This document shows positions 1 through 64,000 of a stretch of DNA of 64,000 bases, in pieces. Source of the stretch: Shewanella putrefaciens. Its GTDB lineage: Bacteria > Pseudomonadota > Gammaproteobacteria > Enterobacterales > Shewanellaceae. Numbering within the stretch: position 1 is the stretch's first letter; the number at the start of each line of letters is the position of its first letter. The notes under the pieces are model-generated. The model was not told where the DNA came from. It saw only the letters and a list, made by a program, of their open reading frames with translations, and did no database searches. Both the position numbers and the translations under genes were made by a program. The stretch covers positions 3,428,501 through 3,492,500 of the forward strand of contig NZ_CP066369.1 in the NCBI RefSeq assembly GCF_016406305.1, read 5' to 3'.

Positions 1-576
<576 letters not shown>

Positions 577-608
577 TCATTCAATCTAAATTTGTTTAGT
601 TGGTTTTG

Positions 609-637
609 ATATGGGGCCGGACGCATTGTTTATCAAG
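609..637 (-). promoter_or_regulatory. Sigma-32 heat-shock promoter of dnaK
   Basis: Read on the minus strand, CTTGATA (637-631) is followed after 14 bases by CCCCATAT (616-609). The RpoH consensus is CTTGAAA, 13-17 bases, CCCCATNT, so both boxes match almost perfectly. It lies about 50 bases upstream of the dnaK start. Confidence 0.85.
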
Positions 638-850
638 TCCATTTTTGGCCGCCTTCTCTGCCTTAACACCTATATTGGGACAGGGAATTTAATTACAAGG
701 GTGAACAAAAAAATTTTCTTACTTTATCTTTTACAGGCCGATGATTGTATAAAATATCCCAACACACAAAATACACTTGCTTATCCACCAAAGCTGTTAT
801 TCAATCTGCCCATATTCGGACAGTGGTTTCAGTGGGCAAGGTAATTAACA

Positions 851-1771
851 GTGCAATCTTCAAATTTAGCGTACCTGTATGGCATGGCGGCGGTATTCCT
901 GTGGTCGACAGTCGCCACCGCCTTTAAAATTGCCCTCGGATATTACAGTCCATTGCAATTAGTCTTTGTTGCCGTGCTCACTTCGATTGTCGCACTTGGC
1001 GGTATCCTCGCCTGGCAAAAGAAGCTCTCTTTGCTTAAGCAACAATTTTTACGGCGCCCAACCTTTTACCTGATCACAGGGTTAATCAATCCCTTCCTCT
1101 ACTATGTGGTGCTGTTTAAGGCGTATTCCTTACTGCCCGCGCAGCAGGCCCTGTCACTCAATTACACTTGGGCGGTGTTACTGCCACTGCTCGCCGCGCC
1201 TTTGTTAAAGCAACATTTGCGTAAGAGTGACATTGCAGCGGCGCTGATTGCCTATACTGGGGTGTTTATTATTGCCACCGGCGGCGATATCAGCGGCTTT
1301 CGCTTCGATAGCCCACTCGGGATTGGCCTAGCCCTGGCAAGCACCTTACTCTGGTGCCTATATTGGATTGTGAACACTAAAGATCAAGGCGATCCCGTGG
1401 TGAGTTTATTATTGAGTTTTCTTATCGGCTTACCTTTTATTGCCGTCACCTTAGTGCTGACAGATACCCTGCCCAGTTTTAGTCTTAAGGCGATTTTTGC
1501 AGGTATGTATGTGGGTTTGTTTGAGATGGGCATTACCTTTGTGCTCTGGCTAATGGCGCTGAAAACCGCCACCCGCACCGCCAATATCAGCACCTTAGTC
1601 TTTCTATCCCCTGTTATGTCGATTGGTTTTATCGCGTGGATTTTGCAGGAAACCATTGCGATAACGACCTATATTGGCCTTGGGTTTATTCTCTCGGGGA
1701 TGATGTTGCAACAGCTTTTACCGAGATATTGGGAACGAAAGTCAAAAATAAACCCAAAACTTGCTGACTAA
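851..1771 (+). CDS. EamA/DMT-family transporter
   Basis: A 306-residue inner-membrane protein of the drug/metabolite transporter superfamily, with about ten hydrophobic segments arranged as two EamA repeats (roughly residues 8-140 and 150-290). The early motif FLWSTVATAFKIAL is typical of the first helix of this family. The start is a GTG with a weak AAGG nine bases upstream. The gene is divergent from dnaK and about 100 bases upstream of ybaK on the same strand. The substrate cannot be told from sequence; relatives export amino acids or other small metabolites. Confidence 0.85.
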   Translation: MQSSNLAYLYGMAAVFLWSTVATAFKIALGYYSPLQLVFVAVLTSIVALGGILAWQKKLSLLKQQFLRRPTFYLITGLINPFLYYVVLFKAYSLLPAQQALSLNYTWAVLLPLLAAPLLKQHLRKSDIAAALIAYTGVFIIATGGDISGFRFDSPLGIGLALASTLLWCLYWIVNTKDQGDPVVSLLLSFLIGLPFIAVTLVLTDTLPSFSLKAIFAGMYVGLFEMGITFVLWLMALKTATRTANISTLVFLSPVMSIGFIAWILQETIAITTYIGLGFILSGMMLQQLLPRYWERKSKINPKLAD

Positions 1772-1870
1772 GGGTTAACTTTCATCCCAAGGGGCACAAA
1801 AAATGAAGCGGCTAACATTTTTACGTCGAATTAGCGGCTAATATCCCCCATTTTTGCGAAGGAATATTGC

Positions 1871-2347
1871 ATGACGCCTGCCGTTCGACTGGCGAAAAAA
1901 GCCAAGATTGCATTTGAAATTTTAGAATATAGCCACGATCCCCATTGCGCCGCCTACGGTGAAGAGGCGGCAAATACCTTAGGGCTCCAACCTGCACAGG
2001 TATTTAAGACATTATTAGTTGCCACAGATAAAGCCCACGCGCCCCTTGCGGTGGCGTTAGTCCCCGTCGATCATCAACTTAATCTTAAAGCGGTGGCCAA
2101 AGCCTTAGGCCAGAAAAAGCTGCAAATGGCCGATCCTGATCTTGCCCAAAAATCCTCCGGCTACCTTGTGGGCGGTATCAGCCCCTTAGCCCAGAAAAAA
2201 TCACTCCCCACCTTAATAGACCAAAGCGCGCTTGCATTTGAAAAAATCTATGTCAGTGCTGGACGCCGCGGGTTGGAGATCTGTCTAAGCGCCAATGATC
2301 TAGCCCAGCTATGTAAAGGCTCATTTGCCGATATCAAAACGCTTTAA
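1871..2347 (+). CDS. ybaK: Cys-tRNA(Pro)/Cys-tRNA(Cys) deacylase YbaK
   Basis: A 158-residue protein of the YbaK/EbsC family. These cytosolic enzymes hydrolyse Cys-tRNA(Pro) formed when prolyl-tRNA synthetase mischarges cysteine. The length matches the family, as does the segment GYLVGGISPLAQKKSLPTLID read as GYLVGGISPLAQKK then SLPTLID. The ATG at 1871 has AAGGA seven bases upstream. It may be co-transcribed with the upstream transporter, but the 100-base gap leaves room for its own promoter. Confidence 0.92.
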   Translation: MTPAVRLAKKAKIAFEILEYSHDPHCAAYGEEAANTLGLQPAQVFKTLLVATDKAHAPLAVALVPVDHQLNLKAVAKALGQKKLQMADPDLAQKSSGYLVGGISPLAQKKSLPTLIDQSALAFEKIYVSAGRRGLEICLSANDLAQLCKGSFADIKTL

Positions 2348-2467
2348 TAAGATTCCGCAAACCAGCCAACAATAGCCCTTTAAATCTATGTTAGGAAAGC
2401 GTTTGTAAAAGCGGATATTTCCATCTATAAATTGTATTGCCCAGCAAAAAAGGCTAAGGACAGTCAG

Positions 2468-2770
2468 ATGGAAAAATCAACACAATGGAGCCAAGAGGAT
2501 GGTATAGGACCTTTAGGTTGGGTCGCTATGTTGCTTTGTATTGCCCTCTTTATCTATGAACATTTTTGGGGGAATGGGTTTACCACTATGGTAGTTATGC
2601 TCTACTGCAGTTTTTTGCTCCCCTCGGTATTACTCACCCGCAGAGTGCAAGAGAAGTACTTTATTTATACCTTGGAATACATCAAGGCCTTTCGTAAATT
2701 CACTAGCATTATGTCGGCGATTTTCTTCTGTGTTTGGCTACTTGCCACCTATACGCCGCTTATTCATTGA
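2468..2770 (+). CDS. Small membrane protein, unknown function
   Basis: A 100-residue protein with about three hydrophobic stretches (near residues 17-30, 38-52 and 78-96), so probably an inner-membrane protein. I do not recognise the family. The ATG at 2468 was chosen because AAGGA sits seven bases upstream (2456-2460); the reading frame stays open further upstream to 2432 but without a ribosome binding site. A strong bidirectional hairpin terminator follows at 2835-2868. Confidence 0.6.
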   Translation: MEKSTQWSQEDGIGPLGWVAMLLCIALFIYEHFWGNGFTTMVVMLYCSFLLPSVLLTRRVQEKYFIYTLEYIKAFRKFTSIMSAIFFCVWLLATYTPLIH

Positions 2771-2834
2771 TAAAAACCTTAACTGACGAGTCACACCAAT
2801 TATTGCCAATTGATTCAGTTAGATAGTGCGAATA

Positions 2835-2868
2835 AAAAAGCCGTCGATGCAGAGCATTGACGGCTTTT
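2835..2868. terminator. Bidirectional terminator between the small membrane gene and proA
   Basis: Hairpin AAAAGCCGTC-G-ATGC / GCAT-T-GACGGCTTTT around an AGA loop, with A-run on the left and T-run on the right. It serves the + gene ending at 2770 and the - gene proA ending at 2902. Confidence 0.85.
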
Positions 2869-2901
2869 CCTTATTGGTTTTTGACTTTGGGTTTTTAACA
2901 G

Positions 2902-4179
2902 CTAAATACGACTAGTGTAATCGCCCCACGCTAACCATTTATACGTGGTTAGCGCCTCGAGTCCCATTGGACCGCGGGCGTGGAGTTTTTGCGTGCTCAC
3001 TGCCACTTCTGCACCTAAACCAAACTGGCCACCATCGGTAAAGCGGGTGCTGGCATTCACATACACGGCGGCTGAGTTCACTTCATTCATAAAGTGCGCT
3101 GCGGCGTGAATATCATCGGTCAAAATCGCTTCCGAGTGGCCACTCGAATATTGACGAATATGACTCACGGCGGCGTCGATATCGCCCACAACTTTGATAC
3201 CTAAGGTTAACGACAACCATTCGATGCCAAAATCCTCGACCTTGGCGAGCGTCACATCGAAGCCTAAACCATCGAGCAAAGCAAAACTTTGCTCACAAAC
3301 TGAAAAACGCACGCCTAAACGATGCAAATACTCGGCAATTTGCGGCACAAAACGGCTTGCCACCCGCTCATCTACTAGCAAGGTGTCGAGAGCATTACAC
3401 ACGGTTGGACGCTGTACTTTGGCGTTAGCAATCACCGCCAAGGCCCGCTCTAGATCGGCACTTTTATCCACATATAAGTGGCAAATACCAATGCCACCTA
3501 AGATCACCGGAATCGTCGCCTGCTCGGCGCAAAGGCGCTGCAGCGCTTGACCGCCGCGGGGCACTATCATGTCGACATATTGATCAAGCTTTAGTAACCC
3601 TGTCACTAGGGCTCTATCCGGCGAATCAATAAATTGCACCGCATCTATGGGCAAACCTTGGGCAGCAATGGCGCCGCGGATCACTTCACTAATAAGCTTA
3701 TTCGATTCAAGGGTTTCTTTACCGCCACGGAGGATCACCGCGTTACCCGTTTTAAGGGCAAGCACAGCGATATCCACGGTGACATTAGGCCGAGCCTCAT
3801 AAATCACCCCGATCACCCCAAGCGGCACGCGGCGGCGAGTCAGCCTTAAACCGTTATCTAACAACTTGCTGCCAAATTCTTCGCCGACGGGATCGGCAAG
3901 GCGGACCACATCGCTGATATCACCGATAATGCCCGCAAGGCGAGCATCATCGAGCAATAATCTGTCGATCATCGCCTCCGTTAAGCCATCGGCCTTAGCT
4001 GCAGCCACATCCTTAGCATTGGCGGCTAAAATGGCGGCGGTGTTTTCCGTTAGCGCCGCGGCGATGGCCTCGAGTAAATCGGCCTTTTGGCGCGCCGTTA
4101 AGTTGGCTAGGGCATAGCTTGCCTGCTTGGCATTTTGGCCAAGTTGCTGTAAATACTGCGCTTGATTCATTTCACTCAA
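2902..4179 (-). CDS. proA: Gamma-glutamyl phosphate reductase (proline synthesis)
   Basis: ProA reduces gamma-glutamyl phosphate to glutamate semialdehyde with NADPH, the second step of proline synthesis from glutamate. The 425-residue product shows family motifs: [28 protein letters not shown], and the catalytic cysteine in [14 protein letters not shown]. The gene begins 12 bases after proB, so the two form an operon. Start choice: TTG at 4179 has GAGG six bases upstream, whereas the ATG three codons in (4170) would have that site 15 bases away. Either is possible. A terminator follows at 2835-2868. Confidence 0.96.
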
Positions 4180-4191
4180 AACAGACCTCGC

Positions 4192-5310
4192 TTATAAGAC
4201 CACCATGTCGTTGCGGTGCACTATGGCGTCACCATAATCGTAACCGAGCACAGACTCGATCTCGTCGGAATGCTTGCCCGCAATCAAACTCAAGGCTTGA
4301 CCACAATATCTCGTCATCCCCTTCGCAATCACTTTACCTTTTTGATCAACTAATTGCAGCGTTGCACCGCGCTCAAATTCGCCCTTAACCCCAATAATAC
4401 CTTTAGACAATAGGCTACGGCCCTTATCGGTGACGGCTTTTACCGCGCCCGCATCCAGCACTATGGAACCTTGAGTCGCGGGGCCAGCTAATATCCACTG
4501 TTTACGGCTTTCGAGCGGGTTTTCAATCGCACTAAAATGAGTGCCAACGGATTCTTTACCGACGACTTTTTTGATCACATCGGGATGATGCCCCGAGGCA
4601 ATCACCACCTCAATCCCGGCGCGGCGCGCAATATCCGCCGCTTCCAGTTTAGTCGACATACCGCCCGTGCCTAAACCCGATACAGAGCCGCCCGCCAGCA
4701 TCCGCAGGCTATCGTCAATTTTAACAACTTGGGAGATCAGTTTAGCGTTTGGATTAGTGCGCGGATCGGCATCGAATAGACCCTTTTGATCCGTCAATAA
4801 AATCAATAAGTCAGCATCGCACAGCAGCGCCGCGCGGGCCGATAAATTGTCGTTATCACCGACTTTAATCTCGTTGGTGGCGACGGCATCATTCTCGTTG
4901 ATGATGGGGATAATATTGTTTGCTAACAAAGCATTAAGGGTATCCCTAGCATTGAGATAACGTTCCCTATTCTGTAGGTCGGCACGGGTTAGCAAGAGTT
5001 GCCCCACATGCAGCCCATAAATACTAAAGAGTTGTGCCCAAGCGAGGATCAACTGACTTTGCCCGACAGCGGCTAACAATTGCTTATTGGCCATAGTGTC
5101 GGGCAGTGTCGGGTATTGGAGATGTTCACGCCCAGCGGCAATCGCCCCTGAGGTGCATAATACGACTTCGACCCCTGACTTCATCAGTGCGGCCATTTGA
5201 CGAGCAAGCTCAACCATATGGGCTTTATCCAGCTGTTTACTGCCGGAGGTCAGCACACTCGTCCCCAATTTCACTACTACGCGGCGATACGCAATCTCAC
5301 TTAAGTTCAT
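4192..5310 (-). CDS. proB: Glutamate 5-kinase with PUA domain
   Basis: ProB phosphorylates the gamma-carboxyl of glutamate, the committed and usually proline-inhibited step of proline synthesis. The 372 residues comprise an amino-acid-kinase domain ([13 protein letters not shown] at the start, [27 protein letters not shown]) and a C-terminal PUA domain from about residue 280 (the [13 protein letters not shown] stretch onward), the usual bacterial architecture. It is the first gene of proBA. The ribosome binding site is weak. Confidence 0.96.
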
Positions 5311-5423
5311 TATTCATTTGTAAAAAATAACCGAACAATCCTTATACCTAATCCATTCACTAATTGGTAGCGAGGAGCCCTTAAGTCGCCATAAATTTTC
5401 TATTTTGCTTGGGATAGCGCATT

Positions 5424-5450
5424 AAAAAGGGTCATCGATTAGATGACCCT
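5424..5450 (-). terminator. Terminator of the NCS2 permease gene
   Basis: Perfect 9-bp stem AGGGTCATC/GATGACCCT with a 5-base loop. On the minus strand it is followed by TTTTT, as expected for the permease gene that ends at 5509. Confidence 0.85.
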
Positions 5451-5508
5451 CAACATTTTGCCTAATAACAGGCTATTTCACTAAAGGTTATTCACTAAGG
5501 GCTATCCA

Positions 5509-6798
5509 TTAGCCATAAATGAATTTAGCCACAAATAATGCCGCCAAGACTACGATACCTAGGTTCAGATCACTAAAACGTCCCGTCATTAACTTGATTG
5601 CGGCATAGGAGATAATGCCAAAGGCGATGCCAGTCGCAATGGAAAAGGTTAGCGGCATTAAAATACACACCACCACCACTGGGGCGGCTTCGGTTAAATC
5701 CTCCCATTCCACATGAACTAGACCCGACATCATCAAAATCGCCACATAAAACAAGGTGCCCGCAGTAGCGTAGGCGGGGATCATGCCCGCCAATGGCGAC
5801 AGGAATAATGCGGCAATAAACAGCAACCCAACGACCACGGCGGTTAAACCTGTGCGGCCACCCGCGCTCACACCCGATGTGCTCTCGATATAGCTAGTGG
5901 TCGTCGAAGTCCCAAAAGCCGCGCCCGCAATGGTCGCTAAACTATCGGCGGTTAAGGCACGATTTAACCGTGGTAAACGGCCTTTATCATCGAGAAAACC
6001 ACCGCGCTGGGCGACGGCGACTAAGGTGCCAGAGGTATCGAAGAGATCCACAAATAAGAAGGCAAACACGACTGACAGCATTGTAACTTCAAATACTTGG
6101 GATAAATCCATCTTCATAAAGGTCGGCGCAACAGAAGGCGGCATCGAAACTATGCCCTGGTACTGCACATCACCAAACACTAATCCTAGGCCAGTGATTA
6201 TCAGGATGCTTAAAATCACCGCCGACTTCATGCCACGTTGCACCATGGCAATAATCAGGAAGAACCCTAACACCGCCATCACAGCTGGGAACGCTGTGAT
6301 ATCCCCCATAGTCACTAAGGTTGCAGGACTTGCCACCACTATACCTGCGCTTTTAAGGCCGATAAGTGCGAGGAACAATCCAATCCCCGCGGCGATACCT
6401 AGGCGCAACGACATAGGAATACTATTCACAATCCATTCCCGTATACGCACTAAGGATAAGATTAAAAAGCAAATTCCCGAGAGAAATACCGCGCCTAGGG
6501 CTGTCTCCCAGCTATAACCCATTTCCCCCACGACAGTGTAGGTAAAAAAGGCGTTAAGCCCCATGCCGGGGGCGAGGGCGATGGGATAATTCGCTAGGAG
6601 TCCCATCACTAAACAACCGACAGCGGCGGCTAAACAGGTCGCCACAAACACGGCACCATGGTCCATACCCGCATCGGCTAACATCATTGGATTGACAAAA
6701 ATGATGTAGGCCATCGTCATAAATGTGGTCAAACCTGCTATTGCTTCCTGCTTGAGGCTCGTTTGATTTTGTTTCAGTTTGAACAGCTTTTCTAACAT
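5509..6798 (-). CDS. NCS2-family purine permease (hypoxanthine/guanine/adenine type)
   Basis: A 429-residue polytopic inner-membrane transporter of the NCS2 family, AzgA-like branch. Signatures are the N-terminal QEAIAGLTTFMTMAYIIFVNP, the substrate-site region APGMGLNAFFTYTVV, and GTSTTTSYIESTSGVSAGGRTG. Proton-coupled purine uptake is the known role of this branch; the exact purine is not resolvable here. The ATG has AAGGAA about ten bases upstream. It is a monocistronic unit with a terminator at 5424-5450. I found no purine riboswitch or clear PurR box upstream. Confidence 0.9.
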   Translation of the reverse strand: MLEKLFKLKQNQTSLKQEAIAGLTTFMTMAYIIFVNPMMLADAGMDHGAVFVATCLAAAVGCLVMGLLANYPIALAPGMGLNAFFTYTVVGEMGYSWETALGAVFLSGICFLILSLVRIREWIVNSIPMSLRLGIAAGIGLFLALIGLKSAGIVVASPATLVTMGDITAFPAVMAVLGFFLIIAMVQRGMKSAVILSILIITGLGLVFGDVQYQGIVSMPPSVAPTFMKMDLSQVFEVTMLSVVFAFLFVDLFDTSGTLVAVAQRGGFLDDKGRLPRLNRALTADSLATIAGAAFGTSTTTSYIESTSGVSAGGRTGLTAVVVGLLFIAALFLSPLAGMIPAYATAGTLFYVAILMMSGLVHVEWEDLTEAAPVVVVCILMPLTFSIATGIAFGIISYAAIKLMTGRFSDLNLGIVVLAALFVAKFIYG

Positions 6799-7150
6799 GG
6801 AACTGGGTTCCTTTTTATTTTGAGTAGGTAGGGGATAAAAATGTAAATACTATGTAGCTAGTGTTATTCGTTGGCGATTATAGGGAGTTTGTGCTGGTCA
6901 GGCCAGAACATTGATAGAAAAATGCTTGATAGAAATCGCTAATCAGAACAAAAAAATCACCCCGAGTTAACCCTATAAAAAACTGTGGTAACTAGGCTTA
7001 GCAAGCCAATAGGCACGAGCACAATATTCAAGCGTCTATTAAAAGTAAAAGCGCACTGTTTTTTAAGCAGGATAATCTTGATGGATGGCAACGACTTACA
7101 TGCCACCATGAATTAGACCCCTGATATTCACTGATATAGCAAGCGCTGCA
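6799..7150. other. Intergenic region, nothing firm
   Basis: About 350 bases upstream of the NCS2 permease gene. It should hold that gene's promoter. The only structure seen is the direct repeat TTGATAGAAA near 6911-6937. An open frame at 7028-7210 on the minus strand has no ribosome binding site and overlaps a terminator, so it was not called. Confidence 0.4.
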
Positions 7151-7184
7151 CATAAAAAAGCCGGCGCTACGAGGAACACCGGCT
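7151..7184 (-). terminator. Terminator of the siderophore receptor gene
   Basis: Minus strand: stem GCCGGTG/CGCCGGC (one G-U pair) followed by TTTTTT. It lies 27 bases past the receptor stop codon. Confidence 0.8.
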
Positions 7185-7210
7185 ACTTTTAGTTCAAACG
7201 ATTTAAGCAC

Positions 7211-9382
7211 TTAAAAACGGTAGTTAAAGCTCACGGTAAAGTTACGCGGCGCACCGTAGTGATATACGCTATAAGCTTCGGGCAGATAGTCTGAGGTCGA
7301 CATATAGGCATAGTATTTCTCATCGAGCAGATTCTCGAGGTTGAACTGCAGATCCATATTATCGGCTAAATCATAGCGTGCCATCAGGTTCACTAATGAG
7401 TAAGCCTCCTGTTCAATCCGTACTGTGCCCCCCTCAGAATAGCTGTCACTTTGCCAATTAACGCCTCCGCCCACGGTCAGCTCGGGTAAAAGCTCAACAA
7501 ATTGATAAGTGGTAAATAGCTTAAACTGTTTCTGAGGGCTGGTTGTCGCGACTCTTTTCCCCTCTTTATCCTCAGCATTAAACTGCGAATAACCCGCGGA
7601 GATGTTCCAACCATCGGCGGGCTCACCCACGACTTCCAACTCAAAGCCCTTACTCTTAGTGCCTTGGGCAGCCTCATAATAATTCACGGGTTGACCATCA
7701 ATCATCACAGTGCCCGCAAGAATGGCTAAATTATCCTGATCGATTTGAAATATTGCCACTGTGGTGTGCAGGCGATCATCGAGATAAGAACTCTTAAGGC
7801 CTAGCTCATAGGCTTTACCTTCTAATGGATCAAGGTAATCACCATTGATATCTATGTAGTTTTGCGGGTTAAAGATTTCGGTGTAACTGGCATAAACCCG
7901 GTGCGCTTCATTGATGTCGTACAAGGCGCCCACATAGGGCACAAACACACCATCATCACCAAAGTTAGTATCGGTGCCATAACTAACACCTTCACGATTC
8001 CAACTGGAAATACGTCCACCGGCAATCACTTTAAAATCATCGGTAATGGTCAATCGAGTGGCAGCGTAAACGCCTTTCTGCTCCGTATCCATATCCAACT
8101 GGCGATTAGCATCTGTTGACCACTCAGGCTCTGCAAATTGATTTTGCTGCCATTCATAGAAGTTATCGACTGGCTGTGAATCCCACCCCGACATATTGTC
8201 GCGGATAGGTTCAAAGGTGTCGGCATAGGATTTTTGTTTGCTATAGAGAGCCCCCGTTACAAACTCATGCTGTTGCCCAAATAACTCATAATCGCCCTTC
8301 AACTGCAAATCGAAGTTGTCGGAATTACTCTCACCATGACTGTGATAACGCTGGCCACTTAATCCGGCTCCGGTATTTTCATCGAGTAAACCAGACATAT
8401 AAATCATTTTGGTGGTGGTTTCATACTCCATGCGATTATAGTTCGCCACTAATTGCCAACCGTTGCTGAAGTAGTGATTAAGGTTAGCAAAGTAGTTGAT
8501 ATTAGTTGTTTCCCAGCGGCTCCAGTCGGCAGCCGTAGTCGTAGAAACATCCCAATCTGTGGGGGAACCATCACTGAATACCGCGGGTAATGCTCCCCAC
8601 ATAGCGCCTTTAGGGTCATTATGATTGTAACTCCCCCCTATTCGCAGCAGCGTATTCTCGGTGATATCGGTATCGACAACACCGTAGAAAATGGTCTTAC
8701 GGTCCTCATAGAGATCTTGATAAGAGTCGCTATTCAAATACTTAGCCACCATGCGGCCACGCACACTACCGCTTTCATTCAACCCATTGGAGACATCGGC
8801 GGTGATTTCTTTTTTATCCCAGCTGCCCGTCGCCACATCGACGTACCCCTTAAGATCGGAGCTATCTGCATGTTTACGAACAAGGTTAATGGAGGCAGAA
8901 GGATCGCCCGCACCTGTGAGTAATCCTGTCGCGCCACGAACCACTTCAACGCGCTCGTAAATAGACACATCGGAGACAGTTTCCCCCGCATCCCCACCTA
9001 AGCTCCACGATAATGGCACGCCATCAATTTGATAGTTTTGAACATCGAATCCACGGGCAGAAAAACCATTACGCACGTTATCTGTCTTAGATGAAGACAA
9101 ACCCACAGTGTTATTGACTACATCGACAACGGTATTTAATGCCTGATCCTGTATCCGCTCGGCGGTCATAATACTGACGGACTGAGGAGTTTCCTGCAGC
9201 GACAGCCCTAAGCCTGTCGCAGTATCAATCGTTCTGCTGATGGTGTATTTACCCATCACAGTAATTTTTTCGATATTTTGATCTTTTGCATCGGCAGCAG
9301 AAGACTGATCTTCAGCCCAAACTGCCAAGGGGTTTAATGCCAGAGTCACAGCAGCCGCAAGAGGAAGTAGATTAAAGCGCAT
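7211..9382 (-). CDS. TonB-dependent siderophore receptor (FhuE/FpvA-like)
   Basis: A 723-residue outer-membrane ferric-siderophore receptor. It has a signal peptide (about residues 1-23, ending AVWA), a short TonB-box region (KITVMGKY), the plug domain with ETPQSVSIMTAERI, ARGFDVQNYQIDGVP and ERVEVVRGATGLLTGAGDPSASINLVRK (read as two adjoining motifs), and a beta-barrel ending in the aromatic NYRF. The plug wording is that of the FhuE/FpvA/ferrichrome group. The ligand is probably a hydroxamate-type xenosiderophore, which is inference. A candidate Fur site lies 46 bases upstream of the start and a terminator follows. Confidence 0.92.
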   Translation of the reverse strand: MRFNLLPLAAAVTLALNPLAVWAEDQSSAADAKDQNIEKITVMGKYTISRTIDTATGLGLSLQETPQSVSIMTAERIQDQALNTVVDVVNNTVGLSSSKTDNVRNGFSARGFDVQNYQIDGVPLSWSLGGDAGETVSDVSIYERVEVVRGATGLLTGAGDPSASINLVRKHADSSDLKGYVDVATGSWDKKEITADVSNGLNESGSVRGRMVAKYLNSDSYQDLYEDRKTIFYGVVDTDITENTLLRIGGSYNHNDPKGAMWGALPAVFSDGSPTDWDVSTTTAADWSRWETTNINYFANLNHYFSNGWQLVANYNRMEYETTTKMIYMSGLLDENTGAGLSGQRYHSHGESNSDNFDLQLKGDYELFGQQHEFVTGALYSKQKSYADTFEPIRDNMSGWDSQPVDNFYEWQQNQFAEPEWSTDANRQLDMDTEQKGVYAATRLTITDDFKVIAGGRISSWNREGVSYGTDTNFGDDGVFVPYVGALYDINEAHRVYASYTEIFNPQNYIDINGDYLDPLEGKAYELGLKSSYLDDRLHTTVAIFQIDQDNLAILAGTVMIDGQPVNYYEAAQGTKSKGFELEVVGEPADGWNISAGYSQFNAEDKEGKRVATTSPQKQFKLFTTYQFVELLPELTVGGGVNWQSDSYSEGGTVRIEQEAYSLVNLMARYDLADNMDLQFNLENLLDEKYYAYMSTSDYLPEAYSVYHYGAPRNFTVSFNYRF

Positions 9383-9427
9383 AGTTAGTTAGGTTGTTGC
9401 TTCAGGGTGTGCATACGGTAACACTAT

Positions 9428-9442
9428 TGAGAACGGTTTGCA
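9428..9442 (-). promoter_or_regulatory. Candidate Fur box upstream of the siderophore receptor
   Basis: TGAGAACGGTTTGCA matches the Fur 7-1-7 core TGATAATNATTATCA at 9 of 14 specified bases with intact outer arms. Position 46-60 bases upstream of a siderophore receptor start supports it. The match is moderate. Confidence 0.5.
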
Positions 9443-9666
9443 TTTGCATTTTGTGTGACAAAGGTAACAAATTTTATCATTCTTTAGTCGTAGAACACTC
9501 CCACCGAACATCTACAGCAATTTACTTTTAAAAAACATGCTCTTATAGGAACGCTATTCTCTAGCGATGACATTGTCATTTTAAGATAACAGCCTCAATC
9601 CGCTATAGAATTTTCCGATCATAGGTATCCGTTGCTAAGCGTTAGGAGAAAAAAAGGCAAAAAAAA

Positions 9667-9685
9667 GCCTGCTCAATGAGCAGGC
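9667..9685 (-). terminator. Strong rho-independent terminator of the small transcript
   Basis: Stem GCCTGCTC/GAGCAGGC with a 3-base loop, followed on the minus strand by eight T residues. It ends a minus-strand transcript that starts upstream of the 32-codon ORF, well before the next minus-strand gene at 9382. Confidence 0.9.
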
Positions 9686-9849
9686 AAAGACATATTTCAA
9701 GCGTCCCTTTCGGGGAAGTACATTACCGCGCTAGCGGGAAAAACCTGGCATACCCATGCAAAAACACCGATATGCTACTTGAGTCTAAACACGCCAAAAA
9801 AGGCGATACAAAGGTTGATGGATGATGGAAACTAAAACTTTAAGGAGGG

Positions 9850-9948
9850 TTAGCCCTTAAAGCTCATGGCGAATAAACCGCCACGCAAAACATCAGTGTT
9901 GAACCAAGTGTTCTGCCAATAAAAATGGTTGTTGCCTGTATAAGACAT
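9850..9948 (-). CDS. Small aromatic peptide, 32 residues, unknown
   Basis: ATG at 9948 is preceded by TAGGAG eight bases upstream, a strong ribosome binding site. The 32-residue product begins MSYTGNNHFYWQNTW and ends LRGGLFAMSFKG; nine residues are F, Y or W, it has no cysteine and no obvious signal peptide or membrane helix. It has its own promoter, a long structured leader, and a hairpin over the stop codon. I do not recognise it. It could be a small regulatory or membrane-associated protein, a peptide precursor, or a leader peptide whose RNA is the functional product. Confidence 0.55.
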   Translation of the reverse strand: MSYTGNNHFYWQNTWFNTDVLRGGLFAMSFKG

Positions 9949-10122
9949 AGTCAATACTCCTAAATAAGTTGTGATTAAGTGCTCTAGTGAAGCTTGGCTC
10001 GGTTCCTTGGAACTAGAGATTCTCAAATCCGTTGAGACGACTTGTCACTCGGGTCCTTGGAGAAAAATATCCATCCTGGATAGACTAGAGAGGAAAGGCG
10101 TAGTGCCTAATCCACGAAAGCA

Positions 10123-10150
10123 ATTATATGGATTTGTAGTTTTATTACAA
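10123..10150 (-). promoter_or_regulatory. Strong sigma-70 promoter with UP-like element
   Basis: Minus strand: -35 TTGTAA (10150-10145), 16-base spacer, perfect -10 TATAAT (10128-10123). The ~30 bases upstream are almost pure A+T, like an UP element. The predicted start is near 10116, leading into the 32-codon ORF. Confidence 0.75.
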
Positions 10151-10243
10151 CCTTTATTTGTATTTTTTTTAATTAACGCTTTTTAATGTAATTAAATTAC
10201 ACAATCATAGTGGAGTTAATGGCGATCTGCTTCACATAAAAAC

Positions 10244-10294
10244 AGAAATAATCCTGTAAACATCTAATAAGTAAGATATTACAGAATTATTTCT
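10244..10294 (-). terminator. Long hairpin after the M17 aminopeptidase gene
   Basis: Arms AGAAATAATCCTGTAA (10244-10259) and its near-complement (10279-10294), 15 of 16 positions paired, around a 19-base loop. It begins 18 bases past the aminopeptidase stop and is followed on the minus strand by TTTTTAT, so it may act as a weak terminator or mRNA 3'-end stabiliser. Confidence 0.6.
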
Positions 10295-10312
10295 ATTTGT
10301 TACCACAAATCG

Positions 10313-11851
10313 TTAGCGATTGATCAGATATTGATACAAGCCCACCAGCGGACTGGCCGTAGGTTTGCCATACAGCGGATCACCTTCAGTCGCACTGCCG
10401 GCGATATCTAAGTGGGTATAAGCTAAGGGAATGGGGGCATTAAGCCCATGGTCAAATAGCCCTGACGCCTTCAGTAAAAACGCCGCAGGATATTGATGTC
10501 CACGGGCAGTCACCGATGACGGCGCATTATTTGAGGATAATATTTCAGCAGCGCCAGACACATCGCGGATCTTAGCAAAATCTTCACGGCGCAGGCTCGA
10601 CACTTCAAAGGGCTCGCCCCACTGAGTCGACTGCTGTTGTAAAGTGACAGCGCATTGCTGTGCGCTCGCTACCGAGTTTTCCACCGCCGCAGGATAACCG
10701 CCATAGCAGCGCACCACATGCCCAGTCAGTGTTGCCACCGAAAATAGTTCTGGCTTCACCGCCGACACGGCTTTGATGCGTAAATGACTCAGTAAATCCG
10801 CTAACACTAAACGCCCTTCGGCATCCGTATTACCAATCCGCACTCGCACCCCCGCATGGCTAGTGATGATTTCATCGGTGACGAAGGCTTCGCTACCAAT
10901 GCTGTTACGCACTAACCCCAACTCGGCAATCACGCGAATTCCCTTAGGTTTGAGCATGGACAGAGTTTTAAATAGCCCCGCCACGGCAGAAGCGCCGCCT
11001 TTATCGCGGCTCATGCCCGCCATAGCACCGCCGACTTTCAGATCGGCGCCGCCGGTGTCGTAAATCACGCCCTTACCTGCAAACAGGAAAGTGCGAGTCA
11101 CCTCACCCTCTGGCAAATACTCTAATTTCACGACTCGGGGCTGATGACGACTGACGGCAAAAGACGAACGCGCCACGGCGCTGAGCAGCGGATAATCTCG
11201 CTCTAAAATATCTCTGTCTTCCACCACGGCGGTTTTGATCACGCTGCCCTTAAAGGATTGCAGACAATAATCGGTAAAGGCTTTAGCCGACATGCGCTCG
11301 GGCTCAGTACCACATAAATCCCGCGCTAGTACTCGTCCTGCTTCTAAGGCATTGAGCAAATTACTGTTATGGGTTGATGAAGAGAATAACCCTATGGCCT
11401 CAAATGCAGGTGTTAAGCCGGTCGCCTCACGCAGCTCTAAGGTTTGCCACAGTTCTTGACCGCAGGCTAAGGCCGCAACTTCAGCGGCAAAACCAAAACG
11501 CGCGTCCTTCGATGGCACTACATATAACAGTGGGCGTTTTGCGCCCGCCTCTTTGGCAATGGCAATCGCCGCCCTTGCGGCATCGGCATAGACTCGCACG
11601 TCCACATACTCGTCGTTCACTTGGGTGACAGGCGCGATAATCAAGCGACCTCCCGCCAGCCCAGGGGCAAACAGTAATGTCGGGCTCTTACCGACACGCT
11701 TATCCACGTGGGCACCGTGCTTAGCTAATAACCCTATCTCATCAAAATCGATGGCATCCAGATCGGGCGTCACCACCACAACCGCATCCCAACCTTCACC
11801 ATCAAAAATGGCATTTTCTGCTTTTACATCAACGAAATTAACTTGAAACAT
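10313..11851 (-). CDS. M17-family leucyl aminopeptidase (PepA-like)
   Basis: A 512-residue cytosolic di-zinc aminopeptidase of family M17. All metal and catalytic positions are visible: GKGVIYDTGG (lysine and aspartate ligands), LKVGGAMAGMSRDKGG, and the hallmark NTDAEGRLVLADLL with its Asp, Glu and Arg. The N-terminal ~170 residues are divergent from E. coli PepA, and the usual FDSGG reads YDTGG, so it is a PepA paralogue rather than PepA itself. ATG at 11851 has AAGGA six bases upstream. It is divergent from the dipeptidase gene pepD, which suggests a peptide-catabolic locus. Confidence 0.9.
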   Translation of the reverse strand: MFQVNFVDVKAENAIFDGEGWDAVVVVTPDLDAIDFDEIGLLAKHGAHVDKRVGKSPTLLFAPGLAGGRLIIAPVTQVNDEYVDVRVYADAARAAIAIAKEAGAKRPLLYVVPSKDARFGFAAEVAALACGQELWQTLELREATGLTPAFEAIGLFSSSTHNSNLLNALEAGRVLARDLCGTEPERMSAKAFTDYCLQSFKGSVIKTAVVEDRDILERDYPLLSAVARSSFAVSRHQPRVVKLEYLPEGEVTRTFLFAGKGVIYDTGGADLKVGGAMAGMSRDKGGASAVAGLFKTLSMLKPKGIRVIAELGLVRNSIGSEAFVTDEIITSHAGVRVRIGNTDAEGRLVLADLLSHLRIKAVSAVKPELFSVATLTGHVVRCYGGYPAAVENSVASAQQCAVTLQQQSTQWGEPFEVSSLRREDFAKIRDVSGAAEILSSNNAPSSVTARGHQYPAAFLLKASGLFDHGLNAPIPLAYTHLDIAGSATEGDPLYGKPTASPLVGLYQYLINR

Positions 11852-12070
11852 GACCCATCCTTTTTCATTATTGTGTCTGCATTATTCCCGCTCTATCGCC
11901 TAATTACCAATCTAAAAGTGCTATCGGCACCCTCTTAAAAAATCGAACTGGAAACTTTGGCTGCCAGCGTAGCAAAAGCCTGTGACGCTGTGATTATTTG
12001 GCTGCACAGAATGTGCTAGAATGGCCGCAAATTTGCCCTATACCCACAAGACCTTATGAGGGACACATCC

Positions 12071-13531
12071 GTGACAGCGTTAAGTCAGTTATACCCACAG
12101 CCATTATGGCAATGGTTTGAACAAATTTGTGCTATTCCCCACCCTTCCAAACACGAGCAAGCCTTAAGCCAGCACATCCAAGCATGGGCCAAAGATAAGC
12201 AACTCGCCGTAGTCGAAGATGCCGTTGGCAACTTAATCATCCGTAAACCTGCTACGCCGGGTATGGAAGATCGTAAAACTGTGGTGATCCAAGCTCACAT
12301 CGATATGGTGCCACAGAAGAATGCCGATAAAGTCCATGATTTTACGAAAGATCCTATCGAAGCCTATGTAGATGGCGATTGGGTTAAAGCCAAAGGTACA
12401 ACCTTAGGTTCTGATAACGGTATCGGTATGGCATCGGCGCTGGCCATTTTAGGCTCTGATGATATCAAGCACGGCCCATTAGAAGTGCTGCTGACCATAG
12501 ATGAAGAAGCGGGCATGACGGGCGCCTTCGGTTTACAGGCGGGCATGCTCGATGCTGAGATCCTGATCAACACAGATTCAGAGCAAGAAGGTGAAATCTA
12601 CATGGGCTGCGCCGGCGGCGTCGATGCCCAAATCACCCTGCCTATGGTGTGGCAGGCCTCTGAGCAAAGTTACTCGGCCTTTAGTCTGCATTTGTCGGGC
12701 TTAAAGGGTGGCCACTCTGGGGTGAACATTCACTTAGGTCGTGGCAACGCCAATAAACTATTGGCGCGTTTCCTGTTTGAAAATGCCGATGAGTTAGCGT
12801 TAGAGCTGACCCAATTTACCGGCGGTTCACTGCGTAATGCGATTCCACGGGAAGCCAATATCAGCTTTATGTTGCCCGCCGAAAATGTCGATGCGCTTAA
12901 TGAAAAAGTCAGCGCCTTCGAAGCCTTAGTACGCACAGAACTTGCTATTGCCGATCCCGATATGCGTTTAGTGTTGACTGAAATCCCAACGCCAAAACGG
13001 GTGATGAGTGAGAACAGCCAAAATACCCTGATCGATTTGCTACATGTGTGCCCGAACGGCGTGATCCGCATGAGCGATGAAGTCGAAGGGGTGACTGAAA
13101 CCTCACTCAACGTAGGCGTTATCAGCACAGACGATGAACAAGTCACAATCCTATGCCTTATCCGTTCACTAATTGATTCTGGTCGCAGCCAAGTCGAAGG
13201 CATGTTAACTGCGTTAACTAACTTAGCCGGAGCCGAAATTGATTTAAGCGGCGCTTATCCAGGCTGGAAACCCGATAACAGCTCGCCCGTAATGGCGATA
13301 GTGCGTGAAACCTATCAAGACATTTACCACAAAGAGCCAGTGATCATGGTGATCCATGCGGGTCTCGAGTGTGGTCTATTCAAGAAACCCTATCCAGAGA
13401 TGGATATGGTCTCGATTGGCCCCACCATTCGCTATCCCCACGGTCCAGACGAGATGGTGAACATCACCACAGTCGGCCAATACTGGACCTTATTATTAGC
13501 CGTACTCGAGCGCATTCCAGTTAAAGCCTAA
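12071..13531 (+). CDS. pepD: Aminoacyl-histidine dipeptidase (M20 peptidase D)
   Basis: PepD is a cytosolic zinc dipeptidase that cleaves carnosine-type and many unblocked dipeptides. The product closely follows E. coli PepD: QPLWQWFEQICAIPHPS near the start, VVIQAHIDMVPQK (first metal His and Asp), GSDNGIGMASALA, TIDEEAGMTGAFGL (catalytic Glu pair), and YMGCAGG. The GTG at 12071 was preferred over the ATG at 12056 because GAGGGA lies seven bases ahead of it; this gives 486 residues against 485 in E. coli. A terminator follows at 13562-13594. Confidence 0.95.
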   Translation: MTALSQLYPQPLWQWFEQICAIPHPSKHEQALSQHIQAWAKDKQLAVVEDAVGNLIIRKPATPGMEDRKTVVIQAHIDMVPQKNADKVHDFTKDPIEAYVDGDWVKAKGTTLGSDNGIGMASALAILGSDDIKHGPLEVLLTIDEEAGMTGAFGLQAGMLDAEILINTDSEQEGEIYMGCAGGVDAQITLPMVWQASEQSYSAFSLHLSGLKGGHSGVNIHLGRGNANKLLARFLFENADELALELTQFTGGSLRNAIPREANISFMLPAENVDALNEKVSAFEALVRTELAIADPDMRLVLTEIPTPKRVMSENSQNTLIDLLHVCPNGVIRMSDEVEGVTETSLNVGVISTDDEQVTILCLIRSLIDSGRSQVEGMLTALTNLAGAEIDLSGAYPGWKPDNSSPVMAIVRETYQDIYHKEPVIMVIHAGLECGLFKKPYPEMDMVSIGPTIRYPHGPDEMVNITTVGQYWTLLLAVLERIPVKA

Positions 13532-13561
13532 GGATTAGCCTTAAGCGATTCGCACCAATCG

Positions 13562-13594
13562 AAGGCCATATCTGCAAAATTCAGATATGGCCTT
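13562..13594 (+). terminator. pepD terminator
   Basis: Perfect 13-base arms AAGGCCATATCTG/CAGATATGGCCTT around a short A/T loop, followed by AGTTTT. Confidence 0.85.
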
Positions 13595-13605
13595 AGTTTT
13601 ATCGC

Positions 13606-13681
13606 CGCTAAATCTTTGTCGCTTAATCTTGATTCTCACAACACAATCTTCGTCACTCAATCTTTACCACTTAATCTTCAC
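13606..13681. repeat. Degenerate 14-bp tandem repeat between pepD and dinB
   Basis: Five copies of a unit close to CRCTYAATCTTYRC at 13606-13619, 13620-13633, 13640-13653, 13654-13667 and 13668-13681, with a 6-base insertion after the second. The core AATCTT is invariant. It lies between the pepD terminator and the 3' end of dinB; no function is apparent. Confidence 0.7.
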
Positions 13682-13710
13682 CAACATCCCCCCTAAAGTA
13701 TCTATACGCC

Positions 13711-14787
13711 CTAGAAGGCTAAATCGAGTTGAGTCTGGGCAGTTAGGCTCTCGGAGGCGGTGAGGATAGAATCGGCGAGCCCCACTGAAATACCTAATAG
13801 GCGAATGCCGCGCCCCTCTTGCCTTGCCATCGCCTGCGCCAGTAGCTCGTAGAACATGACAATCGAGACTTCATCGCTGCGGTGCTCTATGGTGGTTTGC
13901 TTGAAATCGTTAAACTTGAGTTTAACGACTTGCTTATGAATTTTGCGCTCCTTAGCGCTGCGACTTAAACGTAGGGCTAATTCTTGGATCAATCCCGGCA
14001 TCACCTGTTGGCACTGCTCTAGAGTATAAATGTCCTTCGCCAGCGTGGTTTCAACCCCGACGGATTTGCGCTCTTGGCCGATGGAAATACCCCGTTCATC
14101 GATTCCTTGGGAACGTTCAATCAAGACTCCGCCAAATTTACCGAATCGGGCAAGTAACTCTTGTTTCGAATAGCGCTGCACATCGCCACAGGTGTTAAGC
14201 CCGAGTGAAGCAAGCTTTTCGGCGGTGACTTTGCCGACACCGGGAATTTTACGTAGCGATAGGGTTTTAACAAACTCGGGAAGCGTCTCTGGGGTAATCA
14301 CATATTGGCCGTTTGGTTTATTCAGATCCGAGGCGACCTTAGCTAAAAACTTCACCGGGGCTATGCCCGCCGAAGCGGTTAACCCTGTTTCGGCTAAGAT
14401 ATCGCGGCGAATGGCCTTAGCAATCAAAGTCGCAGAGCCCTTATATTGTTGGCACTCACTCACATCTAAATAGGCTTCATCTAAGGAAAGCGGTTCAATC
14501 AATGGGGTATAGCGGGAGAAAATTTCACGAATTTGCAGCGACACTTCTTTGTAAACCTGCATCCGCCCAGGTACCAAAATAAGATCGGGACACAACTTAA
14601 GGGCATAGGCGGTCGCCATCGCCGAACGTACACCAAATTTACGCGCCTCGTAGCTGCAAGTGCTGATCACTCCACGGCGATCGCTGCTACCGCCCACGGC
14701 TAACGGCTTGCCACGGTACTCGGGAAAGTCGCGCATTTCCACTGCGGCAAAATAGCAGTCCATATCGATGTGAATAATTTTTCGCAC
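13711..14787 (-). CDS. dinB: DNA polymerase IV (translesion synthesis)
   Basis: DinB is the Y-family error-prone polymerase that bypasses lesions during the SOS response. The product matches E. coli DinB along its length: [19 protein letters not shown] (catalytic Asp), [30 protein letters not shown] (catalytic Asp-Glu), then the helix-hairpin-helix [19 protein letters not shown] and the little-finger domain. The GTG at 14787 has GGAGG eight bases upstream and gives 358 residues; an open upstream extension has no such site and runs into the LexA box. A LexA operator lies at 14811-14830. Confidence 0.96.
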
Positions 14788-14810
14788 GTTGAATTCCTCC
14801 AACGCCAAAA

Positions 14811-14830
14811 TACTGTATATAAAAACAGTA
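14811..14830 (-). promoter_or_regulatory. LexA (SOS) box of dinB
   Basis: TACTGT-ATATAAAA-ACAGTA: the palindromic CTG-N10-CAG LexA operator with matching TA flanks, 24 bases upstream of the dinB start. Confidence 0.9.
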
Positions 14831-14873
14831 ATCAAGTGCCGCTAGCCGATTTACATGGAATAAGGCGAAAAGT

Positions 14874-14895
14874 AAAAGGAGCCTAGGCTCCTTTT
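14874..14895 (-). terminator. Terminator of the chemoreceptor gene
   Basis: A perfect 22-base palindrome with arms AAAAGGAGCCT/AGGCTCCTTTT, T-rich on both exits. It is downstream of the chemoreceptor ending at 14975 and just upstream of the dinB promoter. Confidence 0.8.
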
Positions 14896-14974
14896 ATGGG
14901 GGAATAATTCGTTAATGCATGGGCTAAGTTAGCAAGCCGTCAGCATATTAGTGAACACGCTGCCTCACTCAGGT

Positions 14975-16978
14975 TTAGATCTTGAATTGGCCGATATTGC
15001 GGCTGAGTTCACGGGTCATATGCTCAAAACCCTGCAGGCTTTGGGACAAATCCTGGCTCGATAACAAAGACTGATCCGATAGCCCACGCACATTCTCGAC
15101 ATTTTGCGCCACTTCCTCGGCCACCACAGCTTGCTGACCGATAGCAACGGTAATTTCTACCGTCTGCTGCTGGATAGACATGATCGCCGTGGCAATGTCA
15201 TTCAGCGCCGCTTCAACCTGAGTCGTTAACACTTGACCCGCTTTCGCCTGCTCGACGCCCGACTCCATCACTTGCTCCGCTTGCAGGGCACTCTGTTGCA
15301 GCGTTTGGATAATTCCTTGAATATTGGCGGTAGAATCTTGGGTACGGGATGCCAAAGTACGTACTTCATCGGCCACTACGGCAAAGCCACGGCCCTGCTC
15401 CCCCGCCCGCGCCGCTTCAATCGCCGCATTCAATGCGAGTAGATTGGTTTGCTCGGCAATATTACGGATAACACTCAGGACTTCACCGATTTGCTCTGAG
15501 CTGCTGCGTAGGTGTTTAATCACTTTCGCCGCTTCAATCACCTGCTGGGATAGCGCCTTCATGCCTTCGGTCGCGCGGGAAACGATTTGCGTACCATCGC
15601 TGGCCTGAGTTTGCGCCTTCTCGGCAAAATCATTCGCCCGCTGGGCACTCACGGCCATTTCTTGGCTGGTTTGCGCCATTTGAGTTGCGGCGGTGGCAAC
15701 CGAATCTATCTGTTGCTTCTGCGATGAGACCGACGATACGGCTAAGTCACAGATCTGCCGCGCATCGACAACACCCGTGCCCACCTCTTGGGTTAAACTT
15801 CGAGTATCCAACAGCATATGCTGCACTTTCTCGGCGAAGCGATTAAAAGCATCACCCAACTTACCTAACTCATCTTCCCGCTGCATAAGAATACGTTGGG
15901 ATAAATCGCTATCACCTTCGGCAATGTCTTCCATCGCATCGAGCAACTTAGACAACTGACGTCTAAAGGGCAGTAACATCAACCAAACCGTCATCCCCAC
16001 TAAGATCATAATGCCGATGGCGACAAAACAGGCATTCCAAAATGCCGCCGTAACGGGTGCTTCAATCACTTCGTGGGGCAACATAAAGGCTAAGTGCCAT
16101 TTTTGTTTTGGATAATCGCCGCCGACAGACACAAATACCACCCGCTGGGAAATGCCATTGAAGGTGACTTCAGCAAACCCCTCAGGCTCACGCTGCATCT
16201 GCTGTCTTAGGGCGGTAAAACCTGCAGTGTCCTTAAATTGACTATCAATTTGATTGGCTAAGGACCCCGGAGGAAAACGCTCGGAGAAACCAGGGAAATA
16301 CACCAACTTGCCTTCATCCGTCATCAAGAAAGCTTGACCGAAATTACGGTATTTGATTGGTGCCAAAAGGTTTTTGCCTATGGTGTCGATCAAAATATCC
16401 ATACCACCAATGCCGATAAGCTCGCCATTGGCCCCATAGACAGGGGTTTTAACCGTCGCAGAAATAGAACCGTCGTTGGCATCGACTGCGGGATCGCCAA
16501 CAAACAGACCGCGCTGGTCAATCGCCTCCTGCCACCAAGGGCGTTTATTGGTGTAATAGTTAGGATCGCCATCGAAACGGCCATTTAAATCAAAATATTC
16601 AAAGGTATTGGCCGAGCCAAAGAACACTGACTTCACATCGCTATCACGCTCAGAGAACGACTTAAAATAACGAATAATATCTTGGTACTGCGCATCAGTG
16701 GCGAGGTTACTGCCGCGGGCATGGTACTGACTAAACCAATTAACTAACCCGGGCTCGGCAAACACTGAATGGATCACTTGCCCCTTGGCAATAAAGTAAC
16801 CACTGATTTCGTTGGCTTTTAAGGCTACCAGCGCCGAAATATCCGCATCCACTTGCTTACGGGTATTGTTACTTTCTTTATTAACAAGCAAAGCAGCAAC
16901 TAAAGTGAGGAGTACAGCAAGTGCACCAACGATAGTCACCACCAACTGTAAACTGAGAGAGCGTTTTATATATTCCAT
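14975..16978 (-). CDS. Methyl-accepting chemotaxis protein with dCache sensor
   Basis: A 667-residue transmembrane chemoreceptor: TM1 about residues 9-30, a large periplasmic dCache_1 domain (35-300), TM2 about 308-335, HAMP (336-390), and a cytoplasmic signalling domain with the hairpin tip [37 protein letters not shown] split here by spaces only for reading: [20 protein letters not shown] then [17 protein letters not shown]. The sensor contains [12 protein letters not shown] and a later GGMDI, resembling the Y-R-W-Y-D amino-acid motif of dCache receptors, but with Trp where the second Tyr normally is, so an amino acid or amine ligand is only a guess. There is no C-terminal CheR-binding pentapeptide. 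Confidence 0.92.
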
Positions 16979-17139
16979 TAATCTTCCCGTCTGGCTGAGC
17001 TATAACTGACAAAAGGCGTACAAAAACAGTTTCACACGGTAACAATTTTTACCGACTAACAACAGATGAAATGCTCAGAAAATACGTAAACAAGTATTTG
17101 TAAAGACACAGGAATAGTCGTTTAACACTATTTGCTAAA

Positions 17140-17155
17140 TTTGATATAGATCACA
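17140..17155. promoter_or_regulatory. Candidate FNR (EtrA)/CRP site
   Basis: TTTGATATAGATCACA contains TTGAT-N4-ATCAC, nine of ten bases of the FNR consensus TTGAT-N4-ATCAA, and also a CRP-like TCACA half-site. It lies about 165 bases upstream of the chemoreceptor start. The target and regulator are not certain. Confidence 0.45.
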
Positions 17156-17282
17156 GAGGATGAGTTGGTGAAAGACCTATTTGGCAGTCAATTAGGCTAT
17201 ATACTCTAATTATGCGGGAGCCGTACTCGTCCAAACCTGCTCAAGGCAAGCTTTGTCTCTTAAGTGGACTTGATAACATTAA

Positions 17283-17305
17283 GCCAGTTAAATGACTTAA
17301 CTGGC
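17283..17305 (-). terminator. Terminator of the bacterioferritin operon
   Basis: Perfect 9-bp stem GCCAGTTAA/TTAACTGGC with a 5-base loop, 24 bases past the second bacterioferritin stop. The U-tract is weak. Confidence 0.65.
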
Positions 17306-17328
17306 CTTAATTTGAGGTGCAACTTTAA

Positions 17329-17796
17329 CTACATTTTCGTTTGCAGATAATTTTGCAAACCAATTCGGTCAATTAGTCCGAGTTGTTTTTCGAGCCAATA
17401 CATATGGTCAGACTCAGTATCGTCGAGTAATACTTCGAGAATTTCACGGGTCTGGTAATCTTGCTTCTGCTCACACAGGGCAATGACTTTACGCAAATCA
17501 TCGGCAACCTTATATTCGTAGGCGAGATCGTTACGCAGCATCTGTTCCACATTTGAGCCGATATTTAATGCCTCACGGGCCGCCACATTAGGCACGCCTT
17601 CGAGGAATAAAATACGTTGTACCAGTTTTGCCGCATGACCTTTCTCATCATCCGATTCATGGGCGATCCGCTCATAGAGTTCGTTTAGCCCCCAATCTTC
17701 GTACATATGGGCATGGACAAAATACTGATCCATCGCCGAGAGTTCTCCCGTTAGGAGTCGATTTAATGCATCGATAACGTCTTTATCGCCTTTCAT
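17329..17796 (-). CDS. bfr: Bacterioferritin, ferroxidase-competent subunit without heme Met
   Basis: A 155-residue ferritin-like iron storage subunit. Ferroxidase ligands seen in E. coli Bfr are all present: Glu18, Glu51, His54, Glu94, Glu128 and His131 (the last two shifted by one through an insertion, in DTESDH). The heme-axial Met52 is replaced by Lys. It therefore should oxidise iron but not bind the inter-subunit heme. The gene lies nine bases after the second bacterioferritin gene, whose subunit has the opposite pattern, so the two probably form mixed 24-mers. GGAG-type binding site (AGGAGCG) precedes the ATG. Confidence 0.93.
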   Translation of the reverse strand: MKGDKDVIDALNRLLTGELSAMDQYFVHAHMYEDWGLNELYERIAHESDDEKGHAAKLVQRILFLEGVPNVAAREALNIGSNVEQMLRNDLAYEYKVADDLRKVIALCEQKQDYQTREILEVLLDDTESDHMYWLEKQLGLIDRIGLQNYLQTKM

Positions 17797-17805
17797 ATTT
17801 CGCTC

Positions 17806-18279
17806 CTATGACTCACTCATTTGTGACTGCAGATAATTTTGAATACCGGTTAAGCTAATTAGCTCCTGCTGTGATTCGAGCCAATCTAAGTGCTCTTCTT
17901 CATCTTCAAGAATATCTTCTAGCAGATCGCGACTGACATAATCCTGCTCGGCTTCACACAGGCTAATCGCATCGCGCAGCAGTGTTAGCTGCTCTTGCAC
18001 CATGGCTAGATCGCAGTCGAGCATTTCTTGGCTATGTTCACCAATGCGTAACTTTTCAAGTTGCTGCAGATTCGGCAGTCCTTCCAAAAACAGCACCCGC
18101 TCGATAAGCTTATCGGCGTGTTTCATATCTTGAATGGATTTTTTGTATTCGACGTGATTGAGCTTTTCTAGGCCCCAATGTTTAAACATTCGAGCATGGA
18201 GAAAATATTGATTGATGGCCGTCAACTCACAGGTAAGCACCCGATTCAGTTGCCCAACCACTTTTGGATGACCTTTCAT
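17806..18279 (-). CDS. bfr: Bacterioferritin, heme-binding subunit with degraded ferroxidase centre
   Basis: A 157-residue bacterioferritin that aligns with E. coli Bfr without gaps through residue 130. Met52, the heme axial ligand, is present (SIQDMKHAD). Two of six di-iron ligands are lost: Glu51 is Asp and Glu94 is Val (DLAMVQE); Glu18, His54, Glu127 and His130 remain. This subunit should therefore carry heme and depend on its partner for iron oxidation. It is the first gene of the two-gene operon. A candidate Fur site lies about 110 bases upstream. Confidence 0.93.
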   Translation of the reverse strand: MKGHPKVVGQLNRVLTCELTAINQYFLHARMFKHWGLEKLNHVEYKKSIQDMKHADKLIERVLFLEGLPNLQQLEKLRIGEHSQEMLDCDLAMVQEQLTLLRDAISLCEAEQDYVSRDLLEDILEDEEEHLDWLESQQELISLTGIQNYLQSQMSES

Positions 18280-18388
18280 AAGTTACGATCCTTGTTAAAG
18301 GGAAAAAGATTGATCTAAATCAAGCTTCTAGCCTAGTACAATTTATCGACTAACTCAAATTTTCTTTATTTTTCACAAACTTAAAGAT

Positions 18389-18407
18389 AAAAAACATTCT
18401 CATTTTC
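18389..18407 (-). promoter_or_regulatory. Candidate Fur box upstream of the bacterioferritin operon
   Basis: Minus-strand GAAAAT-GAGAAT-G-TTTTTT agrees with the 19-bp Fur consensus at about 13 positions, with two clear GATAAT-like hexamers. It lies 110 bases upstream of the first bacterioferritin gene. The region is A+T-rich, which weakens the call. Confidence 0.4.
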
Positions 18408-18488
18408 ACTTAGATTAGCACGCTATCTACCTCATATCCCAAGGATAAATTTAAGTGAATCGTCTAGGCTGGTAAGTTTCAGGCAAAA

Positions 18489-18514
18489 AATAGCCTCCTA
18501 GGTAGGAGGCTATT
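18489..18514 (-). terminator. Terminator of the nqr-apbE-nqrM operon
   Basis: Perfect 12-bp stem AATAGCCTCCTA/TAGGAGGCTATT with a GG loop, then TTTTT on the minus strand. It starts 16 bases past the nqrM stop. Confidence 0.9.
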
Positions 18515-18529
18515 GTCGATTAAGAGGGG

Positions 18530-18754
18530 TTAAATAATTCGGTCTTTGGTTAGCTTCTCACGGCGCGCTTCTTCAGCAGCCATGCGACGCTTACGCTTGT
18601 CGCAGGGATCATCACAATCGCAGGCTTTTTCAATCCCTAGTACACCCAAACCGCCACAGCTTCCTTCAACGGCTTTGCGCTTAATGAGATAACCTATCGA
18701 CATCAGCAAAAAGAACAATAACAAAATCACAAATGCCGCGATAAAAGTGCTCAT
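18530..18754 (-). CDS. nqrM: NqrM, maturation factor of Na+-NQR
   Basis: A 74-residue protein of the NqrM (DUF539) family, required to insert the iron centre between NqrD and NqrE of the Na+-pumping NADH:quinone reductase. It has one N-terminal membrane helix (about residues 4-23) and the family's four cysteines at 33, 45, 47 and 51 in GSCGG and ACDCDDPCDKR. It is the last gene of the operon, 11 bases after apbE, and is followed by a terminator. Confidence 0.93.
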   Translation of the reverse strand: MSTFIAAFVILLLFFLLMSIGYLIKRKAVEGSCGGLGVLGIEKACDCDDPCDKRKRRMAAEEARREKLTKDRII

Positions 18755-18765
18755 GTTTACTCCAA

Positions 18766-19824
18766 CTACTTAAGGAAAGGCTTGAAGGCGTCACTATAAT
18801 AGACTTTAAATCCTTCACCTTGCTTTTCTATTAGCATTATCGCCAAGTGTTCCTTCTTGGCAAGCTCCAATGATGCTTCTGTGCCTAAAACCATCATCGC
18901 CGTCGCAAAACCGTCGGCCGTCATACACTCTTTATGCAGCACGGTCACAGAGGCTAGCTTATGATTTACAGGTAAACCAGTACGTGGATCAATTATATGG
19001 GTAAAACGTTGACCGTCTTCTTCATAATAATTGCGATAATCCCCTGAAGTGGCCATAGCCATAGTGCCCGGCTCAATCACCTGTTGCACTGCCATACCAT
19101 CATCTGTGGGTTTTTCTATCGCCACGCGCCAAGAACTGCCATCACTCTTAGTACCTTTAATGCTTAGCTCGCCGCCAATTTCCACTAAGTAACCCGTTGC
19201 CTGGTACTTATCTAAAATAGAGGCCACCTTATCGACACCAAAGCCCTTGGCAATTGATGATAGATCCACATACAAATGGGCGTTGTGTTTACTTAAACGA
19301 TTGCCTTCGATAGAAAGTTCGTGGATACCGGTTTTCGCTTTAGCCGCATCAATATCGGCCTGTGATGGCACTTGAGTTGGACGCTTATCAGGCCCAAATC
19401 CCCATAGATTCACTAATGGCCCAAGGGTGATATCCAAGGCTTTATCGGTTACGTCATAGAGACGTATGCCTTCCTGCACCACTTTAATGGTATCGGCAGA
19501 AACTTCAACACTCTGCTCTAATGGCAGTTGGTTGAAACGGGATAATTCTGAATGAGGGCGATAGGTAGACATTTGATCATTGACTAACTCAAGCGCCAGA
19601 TCAATTTCTGCCTGTAGTAATTGCGCCGTCGGCATCTGCTTATTCGAAACGACTTTAATGTGATAAGTCGTGCCCATAGTGCTACCGGCTAATGAAATCA
19701 CTTCGTCCGGTTTTGTACAGCCCGAAATAAAAAAGGCCAGCCCAAGGAGGACTAGCCAGTTCACTGAATGCTTTAACACTGAGGTTTTTAACATTGCGGT
19801 TTTTAACGCTAAGGTCTTAGACAT
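18766..19824 (-). CDS. apbE: FAD:protein FMN transferase ApbE (lipoprotein)
   Basis: ApbE covalently attaches FMN to threonines of NqrB and NqrC on the periplasmic side. The 352-residue product has the family motifs GSTMGTTYHIKV, DLSSIAKGFGVDKVA, GGELSIKG and the TADGFATAMMVLG metal/FAD region. It is a lipoprotein with lipobox FISGC (Cys36). The signal peptide has an unusually long basic n-region built from five-residue repeats (LKTAM, LKTSV, LKHSV), encoded by a 15-bp tandem repeat. The ATG at 19824 was chosen; an in-frame TTG at 19836 is possible. It sits between nqrF and nqrM. Confidence 0.94.
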   Translation of the reverse strand: MSKTLALKTAMLKTSVLKHSVNWLVLLGLAFFISGCTKPDEVISLAGSTMGTTYHIKVVSNKQMPTAQLLQAEIDLALELVNDQMSTYRPHSELSRFNQLPLEQSVEVSADTIKVVQEGIRLYDVTDKALDITLGPLVNLWGFGPDKRPTQVPSQADIDAAKAKTGIHELSIEGNRLSKHNAHLYVDLSSIAKGFGVDKVASILDKYQATGYLVEIGGELSIKGTKSDGSSWRVAIEKPTDDGMAVQQVIEPGTMAMATSGDYRNYYEEDGQRFTHIIDPRTGLPVNHKLASVTVLHKECMTADGFATAMMVLGTEASLELAKKEHLAIMLIEKQGEGFKVYYSDAFKPFLK

Positions 19825-19859
19825 AGTGACCAACAACTCTTTATTGTGCCCTTAAATGC

Positions 19860-19902
19860 AAAAGTTGCAGATGAGAGATGGTCCTCAACATCTGCAACTT
19901 TT
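19860..19902 (-). terminator. Hairpin between nqrF and apbE
   Basis: Perfect 14-base arms AAAAGTTGCAGATG/CATCTGCAACTTTT with a 15-base loop, just after the nqrF stop. It may reduce readthrough into apbE-nqrM or protect the nqr mRNA end. Confidence 0.75.
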
Positions 19903-19923
19903 TTCATCTCAGGCTAATGAACA

Positions 19924-21180
19924 TTAGCCGCCGAAGTCATCCAGTAGGATGTTTTCATCTTCGACACCAAGATTTTTCAACATACCAATTACGGCAGCGT
20001 TCATCATTGGAGGTCCACACATGTAGAACTCGCAATCTTCTGGGGCTTCGTGATCTTTCAGGTAGTTTTCATACAATACGTTATGAATAAAACCAGTATA
20101 ACCGTCCCAATTGTCCTCTGGTTGAGGATCGGACAGCGCCACATGCCATACGAAGTTTTCATTCTCAGCGGCGAGGCCGTCGAAGTCTTCCACGTAGAAC
20201 ATTTCACGCTTAGAACGCGCACCGTACCAGAAACTCATCTTACGCTTAGACTTAAGGCGCTTGAGTTGGTCGAAAATGTGCGAACGCATTGGTGCCATAC
20301 CCGCACCGCCGCCGATAAACACCATTTCTGCATCGGTATCCTTCGCGAAGAACTCACCGAATGGACCAGAAATCGTCACTTTATCGCCCGCTTTTAAGCT
20401 CCAAATGTAAGATGACATCTTACCGCAAGGCAGTGTCAAATTACGTGGTGGAGGCGTAGCAATACGCACGTTCAGCATGATGATGCCAAACTCTTCTGGG
20501 TAGTTAGCCATTGAGTAAGCACGAATCGTTTCTTCATCAACCTTAGACTCAAGATTGAAGAAACCAAAGTGTTCCCAGTCACCGCGGTATTTTGCAGGCA
20601 CGTCGAAGTCTGCATATTTAACATGGTGAGCTGGCGCTTCAATTTGGATATAACCGCCTGCGCGGAATGGAACTGATTCGCCATCAGGAATTTGTAGCTT
20701 CAGTTCTTTAATGAAAGTGGCTTTGTTATCGTTAGAGATAACAGTACATTCCCATTTTTTGATACCGAAGATTTCTTCGTCAAGCTCGATTTCCATATCG
20801 TTCTTAACGTTAACCTGACACGAAAGACGACAACCTTTACGGGCATCACCTTTGCTGATGTGGTCAAGTTCAGTTGGCAGAATATCACCACCACCAGACT
20901 TAATCACCACGCGACATTGGCCACATGAGCCACCGCCACCACAGGCACTCGATACGAAGATACCGCTATTGGCTAAAACGCCTAACAGCTTACCGCCCGC
21001 ACCGGTTTTAATCGCTTTTTCAGGATCGTCATTGATGCCGATCGTGATGTCACCACTCGCCACAAGTTTAGATTTAGCGAATAAAATCACTAATACTAAG
21101 ATGAGGACGATAGCAGTAAACATACTCACACCGAGGTAAACCTCGAGCGGAGTAGATTTAAAAATACCAAGAATATCCAT
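19924..21180 (-). CDS. nqrF: Na+-NQR subunit F (NADH dehydrogenase, FAD, 2Fe-2S)
   Basis: NqrF is the electron entry subunit: NADH reduces its FAD, then a 2Fe-2S centre. The 418-residue product has one N-terminal membrane helix (about 17-36), a ferredoxin domain with cysteines 80, 86, 89 and 121 ([14 protein letters not shown]), the FAD-binding [11 protein letters not shown], and NADH-binding [11 protein letters not shown] and CGPPMM near the end. It starts about ten residues earlier than Vibrio NqrF. It follows nqrE by 46 bases. Confidence 0.97.
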
Positions 21181-21226
21181 TAACTTATCCTTAGAAGGTC
21201 CAATTCAAGAAGCCGTTTGGTGTCCC

Positions 21227-21835
21227 TTACAGCGACACGCCAGAAAACGACATGAAACCTAAGGCCATTAAACCAGCGGTAATAAAGGTAATACCTAAAC
21301 CACGCAGGCCGTTAGGCACGTCGGCATACTTCAGCTTCTCACGGATACCGGCCATCAATACGATAGCTAATGCCCAACCTACTCCAGAGCCGAAACCAAA
21401 CACCACACTCTCACCGAGTTTGTAGTCACGCTCAACCATGAATGATACCGCACCGAAAATCGCGCAGTTCACAGTGATCAAAGGTAAGAAGATACCTAAG
21501 GCGTTGTACAAAGGTGGAAAGTACTTATCCAGTGCCATTTCCAGAATTTGAACCAAAGCTGCAATCACACCGATAAAGGTAATGAATTTCAAGAAGCTTA
21601 AATCGGCTTCAGGTGCGCCAGCCCAAGCGAGAGCACCAGGAGCGAGCAGCCCTTGATAGATAACTTGGTTAGCAGGAACAGAGATAGTTAACACTACAAC
21701 TACCGCAATCCCTAGGCCCATGGCGGTGGTCACTTTCTTAGACACAGCCAAGAAAGTACACATACCAAGGAAGAAGGCCAGTGCCATGTTTTCAATGAAA
21801 ACAGAGCGAATTAACAGGCTAATATAATGTTCCAT
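21227..21835 (-). CDS. nqrE: Na+-NQR subunit E
   Basis: A 202-residue integral membrane subunit with six predicted helices. NqrE and NqrD are inverted homologues that together hold an iron centre in the membrane and form part of the sodium path. The [15 protein letters not shown] segment carries the conserved cysteine, and [17 protein letters not shown] a second one. ATG with AGGG about eight bases upstream; only five bases separate it from nqrD. Confidence 0.96.
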
Positions 21836-21840
21836 CGCAC

Positions 21841-22473
21841 TTACCCTTTTGCTTCAACTTGCTCTGGCTTATAGGTACGAATAATCCAAATCAGAACACC
21901 GATCAGGAAGAACGCACTCGGAGGCAGTAGTAGCAGACCGTTTGGTTGATACCAGCCACCATCAGAGATCTTGTGCAGGATTTCAACACCGAACAGAGAA
22001 CCGTTACCAAACAGTTCACGTACGAAGCCAACGGCTAACAGAATTGCACCGTAACCTAAACCGTTACCGATACCATCCATAAAGCTCATCATTGGCGGTG
22101 TTTTCATCGCGTAGGCTTCGGCGCGTCCCATTACGATACAGTTCGTAATGATAAGGCCGACGAATACCGATAATTGCTTAGAAATCTGATAAGCATAAGC
22201 CTGCAGCAATTGGTCAACCACGATTACCAAAGAGGCAATAATGGTCATCTGTACGATAATACGCACACTGCTAGGAATATGATTACGGATCATTGAGATA
22301 AACAGGTTCGAAAACGCAGTTACCGCAGTTAATGCCAACGCCATGACCAATGCAGTTTCGAGCTTGCTCGTTACCGCTAACGCACTACATACACCAAGAA
22401 CTTGTAATGCAATCGGGTTGTTGTTGACTATAGGTCCTGTCAGAACCTGTTTCAGTTCTTTAGCGTCAGACAT
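21841..22473 (-). CDS. nqrD: Na+-NQR subunit D
   Basis: A 210-residue membrane subunit, partner of NqrE. Characteristic segments are [21 protein letters not shown] and [16 protein letters not shown], each with a conserved cysteine that ligates the shared iron centre. Its ATG overlaps the nqrC stop codon by one base (TAATG), indicating translational coupling. Confidence 0.96.
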
Positions 22474-23261
22474 TAGCTGAGACCTCCATTGCGTGCTTTT
22501 TCAATGAAACTCGCAAAACCTTCTTTACCTAACCAGAATGTCAGTGAATGTTGCACACCGTTACTGGTCAGTGTCGCACCAGATAATGCGTCTACACCGT
22601 ATTCAGAGCTAGCCACAGCAGGGTTTTTAGTTACGCTGATGGCAATGTTACCTTGCTCATCAAATAACTTTTTGCCATGCCATTTTGCTTTCCACTGGGC
22701 ATTTTGCACTTCGCCACCTAAGCCAGGGGTTTCACCTTGCTCGTAGTAAACTAGGCTTTGAATCGTGTTGAGATCAGCATCTAACGCGAGGAAGGCATAC
22801 ATAGTCGACCACAGACCATAACCGTGAACGGGCAGGATCACGCTAGTCAATTTACCTTGTTCATCACGAACCAAATAAACCACTGCATCCTCTGCAACAC
22901 GCTTCACAGAAGCAATGTCGTTCTCAGGTACAAATGAGGTTTTCACATCACGAGAGGCTTTGCGTTGATCGAAAGTATCAGCATTCACACCCTCAACCCA
23001 ATCACCGGTTTTCAAGTTAACCAGTTTAGCTTCGATGTGTTTACCATAAGTTTCCAAAATTTGCGCTTTGGTCACTTTGCCCGCTTTAGTATCGATAAGA
23101 CCAGCGGCTTCCAGAATGTACTTTTGCTTATCAAGCAGTTTATTTTCCGCTTGAGTTGGGCGCAGTAACACTGCTGCAGTAGACACAAATATCGCACAAA
23201 TTAGACATAAGCCAACGACGATAAATAACGTTCTGCCGAACGAATCTTTATTACTAGCCAC
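22473..23261 (-). CDS. nqrC: Na+-NQR subunit C (covalent FMN)
   Basis: NqrC carries a covalently bound FMN in the periplasm. The product has one N-terminal membrane helix and the flavinylation motif SGATLTS at residues 227-233, with Thr230 as the expected FMN site for ApbE. The GTG at 23261 was chosen because GGAGG lies seven bases upstream; this gives 262 residues and an 8-base overlap with nqrB. A longer upstream frame is inside nqrB and was rejected. Confidence 0.96.
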
Positions 23262-24453
23262 GGGCAATCCTCCGCTTGATATTTGCCTGAACCACGAAGT
23301 GGTCGAACAATGGCGCGAACAGGTTAGCAAACAGAATCGCTAACATCATGCCTTCTGGGAATGCAGGGTTAATCACGCGGATAAACACAGCCATTGCACC
23401 GATCAAGATACCGTATGCCCATTTAGCTTGGTTAGTGAATGACGCTGACACTGGGTCTGTCGCCATAAACATCATGCCAAACGCAAAACCACCTAACACT
23501 AAGTGCCAGTACCAAGGCATTGCAAACATTGGGTTAGTGTCACTACCGACAAAGTTAAGCAGCGTAGAAATGGCAATCATACCCACCATCACACCACCAA
23601 CAATGCGCCATGAAGCAATACGGGTATAGATGATGACCAGACCACCTAACAGAATCGCTAATGTAGACACTTCACCGACAGAACCAGGAATGAAACCGAA
23701 GAACGCATCCCACCAGTTTTGGTTAATGGCGTAATCTAAGGTGCCAGATGCCGCTTGGCTCAGTGCAGTTGCACCAGAGTAACCGTCAGCCACAACCCAT
23801 GAGGTATCACCTGACATGTTCAGCGGATACGCGAAGAACAGGAAGGCACGACCCGCGAGTGCTGGGTTTAAGAAGTTACGCCCTGTACCACCGAACACTT
23901 CTTTCGCCACGACCACACCGAAGGTGATACCCAGCGCCACCATCCATAATGGGATAGTTGCTGGCAGCGTTAAAGCGAACAGGATAGAGGTAACGAAGAA
24001 ACCTTCGTTGACTTCATGACCGCGGACAGAGGCAAACAGCACTTCCCAGATACCACCGACGGCAAACGTCACCGCGTAGATAGGTAGGAAGAAACAGGCG
24101 CCATACCACATCAGTGCAGGCCAGCCAGAGTTTGCCGTCAGTTCGGTACCGAACATGCTAAACAAGCTCACTTGCCATACGTCAGGGGTCGCAAAACCAG
24201 CCACGAGCGCTAATTGAGCTTGTAAACCTACGTTGTACATACCCACGAACATCGCGGGGAAAGCACAGGCCCAAACCGTAATCATCATACGTTTTAGGTC
24301 GAGGTTATCGCGAACGTGGGTTTTGCCCTTGTTCACTTTACCCGGGGTATAAAAAATGGTGTATGCCGCTTCGAATAGGGCATAAAACTTTTCGTATTTA
24401 CCGCCTTTTTCAAAGTCGGGTTCAATACGTTCGAAAAAATCTTTCAAGCTCAT
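23254..24453 (-). CDS. nqrB: Na+-NQR subunit B (covalent FMN, quinone side)
   Basis: A 399-residue polytopic subunit that holds a covalent FMN and riboflavin and contributes to quinone reduction and sodium transport. The flavinylation motif is GYSGATALS with Thr229. [14 protein letters not shown] and the glycine-rich [18 protein letters not shown] (read in two parts) are typical of the family. Its ATG overlaps the nqrA stop by one base (TAATG), and its end overlaps nqrC. Confidence 0.97.
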
Positions 24454-25787
24454 TAGCCTTCCCTCTCGATCGTATCTAGACAGTCACGCAGATATGAACC
24501 GTAGTCATACTTGCCTGGGCATACGAACGTACACAGTGCGAGATCTTCTTCATCTAACTCTAATGCGCCCAAGGTAGCAGCACCGTCGAAGTCACCCGAA
24601 ATCAGGTCACGCAACAACATAGTAGGAAGAATGTCCAGAGGCATAACACGCTCGTAGTTACCAATGGGTACCATAGCGCGGTCTGAACCACCTGTACTGG
24701 TCGTCATACTGAACAGACGAGAAGGAGCAAGATGTCCTAAGAATGCACGAGTAATTGAATATTTATTTGAGCCTGGTAATACCCAGCCTAAAAATTCTTT
24801 CTCTGTACCTTCTTCTAACAGACTCACTTGAACATGGTAACGACCTAAATACCCCTGCGGGCCAACGGCGGTACGACCGTTCAGAACAGAACCTGAAACA
24901 ACACGTACATTACCATCTAAGGCTTCGCCAGCAGTCAATTCAGCCATGCTTGCACCCAATACTGTACGAACCAGTCTTGGTTTGGCCGCTTTAGGACCGG
25001 CAATCGCAACCACACGTTCGGTATTGAGCTCACCCGTCGTAAATAGCTGACCAATGGCTATTACATCTTGGTAACCAATATGCCAAACAGTACGTTTTGC
25101 AGAGGCAGACAATAAGAAGTGAATGTGAGTACCGACTAATCCTGCAGGGTGCACACCGGCAAATTCTTCAACTTGGGCGTTTGCGGCAGGGATATCGGCG
25201 CCAGGCGCTTTACAAAGGTAGACTTTACCTTCAGTGAGTCTTGCTAAGACTTTAAGACCATTAGCAAAATCTTCTTTATGCTCGCGGATCACCACAACGG
25301 GATCGGCAGCATGGGGTTGAGTATCAATCGCGGTTACAAAAATACCAGCGGCAGATGAATCTACAGCAGGAACTTTGCTGAAAGGACGTGTACGCAATGC
25401 AGTCCATAAACCTGATTCGATCAGATTGTCACGGACCAGTTGCGAGTCGAGCGTATCGAGTGCAGTGGCGTCATACTTAGCAAAGGTAACGCTTTCGTTG
25501 CCTTCCACTTGAATAACGACAGACTGCAGCACACGCTGGGCGCCCCGGTTAATGTCTAATATAGTACCACTGGCTAAAGCCGTATATTTAACGCCTAAAT
25601 TCTTCTTATCTTCAAAAAGAACCTGACCTTTTTGTACTTTATCGCCCACTTTGATCTTCATCGTAGGACGTAAGCCAATATACTCTTCACCCAAAGTAGC
25701 TACATGTTTAATGGCTGGGCCATTATGGATAACTTGCTCTGGTCCGCCTGCTATAGGCAGTTCCAATCCTTTCTTAATTGTAATCAT
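24453..25787 (-). CDS. nqrA: Na+-NQR subunit A
   Basis: NqrA is the peripheral cytoplasmic subunit near the quinone site and the first gene of the operon. The N-terminus [18 protein letters not shown] matches Vibrio NqrA, so the ATG at 25787 was chosen, giving 444 residues; an in-frame ATG 11 codons upstream (25820) has no family support. The enzyme as a whole couples NADH oxidation by ubiquinone to outward Na+ pumping. The promoter should lie in the 400-base gap upstream, where no clear operator was identified. Confidence 0.96.
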
Positions 25788-26190
25788 ATCCACAAGCACT
25801 ACGTTTTGAAGGAAAGACAATGCGCCGCGTTCCTGCTAAATACTGAGGTTTTAAACAAAACCTACTGCATTGAGCTAGCGCAGATTTATCACAGAAATGC
25901 GATCGCAATCACGCTGGTCGCGCGCATTTTACCCCAATTGACTTGGCATCGCCACGAAAATTATAGGTGTTTTCAAACCTAAAATACGGATTTAAAAGAA
26001 TCATGCGCTACGGCGTTCACCTTCCAACCTAGTGACGGATCAGAAAGAGAGAATATTACGGTCGGCAAATACTATAACATTAATTTCTAAAGATTTAATT
26101 TAGCAAAAAGTAGTGGGAGTCTATAAAACTCCCCAATAGTATTTTTCTTATCTATCACCGAATAAAATTCAAACAATATTTACACTAAGC
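25788..26190. other. nqrA upstream region with a terminator
   Basis: About 400 bases that must hold the nqr promoter and the 3' end of the TonB receptor unit. The only clear structure is the hairpin GGGAGT/ACTCCC at 26115-26133, followed on the minus strand by ACTACTTTTT, probably the receptor's terminator. No operator or further gene was recognised. Confidence 0.5.
26115..26133 (-). terminator. Probable terminator of the orphan TonB receptor gene
   Basis: GGGAGT-7 bases-ACTCCC stem, 58 bases past the stop codon, with ACTACTTTTT following on the minus strand. Confidence 0.55.
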
Positions 26191-28242
26191 TTAGAAACGC
26201 CATTGGTAACCTAAATAGCTGATCCGTCCATTTTCTGATCGAATTCCGCTATTTGATGCTGTTGTGACCAGTGACTCATCTAAGAGATTTTCGATACGAA
26301 AATAAAATTCATGGTGACGGTCAAATTGATAACTGGCCGCTAAATCGACCCGCCATTGACTCGACACCGTTTGCAGCTCAGAGCCAAATTGCGTTAATTC
26401 CCGCTCAGACTGATAAAAGGCATTTAAATTAACACCATATTCGGCATAGTTAACCCCGGCACTGAATTGCAGTTGCTGCTCGGGTAACCAGGCCAATTTA
26501 TCCCCCGCTGAGACACAACCTTGGATAGCGGTACAGGTATTGATTTGATATTCAGAACTCAGATATTGATAATTCAGCCCCAAAGGTAACTGCACTTCAC
26601 CGAGATCCCAGCGATAACCTAGGCTGAGTTCCACACCATAAGTGAGCACATCTGGCACATTTTCTTGGGCTAACAAGCGCGCATCTGAGCACATTGAATA
26701 GGCATCGCAGCCCACATGCAGATTATCAAACTCTTGAACATAGGCTTTAATGTCGGCGCTCATGCCGTCACTGGCGTATTGGGCACTGACTTGATAATGG
26801 AGCGAAACCTGCGCTTCTTGTTCACTATTGCCCGCACTTGCCGCGCTCCAGGCTCGGCGTATATCAGTGCTAAAACGCCAATCTCCCGCGTCGTATAACA
26901 CCCCTAATTGTGGCATCCAATCACTATCGGAAAACTCCACCGCCTCGAGCCCAGCATAATCTAAGTTAACTTCGCGGCTCACATCCACATGCTCATAAGT
27001 GAGTGCTAACTTGATTTGCAGCCCTTGCCAATTGAACAATGAATCAATGGCGGAAGTGAGAGCGGTCGCATCATCGGTGTAAGCCAAGATATCCGTAGCG
27101 GCACCACCAGCAATGCTTCTGTCTGCCAGCCATTGTCCCTGTTGCTCAGCAAAACGCATTTCGGCTTTATCGGTATGATAACGGGCACTATAAATCACTT
27201 GATGCTCACCGTACTGAGTGATCGATTGGGTTTGAGTGCCAAAAGAGCTGTAGTCATTGTCCTGCATTAGGGCTGTGAGTTCTGCCCCATCGGCTGTGGG
27301 CTGTCGATCGAATGCGGCAATAGCAGCAAGGTTCTGAGTATCAATGTCCTGACCGTTGAATTGGCTTAATTGATTTAATTGCTGTGAATAGGATTGGTAG
27401 TAAAAGTCGGTAACCACTTTACTGCTTCCTAGGGACACTTGATGTGAAAGCTGGTATTTATGGTGTCGCCCTTGGTGCTCATCCTCTGCACTCGCAGAAT
27501 AAAGCATGAGCGGATCCTTGAGCCAGTCGGCCTCAGTCAATCCCAATTGTGAGCGGTAACTATCATCATCGATAAATTGATAGGTAAATTCTGTCACCTG
27601 TGGGCTTCGGGCGCCGAGCAGGCTAGAGGCATTCATTTTGAAGAGAATATCTGTGGTTCGCCTGTCGGCATCACTATCATTGAGAAAGTATCCATCACCT
27701 TGATTTTGGCTATAATTTGCCGCCAGCACCATACCATATTCTTTTTGTTTAACCCCCCAGTTCATACCCGCATTAAAATCCGAGTCGGTCGTGCCTTCGA
27801 CCATTAGACTGGCATTCTGCGCGTGATCAGCAATGGCTAGACTCTGGTAATTTATCACCCCAAACGCACCTTGTCCGCCAACGGCCATATCCGCGAGGGG
27901 GGTAACGGTAACACTCTGTTGCTGCAAAAGATGCGGCAGTAGCTGTAACTGTGGTGCACTGTAGGGCGCAGGAGAGAAATACACCCTGTCTTGCATCACC
28001 GCCACACCTTGGCTAGCCGAACGCATACCGACATTGGCCGTATTACCACTGTGATCGGCGGGCAGTAAGGTTAATGAATTCAAATGACTGAGCATCATCA
28101 CATCATCACTGCTGTGATAGTTATCATGGAGTTCGCTGAGTTCTAGGGTTTGATAGTAAAGCGGGTTGGCAGAGAGAACATTTGAGCAAACGAGCGAAAC
28201 CGCAGCCGCGGTAAGCGATACTGCAAAATAGTGACTAGACAT
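26191..28242 (-). CDS. Divergent TonB-dependent receptor, substrate unknown
   Basis: A 683-residue outer-membrane protein with a signal peptide (cleavage near SANP), a weakly conserved plug (NVGMRSASQGVAVMQDRVYF and LADMAVGGQGAFGVINYQ) and a barrel ending in FRIENLLDE and the aromatic terminus YLGYQWRF, which is the usual last strand. No clear TonB box was seen. Two cysteine pairs (GCDAYSMC and TCTAIQGC) lie in likely extracellular loops. The ATG has GGGAG seven bases upstream. It is transcribed alone between nqrA and luxS, and no Fur box was found, so iron is not the obvious cargo. Confidence 0.8.
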   Translation of the reverse strand: MSSHYFAVSLTAAAVSLVCSNVLSANPLYYQTLELSELHDNYHSSDDVMMLSHLNSLTLLPADHSGNTANVGMRSASQGVAVMQDRVYFSPAPYSAPQLQLLPHLLQQQSVTVTPLADMAVGGQGAFGVINYQSLAIADHAQNASLMVEGTTDSDFNAGMNWGVKQKEYGMVLAANYSQNQGDGYFLNDSDADRRTTDILFKMNASSLLGARSPQVTEFTYQFIDDDSYRSQLGLTEADWLKDPLMLYSASAEDEHQGRHHKYQLSHQVSLGSSKVVTDFYYQSYSQQLNQLSQFNGQDIDTQNLAAIAAFDRQPTADGAELTALMQDNDYSSFGTQTQSITQYGEHQVIYSARYHTDKAEMRFAEQQGQWLADRSIAGGAATDILAYTDDATALTSAIDSLFNWQGLQIKLALTYEHVDVSREVNLDYAGLEAVEFSDSDWMPQLGVLYDAGDWRFSTDIRRAWSAASAGNSEQEAQVSLHYQVSAQYASDGMSADIKAYVQEFDNLHVGCDAYSMCSDARLLAQENVPDVLTYGVELSLGYRWDLGEVQLPLGLNYQYLSSEYQINTCTAIQGCVSAGDKLAWLPEQQLQFSAGVNYAEYGVNLNAFYQSERELTQFGSELQTVSSQWRVDLAASYQFDRHHEFYFRIENLLDESLVTTASNSGIRSENGRISYLGYQWRF

Positions 28243-28321
28243 ACCAAGCTCCCAAAAGTGTTTGTTAGCGTACGGTGTTTTTGTTATTAAGTTGTAAAAT
28301 AGCTGAATTTATTCCAAAAAA

Positions 28322-28340
28322 AAAGCGACATTGTCGCTTT
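28322..28340 (-). terminator. luxS terminator
   Basis: Perfect stem AAAGCGAC/GTCGCTTT with a 3-base loop, then a run of T on the minus strand. Confidence 0.85.
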
Positions 28341-28398
28341 CTTCTATCTGTAGCTATAACGCTAAACTGCCACTTTCAGTATTAAGGGCGGTTAAGAC

Positions 28399-28908
28399 TT
28401 AGAGTTTGCCGAGGATCTCATCGCTTAATTTCAGATCATCATTGCGATTCACACTCACGCCCGCCGCAATAATATTACGGGCGATATCCTGTGCCTGCTC
28501 TAATGAATGCATTTCATAGGTGCCACACTGGTATTCGTTCAGCTCAGGGATCTCTGATTGCTCAACGACTTTGAGTACATCTTCCATTGAAGCCAACCAT
28601 GCATCGGCCACTTGGCGCTCTGTTGGCTCACCAATCAAACTCATATAAAAACCAGTGCGACAACCCATGGGTGAAATATCAATAATTTCAACGTCATTGC
28701 CATTTAAGTGATCGCGCATAAAGCCTGCAAATAAATGCTCCAGAGTGTGAATACCACGCTCGCTGAGGATCTCTTTATTCGGCGCACAAAAACGCAGATC
28801 AAATACCGTAATCGCATCGCCCTTTGGCGTGCTCATATGTTTAGCGACTCGGACTGCGGGTGCATTCATTCGAGTATGGTCAACGGTAAAGCTATCAAGT
28901 AATGGCAT
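28399..28908 (-). CDS. luxS: S-ribosylhomocysteine lyase LuxS
   Basis: LuxS cleaves S-ribosylhomocysteine to homocysteine and DPD, the precursor of AI-2, in the activated methyl cycle. The 169-residue product shows the metal-binding HTLEHLF (His54, Glu57, His58), the catalytic Cys83 in PMGCRTGFY, and the third metal ligand Cys128 in EYQCGTYE. The ATG at 28908 has GGAGG six bases upstream; an in-frame start four codons earlier lacks one. It is a single-gene unit with its own terminator. Confidence 0.97.
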
Positions 28909-29071
28909 AGGGACCTCCAAATTCTCAGGGCGACATCAACGCCACTGTCACTGTCTATATAGATTGCCAGCATATCATCAAATGAATTAGGTCGATAACA
29001 AGATAAGGTAAGATGAAATCATCTCATATAAATCCGCCGCTAATATGACCATTTAATAACAACTCTGGCGA

Positions 29072-30187
29072 TTATTGTTGCCTTTGTTGGCTGTAGGCAT
29101 CCTCGGCTATTTTATGATACTGACGTACGCCTTGTTCATAGACGTGGTAGGCATCGTAAACTTTACGCATTAAAGGGTCTTGATTAGCTTGTTCTTCAAT
29201 CACTCTCAAGGAAATCTGCTCAAGTTCTGTTAGCACTTGGGCGGGAAATTCCCTTAACTCAACCCCCTCATCTTTGACTAAGATATTAAGGGCTGTCACA
29301 TTGCGGGTCGTATATTCATCGAGCATATCTTGGTTTATGGCCCTAGCCGCGACCTTCACAATGGCCTGCAAATCCTTAGGAAGTGCCTCGAAGGCGGCTT
29401 TATTGATTAAAAACTCCATATTAGAACCCGGCTCATGCCAGCCGGGGTAATAGTAGTACTTAGCCACTTTATGCAAACCAAAGGCAAGATCGTTTAATGG
29501 TCCCACCCATTCAGCCGCATCAATCGACCCCGTTTGCAGCGCGCCATAGAGTTCACGGCCCGCCATATTTACGGGGACGGCACCGGCTCGTTTTAACACT
29601 TCGCCGCCTAAGCCCGGCATACGGATCTTCAAACCTTTAAAATCGGCAATAGTGTTTATCGGCTTATTGAACCAGCCGCCCATTTGCATCCCCGTATTAC
29701 CGCCCGCCAGCGGTATCACCCCAAAGGGGCGATACACTTCTTCCCAAAGCGCCATACCGCCACCATAGTGCAGCCAGCCATTCATTTCTTGGGCCGTCAT
29801 ACCAAAGGGAATAGAGGAAAAGAATTGCGCCGCGGGTGTCTTACCCTTCCAGTAATAAGAAGCGGCATGGGCCATTTGAATTTTGCCCTGACTGACACCA
29901 TCGAATACGGCAAAGGCGGGCATCAATTCACCTGCGCCATGGACCAGGATCTTTAAGCGGCCATTGGACATATCATCGACAAGGCGGGCAAAACGCTCGG
30001 GGGCCATGCCTAAACCGGGGAAATTTTTAGGCCAAGAAGTTGCAAGACGCCACTCGATAACTTGGGGACTAGATGATAGCGTGCTGCCCGGCTCTCCTGA
30101 TGCATTTCCCGCATTGCCTGCCGGCGGCTTGCAACCGCTAAGCACCACAAGCAACAGAGTCAAAAGCAGGGGCCCAAACCTATACAT
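29072..30187 (-). CDS. TRAP-type (DctP family) substrate-binding lipoprotein
   Basis: A 371-residue solute-binding protein of the DctP/TakP family, in which EWRLATSWPKNFPG begins the mature fold and GLKIRMPGLGGEVLKRAG and EWVGPLNDLAFGLHKVAKYY (read as two segments) mark the ligand pocket. TakP-type members bind 2-oxo-monocarboxylates. It is unusual in being a lipoprotein (lipobox LSGC, Cys19) and in having no DctQ or DctM membrane genes beside it. The ATG at 30187 has GGGAG eight bases upstream. Confidence 0.88.
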   Translation of the reverse strand: MYRFGPLLLTLLLVVLSGCKPPAGNAGNASGEPGSTLSSSPQVIEWRLATSWPKNFPGLGMAPERFARLVDDMSNGRLKILVHGAGELMPAFAVFDGVSQGKIQMAHAASYYWKGKTPAAQFFSSIPFGMTAQEMNGWLHYGGGMALWEEVYRPFGVIPLAGGNTGMQMGGWFNKPINTIADFKGLKIRMPGLGGEVLKRAGAVPVNMAGRELYGALQTGSIDAAEWVGPLNDLAFGLHKVAKYYYYPGWHEPGSNMEFLINKAAFEALPKDLQAIVKVAARAINQDMLDEYTTRNVTALNILVKDEGVELREFPAQVLTELEQISLRVIEEQANQDPLMRKVYDAYHVYEQGVRQYHKIAEDAYSQQRQQ

Positions 30188-30357
30188 CTTATACACTCCC
30201 TAGTTTCAATCACCCCTCTTTATTAAACCTGAGTCAGCGTTCTTTACGAGAAGTATTAAGCACCTTGATGCGCGCTAAACACCCACAAAATAGAACATAT
30301 TGTTAACACAGAAAATTCAGCAGGGAAACTAAAGAATGCCCTCCATGTGACTTAATA

Positions 30358-30419
30358 CAAAAAGCCACTTCCGAGGAAGTGACCTAAAACAAAAAAGCCA
30401 CTTCCGAGGAAGTGGCTTA
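30358..30419 (-). terminator. Tandemly duplicated terminator after bolA
   Basis: Two copies of the unit AAAAGCCACTTCC-GA-GGAAGTG about 30 bases apart. The copy at 30393-30419 is a perfect stem (AAGCCACTTCC/GGAAGTGGCTT); the one at 30361-30385 has a decayed outer stem. Both have T-runs on the minus strand. Confidence 0.85.
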
Positions 30420-30440
30420 GTCGCAAGTACCCGTTAACGC

Positions 30441-30761
30441 TTAACCGCGGCAATTGGGGGTACGGGGAACTTCCACATTCGCATCCCACTCACTTGGGGT
30501 AAAAGTATGAATAGAAAGCGCATGCACACCTGTGGCTAACTCATGGGCTAAACAGTTATTGATTAAACGATGACGTGCCAATAGGCGCAGCCCATCAAAT
30601 TCCTCACTCACCAATACCACTTTAAAGTGAGTCTCTGAATTAGGCGGAACATGGTGACGATGGCTTTCGTTCAGAACCTCTAAGTGAATTGGCGAGAAGC
30701 TATCCGTTAACTTCTGTGTGATGGTCTCGGCCACTGTAACCTGCGTGTGCATATTGGACAT
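30441..30761 (-). CDS. bolA: BolA-family protein
   Basis: A 106-residue protein of the BolA family, small KH-like proteins that partner monothiol glutaredoxins in [2Fe-2S] handling and affect morphology and stress responses. Family features are LEVLNESHRHHVPPNSETHFKVV (two parts) early and RHRLINNCLAHELATGVHALSI in the middle. The ribosome binding site is weak. It is followed by a duplicated terminator. Confidence 0.92.
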   Translation of the reverse strand: MSNMHTQVTVAETITQKLTDSFSPIHLEVLNESHRHHVPPNSETHFKVVLVSEEFDGLRLLARHRLINNCLAHELATGVHALSIHTFTPSEWDANVEVPRTPNCRG

Positions 30762-30908
30762 AGTCGAATCTCAGAATGGGAAAATCCAGTGGCCGCAGAG
30801 TACTGCTTCAAGTTAAAAAGATCAAATTCACCGGGCCAATTTTGTTAATGATGACTCACTCTATTGCAACATTAATCGCAATATCAACGCCATATCTTAA
30901 GGTAATTA

Positions 30909-31610
30909 TTAGCCATGATAATTCACTACCAGTTGCCTAAAAGTGTAGTTCCAACGGGGGTCTTTAACCTTTAATCGCTTAGGCACACTGTGCAGCCAAT
31001 CGCGCTGCATGGGCCAATGCATGATCAGCAAATCACCACTGTGCAAACTGATGCGGTATTTTACTTGGCTATGTTTATGTTTAATCACAAAATCCCGGGT
31101 AGCGCCAAGGTTGATAGAGGCAATATCACTGCCATGGGCGATTTCTGGCTCATCATCACTGTGGGCGCCCATACACTCTTTACCATCGGCGTAACGATTC
31201 ACTAATACGCCATTACTCGCTAAGCCAAAATCCCGGGCGAGTTTTTCCCTCAATTTATAGGCATACTTAGGCCAAGGTAAGGCGCGGATAAAAAGGCCTG
31301 AATATAGATAGTCACAGCCCAAATCACCAAACCACACTTGTTGGCGAGGAATCGCGTGAAACTGACCGAAAACTTGGATTTCGGGGCGGCTCAAGGGATA
31401 AGTCTGCGCTTCTTGCAATAATGCCGCTTGCTGCTCGGCATTAAGATAACCGCGCACTAAGGTAATGGGCGGCTTCGCTTGCGTCTCTTGCTGCTCAAGG
31501 TTAGGCTGCGCCGCTGGGATATTCGACAGGGTAGCCCCTCGAGCATCCGTTTGTTTAAATGATGTTGGGCAATCATCCTCAGTATCGAATCCAAACTTCC
31601 CTTGCTGCAT
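30909..31610 (-). CDS. AlkB-like 2-oxoglutarate/Fe(II) dioxygenase
   Basis: A 233-residue oxygenase of the AlkB family (ALKBH2/3-like), which demethylates alkylated bases in DNA or RNA. The jelly-roll shows NRYADGKECMGAHSDDE with the iron-binding HxD, the distal His in DWLHSVPKR, and the 2-oxoglutarate Arg in DPRWNYTFRQLV. The first ~50 residues are low-complexity and not conserved. The ATG at 31610 has GGGAG seven bases upstream and was preferred over an ATG two codons earlier. It is divergent from rlmG. Confidence 0.92.
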   Translation of the reverse strand: MQQGKFGFDTEDDCPTSFKQTDARGATLSNIPAAQPNLEQQETQAKPPITLVRGYLNAEQQAALLQEAQTYPLSRPEIQVFGQFHAIPRQQVWFGDLGCDYLYSGLFIRALPWPKYAYKLREKLARDFGLASNGVLVNRYADGKECMGAHSDDEPEIAHGSDIASINLGATRDFVIKHKHSQVKYRISLHSGDLLIMHWPMQRDWLHSVPKRLKVKDPRWNYTFRQLVVNYHG

Positions 31611-31693
31611 AGACATACTCCCAGCGAGCCGTCGCACTCAATCGTGAAATCTGCGATAATCTGCGCCTTAAATTTATTGGCGCAGTGTGGCAC

Positions 31694-32827
31694 ATGACAA
31701 CACAATTTTCAGTAGCGGGTGTTGAACTCGAACTTTTACGGTATCCAGCTCAGCAGGAATCTAATCTTCAAGCTTGGGATGCCGCCGACGAACACTTACT
31801 CAAGAGCCTTGTTGAGTCAGAACAAGCCGCAGTGCCAACCGCCATTATCAACGACAGTTTCGGCGCCTTAAGCTGTGCGCTATCGAAACGAAATCCACGT
31901 TGGCCGCTCTTTGTTGAAACCGATGCCAGAACCAGTTTTTTAGGCACAGAGCAAAATCATATCCGCAATCAATTGCCTATGGATAATCTGCAATGGTTTA
32001 CCAGCCGCGATACTTTGCCAGACAACTTAGCCTTAGTATTGATGAAGTTACCTAAAAACTTAAGCTACTTTGCCCACCAGCTCACGCGCCTGTCACAAGT
32101 GTTACCCGCTGGCACTCGTGTATTAGTGGCCGCCAAAGCCAAATCAATCAATAGCGCCCTGCTCGATATCTTTGCGAAACATTTAGGCCCAGCAAGCGCC
32201 AGTTTAGCCTGGAAAAACACCCGAGTGATCACCTGTTTAAGCGATGGTAAACCAAGAGCCTTACCTAAAGAAGTAACTTGGGCCGTACCTGAATATCAAC
32301 TTGAGATCAGCAATTTAAGTAATGTATTCGCCGCCAATAAACTCGATATTGGCGCACGTATCATGCTCGATAATCTGCCCAAGGGGGATTTTAAAACCAT
32401 TGTCGACCTCGGCTGTGGCAATGGCGTGTTAGGGTTACGCGCATCCCAGTTATTCCCAGAGGCTGATATCCACTTTATCGATGATTCTGAAATGGCGGTC
32501 GCATCGGCCAAGGCAAACTGGGCACGCAATCAATTGCCCGCAGATAAGGGCCACTTCTATTGGGACGATTGCATGACGCATCTACCCGATGATGTGCAGC
32601 CGGATTTAGTACTGTGTAACCCGCCCTTTCACCAAGGCGAAGCCATTACCGATCATATCGCCTGGCAGATGTTTTTAGATGCTCGCCGCCGCTTAAAAGA
32701 CGGAGGTATTTTACATATCGTCGGCAACCGCCATCTGGCCTACCATGTGAAATTGCAGCGCTTATTTAAGAACTGCACCACAGTGGCCTCTAACGGTAAA
32801 TTTGTGATCCTGCAGGCGAAAAAGTAA
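31694..32827 (+). CDS. rlmG: 23S rRNA (guanine-1835-N2) methyltransferase
   Basis: RlmG methylates G1835 of 23S rRNA using S-adenosylmethionine. The 377-residue product has a degenerate N-terminal methyltransferase-like half ([24 protein letters not shown], as in E. coli RlmG) and a catalytic C-terminal half with [12 protein letters not shown] (SAM site) and LCNPPFHQG (catalytic NPPF/Y). The ATG at 31694 was preferred over a GTG three codons upstream because it matches the family start; the binding site is weak. Confidence 0.94.
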
Positions 32828-32857
32828 CCCCGCAGTATTAACATGCCTTTGCGCACT

Positions 32858-32893
32858 AAAAAGCCGCCATCGAATAATCTATGGCGACTTTTT
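32858..32893. terminator. Bidirectional terminator between rlmG and metY
   Basis: Arms AAAAAGCCGCCAT and ATGGCGACTTTTT (one mismatch) with a 10-base loop, A-run and T-run on either side. It serves two convergent genes. Confidence 0.85.
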
Positions 32894-32926
32894 AGGTTTT
32901 CACTATGAATGATGAACTAAATGCTA

Positions 32927-34222
32927 TTAGCTCACTAATGCCCTATCGAGAGCCTGGGCCACATCGGCAATAATGTCGTCGATATGCTCAATCCCCACCG
33001 AGATACGAATAAGATCCTCAGACACGCCCGCCCTCGCCAATTCATCGGCATCGAGCTGTCTGTGCGTGGTGCTCGCAGGGTGACAGGCCAAGGACTTCGC
33101 ATCGCCAATATTGACTAAACGCAGGATCATCTGCAGCGCATCGATAAAACGTCCACCGGCAAGCTTACCTTCTTCAGGCGTGGCCGCTTTAATCCCAAAG
33201 CTAATGATTCCAGAGGCTTTGCCGCCAGTGATCTTGTGACAATTATCCTGATAAGGGCTGCTCGGCAAGGCGCCGTAGTTTACCCAACTCACCGCCGGAT
33301 GCAGCACCAGATATTCGGCTAATGCCAAGGCATTCGAGCAATGGCGCTCCATTCTAAGGCTTAAGGTTTCAAGGCCTTGCAGCAGTAAAAATGCACTGTG
33401 GGGTGACAGTGCGGCGCCGGTATTACGCAGCGGTACCACACGGCAACGGCCAATAAATGCAGCTGGGCCAAAGGCTTCTGTGTAAACCACGCCGTGGTAG
33501 GAAGGATCGGCTTGGTTGAGTAAGGCAAATCTTTCCTTATTAGCGACCCAATCGAACTTGCCAGAATCGATAATCACCCCGCCAATCGTTGTGCCATGGC
33601 CACCAATGTATTTGGTTAAAGAGTGGATAACGATATCGGCGCCATGCTCAAAGGGGCGACATAACACTGGAGTCGCGACCGTATTATCGACTATTAAAGG
33701 CACGCCATGCCTATGGGCAATCTCGGCTAAACGTTGTAAATCGACAATATTGCCCGCCGGATTACCAATAGATTCGCAGAACAAGGCCTTGGTTTTGTTA
33801 TCAATCAACTCATCTAAGCCTTCAAAATCATCGAAGGCCGCCATGCGCACTTCAACGCCTTGGCGCGGCAACGTATGGGCAAACAGATTATAGGTGCCGC
33901 CATAGAGCTGACTGGTACTGACAATATTATCGCCAACTTGAGTCAGGGCTTGAATTGCATAGGTAATCGCCGCCATACCCGATGCCACAGCCAGCGCACC
34001 TATGCCGCCTTCAATGGCCGCCAGACGTTGCTCTAGCACGCTAGTGGTAGGATTCATTATCCGAGTATAAATATTGCCAGCGACTTTTAAGTCAAATAAA
34101 TCAGCACCATGCTGGGTATCATCGAAGGTATAAGAGGTCGTTTGATAGATAGGTACCGCGGCCGCCTTAGTGGTCGCCTCTGACTCATAACCGTGGTGTA
34201 ATGCCAGTGATTCAAGCTTCAT
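32927..34222 (-). CDS. metY: O-acetylhomoserine (thiol)-lyase / homocysteine synthase
   Basis: MetY condenses O-acetylhomoserine with sulfide to make homocysteine. The 431-residue PLP enzyme of the Cys/Met metabolism family has the early [24 protein letters not shown] (two parts), [12 protein letters not shown], and the PLP lysine in [17 protein letters not shown]. The start [15 protein letters not shown] at 34222 has AAGGA eight bases upstream. A tandem MetJ operator lies 87 bases upstream, fitting repression by methionine. Confidence 0.95.
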
Positions 34223-34308
34223 TTTGCCTTCCTTATCCGTAGCAGCCCAGTATTCAATCGACATTGAAAATTGCACAGGATTTGTGCATGTTCAACAAGC
34301 TAACAGAT

Positions 34309-34324
34309 AGACATCTAGAAGTCT
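34309..34324 (-). promoter_or_regulatory. MetJ operator of metY
   Basis: Two abutting 8-bp met boxes, AGACATCT and AGAAGTCT, each 7 of 8 to AGACGTCT. MetJ binds as arrayed dimers to at least two adjacent boxes. No SAM riboswitch was seen. Confidence 0.85.
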
Positions 34325-34531
34325 AAAACTTTTTAATCCCGAATTAAAAACTGCGACCGAGAACAAAAATGGGCTTTTTTCCCGAAATAAGCTTTTGCAC
34401 TCTTCGATATCAAAGGTTAATAAAAACCACAAAACTATTACTCAAAGGATTCAATTATTAAAAGGATTCTATATTTTCAGGCTTGCTTTATATTTTTACT
34501 TGACCTATGGTATCAGCCAAGCAATTACTTA

Positions 34532-34565
34532 TTTAGTTAATGGCAAGATTTAGTTAATGGCAAGA
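34532..34565. repeat. Perfect 17-bp tandem duplication
   Basis: TTTAGTTAATGGCAAGA occurs twice in direct succession, followed at 34567 and 34580 by a direct repeat CGATATAC. All lie 50-110 bases upstream of a short ORF at 34639, so they may sit in its promoter. Confidence 0.9.
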
Positions 34566-34638
34566 CCGATATACTAAATCGATATACAAAAAATAAATAA
34601 TCAATCGAATATCAACTTTTGACTGGAGATGTAACACT

Positions 34639-34737
34639 ATGTTTAGCACTGCATTTTCATCACTATTTCCCCATGCATTAGCTAGCACATCTAGTGTCGT
34701 AAGCTCAATCCGCCTCTCGCTCAAATTCCCAGTCTAA
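34639..34737 (+). CDS. Small ORF, 32 residues, unknown
   Basis: ATG at 34639 is preceded by GGAG ten bases upstream. The 32-residue product starts MFSTAFSSLFPHALAS and ends SSIRLSLKFPV; it is rich in Ser, hydrophobic, with a basic C-terminal third. A GC-rich hairpin begins at the base after the stop codon, and a GreA/GreB-domain gene follows about 120 bases later on the same strand. I do not recognise it; a leader peptide for the downstream gene or a stand-alone small protein are both possible. Confidence 0.4.
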   Translation: MFSTAFSSLFPHALASTSSVVSSIRLSLKFPV

Positions 34738-34760
34738 GCCGAGCGTCACTCGCGCTCGGC
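34738..34760 (+). terminator. GC-rich hairpin after the 34639 small ORF
   Basis: Perfect 8-bp stem GCCGAGCG/CGCTCGGC with a 7-base loop, directly after the stop codon. There is no T-tract, so it may be an attenuator-like or stabilising hairpin rather than a terminator. Confidence 0.6.
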
Positions 34761-34856
34761 AGAATTATAACTTTTTGTGAAATAAGCACAGAGTAAAACT
34801 ACTACTCTTTTAAATTTCTACGCTTATATTTTAACTTTGTTATTTCAGAGGCGGCA

Positions 34857-35264
34857 ATGGCATATTCTTTTTTTAGCGGTCTTTTCCAGAATTTTATTCT
34901 AAAAACTGAAACCTATTATTTACAAAACAGTTTTAACGCCTCACTGCGCCCAATGGCTTTGGCAGGCGTGATTAGTAAGCTTGAACAGCTAAAACTTGAA
35001 GCGTCGAGTGATAAAGTGACTGTGGGACGGGAAATTCACTTAGTTAATCTGCAGGATCAACAAGAGTACCAAATTGAGCTAGTGTATCCGCCAAGGCATA
35101 AACCCAGTGCAGGACGCTTCTCTGTTATCTCCGATTTGGGTGTCAGCTTACTTGGGCTGTCAAAGGGTGAACTGGCAGAGGTGAGCATTTTAGGTAAACC
35201 AGTGCTGTTTATGATTAAAGATGTCCGTTTAGCCAAAAAACAACCAAAAAATAAAGTAGTTTAA
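34857..35264 (+). CDS. GreA/GreB C-terminal-domain protein (Rnk-like)
   Basis: A 135-residue protein whose residues ~55-128 resemble the GreA/GreB C-terminal FKBP-like domain used by transcript-cleavage factors and by Rnk to bind RNA polymerase: VTVGREIHLVNLQDQQEYQI, LVYPPRHKPSAGRFSVISDLG (two parts) and SLLGLSKGELAEV. The acidic coiled-coil tip of true Gre factors is missing, so cleavage stimulation is unlikely; Rnk-like binding in the RNAP secondary channel is inference. ATG with GAGG six bases upstream, terminator at 35270-35299. Confidence 0.75.
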   Translation: MAYSFFSGLFQNFILKTETYYLQNSFNASLRPMALAGVISKLEQLKLEASSDKVTVGREIHLVNLQDQQEYQIELVYPPRHKPSAGRFSVISDLGVSLLGLSKGELAEVSILGKPVLFMIKDVRLAKKQPKNKVV

Positions 35265-35269
35265 AAAAT

Positions 35270-35302
35270 AAGCATGTTCAATTCAGTGGCAACATGCTTT
35301 TT
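35270..35302 (+). terminator. Terminator of the GreA/GreB-domain gene
   Basis: Perfect stem AAGCATGTT/AACATGCTT with a 12-base loop, followed by TTT. It begins five bases past the stop codon. Confidence 0.85.
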
Positions 35303-35592
35303 ACTCGCTATTTGCGGCGGCATTTAGCACAGAAAAACCAATATATTGGAGGAAGAAATTTTGAAGTTATTAACTGGCCGCGAAATACATTGAAGCAAGT
35401 GAATCTAAATTTAACCTTCTTAAAAATTGACTAAGGTATGGCAGCGCTTAAGCATAAAATAAGAAGGTTATTTAAAGGACTCGCTCTTCCTATTTAATAT
35501 CTCAAGCTTATTAACTGAAAACTTGAGCTTAGCTATCAGTGAGAACCGCGGCGCTACACTCGATAGCCTCACTTCACTTGGGAGTATTTTCC

Positions 35593-35682
35593 ATGAGTAA
35601 AGAAAAAGCGAAAAAAACGCCGATGAAAACCTTAAAAGAAAAACGTCAGGATAAACGGAACCGCCAAAAAGCCTCCGATTAA
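35593..35682 (+). CDS. Small basic protein, 29 residues
   Basis: ATG at 35593 follows GGGAG by about nine bases. The 29-residue product begins MSKEKAKKTPMKTLKEKRQD and is almost half Lys and Arg. Short Lys/Arg-rich proteins with a KTLKEKR core are, to my recollection, found in many gammaproteobacteria, but I cannot name a function. It has its own terminator at 35729-35756. The 290 bases upstream (35303-35592) contain no other gene. Confidence 0.6.
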   Translation: MSKEKAKKTPMKTLKEKRQDKRNRQKASD

Positions 35683-35728
35683 CTCCTGTTATTAAAGTCC
35701 CTTAAATCCTCTCTTTTATTCAGCAATA

Positions 35729-35756
35729 GGGTGCAGCAATTGCTGTGCCCTTTTTT
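35729..35756 (+). terminator. Terminator of the small basic protein gene
   Basis: Stem GGGTGCAGC/GCTGTGCCC (two G-U pairs) with an AATT loop, followed by TTTTTT. It overlaps the stop codon of the convergent AraC-type gene. Confidence 0.85.
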
Positions 35757-36534
35757 ATGCCAGCTGGCGTCGGTATTGTTCTGGGGAATATTGGGCGTAT
35801 TTTTTAAACATCACTATATAGGGCGATGTCTGGTTGTAGCCTAAGGTCAGCGCAACTTCCTTGATAGATAAGCCTTCACGTAAAAGTTGTAGCGAATAAA
35901 TAAACTTATGTCGCTGTCGTAATTCAGTAAAACTCATTCCAAGGCTATCTTGGCAGCGCCGAGCAAGGGTACGTTCTGTGGTATGCAGTTCACTCGCCCA
36001 AATGTTAAGACTCTTTTGGCTGGCGGGATCGAGTTCAAGCTGCTGTAAAATCGGCTGTAACAACTTATCGCTACTCGAAGGTAAAAATTGCGGCTGCGCC
36101 TGCCCCAAAACTAACTGGTCGATTAACACCTCAACCAAACGTTTATCCGCATCGCTCTTAGCGACGCTCATCTGCCGCGCCCGGAGATCATTCACTATCG
36201 CCTGTGCGATTGGGGTTACGGCGAGTAAACAAGTCTCACGGGGAAAGGCAAGCGAGCGACTCGCGGCGATATTCATCGAACAATAATGAATACTGCGGCG
36301 GGTATAGCTCTCATGTTCTATGCCTGCAGGTACCCAAATCGCATATTGAGACGGCGATAACAATCGCTGCCCCGCCGCATGTAACTCCATAATGCCGCCA
36401 CTGATCAACTGCACTTGCCCCCAAGTATGTTGATGCTTAGGCGTGATGGTATTAGGCAAAAAGGCTTCATAGTTAAAGAAAATATCTGCAACTGGCGCCT
36501 GTTCGGCCCCTAGAGGATGGTAAACAGGGCGCAT
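35755..36534 (-). CDS. AraC-family transcriptional regulator
   Basis: A 259-residue regulator with an N-terminal cupin-like ligand domain (KHQHTWGQVQLISGG, near residue 35) and a C-terminal double helix-turn-helix (TTERTLARRCQDSLGMSFTE and LSIKEVALTLGYNQTSPYIV). The ATG at 36534 has GGAG five bases upstream; an in-frame start ten codons earlier lacks one. It is divergent from the EamA transporter gene at 36726, so that transporter is the likely target. The ligand is unknown. Confidence 0.92.
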   Translation of the reverse strand: MRPVYHPLGAEQAPVADIFFNYEAFLPNTITPKHQHTWGQVQLISGGIMELHAAGQRLLSPSQYAIWVPAGIEHESYTRRSIHYCSMNIAASRSLAFPRETCLLAVTPIAQAIVNDLRARQMSVAKSDADKRLVEVLIDQLVLGQAQPQFLPSSSDKLLQPILQQLELDPASQKSLNIWASELHTTERTLARRCQDSLGMSFTELRQRHKFIYSLQLLREGLSIKEVALTLGYNQTSPYIVMFKKYAQYSPEQYRRQLA

Positions 36535-36725
36535 CTGTACTCCAATAAAGGTACTTTCTAACAATTCTTGGCATACACATTAGGATTTATTGTCCGCCGA
36601 GGAACTGACATTGTCTTTTAAGCGATATTTATATCACAAAAGACCAGAGATAATAGCACTCAACCTTTGACACCTGTTTATGCCGCCCGGCATAAGCCCG
36701 TCTTCACCTCAATAAAGACTTATCT

Positions 36726-37616
36726 ATGCTGTATTTATTTCCCTTGCTCGCCGTAGTGATCTGGGCAGGCAACGCCATTGTAAACAAGCTTTCCTTTGGG
36801 ATTATTGCCCCCGAAGCCATTGCCTTTTACCGCTGGTTTTTTGCCATGCTAGTGTTAACGCCTTTTATGCTAAAACCCGTATGGAAAAATCGCCGCACTA
36901 TCATTCCTCTACTGCCGAAACTCGCCAGCTTAGCCGCCTTAGGAATGGTGTTAAACCAAAGCCTTGCCTACTTTGCCGCGGCAACGACAACGGCCACCAA
37001 TATGGCATTGATCAACTCGCTGGTGCCTATGGTCAGCCTGTTTTTGGCTGTGCCTCTGCTCAAACAAAAACTTACGCCCTTAGTCTTTGGCGGCACCTTA
37101 ATCTCGCTGCTGGGGTTAGTATTTATGCTAAGTCATGGGGATATGGCCAATTTAGCCATTGGCGTTACCGAGGGGGATTTACTCTTACTGGTTAGCGCCT
37201 TTGTATACGCGCTTTATGGGGTATTGCTAAAGCGCTGGCAGCTACCGATATCGACTTGGGAATCGGTTTATATTCAAGGCATTATTGCCGTGTTGATGTT
37301 AACCCCGTTGCTTTTTAGTGCTCCAAGTGTTGCCATCAGCAGTCAAGCCGCGCCACTCATTCTATATGCAGCCCTTGGCGCGTCACTCATCGCACCTTGG
37401 GCTTGGATCAACGGCATAGGCAAGCTCGGCGCCGAGCGCACAAGCGTCTTTTTTAATCTCATGCCTATTCTTGCGGCGATACTGGCGGCGATGATCCTAG
37501 ATGAAACCTTAGCGATTTATCATTATCTTGGCGGCTCTATGGTGATTATGGGTGTGATGCTAGTGCAGATAAAACCTAAGCCTAAAGCCATCACAACCTT
37601 AGCTTGTACCGAATAA
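36726..37616 (+). CDS. EamA/DMT-family transporter
   Basis: A 296-residue inner-membrane transporter with two EamA repeats and about ten helices (start LAVVIWAGNAIVNKLSF; second repeat near LLLLVSAFVYALYGVLLKRW). It is divergently transcribed from the AraC-type gene across 190 bases, an arrangement typical of a regulator controlling its exporter. The substrate is unknown, but an amino acid or other small metabolite is usual for the family. Confidence 0.88.
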   Translation: MLYLFPLLAVVIWAGNAIVNKLSFGIIAPEAIAFYRWFFAMLVLTPFMLKPVWKNRRTIIPLLPKLASLAALGMVLNQSLAYFAAATTTATNMALINSLVPMVSLFLAVPLLKQKLTPLVFGGTLISLLGLVFMLSHGDMANLAIGVTEGDLLLLVSAFVYALYGVLLKRWQLPISTWESVYIQGIIAVLMLTPLLFSAPSVAISSQAAPLILYAALGASLIAPWAWINGIGKLGAERTSVFFNLMPILAAILAAMILDETLAIYHYLGGSMVIMGVMLVQIKPKPKAITTLACTE

Positions 37617-37755
37617 ACTGCAAAATCGACTCGCCTCAAGGATGCAATAGAGGCGGGTCGAATCCCTTCAATCCATAAATGTAACTTCGCAAGCTCAGGG
37701 CAAATTCCTAAATAACTACTAAGCTATTTAGTAAGTTATTAATGGAGATGCCCCT

Positions 37756-39387
37756 ATGTTCAGTAGTATTCGAGTTAAATTTTCGCTGATGCTTATCGTT
37801 ATGGCGATGGCCCTTATTGTGATGGCAATAACCGATGCCATGCAAAGTCGCGCGACGATTAAGCAAATGCAAGAATTTAGTCAGCTCTTTAACCCGGCAA
37901 TTTCGGCGATACTCAATGCTGATCGCGATCTTTATCAAGCACAGCTTAGTGAAACAGTGCTACTCAGGGAAGGATTGAGCAGCGATGAGCGCAACAGCGA
38001 GATAAATGATTGGCAGGAAAATGCCGAACAAGCCCGTGATCGTATGGCGGAATTTAAAAAAATCCTCAAGGATCACCCACAAGTGCTGCAATCCACCAAC
38101 GGCTTTGAAGCCCAATTCTCCCTCTGGTATCAAGCCTCATCCGAGGTGATTAACGCGGTTAAAAATAATGATTTTGAACGAGCTAGACAACTGCATGAAA
38201 GTAAATCAAAAAAAGAGTTTAAAGCCTTAAGAAACATCTACAATGCTGCGGGCGAAGCCGCCGATAACCGCGTCAAGGAGCTGGATCTACAGGCATCGGA
38301 ACAGGCTACTACCCAAACCCAAATCTCGGTCAGCATCGCTAGCTTAGTGGCGATTGTCGCCCTGTTGATCGCCTATTTTGGCCCCAAAATCATCGCCGAC
38401 GCCATTCAAGATATTACTCATAGGATCAATGATATTGTCGATGGCGATGGCAACTTAACCCAGCGCATCCCCATCACCCGTCAGGATGAAATTGGCGAAC
38501 TCGCCAACGCCTTTAACTTGTTTGTGGCACAGCTACAACAGATGATTATCGCCATTATTAGCCAAACCAAAGATGTGAGCCAAACCGTTGAAAGTCTTGC
38601 GACTAAGTCTGCCACCACTATCAGCATCAGCCATGAACAGGAGCAGTTCGTCGACACCATTGTCACCGCAGTCAATGAAATGAGCGCGGCCGTAAGGGAG
38701 GTTGCCAGCAATGCCCTGCACACGGCGAGTGAAATTACTAAGGTGAATGATCAGACGGTGGAAGGAAAAAAAATTCTTACCCAGTCGGTTAATCATATTC
38801 AGCAACTCTCTGAATCGGTTAAAAATGCCGTCACTGTGATTGAAAAACTTTCAGTTAACTCGGCCAATATTGCCTCTGTGCTCGATGTGATCCGCGCCAT
38901 CGCCGAGCAAACGAATCTGCTCGCCCTTAATGCCGCCATTGAAGCGGCGCGGGCGGGCGAACAGGGCCGCGGTTTTGCCGTGGTCGCCGATGAAGTACGT
39001 ACGCTGGCGAGCCGCACCGAAACCTCGACCCAAGATATTCAGCGCATGATTGAAGAGTTGCAGCGCGGTGTAAATGATGCGGTAAAGAGTATTGAATCCG
39101 GTGCTAGCCTGACCACCTCGACGGTCACCCTCGCCAGCCAGACCCAAGATGCATTAGATGAAATTCTTAATTCCACCTCTAAGGTCAGCGAGATGTCCAC
39201 GCAAACGGCAACGGCGACCGAAGAACAAACCCATGTAACCGAAGAAATCAATCGTAACTTGACTGAACTGTCTGATAAAACAAGATATTGTAATATGGTT
39301 ATCCAAGAAACCCAGCAAATCGTCGTCCATACTAAGACCATTTGCAGCAATCTACAAAAAGAAGTGGCCCGATTTAAAGTCGCTTAA
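37756..39387 (+). CDS. Methyl-accepting chemotaxis protein, four-helix-bundle sensor
   Basis: A 543-residue chemoreceptor: TM1 about 10-28, an all-helical periplasmic domain of ~160 residues (30-190), TM2 about 191-212, HAMP (212-265) containing [14 protein letters not shown], and a cytoplasmic domain with the hairpin [20 protein letters not shown]. No CheR-binding pentapeptide. GGAG lies eight bases before the ATG, and a terminator follows at 39399-39424. The ligand is not predictable. Confidence 0.92.
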
Positions 39388-39398
39388 GCCTGCCTATC

Positions 39399-39428
39399 AC
39401 AGTCCAAGGGAAACCTTGGGCTGTTTTC
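39399..39428 (+). terminator. Chemoreceptor gene terminator
   Basis: Stem ACAGTCCAAGG/CCTTGGGCTGT (one G-U pair) with a GAAA loop and TTTT following. Confidence 0.85.
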
Positions 39429-39564
39429 AATGCAACCACATATAACCCACTCCAATTTCGGCGCGTTGGGAATATATACATTAATCGTTTGATTTAAAAT
39501 AATAATGCTAAAAATTGACGGTCTAAATTGGTGCTTTATTACTCATTCAAATAAATGGAAGTAA

Positions 39565-39580
39565 AAACATCTAGACGTCT
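39565..39580 (+). promoter_or_regulatory. MetJ operator of the NhaC-type transporter gene
   Basis: Adjacent met boxes AAACATCT and a perfect AGACGTCT, in phase. A related 14-base stretch (GACGGTCTAAATTG) lies at 39517-39530. The operator is about 90-140 bases upstream of the transporter's possible starts. Confidence 0.75.
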
Positions 39581-39607
39581 AAATTGACAGAAGAGAGGGG
39601 ATCAAAT

Positions 39608-39652
39608 ATGCTTCGCCACACGTTGCTAGGATATGATGCCGAAGCAGCATGA
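39608..39652 (+). CDS. 14-codon upstream ORF ahead of the MetT-like gene
   Basis: ATG at 39608 has GAGGGG about seven bases upstream, the best ribosome binding site in the leader. It encodes MLRHTLLGYDAEAA and stops at TGA (39650). That stop overlaps an ATG (39649) opening a six-codon frame, whose own TGA (39667) overlaps a TTG (39666) in frame with the transporter. It may be a leader peptide that couples translation of the transporter. No methionine-rich sequence is seen. Confidence 0.35.
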   Translation: MLRHTLLGYDAEAA

Positions 39653-39716
39653 AATTTAAGCGAGTTTGACTGCCAAGGATCCCGCGGATAAAACTCTAAG
39701 TAAAAGAGAGACAACA

Positions 39717-41054
39717 TTGAGTCATTCAGCACAAACATCTTCACAGAGCAGTCCGGCATCCTTCATTGCCCTGTTGCCATTACTGGTTTTTCTAGGCCTA
39801 TTTATTGGCGCGGGCGTGTATTTCCAAAGCCAGGGCGTCGACTTTGCCTTCTATCAATTACCCAGCGTTATCGCCATTTTACCTGCGATTATTCTGGCGC
39901 TGATACTATCAAAACAGAAATTAAATCAATCGATTGATACTTTTATTGGCGGTATCGGCCACAGCAATATTATTGCTATGTGTTTGATTTACTTACTAGC
40001 GGGCGCCTTCGCTGCGGTCGCTAAAGCCACCGGCGGCGTCGATGCCACCGTGGCCTTAGGTTTATCCTTGATCCCATCAAACCTGCTGTTACCCGGCTTC
40101 TTCGTGATTGCCGCTTTTATCGCCACGGCCATGGGAACCTCAATGGGCACTATCGCCGCCGTTGCGCCCATTGCTCTAGGTGTTGCCGACCAAGCGCAAA
40201 TCGATTACGCCCTGATGGCGGGGGCTGTAATGTCGGGCGCCCTCTTTGGTGACAACCTGTCGATTATTTCCGATACCACCATTGCAGCCACTCGTACCCA
40301 AGGCTGTGATATGAAAGATAAATTCCGTGAAAACTTAATATTTGCGATTCCCGCTTCTGTGCTCACCTTTATCGCCTTTGTCGTTGCTGGCCAAGGTCAA
40401 GCCGAGCTAGCGCCACAGAATATCGATCTGATTAAGGTCATTCCTTACCTGACCATTTTGGTTTTAGCGGTTGCTGGTTTGAACGTATTTGTCGTCTTAA
40501 CCTTAGGTATCTTATTAGCGGGCGCAACAGGCTTGTTGACTATGGATTACGGCGTAATCCAATTTGGTAAGGATATCTACGCAGGTTTTAGCAATATGCA
40601 GGAGATTTTTATCCTGTCTATGTTGGTGGGTGGTTTAGCTGCCCTGATGCAGCAGCAAGGTGGTTTAGCCTTTGTGAGTAAGCAAATTGAAAAGCTGATC
40701 ACTCGCTTCTCAAAAGCCCAAGGTGAAGCCTCATGCCGCGCCGCCGAATTAGGAATGGCTGGGATTGTGGCTGTGACCAATAGCTGCGTTGCCAACAACA
40801 CGGTTTCTATCGTAGTGACGGGGGAGATTGCAAAGGATTTAGCCGAAAAGCACGGTGTAAGCCCAAAACGCGCGGCCAGCATACTCGATATTTTCGCTTG
40901 TATTATCCAAGGGTTAATTCCCTATGGCGCCCAGGCGTTGCTTATCGCATCGACCTTTAGCATCACACCGCTTGCCGCAGTGTCCTATGCTTGGTACTGC
41001 ATGATCCTCGCGGCCGTGGCGATTGCGATTGTAATTTTCCGCAAGCGTCACTAA
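39717..41054 (+). CDS. metT: NhaC-family Na+-coupled transporter, probable methionine transporter MetT
   Basis: A polytopic inner-membrane protein of the NhaC Na+/H+ antiporter family: FIATAMGTSMGTIAAVAPIAL, SGALFGDNLSIISDTTIAATRTQGC (two parts) and AVTNSCVANNTVSIVVTG are family motifs. The upstream MetJ operator points to methionine uptake; MetT, an NhaC-type transporter, is a known member of MetJ regulons. No ATG start exists. TTG at 39717 has GAGAG six bases upstream and gives 445 residues; TTG at 39666, coupled to a leader ORF, would add 17. Confidence 0.8.
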   Translation: MSHSAQTSSQSSPASFIALLPLLVFLGLFIGAGVYFQSQGVDFAFYQLPSVIAILPAIILALILSKQKLNQSIDTFIGGIGHSNIIAMCLIYLLAGAFAAVAKATGGVDATVALGLSLIPSNLLLPGFFVIAAFIATAMGTSMGTIAAVAPIALGVADQAQIDYALMAGAVMSGALFGDNLSIISDTTIAATRTQGCDMKDKFRENLIFAIPASVLTFIAFVVAGQGQAELAPQNIDLIKVIPYLTILVLAVAGLNVFVVLTLGILLAGATGLLTMDYGVIQFGKDIYAGFSNMQEIFILSMLVGGLAALMQQQGGLAFVSKQIEKLITRFSKAQGEASCRAAELGMAGIVAVTNSCVANNTVSIVVTGEIAKDLAEKHGVSPKRAASILDIFACIIQGLIPYGAQALLIASTFSITPLAAVSYAWYCMILAAVAIAIVIFRKRH

Positions 41055-41083
41055 TTTCCATAAGCCTCGCTTGGTTTTATCGC

Positions 41084-41119
41084 TATTATTCACATCACTA
41101 ATATTATTCACATCACTAA
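41084..41119. repeat. Perfect 18-bp tandem duplication
   Basis: TATTATTCACATCACTAA occurs twice head to tail, between the MetT-like stop codon and its terminator. Confidence 0.95.
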
Positions 41120-41120
41120 T

Positions 41121-41147
41121 GGGAGCAATTCGCTCCCTTAGTTTTTA
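41121..41147 (+). terminator. Terminator of the MetT-like gene
   Basis: Stem GGGAGC/GCTCCC with a 5-base loop followed by TTAGTTTTT. Confidence 0.8.
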
Positions 41148-41246
41148 ATCGCTTTTCAGCATACGCCACTATCTTAGACTTGCCATCATTCAGGGATTCA
41201 GGCAAGTTACACCCGATTATTCGACCTTGATTCACCCGATAACACT

Positions 41247-41942
41247 ATGAACCCAAGACACCAAGAACCCAGTTATTATGATTTACATCGCCTGATCACT
41301 TGGTTGATTGTCGGGGCAGCCTTTCTCAGTGCTGCGGGGGTTAGTATTGCCATATACGCTGAATATCAAACCATTGGCATTCAAGCCCTGTCTATGCGGG
41401 CAGACTTTTTGGGCGACTATATCAACTCCCCCCTTGCCTATGTTTTTAACCTAGGTTTATTGGCGGCGGGGATTTGCATGTTGATCTCAATGGCTGGGCT
41501 TTACTTACTCAAGCTCGATACCTTTAGCCAATATATTGCCCTTACAGGCGCTTGGGTGGGTACTTCGGTGATTTTGATGGGCATTTTCCCGATTAACTTT
41601 TTAAGCATGCACAGACTGGTTTCAACAAGTTACCTATTGAGCACATTAAGCTTGCATTTTTTAGTGATTATTGCGGGCATAGCACCTAAACTAATTTGTC
41701 CAAGACCTTTGTTTTACTTGAGTTTAATTAGTTTTATAAGCGCTATTAGCTTAAGCCTACAGTTAGATTGGACTCTGTTAGATTTCCCCCCCTGCGAGCC
41801 CCAAACACACTTTTGCAGTGTTTCAGCCAATATGTGGCTGCAAACCAACCTCAACATTATTTGGTGTTTAAGCCTCGCATTTGCCATGCGCCGCTTATCC
41901 AAAATCCTGTATCATCGCGCCCAAACCCATCATTTGTCTTAA
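41247..41942 (+). CDS. DUF998-like integral membrane protein
   Basis: A 231-residue protein with six likely membrane helices; the layout and segments such as LGLLAAGICMLISMAGLYLL and GIFPINFLSMHRLVSTSYLL resemble the DUF998 family, whose function is unknown. It ends eight bases before the pseudouridine synthase gene on the same strand, so the two are probably co-transcribed. Cysteines near residues 188-195 (PPCEPQTHFC) may form a periplasmic pair. Confidence 0.7.
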   Translation: MNPRHQEPSYYDLHRLITWLIVGAAFLSAAGVSIAIYAEYQTIGIQALSMRADFLGDYINSPLAYVFNLGLLAAGICMLISMAGLYLLKLDTFSQYIALTGAWVGTSVILMGIFPINFLSMHRLVSTSYLLSTLSLHFLVIIAGIAPKLICPRPLFYLSLISFISAISLSLQLDWTLLDFPPCEPQTHFCSVSANMWLQTNLNIIWCLSLAFAMRRLSKILYHRAQTHHLS

Positions 41943-41950
41943 CTTAACCT

Positions 41951-42661
41951 ATGCGCTTAGCCAAATACCTCGCCCAATGTGGCATTGGCTCACGCCGTGA
42001 AGCCTGCCGTTTGATTGAAGCTGGGCGTATTACACTTAATGGCAAGATTGCCAAGCACACAGATCCTATTCGTTTGGACAGCTCATTAAACTGTCTCGAC
42101 AGTATTGAGCTTGATGGCACTGCTATTGCTAAAGCCGAAACCCTCGCCTATTGGATCTTCAATAAAGCCGTAGGTACGGATTGCCGTCTGCTGGAGCAGG
42201 ATGAAACGAGCCTTATACACCTACTTCCCAAAGCACCGAGGCTCTATCCCATCGGCAGGCTAGATAAAGATTCCCGCGGCCTACTGCTGTTAACAAACGA
42301 TGGTGAACTCACCCATAAACTCATGCACCCCAGTTTTGCTCACAGCAAAACCTACCATGTGCGTCTCGATAGACCATTTACTGATGATTTTATTGAACAA
42401 ATGGCAAGTGGGGTAAATTATAAAGATGTGCAAACTCTGCCCTGCCAAGTCCGCCGCCTCAGCTCGGACACCTTTGAAATCGTGCTGACTCAGGGCTTAA
42501 ATCGACAAATTCGGCGCATGGCCAGCGCCTTAGGCTATAAGGTGATTGACTTACAGCGCGTCGCATTAATGACATTAACGCTAGAAGCATTAGCCGAAGG
42601 AGAGATGCGGCCACTCACCCCACAAGAAATTGCAGTGCTTAAAGCCGCAGTGACAATTTAG
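41951..42661 (+). CDS. Pseudouridine synthase, RsuA/RluF type
   Basis: A 236-residue RNA pseudouridine synthase. An N-terminal S4 RNA-binding domain (RLAKYLAQCGIGSRREACRL) precedes the catalytic domain with the active-site motif PIGRLDKDSRGLLLLTNDG (catalytic Asp) and QGLNRQIRRM, which is the wording of RluF (23S rRNA U2604, tRNA-Tyr). It lacks RluF's long basic C-terminal tail, so the exact target is uncertain. A strong terminator follows. Confidence 0.88.
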   Translation: MRLAKYLAQCGIGSRREACRLIEAGRITLNGKIAKHTDPIRLDSSLNCLDSIELDGTAIAKAETLAYWIFNKAVGTDCRLLEQDETSLIHLLPKAPRLYPIGRLDKDSRGLLLLTNDGELTHKLMHPSFAHSKTYHVRLDRPFTDDFIEQMASGVNYKDVQTLPCQVRRLSSDTFEIVLTQGLNRQIRRMASALGYKVIDLQRVALMTLTLEALAEGEMRPLTPQEIAVLKAAVTI

Positions 42662-42755
42662 AGAAATACAAGTGGCGAATACACTCAATCATCTAACTTC
42701 AATATGAGACGAATGCCTTCACTAACAATATCTTCCAATGAACTCCAATGAAGAT

Positions 42756-42785
42756 AGAAACGCCTGAGATGACTCAGGCGTTTCT
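42756..42785. terminator. Bidirectional terminator between the pseudouridine synthase and OmpA-like genes
   Basis: Perfect 13-bp stem AGAAACGCCTGAG/CTCAGGCGTTTCT with an ATGA loop; it separates two convergent genes. Confidence 0.85.
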
Positions 42786-42823
42786 ATAAAACGAAGCTCC
42801 CCTTTCAAGCTTATTAATATGGG

Positions 42824-44281
42824 CTACTTTTTATCGGAACGAAGCACTAACTCCACTCTGCGATTCAATTTTTGTCCAGCGTCATTCGTGTTGCTGGCGA
42901 TTGGGCTGTATTCACCGTTACCGTGGGCAGTTAATTGTGCTGACGGAATTTGAAACCCGTCACTCAACTGCTTAATCACAGCTGCAGCGCGACGCTCCGA
43001 CAGGCTTTGATTATAACTCCGCTCACCCTTGTCATCGGTATGTCCGACCACATAGAAACTCAGTGTCGGATTCTGCTTAAGATAGCTCGCGAGTACATCG
43101 AGTACAGACTTGGACTCGGGCAACATGCGCTCACTGTCGTAATCAAAAAGCAAACCTTCCAACGTCACTTTGCCTGTTTGGCTAATAGCATCGGTCAAGG
43201 CATCGAGGTCAATCGCAACACGATCATCCTTCAGAACGGAGAGTTCCATTACTCTGACAGTAGTGTCGGATGGGGTGCCATTGGAATACCCCTGTGAGTA
43301 GATATCAAAATACACCTCGCCCTGTGGGTGGCTGAGTTTAAACAACTGATACTCTTGCCCCTCGTCATCTTGATCATCTTTAAATAATCCCATGGTTTTT
43401 ATCAGGCTATCTTCGTCGCCGCAGGCAATGCCTTTACAATGGAACACCCGCTCTGCTGCCAGCTTTTGTGCGGCTGCGGCATAATTGCTGTTGATTTCAA
43501 ACAGGGAATAGCTTTCAGGCATGCGGTAGATTATCTGGGTGAGTTTGGCATCCAGCAACTTGGTCTGGTAGTCAGCTCCGGCAATGCCCACAATCACAGG
43601 CACCTGCGTAAAATTGGTTTGCTTATAGTGAGCAATGTAACTGCCAGGCATACGCCCCAACAAAGGATGATCAGCCGATCCTTGGGTATCCTCACTGCGT
43701 TTGTCTTTAATCTCAATCTCTTTTTGGACCTGTTGCAAAAAGCTGCTGTTTGCCTGAATCAAGTTTAGCGGCTCGGGAATCGCTTCAAGGGTATCGACCT
43801 GCAAATAGGTGTACCGGCCCTCACGGTTGACGGCATAGATACTGCTGTAAACATCACCACCAGCGCCTTCCATTTTTGCCGCCACGTAAGCACTGTGATA
43901 GTCGGCATTCACGCTTTTAAGTGGCTTTAGCTGAGTTTGCATGGCTTGGCCATCACCACAGGTGGCGGCCTGACAGCTAAATAACACTTCAGCATTCAGT
44001 TTTTTTAGCTGAGCCAAATAGTTATTGATCACATGTTCAGGACTATACCCCTCTGGTAACTCAACGCTTTGTCGAGTCAATTTCCCCGACACAGTTAAAA
44101 GAGTGAACTTGTCACCATTCACTGCGGTAATGAGCTCAAAGGGCGTAAAGTGGATGTGCTTTTCTTCAGGCGATTTGGAGTCTGGGAAGGGAGCAAACAG
44201 CGATTCAGCATTCACCGCAAAAGTGACGACACCGCAAGTCGCGGTCAAAAATACAGCACTCAATAACGTCTTATGTCCCAT
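42824..44281 (-). CDS. OmpA-like peptidoglycan-binding protein with duplicated N-terminal domain
   Basis: A 485-residue envelope protein with a signal peptide (about 1-25), two related central domains, and a C-terminal OmpA-like peptidoglycan-binding domain (VVGHTDDKGERSYNQSLSER, catalysing no reaction but anchoring to the wall). The two central domains each contain a P-E-x-Y-S start and a cysteine pair: FSCQAATCGDG and FHCKGIACGDE, about 195 residues apart. This layout resembles DUF4892-OmpA proteins. ATG with AAAGGA six bases upstream. Function is structural at best guess. Confidence 0.8.
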   Translation of the reverse strand: MGHKTLLSAVFLTATCGVVTFAVNAESLFAPFPDSKSPEEKHIHFTPFELITAVNGDKFTLLTVSGKLTRQSVELPEGYSPEHVINNYLAQLKKLNAEVLFSCQAATCGDGQAMQTQLKPLKSVNADYHSAYVAAKMEGAGGDVYSSIYAVNREGRYTYLQVDTLEAIPEPLNLIQANSSFLQQVQKEIEIKDKRSEDTQGSADHPLLGRMPGSYIAHYKQTNFTQVPVIVGIAGADYQTKLLDAKLTQIIYRMPESYSLFEINSNYAAAAQKLAAERVFHCKGIACGDEDSLIKTMGLFKDDQDDEGQEYQLFKLSHPQGEVYFDIYSQGYSNGTPSDTTVRVMELSVLKDDRVAIDLDALTDAISQTGKVTLEGLLFDYDSERMLPESKSVLDVLASYLKQNPTLSFYVVGHTDDKGERSYNQSLSERRAAAVIKQLSDGFQIPSAQLTAHGNGEYSPIASNTNDAGQKLNRRVELVLRSDKK

Positions 44282-44768
44282 AAAAAATCCTTTTCTGTGG
44301 GGAATCTAGCTCTCGCGAACCAACTAGATAGATAAAGAAATAGTGATGGGATGATACGATAAAAATTTTTACCTAGGTATTAAACGGCATAAAAGTCATA
44401 CTTTTTATTGAAAAGGAAATACAGAGACAGAAATAAATAGAGAAATATAGAGATACCCATTTTTAAATAGCGTGGTAGCCCTCCGACAAGGAGGTTTATA
44501 TGCCACATCCTTGCAGAACTCAGATAAGCCTTGAACTATCTCTTTAAATTAGTCCCTAATACCACTTTTTGACTCTGATGTAGTCCTCCTACTTTTGTCG
44601 CCTCATATTCAAGCCATTTTATCCAGAGCGTGTTGTTGGCAAATCGAAAGTGCATTATGTTGGTGATTAAAAATGAGTGGCAAGTTTTTATTACTGGTCT
44701 AACGTGATAAACACGCATACGCACTAATAAATGTTATCCATCTTTAGTTCGACGAGATACGAAATTAT
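44282..44768. other. A+T-rich intergenic region, nothing firm
   Basis: About 490 bases at the left edge of the FRG patch. Only short hairpins were seen, such as CCTCC-GACAA-GGAGG near 44478. No gene, insertion sequence or recombinase was recognised. The base composition is visibly poorer in G+C than in the core genes on either side. Confidence 0.4.
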
Positions 44769-45539
44769 ATGGAACAAAACTGGAATACTTATAAAAACTG
44801 GATAGCTGATGCTACCAAAAACAACAAAAAACTATACTATCGTGGGCAAAGTAACAGCGACTGGAAGCTTGAAACGACTTTTCACCGAAATGCAAAGTTC
44901 AAAAATATCTCACTTCAAGATTACTTTAGCACCATCATAAATGATGTTCATTACCAAGTTGCTGCGTTTGAAGCCCCAATTAACTTTCAAAATAGCGTTG
45001 AATACGGCTCATTTTTAGGAAAGTTACAACATCATGGTTTTCCCACACCCTTGCTTGACTGGACATTGTCAGGTTACGTGGCTGCATATTTTGCATTTAA
45101 AGGCGCTTCTTTGAATACTAAGCCCACAGATAAAGTAACAGTGTTTATATTTGATATCGAGTGTTGGAACAAAGAATTTGGAGCTGATAGTAATTTTCTT
45201 GGAGGGGAAGAATTTGTTAGCAACTTTGTCCCTTATGCAACGGGTAATCAAAGAATGGTGCGACAAATGGGGGTTACTACATCAACTAACGTAGTAGACA
45301 TTGCAGGCTTTATAATGAAGAAGGGAGCAGAAAAGAATCAAACGTTTTTATGGCGTTACGATATGCCCGCGAGTGAACGAAATATCGTTATGCGTGAGCT
45401 CAATTCTATGGGGATCAACGATATGACAATGTTTCCTGACTTTGATGGCTTATGTCAGCATCTTAAAGAAGTGCATTTTACAAGTCAGCAACCAATATTA
45501 CCTCCGCCACCTCCTCTATCTATTAGTACAGAGGCATAA
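44769..45539 (+). CDS. FRG-domain protein
   Basis: A 256-residue protein with an FRG domain: LYYRGQSNSDWKLETTFHR near residue 22 carries the naming motif, and LQHHGFPTPLLDWTLSGYVAAYFAF (two parts, near 87) is the second conserved block. FRG proteins occur sporadically in bacteria and phage-related regions, and their biochemical activity is not established. It ends in a proline run (PILPPPPPL). No signal peptide or membrane helix. Base composition is A+T-rich compared with neighbours, suggesting acquisition. A second short gene follows after 31 bases. Confidence 0.8.
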   Translation: MEQNWNTYKNWIADATKNNKKLYYRGQSNSDWKLETTFHRNAKFKNISLQDYFSTIINDVHYQVAAFEAPINFQNSVEYGSFLGKLQHHGFPTPLLDWTLSGYVAAYFAFKGASLNTKPTDKVTVFIFDIECWNKEFGADSNFLGGEEFVSNFVPYATGNQRMVRQMGVTTSTNVVDIAGFIMKKGAEKNQTFLWRYDMPASERNIVMRELNSMGINDMTMFPDFDGLCQHLKEVHFTSQQPILPPPPPLSISTEA

Positions 45540-45570
45540 AATGTGGCGCTAAATGTCGGAGGGATTCTGA

Positions 45571-45876
45571 GTGATTGCTAAGAAATACTTAGTGGAAAAC
45601 TATGATTGCTTAGAACTCATATCTAAGTACGAAGAAGGCTATTACGATAGACAGTCTTTCTTGCAGTTGGTGGTTCCAATAGCTGAAGTTTCAATTGACA
45701 AGAATCACCACCACTTAGTTATCGGTCATGCTGGCACTGATGGTATCGAATTTTGTTTACGCATCCACAATCAAGGGATATGGGTTTTCTATCCAATAGA
45801 AACTAGGTTTCATAAAGTATCTGATAGTATCAGTCAGCTCATAACTGGGTGGACTAACGGTTCTATCAAAGTGTGA
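45571..45876 (+). CDS. Unknown protein downstream of the FRG gene
   Basis: A 101-residue soluble, slightly acidic protein starting at GTG 45571 with an excellent GGAGGG seven bases upstream. The sequence (MIAKKYLVENYDCLELISKY and NHHHLVIGHAGTDGIEFCLR among its segments) is not one I recognise. It lies 31 bases after the FRG gene in the same A+T-rich patch and is very likely co-transcribed, so it may be a functional partner, for example an immunity or regulatory protein; this is inference from context only. Confidence 0.65.
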   Translation: MIAKKYLVENYDCLELISKYEEGYYDRQSFLQLVVPIAEVSIDKNHHHLVIGHAGTDGIEFCLRIHNQGIWVFYPIETRFHKVSDSISQLITGWTNGSIKV

Positions 45877-46017
45877 GCATTTAACAAACAAAGGCAACAT
45901 CGTCCTGCGGACTAGACTAGTTAACACGCTCCCTGATTTGGGCGTTAATCCATCGAAATTTTCATCCCGAAATTTATGTGTTAGAACCCATGAACTAACT
46001 ATGAGTTGTCCCCAAAC

Positions 46018-46076
46018 ATGCTACGTTTGTCTTTAAAACTTACTGACTACGCCAATGCTAGAAAGGTGAGCCATGG
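46018..46076 (+). repeat. Diverged direct repeat, copy A
   Basis: About 60 bases that can be aligned with 46271-46327 at roughly two thirds identity. Both copies open with ATG and, read as protein, share MLR-five residues-T-x-YAN-x-x-KVS. The shared end AAAGGTGAGC is the best conserved part. Copy A is followed directly by the GC-rich hairpin. Confidence 0.6.
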
Positions 46077-46089
46077 TGATTTTGCGAGA

Positions 46090-46119
46090 CGACCGTCCGC
46101 CCCATGGACGGGGCGGTCG
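46090..46119. repeat. REP-like GC-rich hairpin
   Basis: Outer stem CGACCG/CGGTCG with two competing inner stems, CCGTCC/GGACGG or CGCCCC/GGGGCG. Together with the neighbouring CATCC-AA-GGATG hairpin it looks like a genome-dispersed REP element; copy number cannot be checked here. Confidence 0.55.
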
Positions 46120-46270
46120 AGCATCCAAGGATGGACTTGCTGCGTGTCGACGAGTCAATGCCATGGCGAACCTATATGCGTGGATACCTGCCAATGCTAA
46201 CCCACTAAAAACTCTAACTAAAGATGCAGGTCCTCCGGCACTACTTTCCAACACATTTCAGTCTAAAAAT

Positions 46271-46327
46271 ATGTTGCGTATATATTTTCAATCCACTGGT
46301 TACGCTAATACTAAAAAGGTGAGCTAA
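46271..46327 (+). repeat. Diverged direct repeat, copy B
   Basis: Partner of the repeat at 46018-46076, about 250 bases away. Its reading frame ends at a stop codon right after KVS. Confidence 0.55.
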
Positions 46328-46393
46328 TGCCCTGGCGCGCCTATCACGGCAGCTATCTTAACTGCCGTCAGCCGTCCATTACAGCTACAAAAA

Positions 46394-46420
46394 AGCGATA
46401 AACCCAGTGAGTTTATCGCT
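46394..46420 (-). terminator. Terminator downstream of the S46 peptidase gene
   Basis: Perfect 10-bp stem AGCGATAAAC/GTTTATCGCT with a 7-base loop and TTTTT on the minus strand. A nearer hairpin, GCCGCA/TGCGGC at about 46506-46527, may act first. Confidence 0.75.
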
Positions 46421-46533
46421 ATTTTGCTGTCTTGTTATTTCAGCATTCTTAAAGCACTAAATCGCGCTTGAATGCTGATAATCCAAATTCACTATGCCAT
46501 TATAGGCCGCACCATTGCTGATGCGGCAATGGG

Positions 46534-48690
46534 TTACTTAACGATTTCCATCTCGGCTAATAAATTGTCGGCATGATCTAAATACTTCATTACCCACAAC
46601 ATATAGCGGCTATCGACATGAATAGAACGGTTAATCTCGTTATCAAATGCCCAACCGCCGATAATGCTTTCATACACACCATCGAACAGCAGACCGACGA
46701 GTTCGGCGCGGCCGTTTAAAGTCGGAGAACCTGAGTTACCGCCTGTGGTATCTAAGGTTGATAAAAAGTTTACCGGTACAGAGTCTATTGATTTCATGTA
46801 GAAATCACCGTATTGCTTTTGCTTAATCAGCTCTAACTCTTTCTTCGGCGCATCGAATGGGTCAACCCCCGTGTCCTTTTGCACTATGCCCTCAAGGCGA
46901 GTGAATGGCACGGCCACTAAGCCATCTTTTGGCGAATAGCCTTTCACATGGCCGACAGTAACACGCAGGCTAGAGTTCGCATCGGCGTAAACCGGCTTAC
47001 CTTGCTCTAGGTTGTAGGCAATGATGGCATCCATATACTGTGGGCGCACCTTCATTAGTTCACCCGCTAATTGTTTTTCTTTCTTTTCTTCGGCCATATC
47101 TGTGTCATACATAGCGACGGCGAATTGAATGAAAGGATCTTTAGAGGCTTTAAAATCGGCGACGGATTTATCCATCCATGCCAGACGTACATCTTTGTTA
47201 CCTAATTCAGTGTTGGCGTACATTTTATCTAAGGTTTTCGAAAGCTTAGCTTCGCTAAACTTTTTATCGATCCCAAAAGCTTTATCCAATGCGGGCAGGC
47301 GCTGATCAGCTGGCAATGCCGCGTAGCGTTTTAGCATGTCGAACAACACCGCTTTATCAACGCTTGACGCATAACGACGATCGATACGCTCCATGCTGGC
47401 TTTAAGGCGTGTCATATCTCGCTCTTGGAAGCCCGGTTCACGCTGCATATCTGGCAGTTGCTTCTCGTTCGCTAGGCGATATAAGCTGCGCGCCGTCGGC
47501 AACATAGTCGTGCTACCAATGTAGCTTAGGATCATGTCACGCTCTTGATGCGCTTTAGCTTTAGCAATCAAAGCATCTAATTCGGCTAAGGTTTTGCCGT
47601 ATTTCGCTTCACGGCTGCTGTCTTTGGCGATCCACTCAGCAAGCTTAGCTTCGAGGGCTTTACGGTCTGCCAACATAGTGGATTTGCCGTAAAACTCGAT
47701 CATCGAAGTGAAGTTTTTCGCGTAATTTGCCAGACCCGCAATTTGACTCTCGTACTTAATACGCTCATCACTGCCCTCGGGCGCGGTTTCTTTAATGATT
47801 TCAATAAAGCGCTCACGCAGCATTTTGCCTTCGGGATAAGCCCACTCAAACTCATTTTGAACTTCAGTGGCGGTGCGATATCTGTTGGTGCGACCTGGGT
47901 AGCCTGCAACCATCACAAAATCACCCTCGCTCACACCTTTAGCCGATACTTTTAAGAAGCTCTTTGGCTCATATGGCACGTTATCGCTGCTAAAATCGGC
48001 AGGCTTGCCCGCTTTAGAGACATAGGCGCGATAGAAAGAAAAGTCGCCGGTGTGGCGCGGCCACATCCAGTTATCGATATCGCCGCCGTATTTACCCACG
48101 CTGCCCGCTGGGTTATAGACTAAGCGCACATCGCGGATTTCCAGTTGCTTGACCAGATAATATTCGAGGCCACCATGGAAGCTATACACTTGGCAGCGGT
48201 AACCTTCGTCTTTCTCACATTCCGCCACTAGGGCTTTTTCTTGTGCTTCAATGCCTTGATAGAAATCGCTACCCACTTTACCGTCAAGCCCAGCTTTAAC
48301 GCGCTCGGTCACATTGGTCACATCTTCGGTCACATACACACGAGAGCCCGGTGTCGCTGGCAATTCATCTGCAAAGGTCTTAGCTAAAAAACCATCCTGT
48401 AACAGGTTTTTCTCAGGGGTTGAGTTGTATTGAATCGCCCCATAGGCACAGTGATGGTTAGTCACGACTAGGCCCTTTGGCGATACGAATGATGCGGTAC
48501 AGCCGCCGAGGCTTATTACGGCATTCATGGGGAATTCGGTGAGTTTTGAAATCGATTTAGCATCAATTTCTAACCCTTTAGCCTTTAACTCATCGGCCAT
48601 AGACGGCAGCTGATGTGGCTGCCACATACCTTCGTCAGCCTGAGCGCCAAAGCTGGCGGCCACGGCAACTGCGAGTAACCATTTTTTCAT
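46534..48690 (-). CDS. S46-family dipeptidyl-peptidase (DPP7/DPP11-like)
   Basis: A 718-residue exported serine exopeptidase that releases dipeptides from peptide N-termini. It has a signal peptide (about 1-18), a chymotrypsin-like domain split by a large helical insertion, and a clear triad: His80 in VTNHHCAYG, Asp in the later WMWPRHTGDF region, and the nucleophile Ser in TTGGNSGSPTLNG near residue 640. Whether it prefers acidic (DPP11) or other (DPP7) P1 residues was not determined. The ATG at 48690 begins the signal peptide; an earlier in-frame start would not. Confidence 0.93.
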   Translation of the reverse strand: MKKWLLAVAVAASFGAQADEGMWQPHQLPSMADELKAKGLEIDAKSISKLTEFPMNAVISLGGCTASFVSPKGLVVTNHHCAYGAIQYNSTPEKNLLQDGFLAKTFADELPATPGSRVYVTEDVTNVTERVKAGLDGKVGSDFYQGIEAQEKALVAECEKDEGYRCQVYSFHGGLEYYLVKQLEIRDVRLVYNPAGSVGKYGGDIDNWMWPRHTGDFSFYRAYVSKAGKPADFSSDNVPYEPKSFLKVSAKGVSEGDFVMVAGYPGRTNRYRTATEVQNEFEWAYPEGKMLRERFIEIIKETAPEGSDERIKYESQIAGLANYAKNFTSMIEFYGKSTMLADRKALEAKLAEWIAKDSSREAKYGKTLAELDALIAKAKAHQERDMILSYIGSTTMLPTARSLYRLANEKQLPDMQREPGFQERDMTRLKASMERIDRRYASSVDKAVLFDMLKRYAALPADQRLPALDKAFGIDKKFSEAKLSKTLDKMYANTELGNKDVRLAWMDKSVADFKASKDPFIQFAVAMYDTDMAEEKKEKQLAGELMKVRPQYMDAIIAYNLEQGKPVYADANSSLRVTVGHVKGYSPKDGLVAVPFTRLEGIVQKDTGVDPFDAPKKELELIKQKQYGDFYMKSIDSVPVNFLSTLDTTGGNSGSPTLNGRAELVGLLFDGVYESIIGGWAFDNEINRSIHVDSRYMLWVMKYLDHADNLLAEMEIVK

Positions 48691-48815
48691 TGTGTTAAGT
48701 CCGTTTGATGTGAATAGAGCCATGCGCAAGCTGGGCTATGTTCTTGTTTTAATCGTTAAGCTTGAATAACAGTGCTAAAACCTAGTACCCACTCGCTTTA
48801 AACCCTAAAAAGCAA

Positions 48816-48840
48816 AAAGTCAGGCACAGGGCCTGACTTT
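48816..48840 (-). terminator. Terminator of the tyrP-like gene
   Basis: Perfect 10-bp stem AAAGTCAGGC/GCCTGACTTT with a 5-base loop and T-run on the minus strand. Confidence 0.85.
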
Positions 48841-48952
48841 ATCACATGGGACACACTCTATAACAGGTTCAGAAAAATTCGCTTACAAAGCAAATACATT
48901 CCCCGAAGATTACCCTACTTCGTTCGCTAAAAAAACGCCATGCAATTATGCG

Positions 48953-50140
48953 TTACAGAGCTACCGCAAGCTGGGCACCAATAATGATGACGCCTAATAC
49001 ACCCGCGGCAAGTAACGCTATAGAACCGCCAGAGACTTGATATCCTTCCGCTTGTGGTTGGCGTTGGCGCAGAGCCATTGCAATCGGCAAAAATATAATC
49101 ATCACCACCAAAGGCACAGCCGCGAATCCAAGTACAGCGACAAACCCTTCCGGTAGATACAAGGCGCATAGCAATGGCGGCACAAAGGTGAGTACCCAGG
49201 TCTGAATACGACCAATAACGGTATTTTTCGCGCGAGTGAGTTCGGCAACAAAATCATATAGGCTTAAGGTCACCCCAAGAAATGAAGTCACTAGTGCTAG
49301 GTCTGCAAATAACGAGATACATTTGCTGATCCAAGGCGTATGGGCAATCTCCTGCAATGCGGTCACCAGTGACGGTAAAGAACCGTTAAAACCATTGATC
49401 TCAGCCCCACCAACTGTCCCTAAGGTCACCAATAGCCAAAAAATGTAGCATGCCAAAGGAATTGTCGAACCAATCAACAACACCTTACGCAGGGATACCG
49501 CATCACCATCGAGGTAACGCACTAAAGTAGCGATACAAACATGGAAACCAAAGGAGGTAAACACCACGGGAATCGCTGCCATCCAACTGCTGGTCATAGA
49601 CTCGGCAATCGCCCCCGTTGCCATGCTAGCAATACTGACTTCGGGCAATAAAAATAATACCACCACCACGAGCAATAGAATCATTAACGAAAATAGGAAA
49701 CGTGAAACTTTATCGACCCAAGCAACACCTAGCGCCGCAAAGCCACCGAGCACCAGTGTAAATAACAACACTGCGACTTGATTATCGAGCACGATATCGA
49801 ACATGTTCTTGGCTTTAAGCACTAATAATGAAGAGCCGCCGGTAAGATAAGCTGCGGTCAAGGCAAATAATAAACTCAAGAAGGAAGCCCCTTGAATTAT
49901 TTGGCCTTTTTTACCAAGAAGCTTGCCTGTGATGGCGTGCACATTATCACCCACCCCTGAGCGTAAATTAATTTCGAGCATCAATAGCGAGGTATAGGCA
50001 GAAACACCCCAAATGACCACCAGCAGTAAAATTGCCGGGATAATCCCCAAAGCGGCTGTTGCTAAAGGTAAGGCCAACATCCCGGCGCCAATTGCAGTTC
50101 CGGCAACGATGGCAATCGAGCCTAACATTTTTGAATTCAC
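48953..50140 (-). CDS. tyrP: Aromatic amino acid permease, TyrP type
   Basis: A 395-residue proton-coupled inner-membrane permease with about eleven helices, hydroxy/aromatic amino acid permease family. It follows E. coli TyrP closely: GSIAIVAGTAIGAGMLALPL, YALTAAYxxG-like LFALTAAYLTGG, AIPVVFTSFGFH and the LDGDAVSLRKVLLIGSTIPL segment. Tyrosine is the likely substrate, though Mtr-like tryptophan transport cannot be excluded. The start is a GTG with AGGA seven bases upstream. No clear TyrR box was seen. Confidence 0.88.
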   Translation of the reverse strand: MNSKMLGSIAIVAGTAIGAGMLALPLATAALGIIPAILLLVVIWGVSAYTSLLMLEINLRSGVGDNVHAITGKLLGKKGQIIQGASFLSLLFALTAAYLTGGSSLLVLKAKNMFDIVLDNQVAVLLFTLVLGGFAALGVAWVDKVSRFLFSLMILLLVVVVLFLLPEVSIASMATGAIAESMTSSWMAAIPVVFTSFGFHVCIATLVRYLDGDAVSLRKVLLIGSTIPLACYIFWLLVTLGTVGGAEINGFNGSLPSLVTALQEIAHTPWISKCISLFADLALVTSFLGVTLSLYDFVAELTRAKNTVIGRIQTWVLTFVPPLLCALYLPEGFVAVLGFAAVPLVVMIIFLPIAMALRQRQPQAEGYQVSGGSIALLAAGVLGVIIIGAQLAVAL

Positions 50141-50694
50141 ACAATAGTCCTGTTCAATAATTAATTATTATTTTATTTGAGTAAGATCTGAACCGATAAA
50201 GTCTTGCGTCTTAAATCGAAATAAGCGACATCTCACTTAAAGCAGCTTCAAAAAGCATCCAATCGGATCTCCACCTAGCAGATCAATTGGCCCCAATAGC
50301 TTTTGAATATTTCAACCCAGTAGCCATTGAGGCTAACTAAATCGATGACTTAAAAACGGCATGACTTTCAATTGTGATTGCCCAAATTAACGTACTGGCT
50401 AAATAGATAGTTTGGGACATTAACAGAGCCAAACCCAGTGGGCAAGCCAGTTGTGAACAAAGATGAGTTGCCCATTGTACGGTAACAACTTAATAGCGCT
50501 GTGGTAAACGAAAATACACAAGCGAACAAAGTCGCTACCTTAGCCAAAAATACACGGGATACGGTATTAGACTTGAATCGAAGTAACCTAGGTCTTTTCA
50601 CCATAGTGAGCGAACAGAATATGGGCTTAAATACAGCGAATATAATTAAGCCCAATCACAACATATTGAGGATCGGTTAACTCAGCATGTTAAT
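50141..50694. other. Intergenic region between gbpA and tyrP, nothing firm
   Basis: About 550 bases. A hairpin GGGCTTAA/TTAAGCCC (50623-50653) with a long loop lies 42 bases past the gbpA stop and may end its mRNA. A 95-codon open frame (50368-50655, minus) starts at TTG without a ribosome binding site and was not called. Confidence 0.4.
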
Positions 50695-52140
50695 TTACAG
50701 CTCCGTCCATGCCATCGTCCAAGCAGCGCCGACACCCGGCTCAAATCCAGTGGCAGAAGCCGACCACTGAACACAATAGCCACTATAGGGGAATGGCTTA
50801 CATTGATACACTTTGCCATTTTTAGGCTGTAACACTGTGGTGCCCGCAACGTAACCTTTAAGCCCTTCAGGGAATACAAAGTCTGCCTCCGGTGCTGGTG
50901 CTTGATCCTTTAAGAAGACGTCAAAGTTCTGCTGAATAACATCACCTTGTTTTGGCTCACCTTTAACCTGCAAGTGATAATGCCCAACTTTAGGGTCAAC
51001 CACGTCTAACACTAAGCTAGCACTGGTATTGTTAACAGTTTGGCTGACAAAACCTGCCGCAGTGCCATTGTGACTAAACAAATAGGCTGACACTAACATA
51101 TCAGTGTTACTCGTCACGTCGAAACGAACCTGAGCTGCACCGTCGATGATTTGATAATCGTCGGCAAGTGAGGTGACTTCTAAACTATTACCCGGCGCAG
51201 GTGCGAGATCGAATCCCACTTCGACACGTTCAATGCCTGAGTTTTCCGCAGTAAAAATATCGTTCTTACCGTAGACAGGCACTATCTCAGCTGCGGCATT
51301 TTTTTGCCCAGCTTTAAGATCTGAGTGTTGTGCATTAATCGCACTCGCTAACAGGAAAGGCCAATTCTGTTTATCGCCTTGAGTCGCATCGCTAATCGTT
51401 ATGACGGTTTGCTTAGCCGTTTGCTCACCATTGGCATCGAACACTCGGGTCATCACTTTATCGCCAGCTTTTAGATCGAGTGACGGATTGATATCCCCCA
51501 CATCTTGCCATTCACCCGGCACAACAGGACCCGAGCCTAAGTTCACATCGATAGCATTGTAGAAACTGTTGGTGGTATCGCCCACTTCCCACACGGCTAG
51601 AATCACTTGATAACCGCTGCGACCTTCTGGCACATAACAGTCATGGGTCACTAACTTAGGCGGCTGCACCATGCCGCCATCAACTACGCAAAAGGGTGCT
51701 AAATCAAAGCTCGCACGGCTTAAAGCTTGGTTTTGATTCCAATCTGGGCGGGTTAAATAGTAACGCCAATTGCGGGTGACATGGTTGGCAGTGAACTGCC
51801 AACTGAACTTATTCCAGCCCGCTTTGATATCCGTCTTTGACCAACGGCTTGGGCTCTGCTCATCTAAAGGTGAAAATGCACCATTGCCTGCACTCGCCAG
51901 TTTGCCATCAGCAGGCCCGGATTCAGGAAAACCCGATGGCCCCTCTACGCTTTGCGGCTCCCATTGTACTGCGCCACAATTGGCATTTTTGCCGGTTTTA
52001 CAGGCATAGGAACGTGACTCAGGCGCTACCACATAACCGTGTGCCTGTGCAGAGATACTCACAAACGTATTCGCCGCCATCACTGCAACGGCCAATAAAC
52101 TCAATTTAGAAACAGGGGAAAAAACTGTAGGATTTGCCAC
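50695..52140 (-). CDS. gbpA: N-acetylglucosamine-binding protein / chitin LPMO GbpA
   Basis: A secreted chitin-active lytic polysaccharide monooxygenase and adhesin. The 481-residue product matches Vibrio GbpA along its whole length: signal peptide, then the mature N-terminal copper-binding His34 (AQA-HGYVVAP), AA10 domain with NCGAVQWEPQSVEGPSGFP, FTANHVTRNWRYYLTRPDWN and APFCVVDGGMVQPPKLVTHDC (each read in parts), two middle domains, and a C-terminal chitin-binding module (YQCKPFPYSGYCVQW). The GTG at 52140 has GGAG nine bases upstream and yields a normal signal peptide. Confidence 0.95.
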   Translation of the reverse strand: MANPTVFSPVSKLSLLAVAVMAANTFVSISAQAHGYVVAPESRSYACKTGKNANCGAVQWEPQSVEGPSGFPESGPADGKLASAGNGAFSPLDEQSPSRWSKTDIKAGWNKFSWQFTANHVTRNWRYYLTRPDWNQNQALSRASFDLAPFCVVDGGMVQPPKLVTHDCYVPEGRSGYQVILAVWEVGDTTNSFYNAIDVNLGSGPVVPGEWQDVGDINPSLDLKAGDKVMTRVFDANGEQTAKQTVITISDATQGDKQNWPFLLASAINAQHSDLKAGQKNAAAEIVPVYGKNDIFTAENSGIERVEVGFDLAPAPGNSLEVTSLADDYQIIDGAAQVRFDVTSNTDMLVSAYLFSHNGTAAGFVSQTVNNTSASLVLDVVDPKVGHYHLQVKGEPKQGDVIQQNFDVFLKDQAPAPEADFVFPEGLKGYVAGTTVLQPKNGKVYQCKPFPYSGYCVQWSASATGFEPGVGAAWTMAWTEL

Positions 52141-52548
52141 TTTAATGCACTCCATTTGCAGCCATCTTTGCCAGTATTGGCTTAGGCTTAGATATAAAAG
52201 TGGTATTTGGGCAAACAACGGCATTAAACAGCAGTCATTTATCTTTCACAGAAATCGCGTTCTGCGGCAACTCCGCTATCTTAGTTCACTAAAAAATCCC
52301 TTTACAACCTTAGACCGGAAGCTTTGCGTCCTAACTTTTCAATTAGTTTGCCAAATACGGTAGGTACCATCGAATCACGACAAGTTAACAATATGTAATC
52401 GTGTTGCAATGACCGGGCTAAATTAACAACAAAAGACAACGCTGTCAAAAAATTATTTTATTTAAATTCAATTAATTATGGAACGATGAGCGGTATTTTT
52501 CTGACACCTGTCAAACATTGTTCAGCGCCTGCTGCCATCAACTCACGC
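52141..52548. other. Intergenic region upstream of gbpA, nothing firm
   Basis: About 400 A+T-rich bases between gbpA (minus) and the riboswitch promoter (plus). It must contain the gbpA promoter. No CRP site or other operator was recognised with confidence. Confidence 0.4.
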
Positions 52549-52576
52549 TTGAAAGCGAAATGCACTTAGGTATAAT
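52549..52576 (+). promoter_or_regulatory. Sigma-70 promoter of the riboswitch-exporter transcript
   Basis: -35 TTGAAA (52549-52554), 16-base spacer, perfect -10 TATAAT (52571-52576). Transcription would begin near 52583, immediately before the riboswitch. Confidence 0.8.
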
Positions 52577-52582
52577 GCCCAC

Positions 52583-52706
52583 CTCGCTTCGGGGGAGTAG
52601 CTAACGGAATTTCGAGCCATCGTCATTCTGGGTGAACATCAACATACTTGGCCACATGCCATGGTGTTCACAGCAAATCATAGATTTGCCCGGCAAGACC
52701 TGAGCA
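52583..52706 (+). promoter_or_regulatory. Mn2+ riboswitch, yybP-ykoY family
   Basis: The two conserved loops that clamp Mn2+ are visible: GGGGGAGTAGC at 52591-52601 and GGCAAGACCTGAGC at 52692-52705, with the typical CAACATACTTG between. A basal stem can form between GCTTCGG (52585-52591) and CCTGAGC (52699-52705), six of seven paired. The following gene is a UPF0016 Mn exporter, a standard target of this family. Confidence 0.88.
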
Positions 52707-52767
52707 CAATAACCGCACCTAGGGGTGGACGGTGTATTGTGCTTATGTCTTAACCACCCCTAAAGGA
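52704..52767 (+). promoter_or_regulatory. Predicted expression platform of the Mn2+ riboswitch
   Basis: Hairpin A pairs GCACAATA (52704-52711) and CACC (52716-52719) with GGTG (52731-52734) and TATTGTGC (52735-52742). Its first two bases overlap the riboswitch basal stem. Its loop contains TAGGGGTGG (52720-52728), the exact complement of CCACCCCTA (52754-52762), which abuts the AAAGGA ribosome binding site. Pairing of these two would hinder initiation, so control is probably translational. Confidence 0.55.
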
Positions 52768-52773
52768 TCACAC

Positions 52774-53328
52774 TTGGAAGCCCTACTTGCCTCAACCTTT
52801 ACGGTTGCCATTGCCGAAATTGGCGATAAAACTCAACTACTTGCACTGATTCTTGCCGCAAGATTTAAAAATAAAACCGCCATTATTTTCGGTATTTTGT
52901 TGTCGACATTATTCAACCATTTTGCGGCTGCTTGGATTGGCCAGTGGGCGATTAACTGGGTCAGCCCAGATCTTGCACGTTATTTAGTTGCCGCGTCATT
53001 CTTTGCAATTGCCCTGTGGGTGTTAATCCCCGATAAGGTTGATGCCGAGGAAAGCCGTTTCTACAAAATGGGCCCCTTTCTCGCCACCTTTATCCTGTTT
53101 TTTATTGCCGAAATGGGGGATAAAACCCAGATAGCGACAGTGGTGCTCGCCGCAAAATACGATTCATTAACTATGGTGGTTGCGGGTACGACCTTAGGCA
53201 TGCTGCTTGCCAACGTGCCCGTAGTGATCGCCGGTCATTTCAGCGCAGACAAACTCCCCATGCACTGGATCCACCGAGGCTGCGCCCTATTGTTCGCACT
53301 GTTAGGTGTGGCAACGCTATTGTTCTAG
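52774..53328 (+). CDS. UPF0016/GDT1-family Mn2+ exporter
   Basis: A 184-residue inner-membrane protein with six helices in two inverted repeats, each with the family signature E-x-G-D-K-T-Q (AIAEIGDKTQL near residue 15 and IAEMGDKTQIA near 110). Bacterial relatives such as Vibrio MneA export Mn2+. The start is a TTG at 52774 with AAAGGA seven bases upstream; an upstream in-frame GTG lies inside the riboswitch platform and was rejected. Control by the Mn2+ riboswitch agrees with the role: expression when Mn2+ is high. Confidence 0.92.
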   Translation: MEALLASTFTVAIAEIGDKTQLLALILAARFKNKTAIIFGILLSTLFNHFAAAWIGQWAINWVSPDLARYLVAASFFAIALWVLIPDKVDAEESRFYKMGPFLATFILFFIAEMGDKTQIATVVLAAKYDSLTMVVAGTTLGMLLANVPVVIAGHFSADKLPMHWIHRGCALLFALLGVATLLF

Positions 53329-53347
53329 GGGATTCGATTAATCAATT

Positions 53348-53372
53348 AGGCCAGTAAATGCATTACTGGCCT
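53348..53372 (+). terminator. Terminator of the Mn exporter gene
   Basis: Perfect 10-bp stem AGGCCAGTAA/TTACTGGCCT with a 5-base loop, 19 bases past the stop codon. T-tract weak. Confidence 0.7.
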
Positions 53373-53526
53373 GTTATGCCGCCAATACTTAGCACGAATG
53401 TGCCCAGATTTTAGCGCAATAACCCGCCTTAAAATTAAACGGCTATTGAGTTAGGTTTGGAGATCAGACTTAGATAGTCAGTATGTGATAGCCAGAGCGA
53501 GATCGTAAGAATGAGAGCATCTTGCA

Positions 53527-53769
53527 CTAATTAGCGGGTAGCTCAGGTTCGCGATATAGCTTAACCAGATAATAAGCATCTATGAGTACAATAAAAAAGT
53601 TAACTAAGGCAACGGGATAAGCACCAATTGCCATTCCATAGGCCACAAATAAAGCGGCACCGATAAGATTCCACCAGCGCAGTTTTTTGATGTTCGACAT
53701 CATCAGTGATATTGCGACGACCACAGAGGCTAAATAACCAACCCATTCCCACATTGTTGCGCTATCCAT
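53527..53769 (-). CDS. Small inner-membrane protein (YgjV-like)
   Basis: An 80-residue protein with three membrane helices (about 7-24, 30-48, 51-72): WVGYLASVVVAISLMMSNIK, RWWNLIGAALFVAYGMAIGA, VALVNFFIVLIDAYYLVKLY. The pattern resembles the YgjV/PnuC-like half-transporter group, but the match is from memory and weak. Function unknown. It is transcribed alone or ahead of nothing on this strand. Confidence 0.65.
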   Translation of the reverse strand: MDSATMWEWVGYLASVVVAISLMMSNIKKLRWWNLIGAALFVAYGMAIGAYPVALVNFFIVLIDAYYLVKLYREPELPAN

Positions 53770-53863
53770 ATCTAATCCTTGTTAATATGTTATTTAAATC
53801 AACCAATTGATACGCCATTTACACAACAGAAAATAGGCTGGGCTGGTCCGTCACATTTAGCAT

Positions 53864-54301
53864 TTAGCGTTTAACGACGGCCGCCGTCATCCGTGAAATA
53901 CAGGTCAGTTCACCGGCGCTGTTATGGATTAACACTTCCCATACCGAGCTACGTTTCCCTAAATGGATAGCTTTAGCCGTGGCGGTTAATATCCCATTAC
54001 GGGAAGCCCTTAAGTGATTGGCATTAATCTCTTGCCCTACACAATAGTACTGCTCAAAATCCACCGCAAAATTTGCCGCATAACTAGCGACGGTCTCGGC
54101 AAGGGCAACATTCGCACCGCCATGGACTATGCCTAATGGGTTATGCACCGCAGGACTGGCGGGCATAGTGGCCTTCATATAATCGTCGCCAATCTCACTG
54201 ATCTCTATCCCTAAGGTCTGCATTAATGTGCCTTTGCCACCCATTCCGGCATCTAAACGTGCACAATCTTCTAAGGTCACAGGTCTAAACCAAATACTCA
54301 T
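53864..54301 (-). CDS. Hotdog-fold acyl-CoA thioesterase, MenI/YdiI type
   Basis: A 145-residue PaaI-family thioesterase. It aligns with E. coli YdiI (MenI): PLGIVHGGANVALAETVAS holds the active-site Glu, GQEINANHLRASRNG the substrate loop, then HLGKRSSVWEV. MenI releases 1,4-dihydroxy-2-naphthoate from its CoA ester in menaquinone synthesis; Shewanella needs menaquinone for anaerobic respiration, which makes this role attractive, but paralogues also act on other acyl-CoAs. Confidence 0.87.
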   Translation of the reverse strand: MSIWFRPVTLEDCARLDAGMGGKGTLMQTLGIEISEIGDDYMKATMPASPAVHNPLGIVHGGANVALAETVASYAANFAVDFEQYYCVGQEINANHLRASRNGILTATAKAIHLGKRSSVWEVLIHNSAGELTCISRMTAAVVKR

Positions 54302-54394
54302 TTCAACATCCTAGTAATTAAAACCAATAAGCAGTTTACTGGGAACTGGATGAAGTTCAACAGATTAACAAGCCCTAAATAAGCTCACATCCAT

Positions 54395-54847
54395 TTAAGT
54401 TAACCACTGTTTGGTGATACTAAAATGACTAAACCAGACGAGAAAAATCCCCCACAGGATCACGGCACTCGGCAAAATAAGACTGCCGGCTCCGAGGACA
54501 ACGGCGGCATGTTGAATACCAAACACATAACCCATTTGCACTAACACTGCGACAAGTGATACCAATAACACTTTATAAGATATGGCTTTTTTCAATATCA
54601 ACAACAAACAACCTAGCACTCCAGATATTACTGCAAAGCCAAAGACAAGTTCGACCCATACTGGCGTAGATTCATAGAGTTTGACTTGCTCAGGACTCAT
54701 ATGTGTCATCGCTTCCGGCGTTATTGTCATTTCAATAACAAACGACAAAAATCCCATGATATTCCACAATAAACTAAAGGTTGCGACAAAATAAAACCAC
54801 ATGGGTGCTTTCACACCCTCAATGGGATAAGCAGCCGTAGCGATCAT
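54395..54847 (-). CDS. Four-helix membrane protein, unknown function
   Basis: A 150-residue protein with four hydrophobic helices (MWFYFVATFSLLWNIMGFLS, VELVFGFAVISGVLGCLLLI, VLLVSLVAVLVQMGYVFGI, LPSAVILWGIFLVWFS) and a short periplasmic or cytoplasmic stretch EAMTHMSPEQVKLYESTPVW between the first two. The family was not recognised. ATG at 54847 with GGGGGA five bases upstream; an earlier in-frame start lacks one. Confidence 0.7.
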   Translation of the reverse strand: MIATAAYPIEGVKAPMWFYFVATFSLLWNIMGFLSFVIEMTITPEAMTHMSPEQVKLYESTPVWVELVFGFAVISGVLGCLLLILKKAISYKVLLVSLVAVLVQMGYVFGIQHAAVVLGAGSLILPSAVILWGIFLVWFSHFSITKQWLT

Positions 54848-54881
54848 ATATTCCCCCGTCCCCGTTAAGCACAAGCATAAA

Positions 54882-54905
54882 AAAGGGATGGTTAACCATC
54901 CCTTT
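54882..54905 (-). terminator. exeM terminator
   Basis: Palindrome with arms AAAGGGATGG/CCATCCCTTT and a TTAA loop, T-run on the minus strand, 50 bases past the exeM stop. Confidence 0.85.
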
Positions 54906-54954
54906 GTTCTCAGTTTAGTTCACAAATTTTCTTTGTGATGATCAAACTGCTGAA

Positions 54955-57567
54955 TTAACGGCGACGACGTTGTAAACCAAACAAGGACATCAGTGCTAAG
55001 CCTAAATAGCCCAAGGCACCGCCATCATCTTTAGGCTTTGGCTCAGGTTTTGGAGGCTCGACTGGCGCTGGGTAGCTTAAAGCGACAATCACAGGATCAT
55101 GATCTGATGCCGAGAAGGCATTTTCAGATTTAGCTAGATCACCAGAGAATTTCTTACCGTATTCAAACAGGTTCGATTCCACTGAGTTGATATGCCAATC
55201 TTCAATATCCACTAAACGTTTAGCTAGGCTAGCATTGGCTAAAGCGTGGTCTAAATTACCTAACTCGCCGTTATAGCTGTAAGAATAAGTGCCTGCACCG
55301 TGGTCCTTAGTGTTCAAGTTGATCAGGCCATAACCCTTCTCAATCTTACTGCCTTGGCGTTCAAACACTCTGCCATCGAGTGTCGTCCAAGAGGCGGTCA
55401 TGATGTCACGATCTGACTTACTAGCATCGAAGTCGGTTAATACACGGATAGGATCTTCCATACCATAGGCATTCATATCACCGATAACCAGTAAATCGCC
55501 CTTCACGTCTTTTAACGTTTCACCTAAGACTTTGGCTGCAGATACACGGAAAGCATTACACTTGCCCTGTTGATCGGCAGGATCTGTCTTGTCTTCGAAG
55601 TTAGCCCAATCCTCTAAACAGCCTGAGCCTTTAGACTTTAAGTGGTTAACAACGACCGTCAGGGATTCGTCATGGATCTTAAAGGTTTGCGCTAGGCTGT
55701 GACGTTGGTAAGCATCGTTACCTGGGTTAGTTTCCGTCTTGCCATCTTTAGTCCGAGTCACACTACCAGCACTGGCGTGTTGCTCTGGTGTCTCAATCGT
55801 CTGCGCTGCGCCCGCTAAGGTCACTTTGCCGCCACGGTATAACATGCCCACAGTAATAGCATCGGAGCCAAAGTATTTGCCGTCATACTTGTCGGCATCG
55901 GCGATCTCAACAAAGCTATAGGCGTTTTCAGGGGTTTGCTTCTCGTTCAGTGCATCGACTAAGTTTTTAATCGCGCTCTTTTCACCAAAACCATTGTTAG
56001 CGATTTCCATTAAGCCCACGATATCGGCATTCATCGCGGTAATGGCACTGACAATTTTAGTGCGTTGTAACAGCATTTCCTCTTCGGTCAGTGCACCACG
56101 GTTACTGCCTGAAGGGTTAGTATCGCCACCAACGACATCGTTGAAGAAGTTAAGCACGTTAAAGCTAGCAACCCGCAGATCGCCCTTAGTCGCTACACTT
56201 GGCGCATCGGTTCTGTCGTCACCACGAATAAAATCCCCCGCAGTAATAGAGTTAGTCGCCACTAAACGATAGGCACCGTAGCTGTAACCAATCACCCCTT
56301 GCAGGTTAGTCAGTTGATCGCCAACGCGGATGTAGCCCGTTTCGACGTTGAAATCAGGGAAGTATGGAATAACGCCATCTGCAGGTTTGTAATCGGATTC
56401 GATAAAGAGTTGATTAGCTTGGTTAGATTTAACTAAAGCAATCGCTTCGGGAGAAAGCGCGGGATACAGCTGTGTCGATTTCATCAAGGGAGCTTGATAG
56501 GACACTAACATATTGTTACGACGACCCGCATAGTCATAGCTGAAGGTACGGCTGATCTTCAGATCGCTGCCCGCATCTAAGGCGACATTCATGCCTTCAT
56601 AACGTTCTAACGCTTGGGCTAAGGTTTCGCCATCGGCGACATAGAAAGGCGTGGCAACGGGGACGTCTCCCTTAGCGCCAACGTCAAATTTCTTGTCGGT
56701 TTTAATATCAATTTGGGTTAAGCCGAAGTATTCCTTCACCTTACCTTGTACGCAGACTTCAACCCCAGGTTGAATCGCTTCGGGCGCCGCTTCACCGAGG
56801 AAAACAAACACACCATCTGAGGTGTAAGGAGAGTTATCCCCTTTAACTTCTTGTAGATAGAAACCTTTAAACAAGCTTTCACCACGGGCAGTAACCACAC
56901 CGCGAACCGTCACTTCGCTTTCAGACTCAAATGCGCCTTCAGGCACAAAAGGACTAGACTCACCCGCACCTTGTACTTGATAAATCGGGACTATTTTCGC
57001 GCCGCTGCAGCTAAAAACCGGGACTTCAGGCTCTACTGGCGTGTCTAACGAACCTAAACCAGAAAAAGTATCTTTAGGCAGTTGTTCCCACTGGGCAGAA
57101 TTGAAGACAGTGTTTGCCACTAATGAGTCGAGTTTACGCTTGAGGGTTACATCGAATCCCCAACCCGCTGGAGTTGGCACATCACCGATAATATCGACAA
57201 CATTGCCATCTTTAACTAAAGCAACCGCATCGCCACCGTTAAAACTTAATGTGCCAGAGAAACTATCGACACCTTGGGCCAGAGTAATAGCACCACTGGA
57301 GTTTATAATAACTTTAGTGGATTTAGGCGCAATGGTTTGGCCATCTAAGACCTGCATATCTGCGGCTTCGGTTGCACCATCTTTATAACGAACCAGTTTA
57401 TAACCAGCAAGATCAATTACCGTATCGCCGCCGTTATATAGTTCAATCGCTTTATTATTTGAGCTACCTTCAACATATTCAGTAATCATCACATCAGCGC
57501 TTGCCATCATAGGTAAAGCTGCTGCAACCGCTAAAGAAATAGCCGTTAACTTATTAACATTATCCAT
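54955..57567 (-). CDS. exeM: Extracellular nuclease ExeM with GlyGly-CTERM tail
   Basis: An 870-residue secreted DNase that in S. oneidensis acts on extracellular DNA in biofilms and phosphate scavenging. Order: signal peptide (1-24), lamin-tail domain (about 25-150, MITEYVEGSSNNKAIELYN), OB-fold nucleic-acid-binding region (about 205-450), endonuclease/exonuclease/phosphatase domain (about 460-840: LRVASFNVLNFFN, VVVNHLKSKGSGC, VIGDMNAYG, SASDHDPVIVAL), then DDGGALGYLGLALMSLFGLQ plus an RRRR end, a GlyGly-CTERM sorting signal cut by rhombosortase. A perfect palindrome lies ~125 bases upstream. Confidence 0.95.
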   Translation of the reverse strand: MDNVNKLTAISLAVAAALPMMASADVMITEYVEGSSNNKAIELYNGGDTVIDLAGYKLVRYKDGATEAADMQVLDGQTIAPKSTKVIINSSGAITLAQGVDSFSGTLSFNGGDAVALVKDGNVVDIIGDVPTPAGWGFDVTLKRKLDSLVANTVFNSAQWEQLPKDTFSGLGSLDTPVEPEVPVFSCSGAKIVPIYQVQGAGESSPFVPEGAFESESEVTVRGVVTARGESLFKGFYLQEVKGDNSPYTSDGVFVFLGEAAPEAIQPGVEVCVQGKVKEYFGLTQIDIKTDKKFDVGAKGDVPVATPFYVADGETLAQALERYEGMNVALDAGSDLKISRTFSYDYAGRRNNMLVSYQAPLMKSTQLYPALSPEAIALVKSNQANQLFIESDYKPADGVIPYFPDFNVETGYIRVGDQLTNLQGVIGYSYGAYRLVATNSITAGDFIRGDDRTDAPSVATKGDLRVASFNVLNFFNDVVGGDTNPSGSNRGALTEEEMLLQRTKIVSAITAMNADIVGLMEIANNGFGEKSAIKNLVDALNEKQTPENAYSFVEIADADKYDGKYFGSDAITVGMLYRGGKVTLAGAAQTIETPEQHASAGSVTRTKDGKTETNPGNDAYQRHSLAQTFKIHDESLTVVVNHLKSKGSGCLEDWANFEDKTDPADQQGKCNAFRVSAAKVLGETLKDVKGDLLVIGDMNAYGMEDPIRVLTDFDASKSDRDIMTASWTTLDGRVFERQGSKIEKGYGLINLNTKDHGAGTYSYSYNGELGNLDHALANASLAKRLVDIEDWHINSVESNLFEYGKKFSGDLAKSENAFSASDHDPVIVALSYPAPVEPPKPEPKPKDDGGALGYLGLALMSLFGLQRRRR

Positions 57568-58070
57568 ATCATCAACCCCATTATTATAATATTGCCGCTA
57601 ACTTCTATTAACGTGCGGGCGGATTATTTCAGAGTTGTAAGCGTAAAAAAAGAGGGCAAGATCTCACATTGACCATGTAACACATTGATGAGTATATAAT
57701 TATATACATTTTATTGTTCACCAAGCAGAACAGGCATATAAAACAAAAGTATTAGCCAAATAAAAACAATCAGTAAGACTAATACACATAAACTGGATTA
57801 ATCTTCATCAACGACCAAATAATCGACAATATTTAAATATGATATTTTAATGATATTATTCAGAACGAAGTACCAAATAAAATATAAAAAAAGAGCCCAT
57901 ATAAGGCCCAATTGATTTATTTAAAACTTAACTATGAATTCATTATTTTGAAATAAACAACCCGCCCGACAAAATAAAATCTAAGGGTTAAACATATCCG
58001 TGTTATCCCAGCCTTGCTGCATCAGCCTTTGCCAAACACATTAAAACAATCGGTATTTTCAAGGCAAAAA
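57568..58070. other. A+T-rich exeM upstream region
   Basis: About 500 bases with very low G+C and no credible ORF. It contains a 16-bp perfect palindrome at 57692-57707. The rest should hold the exeM promoter and 3' end of fkpA. Confidence 0.5.
57692..57707. promoter_or_regulatory. Perfect palindrome, candidate operator of exeM
   Basis: GTATATAATTATATAC, a 16-bp perfect palindrome 125-140 bases upstream of exeM. It could bind a dimeric regulator, but A+T-only palindromes also arise by chance in A+T-rich DNA. Confidence 0.35.
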
Positions 58071-58097
58071 AAATACCGCTCACTGAGGAGCGGTATT
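58071..58097 (-). terminator. fkpA terminator
   Basis: Perfect 10-bp-plus stem AAATACCGCTC/GAGCGGTATTT with a 6-base loop and TTTTTTT on the minus strand. Confidence 0.9.
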
Positions 58098-58133
58098 TCA
58101 AATGACGGTGTATTACACGTCGCAGCTAACCAC

Positions 58134-58913
58134 TTACTTTTTAGCAGCTTCAGTAGCTTCAGCGGCTGGTGCTGCAGGAGCCTTCTCAACTGACTTCAAC
58201 TCAACTTCGAAAATCAACGTCGAATTTGGTGGAATAGTGCCAGTATCGCGGTCACCGTAGGCTAAGTTTGCAGGAATAACAAACTTATACTTAGCGCCTA
58301 CAGGCATTAATTGCACGCCTTCGGTCCAACCTGGAATAACACGATTCAGTGGGAACTTAGCAGTTTGACCACGTTTGTATGAACTGTCGAACTCAGTACC
58401 GTCGATTAAAGTTCCAACGTAATCCACTTCAACAGTGTCTTCAGCGGCAGGTTTTTCACCAGAACCCGGTGTTAACACTTCGTATTGCAGACCCGATTCA
58501 GTGGTGACTACGCCTGGTTTAGCCTTGTTGTCTTCGAGGAACTTTTTACCGTCCTCGACATTTTTCGCGGCAATAACTTTAGCTTGTTCTTGACGTTTGT
58601 CGTTTAACTTCTTGTCTAAACCTTGAAGAATGGTTTGCATTTCTTCTTCGGTTAATTTCAGCTGATCATTCAAACCGTTAGTAAAGCCGGTAACGATCAG
58701 AGTGCGGTCAACTGGCAGGCCTAATTCTTCTTGCTCTTTGATATGGCCAGACATGTAACGACCGATTGAAGCGCCTACACTATATGCTTCTTTTTGAGCT
58801 TCTGTCGTTAATTCAACATTTGTGCTTGTGTTTGTTGCTTTTTCTTCTTGATTACAAGCAGATAGGCCAATAACAGCCAATGCAACTAACGATAATTTAT
58901 AAATCGATTTCAT
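58134..58913 (-). CDS. fkpA: FKBP-type peptidyl-prolyl isomerase, FkpA/Mip lipoprotein
   Basis: A 259-residue envelope foldase. Lipobox LSAC gives Cys20 as the lipidated residue. An N-terminal helical dimerisation domain (about 38-125) precedes the FKBP domain (about 140-248): VEVDYVGTLIDGTEFDSSYK, NRVIPGWTEGVQLMPVGAKY, and IPPNSTLIFEVELKSV are active-site elements. An Ala-rich tail follows. ATG with AGGAAG six bases upstream. It likely assists outer-membrane and periplasmic protein folding. Confidence 0.94.
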   Translation of the reverse strand: MKSIYKLSLVALAVIGLSACNQEEKATNTSTNVELTTEAQKEAYSVGASIGRYMSGHIKEQEELGLPVDRTLIVTGFTNGLNDQLKLTEEEMQTILQGLDKKLNDKRQEQAKVIAAKNVEDGKKFLEDNKAKPGVVTTESGLQYEVLTPGSGEKPAAEDTVEVDYVGTLIDGTEFDSSYKRGQTAKFPLNRVIPGWTEGVQLMPVGAKYKFVIPANLAYGDRDTGTIPPNSTLIFEVELKSVEKAPAAPAAEATEAAKK

Positions 58914-59067
58914 TAAAGCTTCCTCAGCATCCTCAAGCGGTTACAATAACCTAAGCGCGACAACTTTATACTAGTTATCTCAGTTATACCAACTAGATTC
59001 TTTATGGGTTAACAGTGATTAATCTCACTCTCTCGAGACTAGAGACACCAACTTTAGGAGCAAGTTC

Positions 59068-60018
59068 ATGAAGAAAAATCTACTGCTGGTAATTTGTACC
59101 ATTTTTCTGACTGCTTGCCAGCCCAAAGCCGATGATATTAACGTCCTCACCACAGGACCAAGTTATAGTGCCAGCCTCTCGAGTGATGCCCAATTCGCCT
59201 TAGTTGCGACTCAAAGTGAGGGCGTCCAGTATTGGGACTTAAGCACCCACACTCTTAAATACCAATGGATACATGGCGATATAAATACCGGAGTCACGAG
59301 CACCGCCATTTCCCCCAATGGGCTCTTTGCCGCTTCATTAAGCCGGGATTCAGTTGCACTGTGGACAATAACCGACGGTAAATCCATAGGTTGGTGGTCA
59401 TTACCCTCATCGGGTGAAAGTGTCGCAGTTGCCGATACCGGCGCCCTCTTAATCGGGCTTAATGATGGTACTGTTATGTCGTTAAATGCGGCCAAAACAG
59501 CCTTAATCAAATTTCTGGGTCATAAAGAGCGGGTAAATAGTGTCGCCCTTTCAGCCGATGGACGCATCGCCTTAACAGGATCGAACGATATGCAAGCCAT
59601 TCTCTGGCAGGCACAAACCGGACAACCCCTGCACACTTGGACCTTAAGTAGTCGGATCACCAAAGTTGCCCTTAATGATAGTGGCAGCCTAAGTTTTACC
59701 AATGGTAGCACTAATGAAGCAAAAATCTGGGACAACACTAGCGGTAAGTTACTCAATCAATTAGAGATTAAACGGCGCCAAATGAACTTCTCTGCGGTGC
59801 GTTTTATTAAACAAGACAGCCAGTTATTGACCGGCACCCCCGCCAGAGAGGTGATACTCTGGCAACGCGATACGGGGAAACAAATCGGTAAATGGCAGGT
59901 CGCACTCACTAAAAACAGCCAAAACCGAGGAGCCGTTGTATACTCTGTGGCAATTCGAGATACCAATAAAGTCGTTAGTATCAGTAGCCAAGGCTTAGTC
60001 GAGACTTGGCAGCAATAG
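59068..60018 (+). CDS. WD40-repeat lipoprotein
   Basis: A 316-residue lipoprotein (lipobox LTAC, Cys17) whose body consists of WD40 beta-propeller blades: VQYWDLSTHTLKYQWIHG, VTSTAISPNGLFAASLSRDS, VNSVALSADGRIALTGSNDM and EAKIWDNTSGKLLNQLEI are successive repeat segments, about seven in all. Such propellers are interaction scaffolds; the partner is unknown. ATG with GGAG seven bases upstream. It is nine bases ahead of slyX, so the two probably form one operon. Confidence 0.85.
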   Translation: MKKNLLLVICTIFLTACQPKADDINVLTTGPSYSASLSSDAQFALVATQSEGVQYWDLSTHTLKYQWIHGDINTGVTSTAISPNGLFAASLSRDSVALWTITDGKSIGWWSLPSSGESVAVADTGALLIGLNDGTVMSLNAAKTALIKFLGHKERVNSVALSADGRIALTGSNDMQAILWQAQTGQPLHTWTLSSRITKVALNDSGSLSFTNGSTNEAKIWDNTSGKLLNQLEIKRRQMNFSAVRFIKQDSQLLTGTPAREVILWQRDTGKQIGKWQVALTKNSQNRGAVVYSVAIRDTNKVVSISSQGLVETWQQ

Positions 60019-60027
60019 AGGTTAGTC

Positions 60028-60240
60028 ATGCAAGGCGTACAAGCACAGATTGAAGAGCTAGAAACGAAATTGGCTTTTCAGGAGCTCACGGTCGAAGAGC
60101 TAAACCAAGAAGTGATAAAACTGAATCGGCTCGTGGCTCATCAGCAGCACCAGATCCAATTATTAGTCGGTAGATTACAGGCAATGGAGCCAAGTAATAT
60201 GGCCACTCAAGCGGAAGAAACACCGCCACCACATTACTAA
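60028..60240 (+). CDS. slyX: SlyX family coiled-coil protein
   Basis: A 70-residue protein, almost entirely a coiled coil (heptads in [20 protein letters not shown] and [20 protein letters not shown]), ending PPPHY, which is the characteristic C-terminus of SlyX. Its function is not known. GAGG lies six bases before the ATG, nine bases after the WD40 lipoprotein stop. Confidence 0.92.
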
Positions 60241-60301
60241 TTGCCACTGAATCCGTTAAGACTGTGACCACTAGAAACTATGTAAATATCCAGGGAATGC
60301 G

Positions 60302-60391
60302 ATGTTTAGAGATAAGATGTTAGAAGAAACGCCACCATCATTGACTATTGCCGCCGTTGGCGATGCCATTTTAAGGCGCCCTCAAGCATGA
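60302..60391 (+). CDS. 29-codon ORF coupled to the COG3014 gene, possible deformylase remnant
   Basis: ATG at 60302 has AGGGA about five bases upstream. The product MFRDKMLEETPPSLTIAAVG followed by DAILRRPQA ends at a TGA that overlaps the ATG of the next gene (ATGA), so translation is probably coupled. Residues 13-29 resemble the first strand of polypeptide deformylases (I-x-x-V-G-D-x-x-L-R-x-P-A). The catalytic motifs of that enzyme are absent from all that follows, so it may be a truncated gene reused as a leader. This family link is from memory and tentative. Confidence 0.4.
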   Translation: MFRDKMLEETPPSLTIAAVGDAILRRPQA

Positions 60392-61791
60392 AAATGACCT
60401 TCAGCAATTCTTTGATAAAATCGGCCATTAGCAGCAGCTTAATTATCGGTTTCGCATTAGGCGCCAGTGGTTGTGCCTATAACAGTATTTTTATCAATTA
60501 TCCCTCGCAAATAGCGCCTATTAAACAAGGGCTAAACACTGCAACCCCCTTGGCTGGCATAGATAAACTGGCGAGCAATATCCAAGGCAACGATGGCTTA
60601 CTCTATGCCCAAGAGGCCGGGAGAGTTGCCCAAGTTGCCGGCGACTTTGCCAGCAGCAAACAATACTATCAGCAGGCCGTCGCGGCCTATACAGCCTTTG
60701 ACGATAAAGCCAAAATTAGCGCAAGTGATGTGGGCGCTACCGCCAGTAGTTTAGTGCTAAACGATAATGCGATCCCCTACCGTGGGCCTGGGTATGAGCG
60801 CATTATGCTACATCAATATCAAGCACTTAATTACTTATTCAGTGGGGATTATCAGGGGGCGCTCGTCGAAGTTCGCCGTAGTAACGAGTTGCAAGGCAGT
60901 GAGCAGGAACGCTATCAAAAGTCGCAAAAGTCTGTGCAAGCCATGGCAAATGGTACTGTCGATGCTGAGGTCAATAAACTCGGGCAAGCCGCCGGCACTG
61001 TGACCAGCTCTTTCTTAAATGCCTACAGCTATTACACTACTGGCGTACTGCATGAAGTGCTCGGCGAGCCAAACGATGCCTTTATTGATTACCGCAAAGC
61101 GGCGCAAATTACCCCTGATAACACCTATCTACAACAGGATTTAGTCCGCCTTGCAAAACAGCTAGGCATGCCCCAATACGATGAATTTAAACGGCGCTGG
61201 GGCGATGCTAAACTGCCCAAATCAGGTGAAGGCCAAGTAATTTTGATGGTCGAGCGTGGTTTTGTCCCAGAGAAGCAAGCGCTAACCGTGCCCTTTACCA
61301 TACACGGTAACTGGCAAACCGTATCGCTGGCGACCTATGGGCCAAATAATGCTTTTGTACAGCCAGCCCAAGTGCAAGGTTTAGGTACAGTGCTCAAAAC
61401 TGAACCTATTGCTAATATCGATGCCTTAGCCATCACGGCATTAAAAGAAGACTTGCCCGGCACTTTAGTGCGTCAGGTCGCTAGGGTATATGCCAAATCA
61501 GAAATGGCCTATCAGGTCGAAAAGAGTGGCAAACCCGGCAACAATGCCGCCGATATAGGCAGTATTGCCATGCAGATTTTTAACGTAGTCTCTGAACAGG
61601 CGGATCGCCGCAGCTGGCTAACGCTCCCGAAACAGGCGCAGATCGGCAGACGTTATCTCAATCCGGGGGAATATACCCTACAGTTAGATAAAGCTCCGCC
61701 AGCCAAAATTGACGTTGCAGCAGGCAAAACCACCTTAGTCTGGGCAATTGATACTGGTAATTACACTCGAATTTATTCAATAATCATCTAG
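60388..61791 (+). CDS. COG3014-family lipoprotein
   Basis: A 467-residue lipoprotein (lipobox GASGC, Cys29). The central part, about 80-270, holds helical repeats of TPR type (AGRVAQVAGDFASSKQYYQQ, QYQALNYLFSGDYQGALVEV, YYTTGVLHEVLGEPNDAFID). The C-terminal part is beta-rich. This family is often encoded next to LpoB, as here, where lpoB follows within 62 bases. A role in cell-envelope assembly is likely but unproven. The start overlaps the preceding short ORF by four bases; an ATG two codons later is also possible. Confidence 0.82.
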   Translation: MKMTFSNSLIKSAISSSLIIGFALGASGCAYNSIFINYPSQIAPIKQGLNTATPLAGIDKLASNIQGNDGLLYAQEAGRVAQVAGDFASSKQYYQQAVAAYTAFDDKAKISASDVGATASSLVLNDNAIPYRGPGYERIMLHQYQALNYLFSGDYQGALVEVRRSNELQGSEQERYQKSQKSVQAMANGTVDAEVNKLGQAAGTVTSSFLNAYSYYTTGVLHEVLGEPNDAFIDYRKAAQITPDNTYLQQDLVRLAKQLGMPQYDEFKRRWGDAKLPKSGEGQVILMVERGFVPEKQALTVPFTIHGNWQTVSLATYGPNNAFVQPAQVQGLGTVLKTEPIANIDALAITALKEDLPGTLVRQVARVYAKSEMAYQVEKSGKPGNNAADIGSIAMQIFNVVSEQADRRSWLTLPKQAQIGRRYLNPGEYTLQLDKAPPAKIDVAAGKTTLVWAIDTGNYTRIYSIII

Positions 61792-61853
61792 CGGTGAATA
61801 TTTGGATAAAACGAGTGTCATTAAGTTTATACAATCACAAAATGGAACTGACT

Positions 61854-62447
61854 ATGAAACAATTTAAACTGATTTTTGTGCTGGCTGCCGTACTAGGTCT
61901 GGCTGCATGTCAATCTAAAGTCGAGTATGGTGATGCCACCGAAGTTGAAACCGTCAACGAAAACTTTGGCTCAACGGATCTACAGGCCATCGCCGCTAAG
62001 ATGGTGGATAGCATGATGACTTTTCCCCCTATCGTCGCTATGACTGCAAATAATCGTCCAATTTTATTTGTCGATAGCATTAAAAACAAAACCTCAGAAC
62101 ATATTGATACTGAGTCAGTGACCGACTCTATCAGCAATAAGCTGTTACGCTCTGGCAAGTTCCGTTTTATCGATATGACCAAGGTTGATTCGGTGCGTAA
62201 GCAACTGGATTACCAAAATAATACTGGCATGATTGACCCATCAACTGCCATCAAGTTTGGTCGTCAAATTGGTGCCCAATATATGCTCTATGGCAACCTG
62301 TCTAGCATAGTAAAACAAGACGGTAGCACTAAGGATGTCTACTACAAGATGACCATGCGTCTAATGGATTTAGAAACAGGTTTGATTGAGTGGTCAGATG
62401 AAAAAGAAATCCGTAAGACTAAGTCTAAGTCTTTCTTAGGGATGTAA
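61854..62447 (+). CDS. lpoB: LpoB, activator of penicillin-binding protein 1b
   Basis: A 197-residue outer-membrane lipoprotein (lipobox GLAAC, Cys19) of the LpoB family, which reaches through the peptidoglycan to stimulate PBP1b. Family text: RPILFVDSIKNKTSEHIDTE, LLRSGKFRFIDMTKVDSVRK and GRQIGAQYMLYGNLSSI. The ATG at 61854 was chosen since the lipoprotein signal starts there and GGAA lies just upstream; a longer in-frame start at 61794 would bury the signal. Probably co-transcribed with the COG3014 gene; strong terminator at 62488-62514. Confidence 0.92.
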   Translation: MKQFKLIFVLAAVLGLAACQSKVEYGDATEVETVNENFGSTDLQAIAAKMVDSMMTFPPIVAMTANNRPILFVDSIKNKTSEHIDTESVTDSISNKLLRSGKFRFIDMTKVDSVRKQLDYQNNTGMIDPSTAIKFGRQIGAQYMLYGNLSSIVKQDGSTKDVYYKMTMRLMDLETGLIEWSDEKEIRKTKSKSFLGM

Positions 62448-62487
62448 TTATAGCGCTGGGCACCCGCGGTGCCCTATCGCCCCGTAG

Positions 62488-62514
62488 AAGCCAGCATCAT
62501 TGCTGGCTTTTTTT
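62488..62514 (+). terminator. lpoB terminator
   Basis: Stem AAGCCAGCA/TGCTGGCTT with a TCAT loop and seven T residues. Confidence 0.92.
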
Positions 62515-62696
62515 TACATTTTTAACATTGGTTATCCAAGGTAAATAAGGTAGTGTACTGCCCCAAAATACACTGCAATGATGCCACGATTGGGCGTTGC
62601 CCTCCCCTTTGGGTAAAACCAGCACGGTCAGCCAACGGCGAGATGAATGCCAACATCGGCGCAGAAAAAATAACAAATCGTTGAAGGATTTAAGTT

Positions 62697-64000
62697 GTGA
62701 ACTTGTTTAAAGCTAGCCTGATCGCCCTAACCTGCTCCGCATTAATGTCATGTGCAACCCAAAGTACGCTCAATACTGGGCCACGGGATGCGAGCCCTTA
62801 TATCAGCCAATATCAGGCGAGTCTGCGTTCCCAAGTCATTTCCGACGTCCACTACGCACTGGATTTTCAACTGACGGGCGAAGCCGAGTTCACGGCGAGC
62901 ACTAAGGTGACCTTCAACTTAAGTGAAGTACCAAAACAACTGAGCCTAGATTTAAACAAAGCCCAAATAAAACGTTTTATAATCAATGGCACCGCCGTTT
63001 ACCCTAATTATAATGGCGCCTATATCAGCTTAAATACCCGTTTACTCACCTCGGGTGAAAACACGGTCGAAGTCCTGTTTACCCGCGCCCACAGCACCAA
63101 TGGTGAAGGCTTACACCGTTTCCAAGATCCCGTTGATGGCAAGGTATACCTCTATTCCCACTTCGAACCCGCCGCGGCGCAGCAGATGTTTGCCGTATTT
63201 GACCAACCTGATATTAAGGCCAACTACCAAATTACGGTAACGGCCCCAAAGGATTGGCAAGTGATCAGTGCGATGCGTGAAACCAATATCACCCCAGTAG
63301 GGGCCTTTAATCGCTGGGAGTTTCCCCAAACGCCTAAATTGAGTCCCTATAACTTCTCAATGCATGCGGGACCTTACCATATGTGGCAGGATAACTCCGG
63401 CCGCTATCCAATGCGTTTATTTGCGCGGGAGTCCGTCGCCAGCCAAGTGACACCCCAGGACTGGTTTACCTATACAAAGCAAGGTTTAACCTTCTTTGAT
63501 AACTATTTTGGGATCCCTTATCCCTTTAAGAAATACGATCAAATTCTAGTGCCTGACTTTCTCTATGGTGCGATGGAAAATGCGGGCGCAGTGACCTTTG
63601 CTGAGGATCATTTCCTCCATAAAGCGGCCATGACGGCAGAACAAAAACAAAGCCTCGCCGGCGTTATCATGCACGAGATGGCACACCAATGGTTTGGCGA
63701 TCTCGTCACGATGAAATGGTGGAACGGCCTCTGGTTAAATGAAAGCTTTGCTTCCTTTATGGGAACGCTTGCCACCCAAGAAGCCACCGAATTTACCAAT
63801 GCCTGGCGCAGTTTTTATGCCCAAGGTAAGCAAAGAGCCTATGAACAGGACAGTTTAGTCACCACTCACCCGATTGAAGTCCCCGTCGCAACGACGCAAA
63901 ATGCCTTCGATAATATCGATGCCATTACCTATCAAAAGGGAGCCTCGACACTGAAACAACTGCGCCACTTGCTAGGCGATATGGTGTTCCGCCGCGGTGT
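62697..64000 (+). CDS. M1-family aminopeptidase lipoprotein, 5' part
   Basis: The first 434 codons of a zinc metallo-aminopeptidase (gluzincin M1 family), cut by the right edge. It is a lipoprotein (lipobox LMSC, Cys19), so it probably acts at the envelope rather than in the cytosol as PepN does. The substrate-binding GAMEN (in LYGAMENAGAVTF, about residue 290) and the zinc site HEMAHQWFGD (about 324) with the later NESFASF are intact. The start is GTG at 62697 with AAGGA eight bases upstream. Confidence 0.92.
   Translation, partial: MNLFKASLIALTCSALMSCATQSTLNTGPRDASPYISQYQASLRSQVISDVHYALDFQLTGEAEFTASTKVTFNLSEVPKQLSLDLNKAQIKRFIINGTAVYPNYNGAYISLNTRLLTSGENTVEVLFTRAHSTNGEGLHRFQDPVDGKVYLYSHFEPAAAQQMFAVFDQPDIKANYQITVTAPKDWQVISAMRETNITPVGAFNRWEFPQTPKLSPYNFSMHAGPYHMWQDNSGRYPMRLFARESVASQVTPQDWFTYTKQGLTFFDNYFGIPYPFKKYDQILVPDFLYGAMENAGAVTFAEDHFLHKAAMTAEQKQSLAGVIMHEMAHQWFGDLVTMKWWNGLWLNESFASFMGTLATQEATEFTNAWRSFYAQGKQRAYEQDSLVTTHPIEVPVATTQNAFDNIDAITYQKGASTLKQLRHLLGDMVFRRG

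Follow-up and report, generated by a model that had tools for sequence, protein, structure and literature searches.

The A+T-rich patch between the OmpA-domain and S46 peptidase genes of the window (the whole stretch of 64,000 nucleotides of Shewanella putrefaciens DNA that was analysed) is very probably a cassette array in decay, belonging to one of several dispersed copies of an integron-like unit that has its own attI and no integrase gene. The order read in the sequence is a truncated attI, two cassette genes, a decayed attC, a conserved right-hand segment (R65) and a genome-wide repeat. This fits the arrangement of attI, cassettes and R65 without the integrase gene intI, and the left arm found in other copies is not recognisable in the window. 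The initial annotation read the ORFs, the repeats and the base composition of the locus correctly, and missed the integron landmarks at both edges. The features are as follows (coordinates in the window, then the strand, with a dot where none is given).

42824..44281, minus: left neighbour, DUF4892 and OmpA-domain protein (Pfam)
44486..44690, dot: left flank common to genomes G084, G023 and G054, which have different cargo beyond it
44693..44733 (approximate), plus: truncated attI (nhmmer, BLAST)
44769..45539, plus: intact FRG-domain gene, first cassette gene past the crossover (PF08867, PADLOC PDC-S15)
45533..45555, plus: fused cassette boundary, GGCATAA joined to GTGGCGCTAAATG, attC body absent (direct reading against GGGCGTTAAATGCC in loci L005, L003 and L309)
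45553..45570, plus: former start of the second gene, its frame closed by a stop at codon 6; holds the supposed ribosome binding site
45571..45876, plus: ORF of 101 codons, GTG start after the stop (ORF list; alignment to three relatives)
45879..45950, plus: decayed attC, outer motifs ATTTAAC and GTTAATC, hairpin lost
45945..46011, plus: R65, conserved right-hand segment of about 66 nt after the last attC (nhmmer 8e-12)
46012..46330, plus: genome-wide interspersed repeat with a hairpin and two 58-nt direct repeats
46394..46420, dot: terminator-like hairpin, readable on both strands
46534..48729, minus: right neighbour, S46 peptidase, core gene (PF10459, E 4e-271)

The edges of the array

The patch had been placed between two core genes, and this holds for the right side only. 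The S46 peptidase gene is present in 128 of 129 Shewanella genomes, whereas close orthologues of the OmpA/DUF4892 gene (at least 86% identity) were found, among the matches listed, in 10 of the 129 genus genomes, its own included. The low G+C content was confirmed, with 38.5% in the FRG gene and 38.2% in the second ORF, compared with 48.0% in both neighbours and 46.3% in the window. The view of the patch as accessory, with repeats at its flanks, also stands; its content differs between genomes, and a candidate defence gene lies inside it. The host genome measures 4.58 Mb, and an Rfam search of positions 43500-47500 gave no match.

At the left edge, nhmmer matched attI at 44618-44731 (E 7.8e-9); the alignment is convincing in the last ~45 nt only, and the leftward part, from 44618, is weak and doubtful. 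Over about 50 nt, the window attI is 82-88% identical to the attI regions that adjoin intI in three other genomes (G071, G012, G039). The crossover lies between 44733 (G) and 44734 (T), 35 nt upstream of the FRG start, and reads G/TTATCC (the slash marks the crossover) against the rule G/TTRRRY, so that two of the three R positions deviate. No intI gene, as a complete integron would have it, stands beside this attI. A tblastn search with an intI protein gave no match in the 9-kb region around the array, and nothing in the host genome exceeded the TIGR02249 cut-off for integron integrases, the best match (E 9.8e-23) scoring as ordinary tyrosine recombinases do. The same genome has four attI matches.

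A plain insertion of cassettes into an attG site of the ordinary chromosome, with the similarity to attI on the left arising by chance, would explain the short length of the window attI, and the use of attG sites by IntI1 is described in the text of PMC12901181. Against this, the same locus holds a full attI of ~180 nt in genomes G113 and G112, the base at which cassettes begin is the same in 40 attI copies that are full or nearly so, and the right end is again the R65 segment. We consider such an insertion quite improbable and keep to the reading of the left edge as a truncated attI.

The text of PMC12901181 also gives a minimal truncated-attI2 core consensus, AATAAAATGTTRRRY. The attI2 core of class 2 integrons, AATAAAATG/TTRRRY, has the same letters as most copies here, and the window copy is one A shorter, in a comparison of the core with the printed consensus only. 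Positions 44720-44736 of the window and other attI copies nearly match the truncated-attI2 letters. These likenesses hint that class 2 integrons and the Shewanella attI family may be connected.

The right edge has a single attC site, at a locus without integrase, which has kept its outer motifs and lost its hairpin. Its bottom strand folds with -5.9 kcal/mol, against -27.5 and -25.3 kcal/mol for the attC sites that follow relatives of the second gene in L005 and L002. R65 is the left end of the repeat, and it follows an attC, judged by eye, in six further places of the host genome. The diverged direct repeats (46014-46071 and 46267-46324, 72% alike) and the hairpin (46090-46119) noted earlier were confirmed, the hairpin on direct reading, and they belong to a genome-wide family, with 32 matches to 45880-46400 in the host genome. 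This repeat, with its strong hairpin, follows many unrelated genes, and its core also occurs without R65.

Across the genus, R65 came after an attC, by eye, in most of 30 loci; among the exceptions, two (L163, L172) seem to be fortuitous hits within coding DNA, and one (L150) has no clear attC. TAACAA was present 40-165 nt upstream of R65 in 42 of 58 sites, compared with 6 of 121 GCGTTA and 93 of 1857 GTTA control sites, and GC preceded GTTA at R65 in 46 of 58, compared with 157 of 2362 controls. The GTTA at the boundary is partly there by construction, because most R65 loci were chosen by a pattern containing it. The test free of this selection used the 19 R65 matches found by the HMM alone, where GTT stood at the boundary in 14 and TAACAA upstream in 15; four more HMM matches, in which the boundary was uncovered, were omitted. 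A first attC test, by strict pairing of the outer motifs, gave moderate separation only (26 of 58 R65 sites, 149 of 928 controls), and it was a poor test because an insertion gives the last attC a new 3' half. A hairpin score of at least 0.55 was reached by 16 of 58 R65 sites and 5 of 831 controls. The attC counts over 58 sites exclude duplicates or loci in which the pattern was absent (L139, L142, L064, L141, L213, L215), as well as sites with identical upstream sequence.

The FRG gene and the second reading frame

The FRG-domain gene is real. Its product of 256 aa matches PF08867 with E 8.1e-21 (75.2 bits against a family cut-off of 25) and PADLOC PDC-S15 with E 1.3e-46, a profile that marks defence candidates only. 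It has the domain and the conserved residues of other FRG-domain proteins (PF08867; PDC-S15), and R25-G26, Q87-H88-H89-G90 and L95-L96-D97-W98 are invariant in an alignment of three sequences, namely this protein and its two closest relatives in the genus. The relatives (L007 and L008, in genomes G028 and G016) are 35-37% identical and have more than 100 extra N-terminal residues, unlike the short stand-alone form in the window; both genomes are without the second gene. Compared with solved structures, the protein gave nothing better than E 0.46. In the text of PMC9503650, Frg is placed in the ADP-ribosyltransferase superfamily and an NADase activity is suggested. With moderate confidence, we regard FRG as a candidate for defence that needs no partner. 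It would most likely be an anti-phage effector of this superfamily acting by itself, possibly as an NADase.

The FRG gene ends in GGCATAA, a common end of cassette ORFs in the arrays read, and GTGGCGCTAAATG comes three bases later. The latter is the degraded opening of the second cassette, compared here with GGGCGTTAAATGCC in L005, L003 and L309. The attC body is absent between the two genes, which suggests that a deletion fused two cassettes.

The 101-residue ORF is present as annotated, and it had no family above the cut-off in any of four profile libraries (Pfam, PADLOC, NCBIfam and PHROGs). Its product is 63, 52 and 51% identical to three aligned relatives. The claim of an excellent ribosome binding site for this gene did not survive the comparison. 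Relatives of the protein begin with MP[EQ]GIRV, and the same frame opens here at ATG 45553 and stops at codon 6; the supposed binding site is the last base of codon 2 plus codons 3-4 of this older frame. Translation of the ORF may resume at the GTG that follows this stop immediately, or the ORF may be dead. Its protein would be an unrelated passenger, expressed, if at all, by such re-initiation.

Of the 128 other genus genomes, three carry a relative of the second gene (G038, 64%; G069, 53%; G098, 52%). Further relatives lie in a named contig of Shewanella pneumatophori (L002) and, at 63%, in two viral contigs; searches of the plasmid and phage collections gave none. The gene starts straight after GGGCGTTAA in L005, L003 and L309, and after a slightly degraded GGGCATTAA in L002. 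In all four of these loci, CATTTAACAA follows the relative, and in L002 and L005 it is the first part of an attC with a good bottom-strand fold. As the relatives start right after one attC and stop at the next, the second gene is, by its sequence context, a free-standing, independent integron cassette. In one viral contig of 39 kb (L309), the relative is a cassette at one end, with an attC on either side of it, and the second viral contig (L310) gave an equally good match; no integrase gene was recognised among the ORFs read in these two contigs.

The layout of the two genes had been likened to that of a toxin-antitoxin or defence module, which would here be an FRG toxin with a small antitoxin or co-factor. 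Their tight spacing on the same strand, the small size of the second protein and the status of FRG as a PADLOC defence candidate agree with such a module. However, the genes do not co-occur, which is an outcome that the initial annotation had itself named as refuting its idea. No FRG match was found in G038 and G069, and the sole match in G098 is 2.8 Mb from the relative of the second gene. FRG also occurs alone, with 22 plasmid records matching it and none matching the second gene. The second gene, which carries an early stop here, stands in other genomes as a free cassette. The pair was rejected on this co-occurrence across the genus genomes, and a two-gene module is hardly credible. If this assessment is right, neighbours in cassette arrays should not be taken for partners, as was done with the supposed partner gene of FRG.

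A SUKH/SMI1 immunity fold for the second protein, an idea formed by eye, was also dropped, as there was no Pfam SUKH match and hhalign against a SUKH-1 cassette protein gave 0.2% probability. The AlphaFold model of this protein had a pLDDT of 45.7, too low for use.

Taken together, the two cassettes would have had the following history. An IntI acting in trans would have put the FRG and second-gene cassettes into the window attI, and a later deletion would have taken the attC of FRG and fused them. The second gene would then have acquired its early stop and the last attC would have lost its hairpin. With the first attC deleted and this hairpin lost, the array would no longer be self-mobile.

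Units with attI and R65 in Shewanella and beyond

The pattern of the R65 start was found in 42 of 129 genomes, and the backward control gave one match. Sixty regions were chosen by this pattern or by the repeat, some of which overlap (L214/L215) or are near-copies (L208/L213). In 30 of them, the window included, attI (E < 1e-5) was found upstream in the same orientation, in some cases partially, and intI stood beside attI in two (L189, L196). A further region (L198) has a broken intI near R65 and no attI match. Among 25 aligned left ends, 23 were without intI, and most of these share an arm left of attI, at the position of intI.

In DNA searches, attI matched 65 of 129 genomes (E <= 1e-10). 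Of these, 31 have no integron integrase over the family cut-off, which can miss decayed genes, as G076 and G097 hold fragments. At least four attI matches were found in 14 of these 31 genomes and in 13 of the 34 with an integrase; as scoring generally stopped at six candidates per genome, the attI counts are lower bounds, and one genome had up to 27 first-look candidates, six of them scored. We read 40 attI copies from ten integrase-less genomes, and none had intI in the fetched stretch. The next two bases were TT in 39 and CT in one, and the sequences that followed were all different. R65 was seen downstream in 21 of the 40; among the other 19, three stretches were cut by contig ends. Judged from these arrangements, Shewanella is host to a scattered family of putative integron docking sites without a serving enzyme.

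Each site might instead have begun as a complete integron and lost its intI on the spot, with no dispersed unit at all. Units with intI and the same attI and R65 do exist (L189, L196), and a broken intI lies near R65 in L198. However, several copies lie in genomes without any full intI, and the 23 left ends without intI mostly have the same left arm where intI would be; it is unlikely that one and the same deletion arose independently each time. Separate loss at every site is an unlikely origin for the family, though a single deletion with later spread of its product may have taken place.

The dispersed units that we prefer have left arms that start near TGCCCC and R65 segments that stop near TGTCC, and no terminal repeat could be fixed at these ends. 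Neither a transposase nor a target duplication of the units was found. The plasmid flanks gave no clean empty site for target duplication, because they are other islands or transposons. An empty attI-R65 unit was present in none of the 129 genomes, as searched with one strict pattern.

Other arrays of the host genome lie at C1:780400-789000 (L179), 2017100-2025800 (L184) and 3512900-3521700 (L185); the first has attI and a DUF4236 cassette, the second has attI with an array, and the third, read in L114, holds three small cassettes, including a DUF4304 gene.

Beyond Shewanella, a sample of the order gave matches in 21 of 394 genomes, spread over 3 of the 115 genera sampled. The 21 matching plasmid records comprise 13 from Shewanella, 2 from Pseudoalteromonas and 6 enterobacterial ones. 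Five plasmid units (L311-L314, L316) were without intI in the stretch, and three of the five had R65 downstream; a phage copy (L315) carries intI. Two of the five, L311 on a Moellerella plasmid and L314 on an Enterobacter IncC plasmid, are conjugative plasmids with an integrase-less attI and R65 at the array end. Their first cassettes carry predicted resistance genes, one for trimethoprim (dfrA1) and one for fosfomycin (fosG-like). With such first cassettes on two platforms lacking intI, surveys based on intI would miss platforms of this kind.

Scattered cassettes themselves are already known in the genus. According to the text of PMC9229058, CALINs occur in most Shewanella strains, and 115 SALINs were counted in 41 genomes. 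The units here resemble them in having attC cassettes without a nearby intI, scattered over the chromosome. Unlike them, the arrays here keep their own attI, a shared left arm and R65, with many copies per genome, and the word "repeat" is absent from the main text of PMC9229058. What would be new here is that orphan cassettes have their own attI and shared ends. A literature search among open-licence PMC papers gave no description of dispersed integrase-less attI units with a shared left arm and R65.

The chromosomal integrons of Shewanella have the same attI family, 87-88% alike over ~155 nt, and a LexA-box-like sequence beside intI, as seen by eye; the units here differ in having no intI, another sequence at the intI start and several unlinked copies. 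Integrons are usually described as a single platform with its own integrase. In Xanthomonas, arrays that retain attI and have lost the integrase are found at one locus, and MITE-flanked integron mobilisation units are composites with insertion-sequence ends. By their general descriptions, both resemble the units here in having cassettes with the integrase missing or carried separately, and both differ from them in that the units here form a multi-copy family.

Possible exchange of cassettes between sites

Sister genomes show the same site with different cassettes. In four pairs of loci (L206/L209, L207/L225, L212/L224, L272/L277), the flanks and attI are common and the cassettes differ, and each pair diverges at the attI crossover. 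L206/L209 is the locus of the window itself, between the OmpA and S46 genes, with a left flank 93.9% identical over 6701 nt. The shared flank of L207/L225 (95.1% over 7204 nt) reaches the crossover, and the right flank of L272/L277 is 94.5% identical over 7501 nt, with little left flank fetched. L207 and L210 have flanks in common, and the arm itself differs.

One proposal, to which we give an even chance, is a distributed integron in Shewanella and related bacteria, in which many integrase-less attI units with common ends share one exchanged cassette pool. The integrase would act in trans, from a gene of the host or from one brought in by a plasmid or phage; alternatively, the exchange would go by recombination between the arms. 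The units would be docking sites spread over chromosomes and plasmids, conjugative ones included, and cassettes would be exchanged without intI in the unit. Such a multi-site version of the integron, if true, would explain many orphan cassettes of the genus, and integrase-less platforms would offer cassettes many homes and many expression sites. One cassette of 659 nt was found, at 98.6% identity, at two different loci in sister species (G112 and G083).

The same place with different cassettes is expected from an integrase in trans and from recombination between the arms alike. The swaps may have come about by homologous recombination between repeated arms (left arm and attI on one side, R65 and the repeat on the other), with no role for IntI in trans, a route that we hold only tentatively. 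The arms share about 80-98% identity over stretches of ~390 nt or longer, the sister genomes differ by whole arrays and not by single cassettes, megablast showed no cassette of at least 250 nt common to one locus in a sister pair, and the sister genome G112 is without a full intI. However, many attC types are present, and the first cassettes start exactly at the crossover, as an integrase would leave them, while the left junction is predicted alike by both routes.

The interval between the OmpA and S46 genes is a hot spot, and a different ORF set was found there in each fetched relative (G113, G112, G082, G054, G023, G012). The cargo includes a 277-codon ORF in G113, a DUF2971 gene in G023 and an insertion sequence in G012. 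In genome G040, attI and an SMI1/KNR4 cassette lie beside S46. S46 adjoins an rsuA-like gene in G002, with no unit between them, and S. pneumatophori has cassettes beside a similar rsuA-like gene. Finally, L208 and L213, in G112 and G113, are 100% identical over more than 7 kb around the R65 site, compared with 94-95% in the other shared flanks, and an identity so far above the other flanks suggests a recent transfer.
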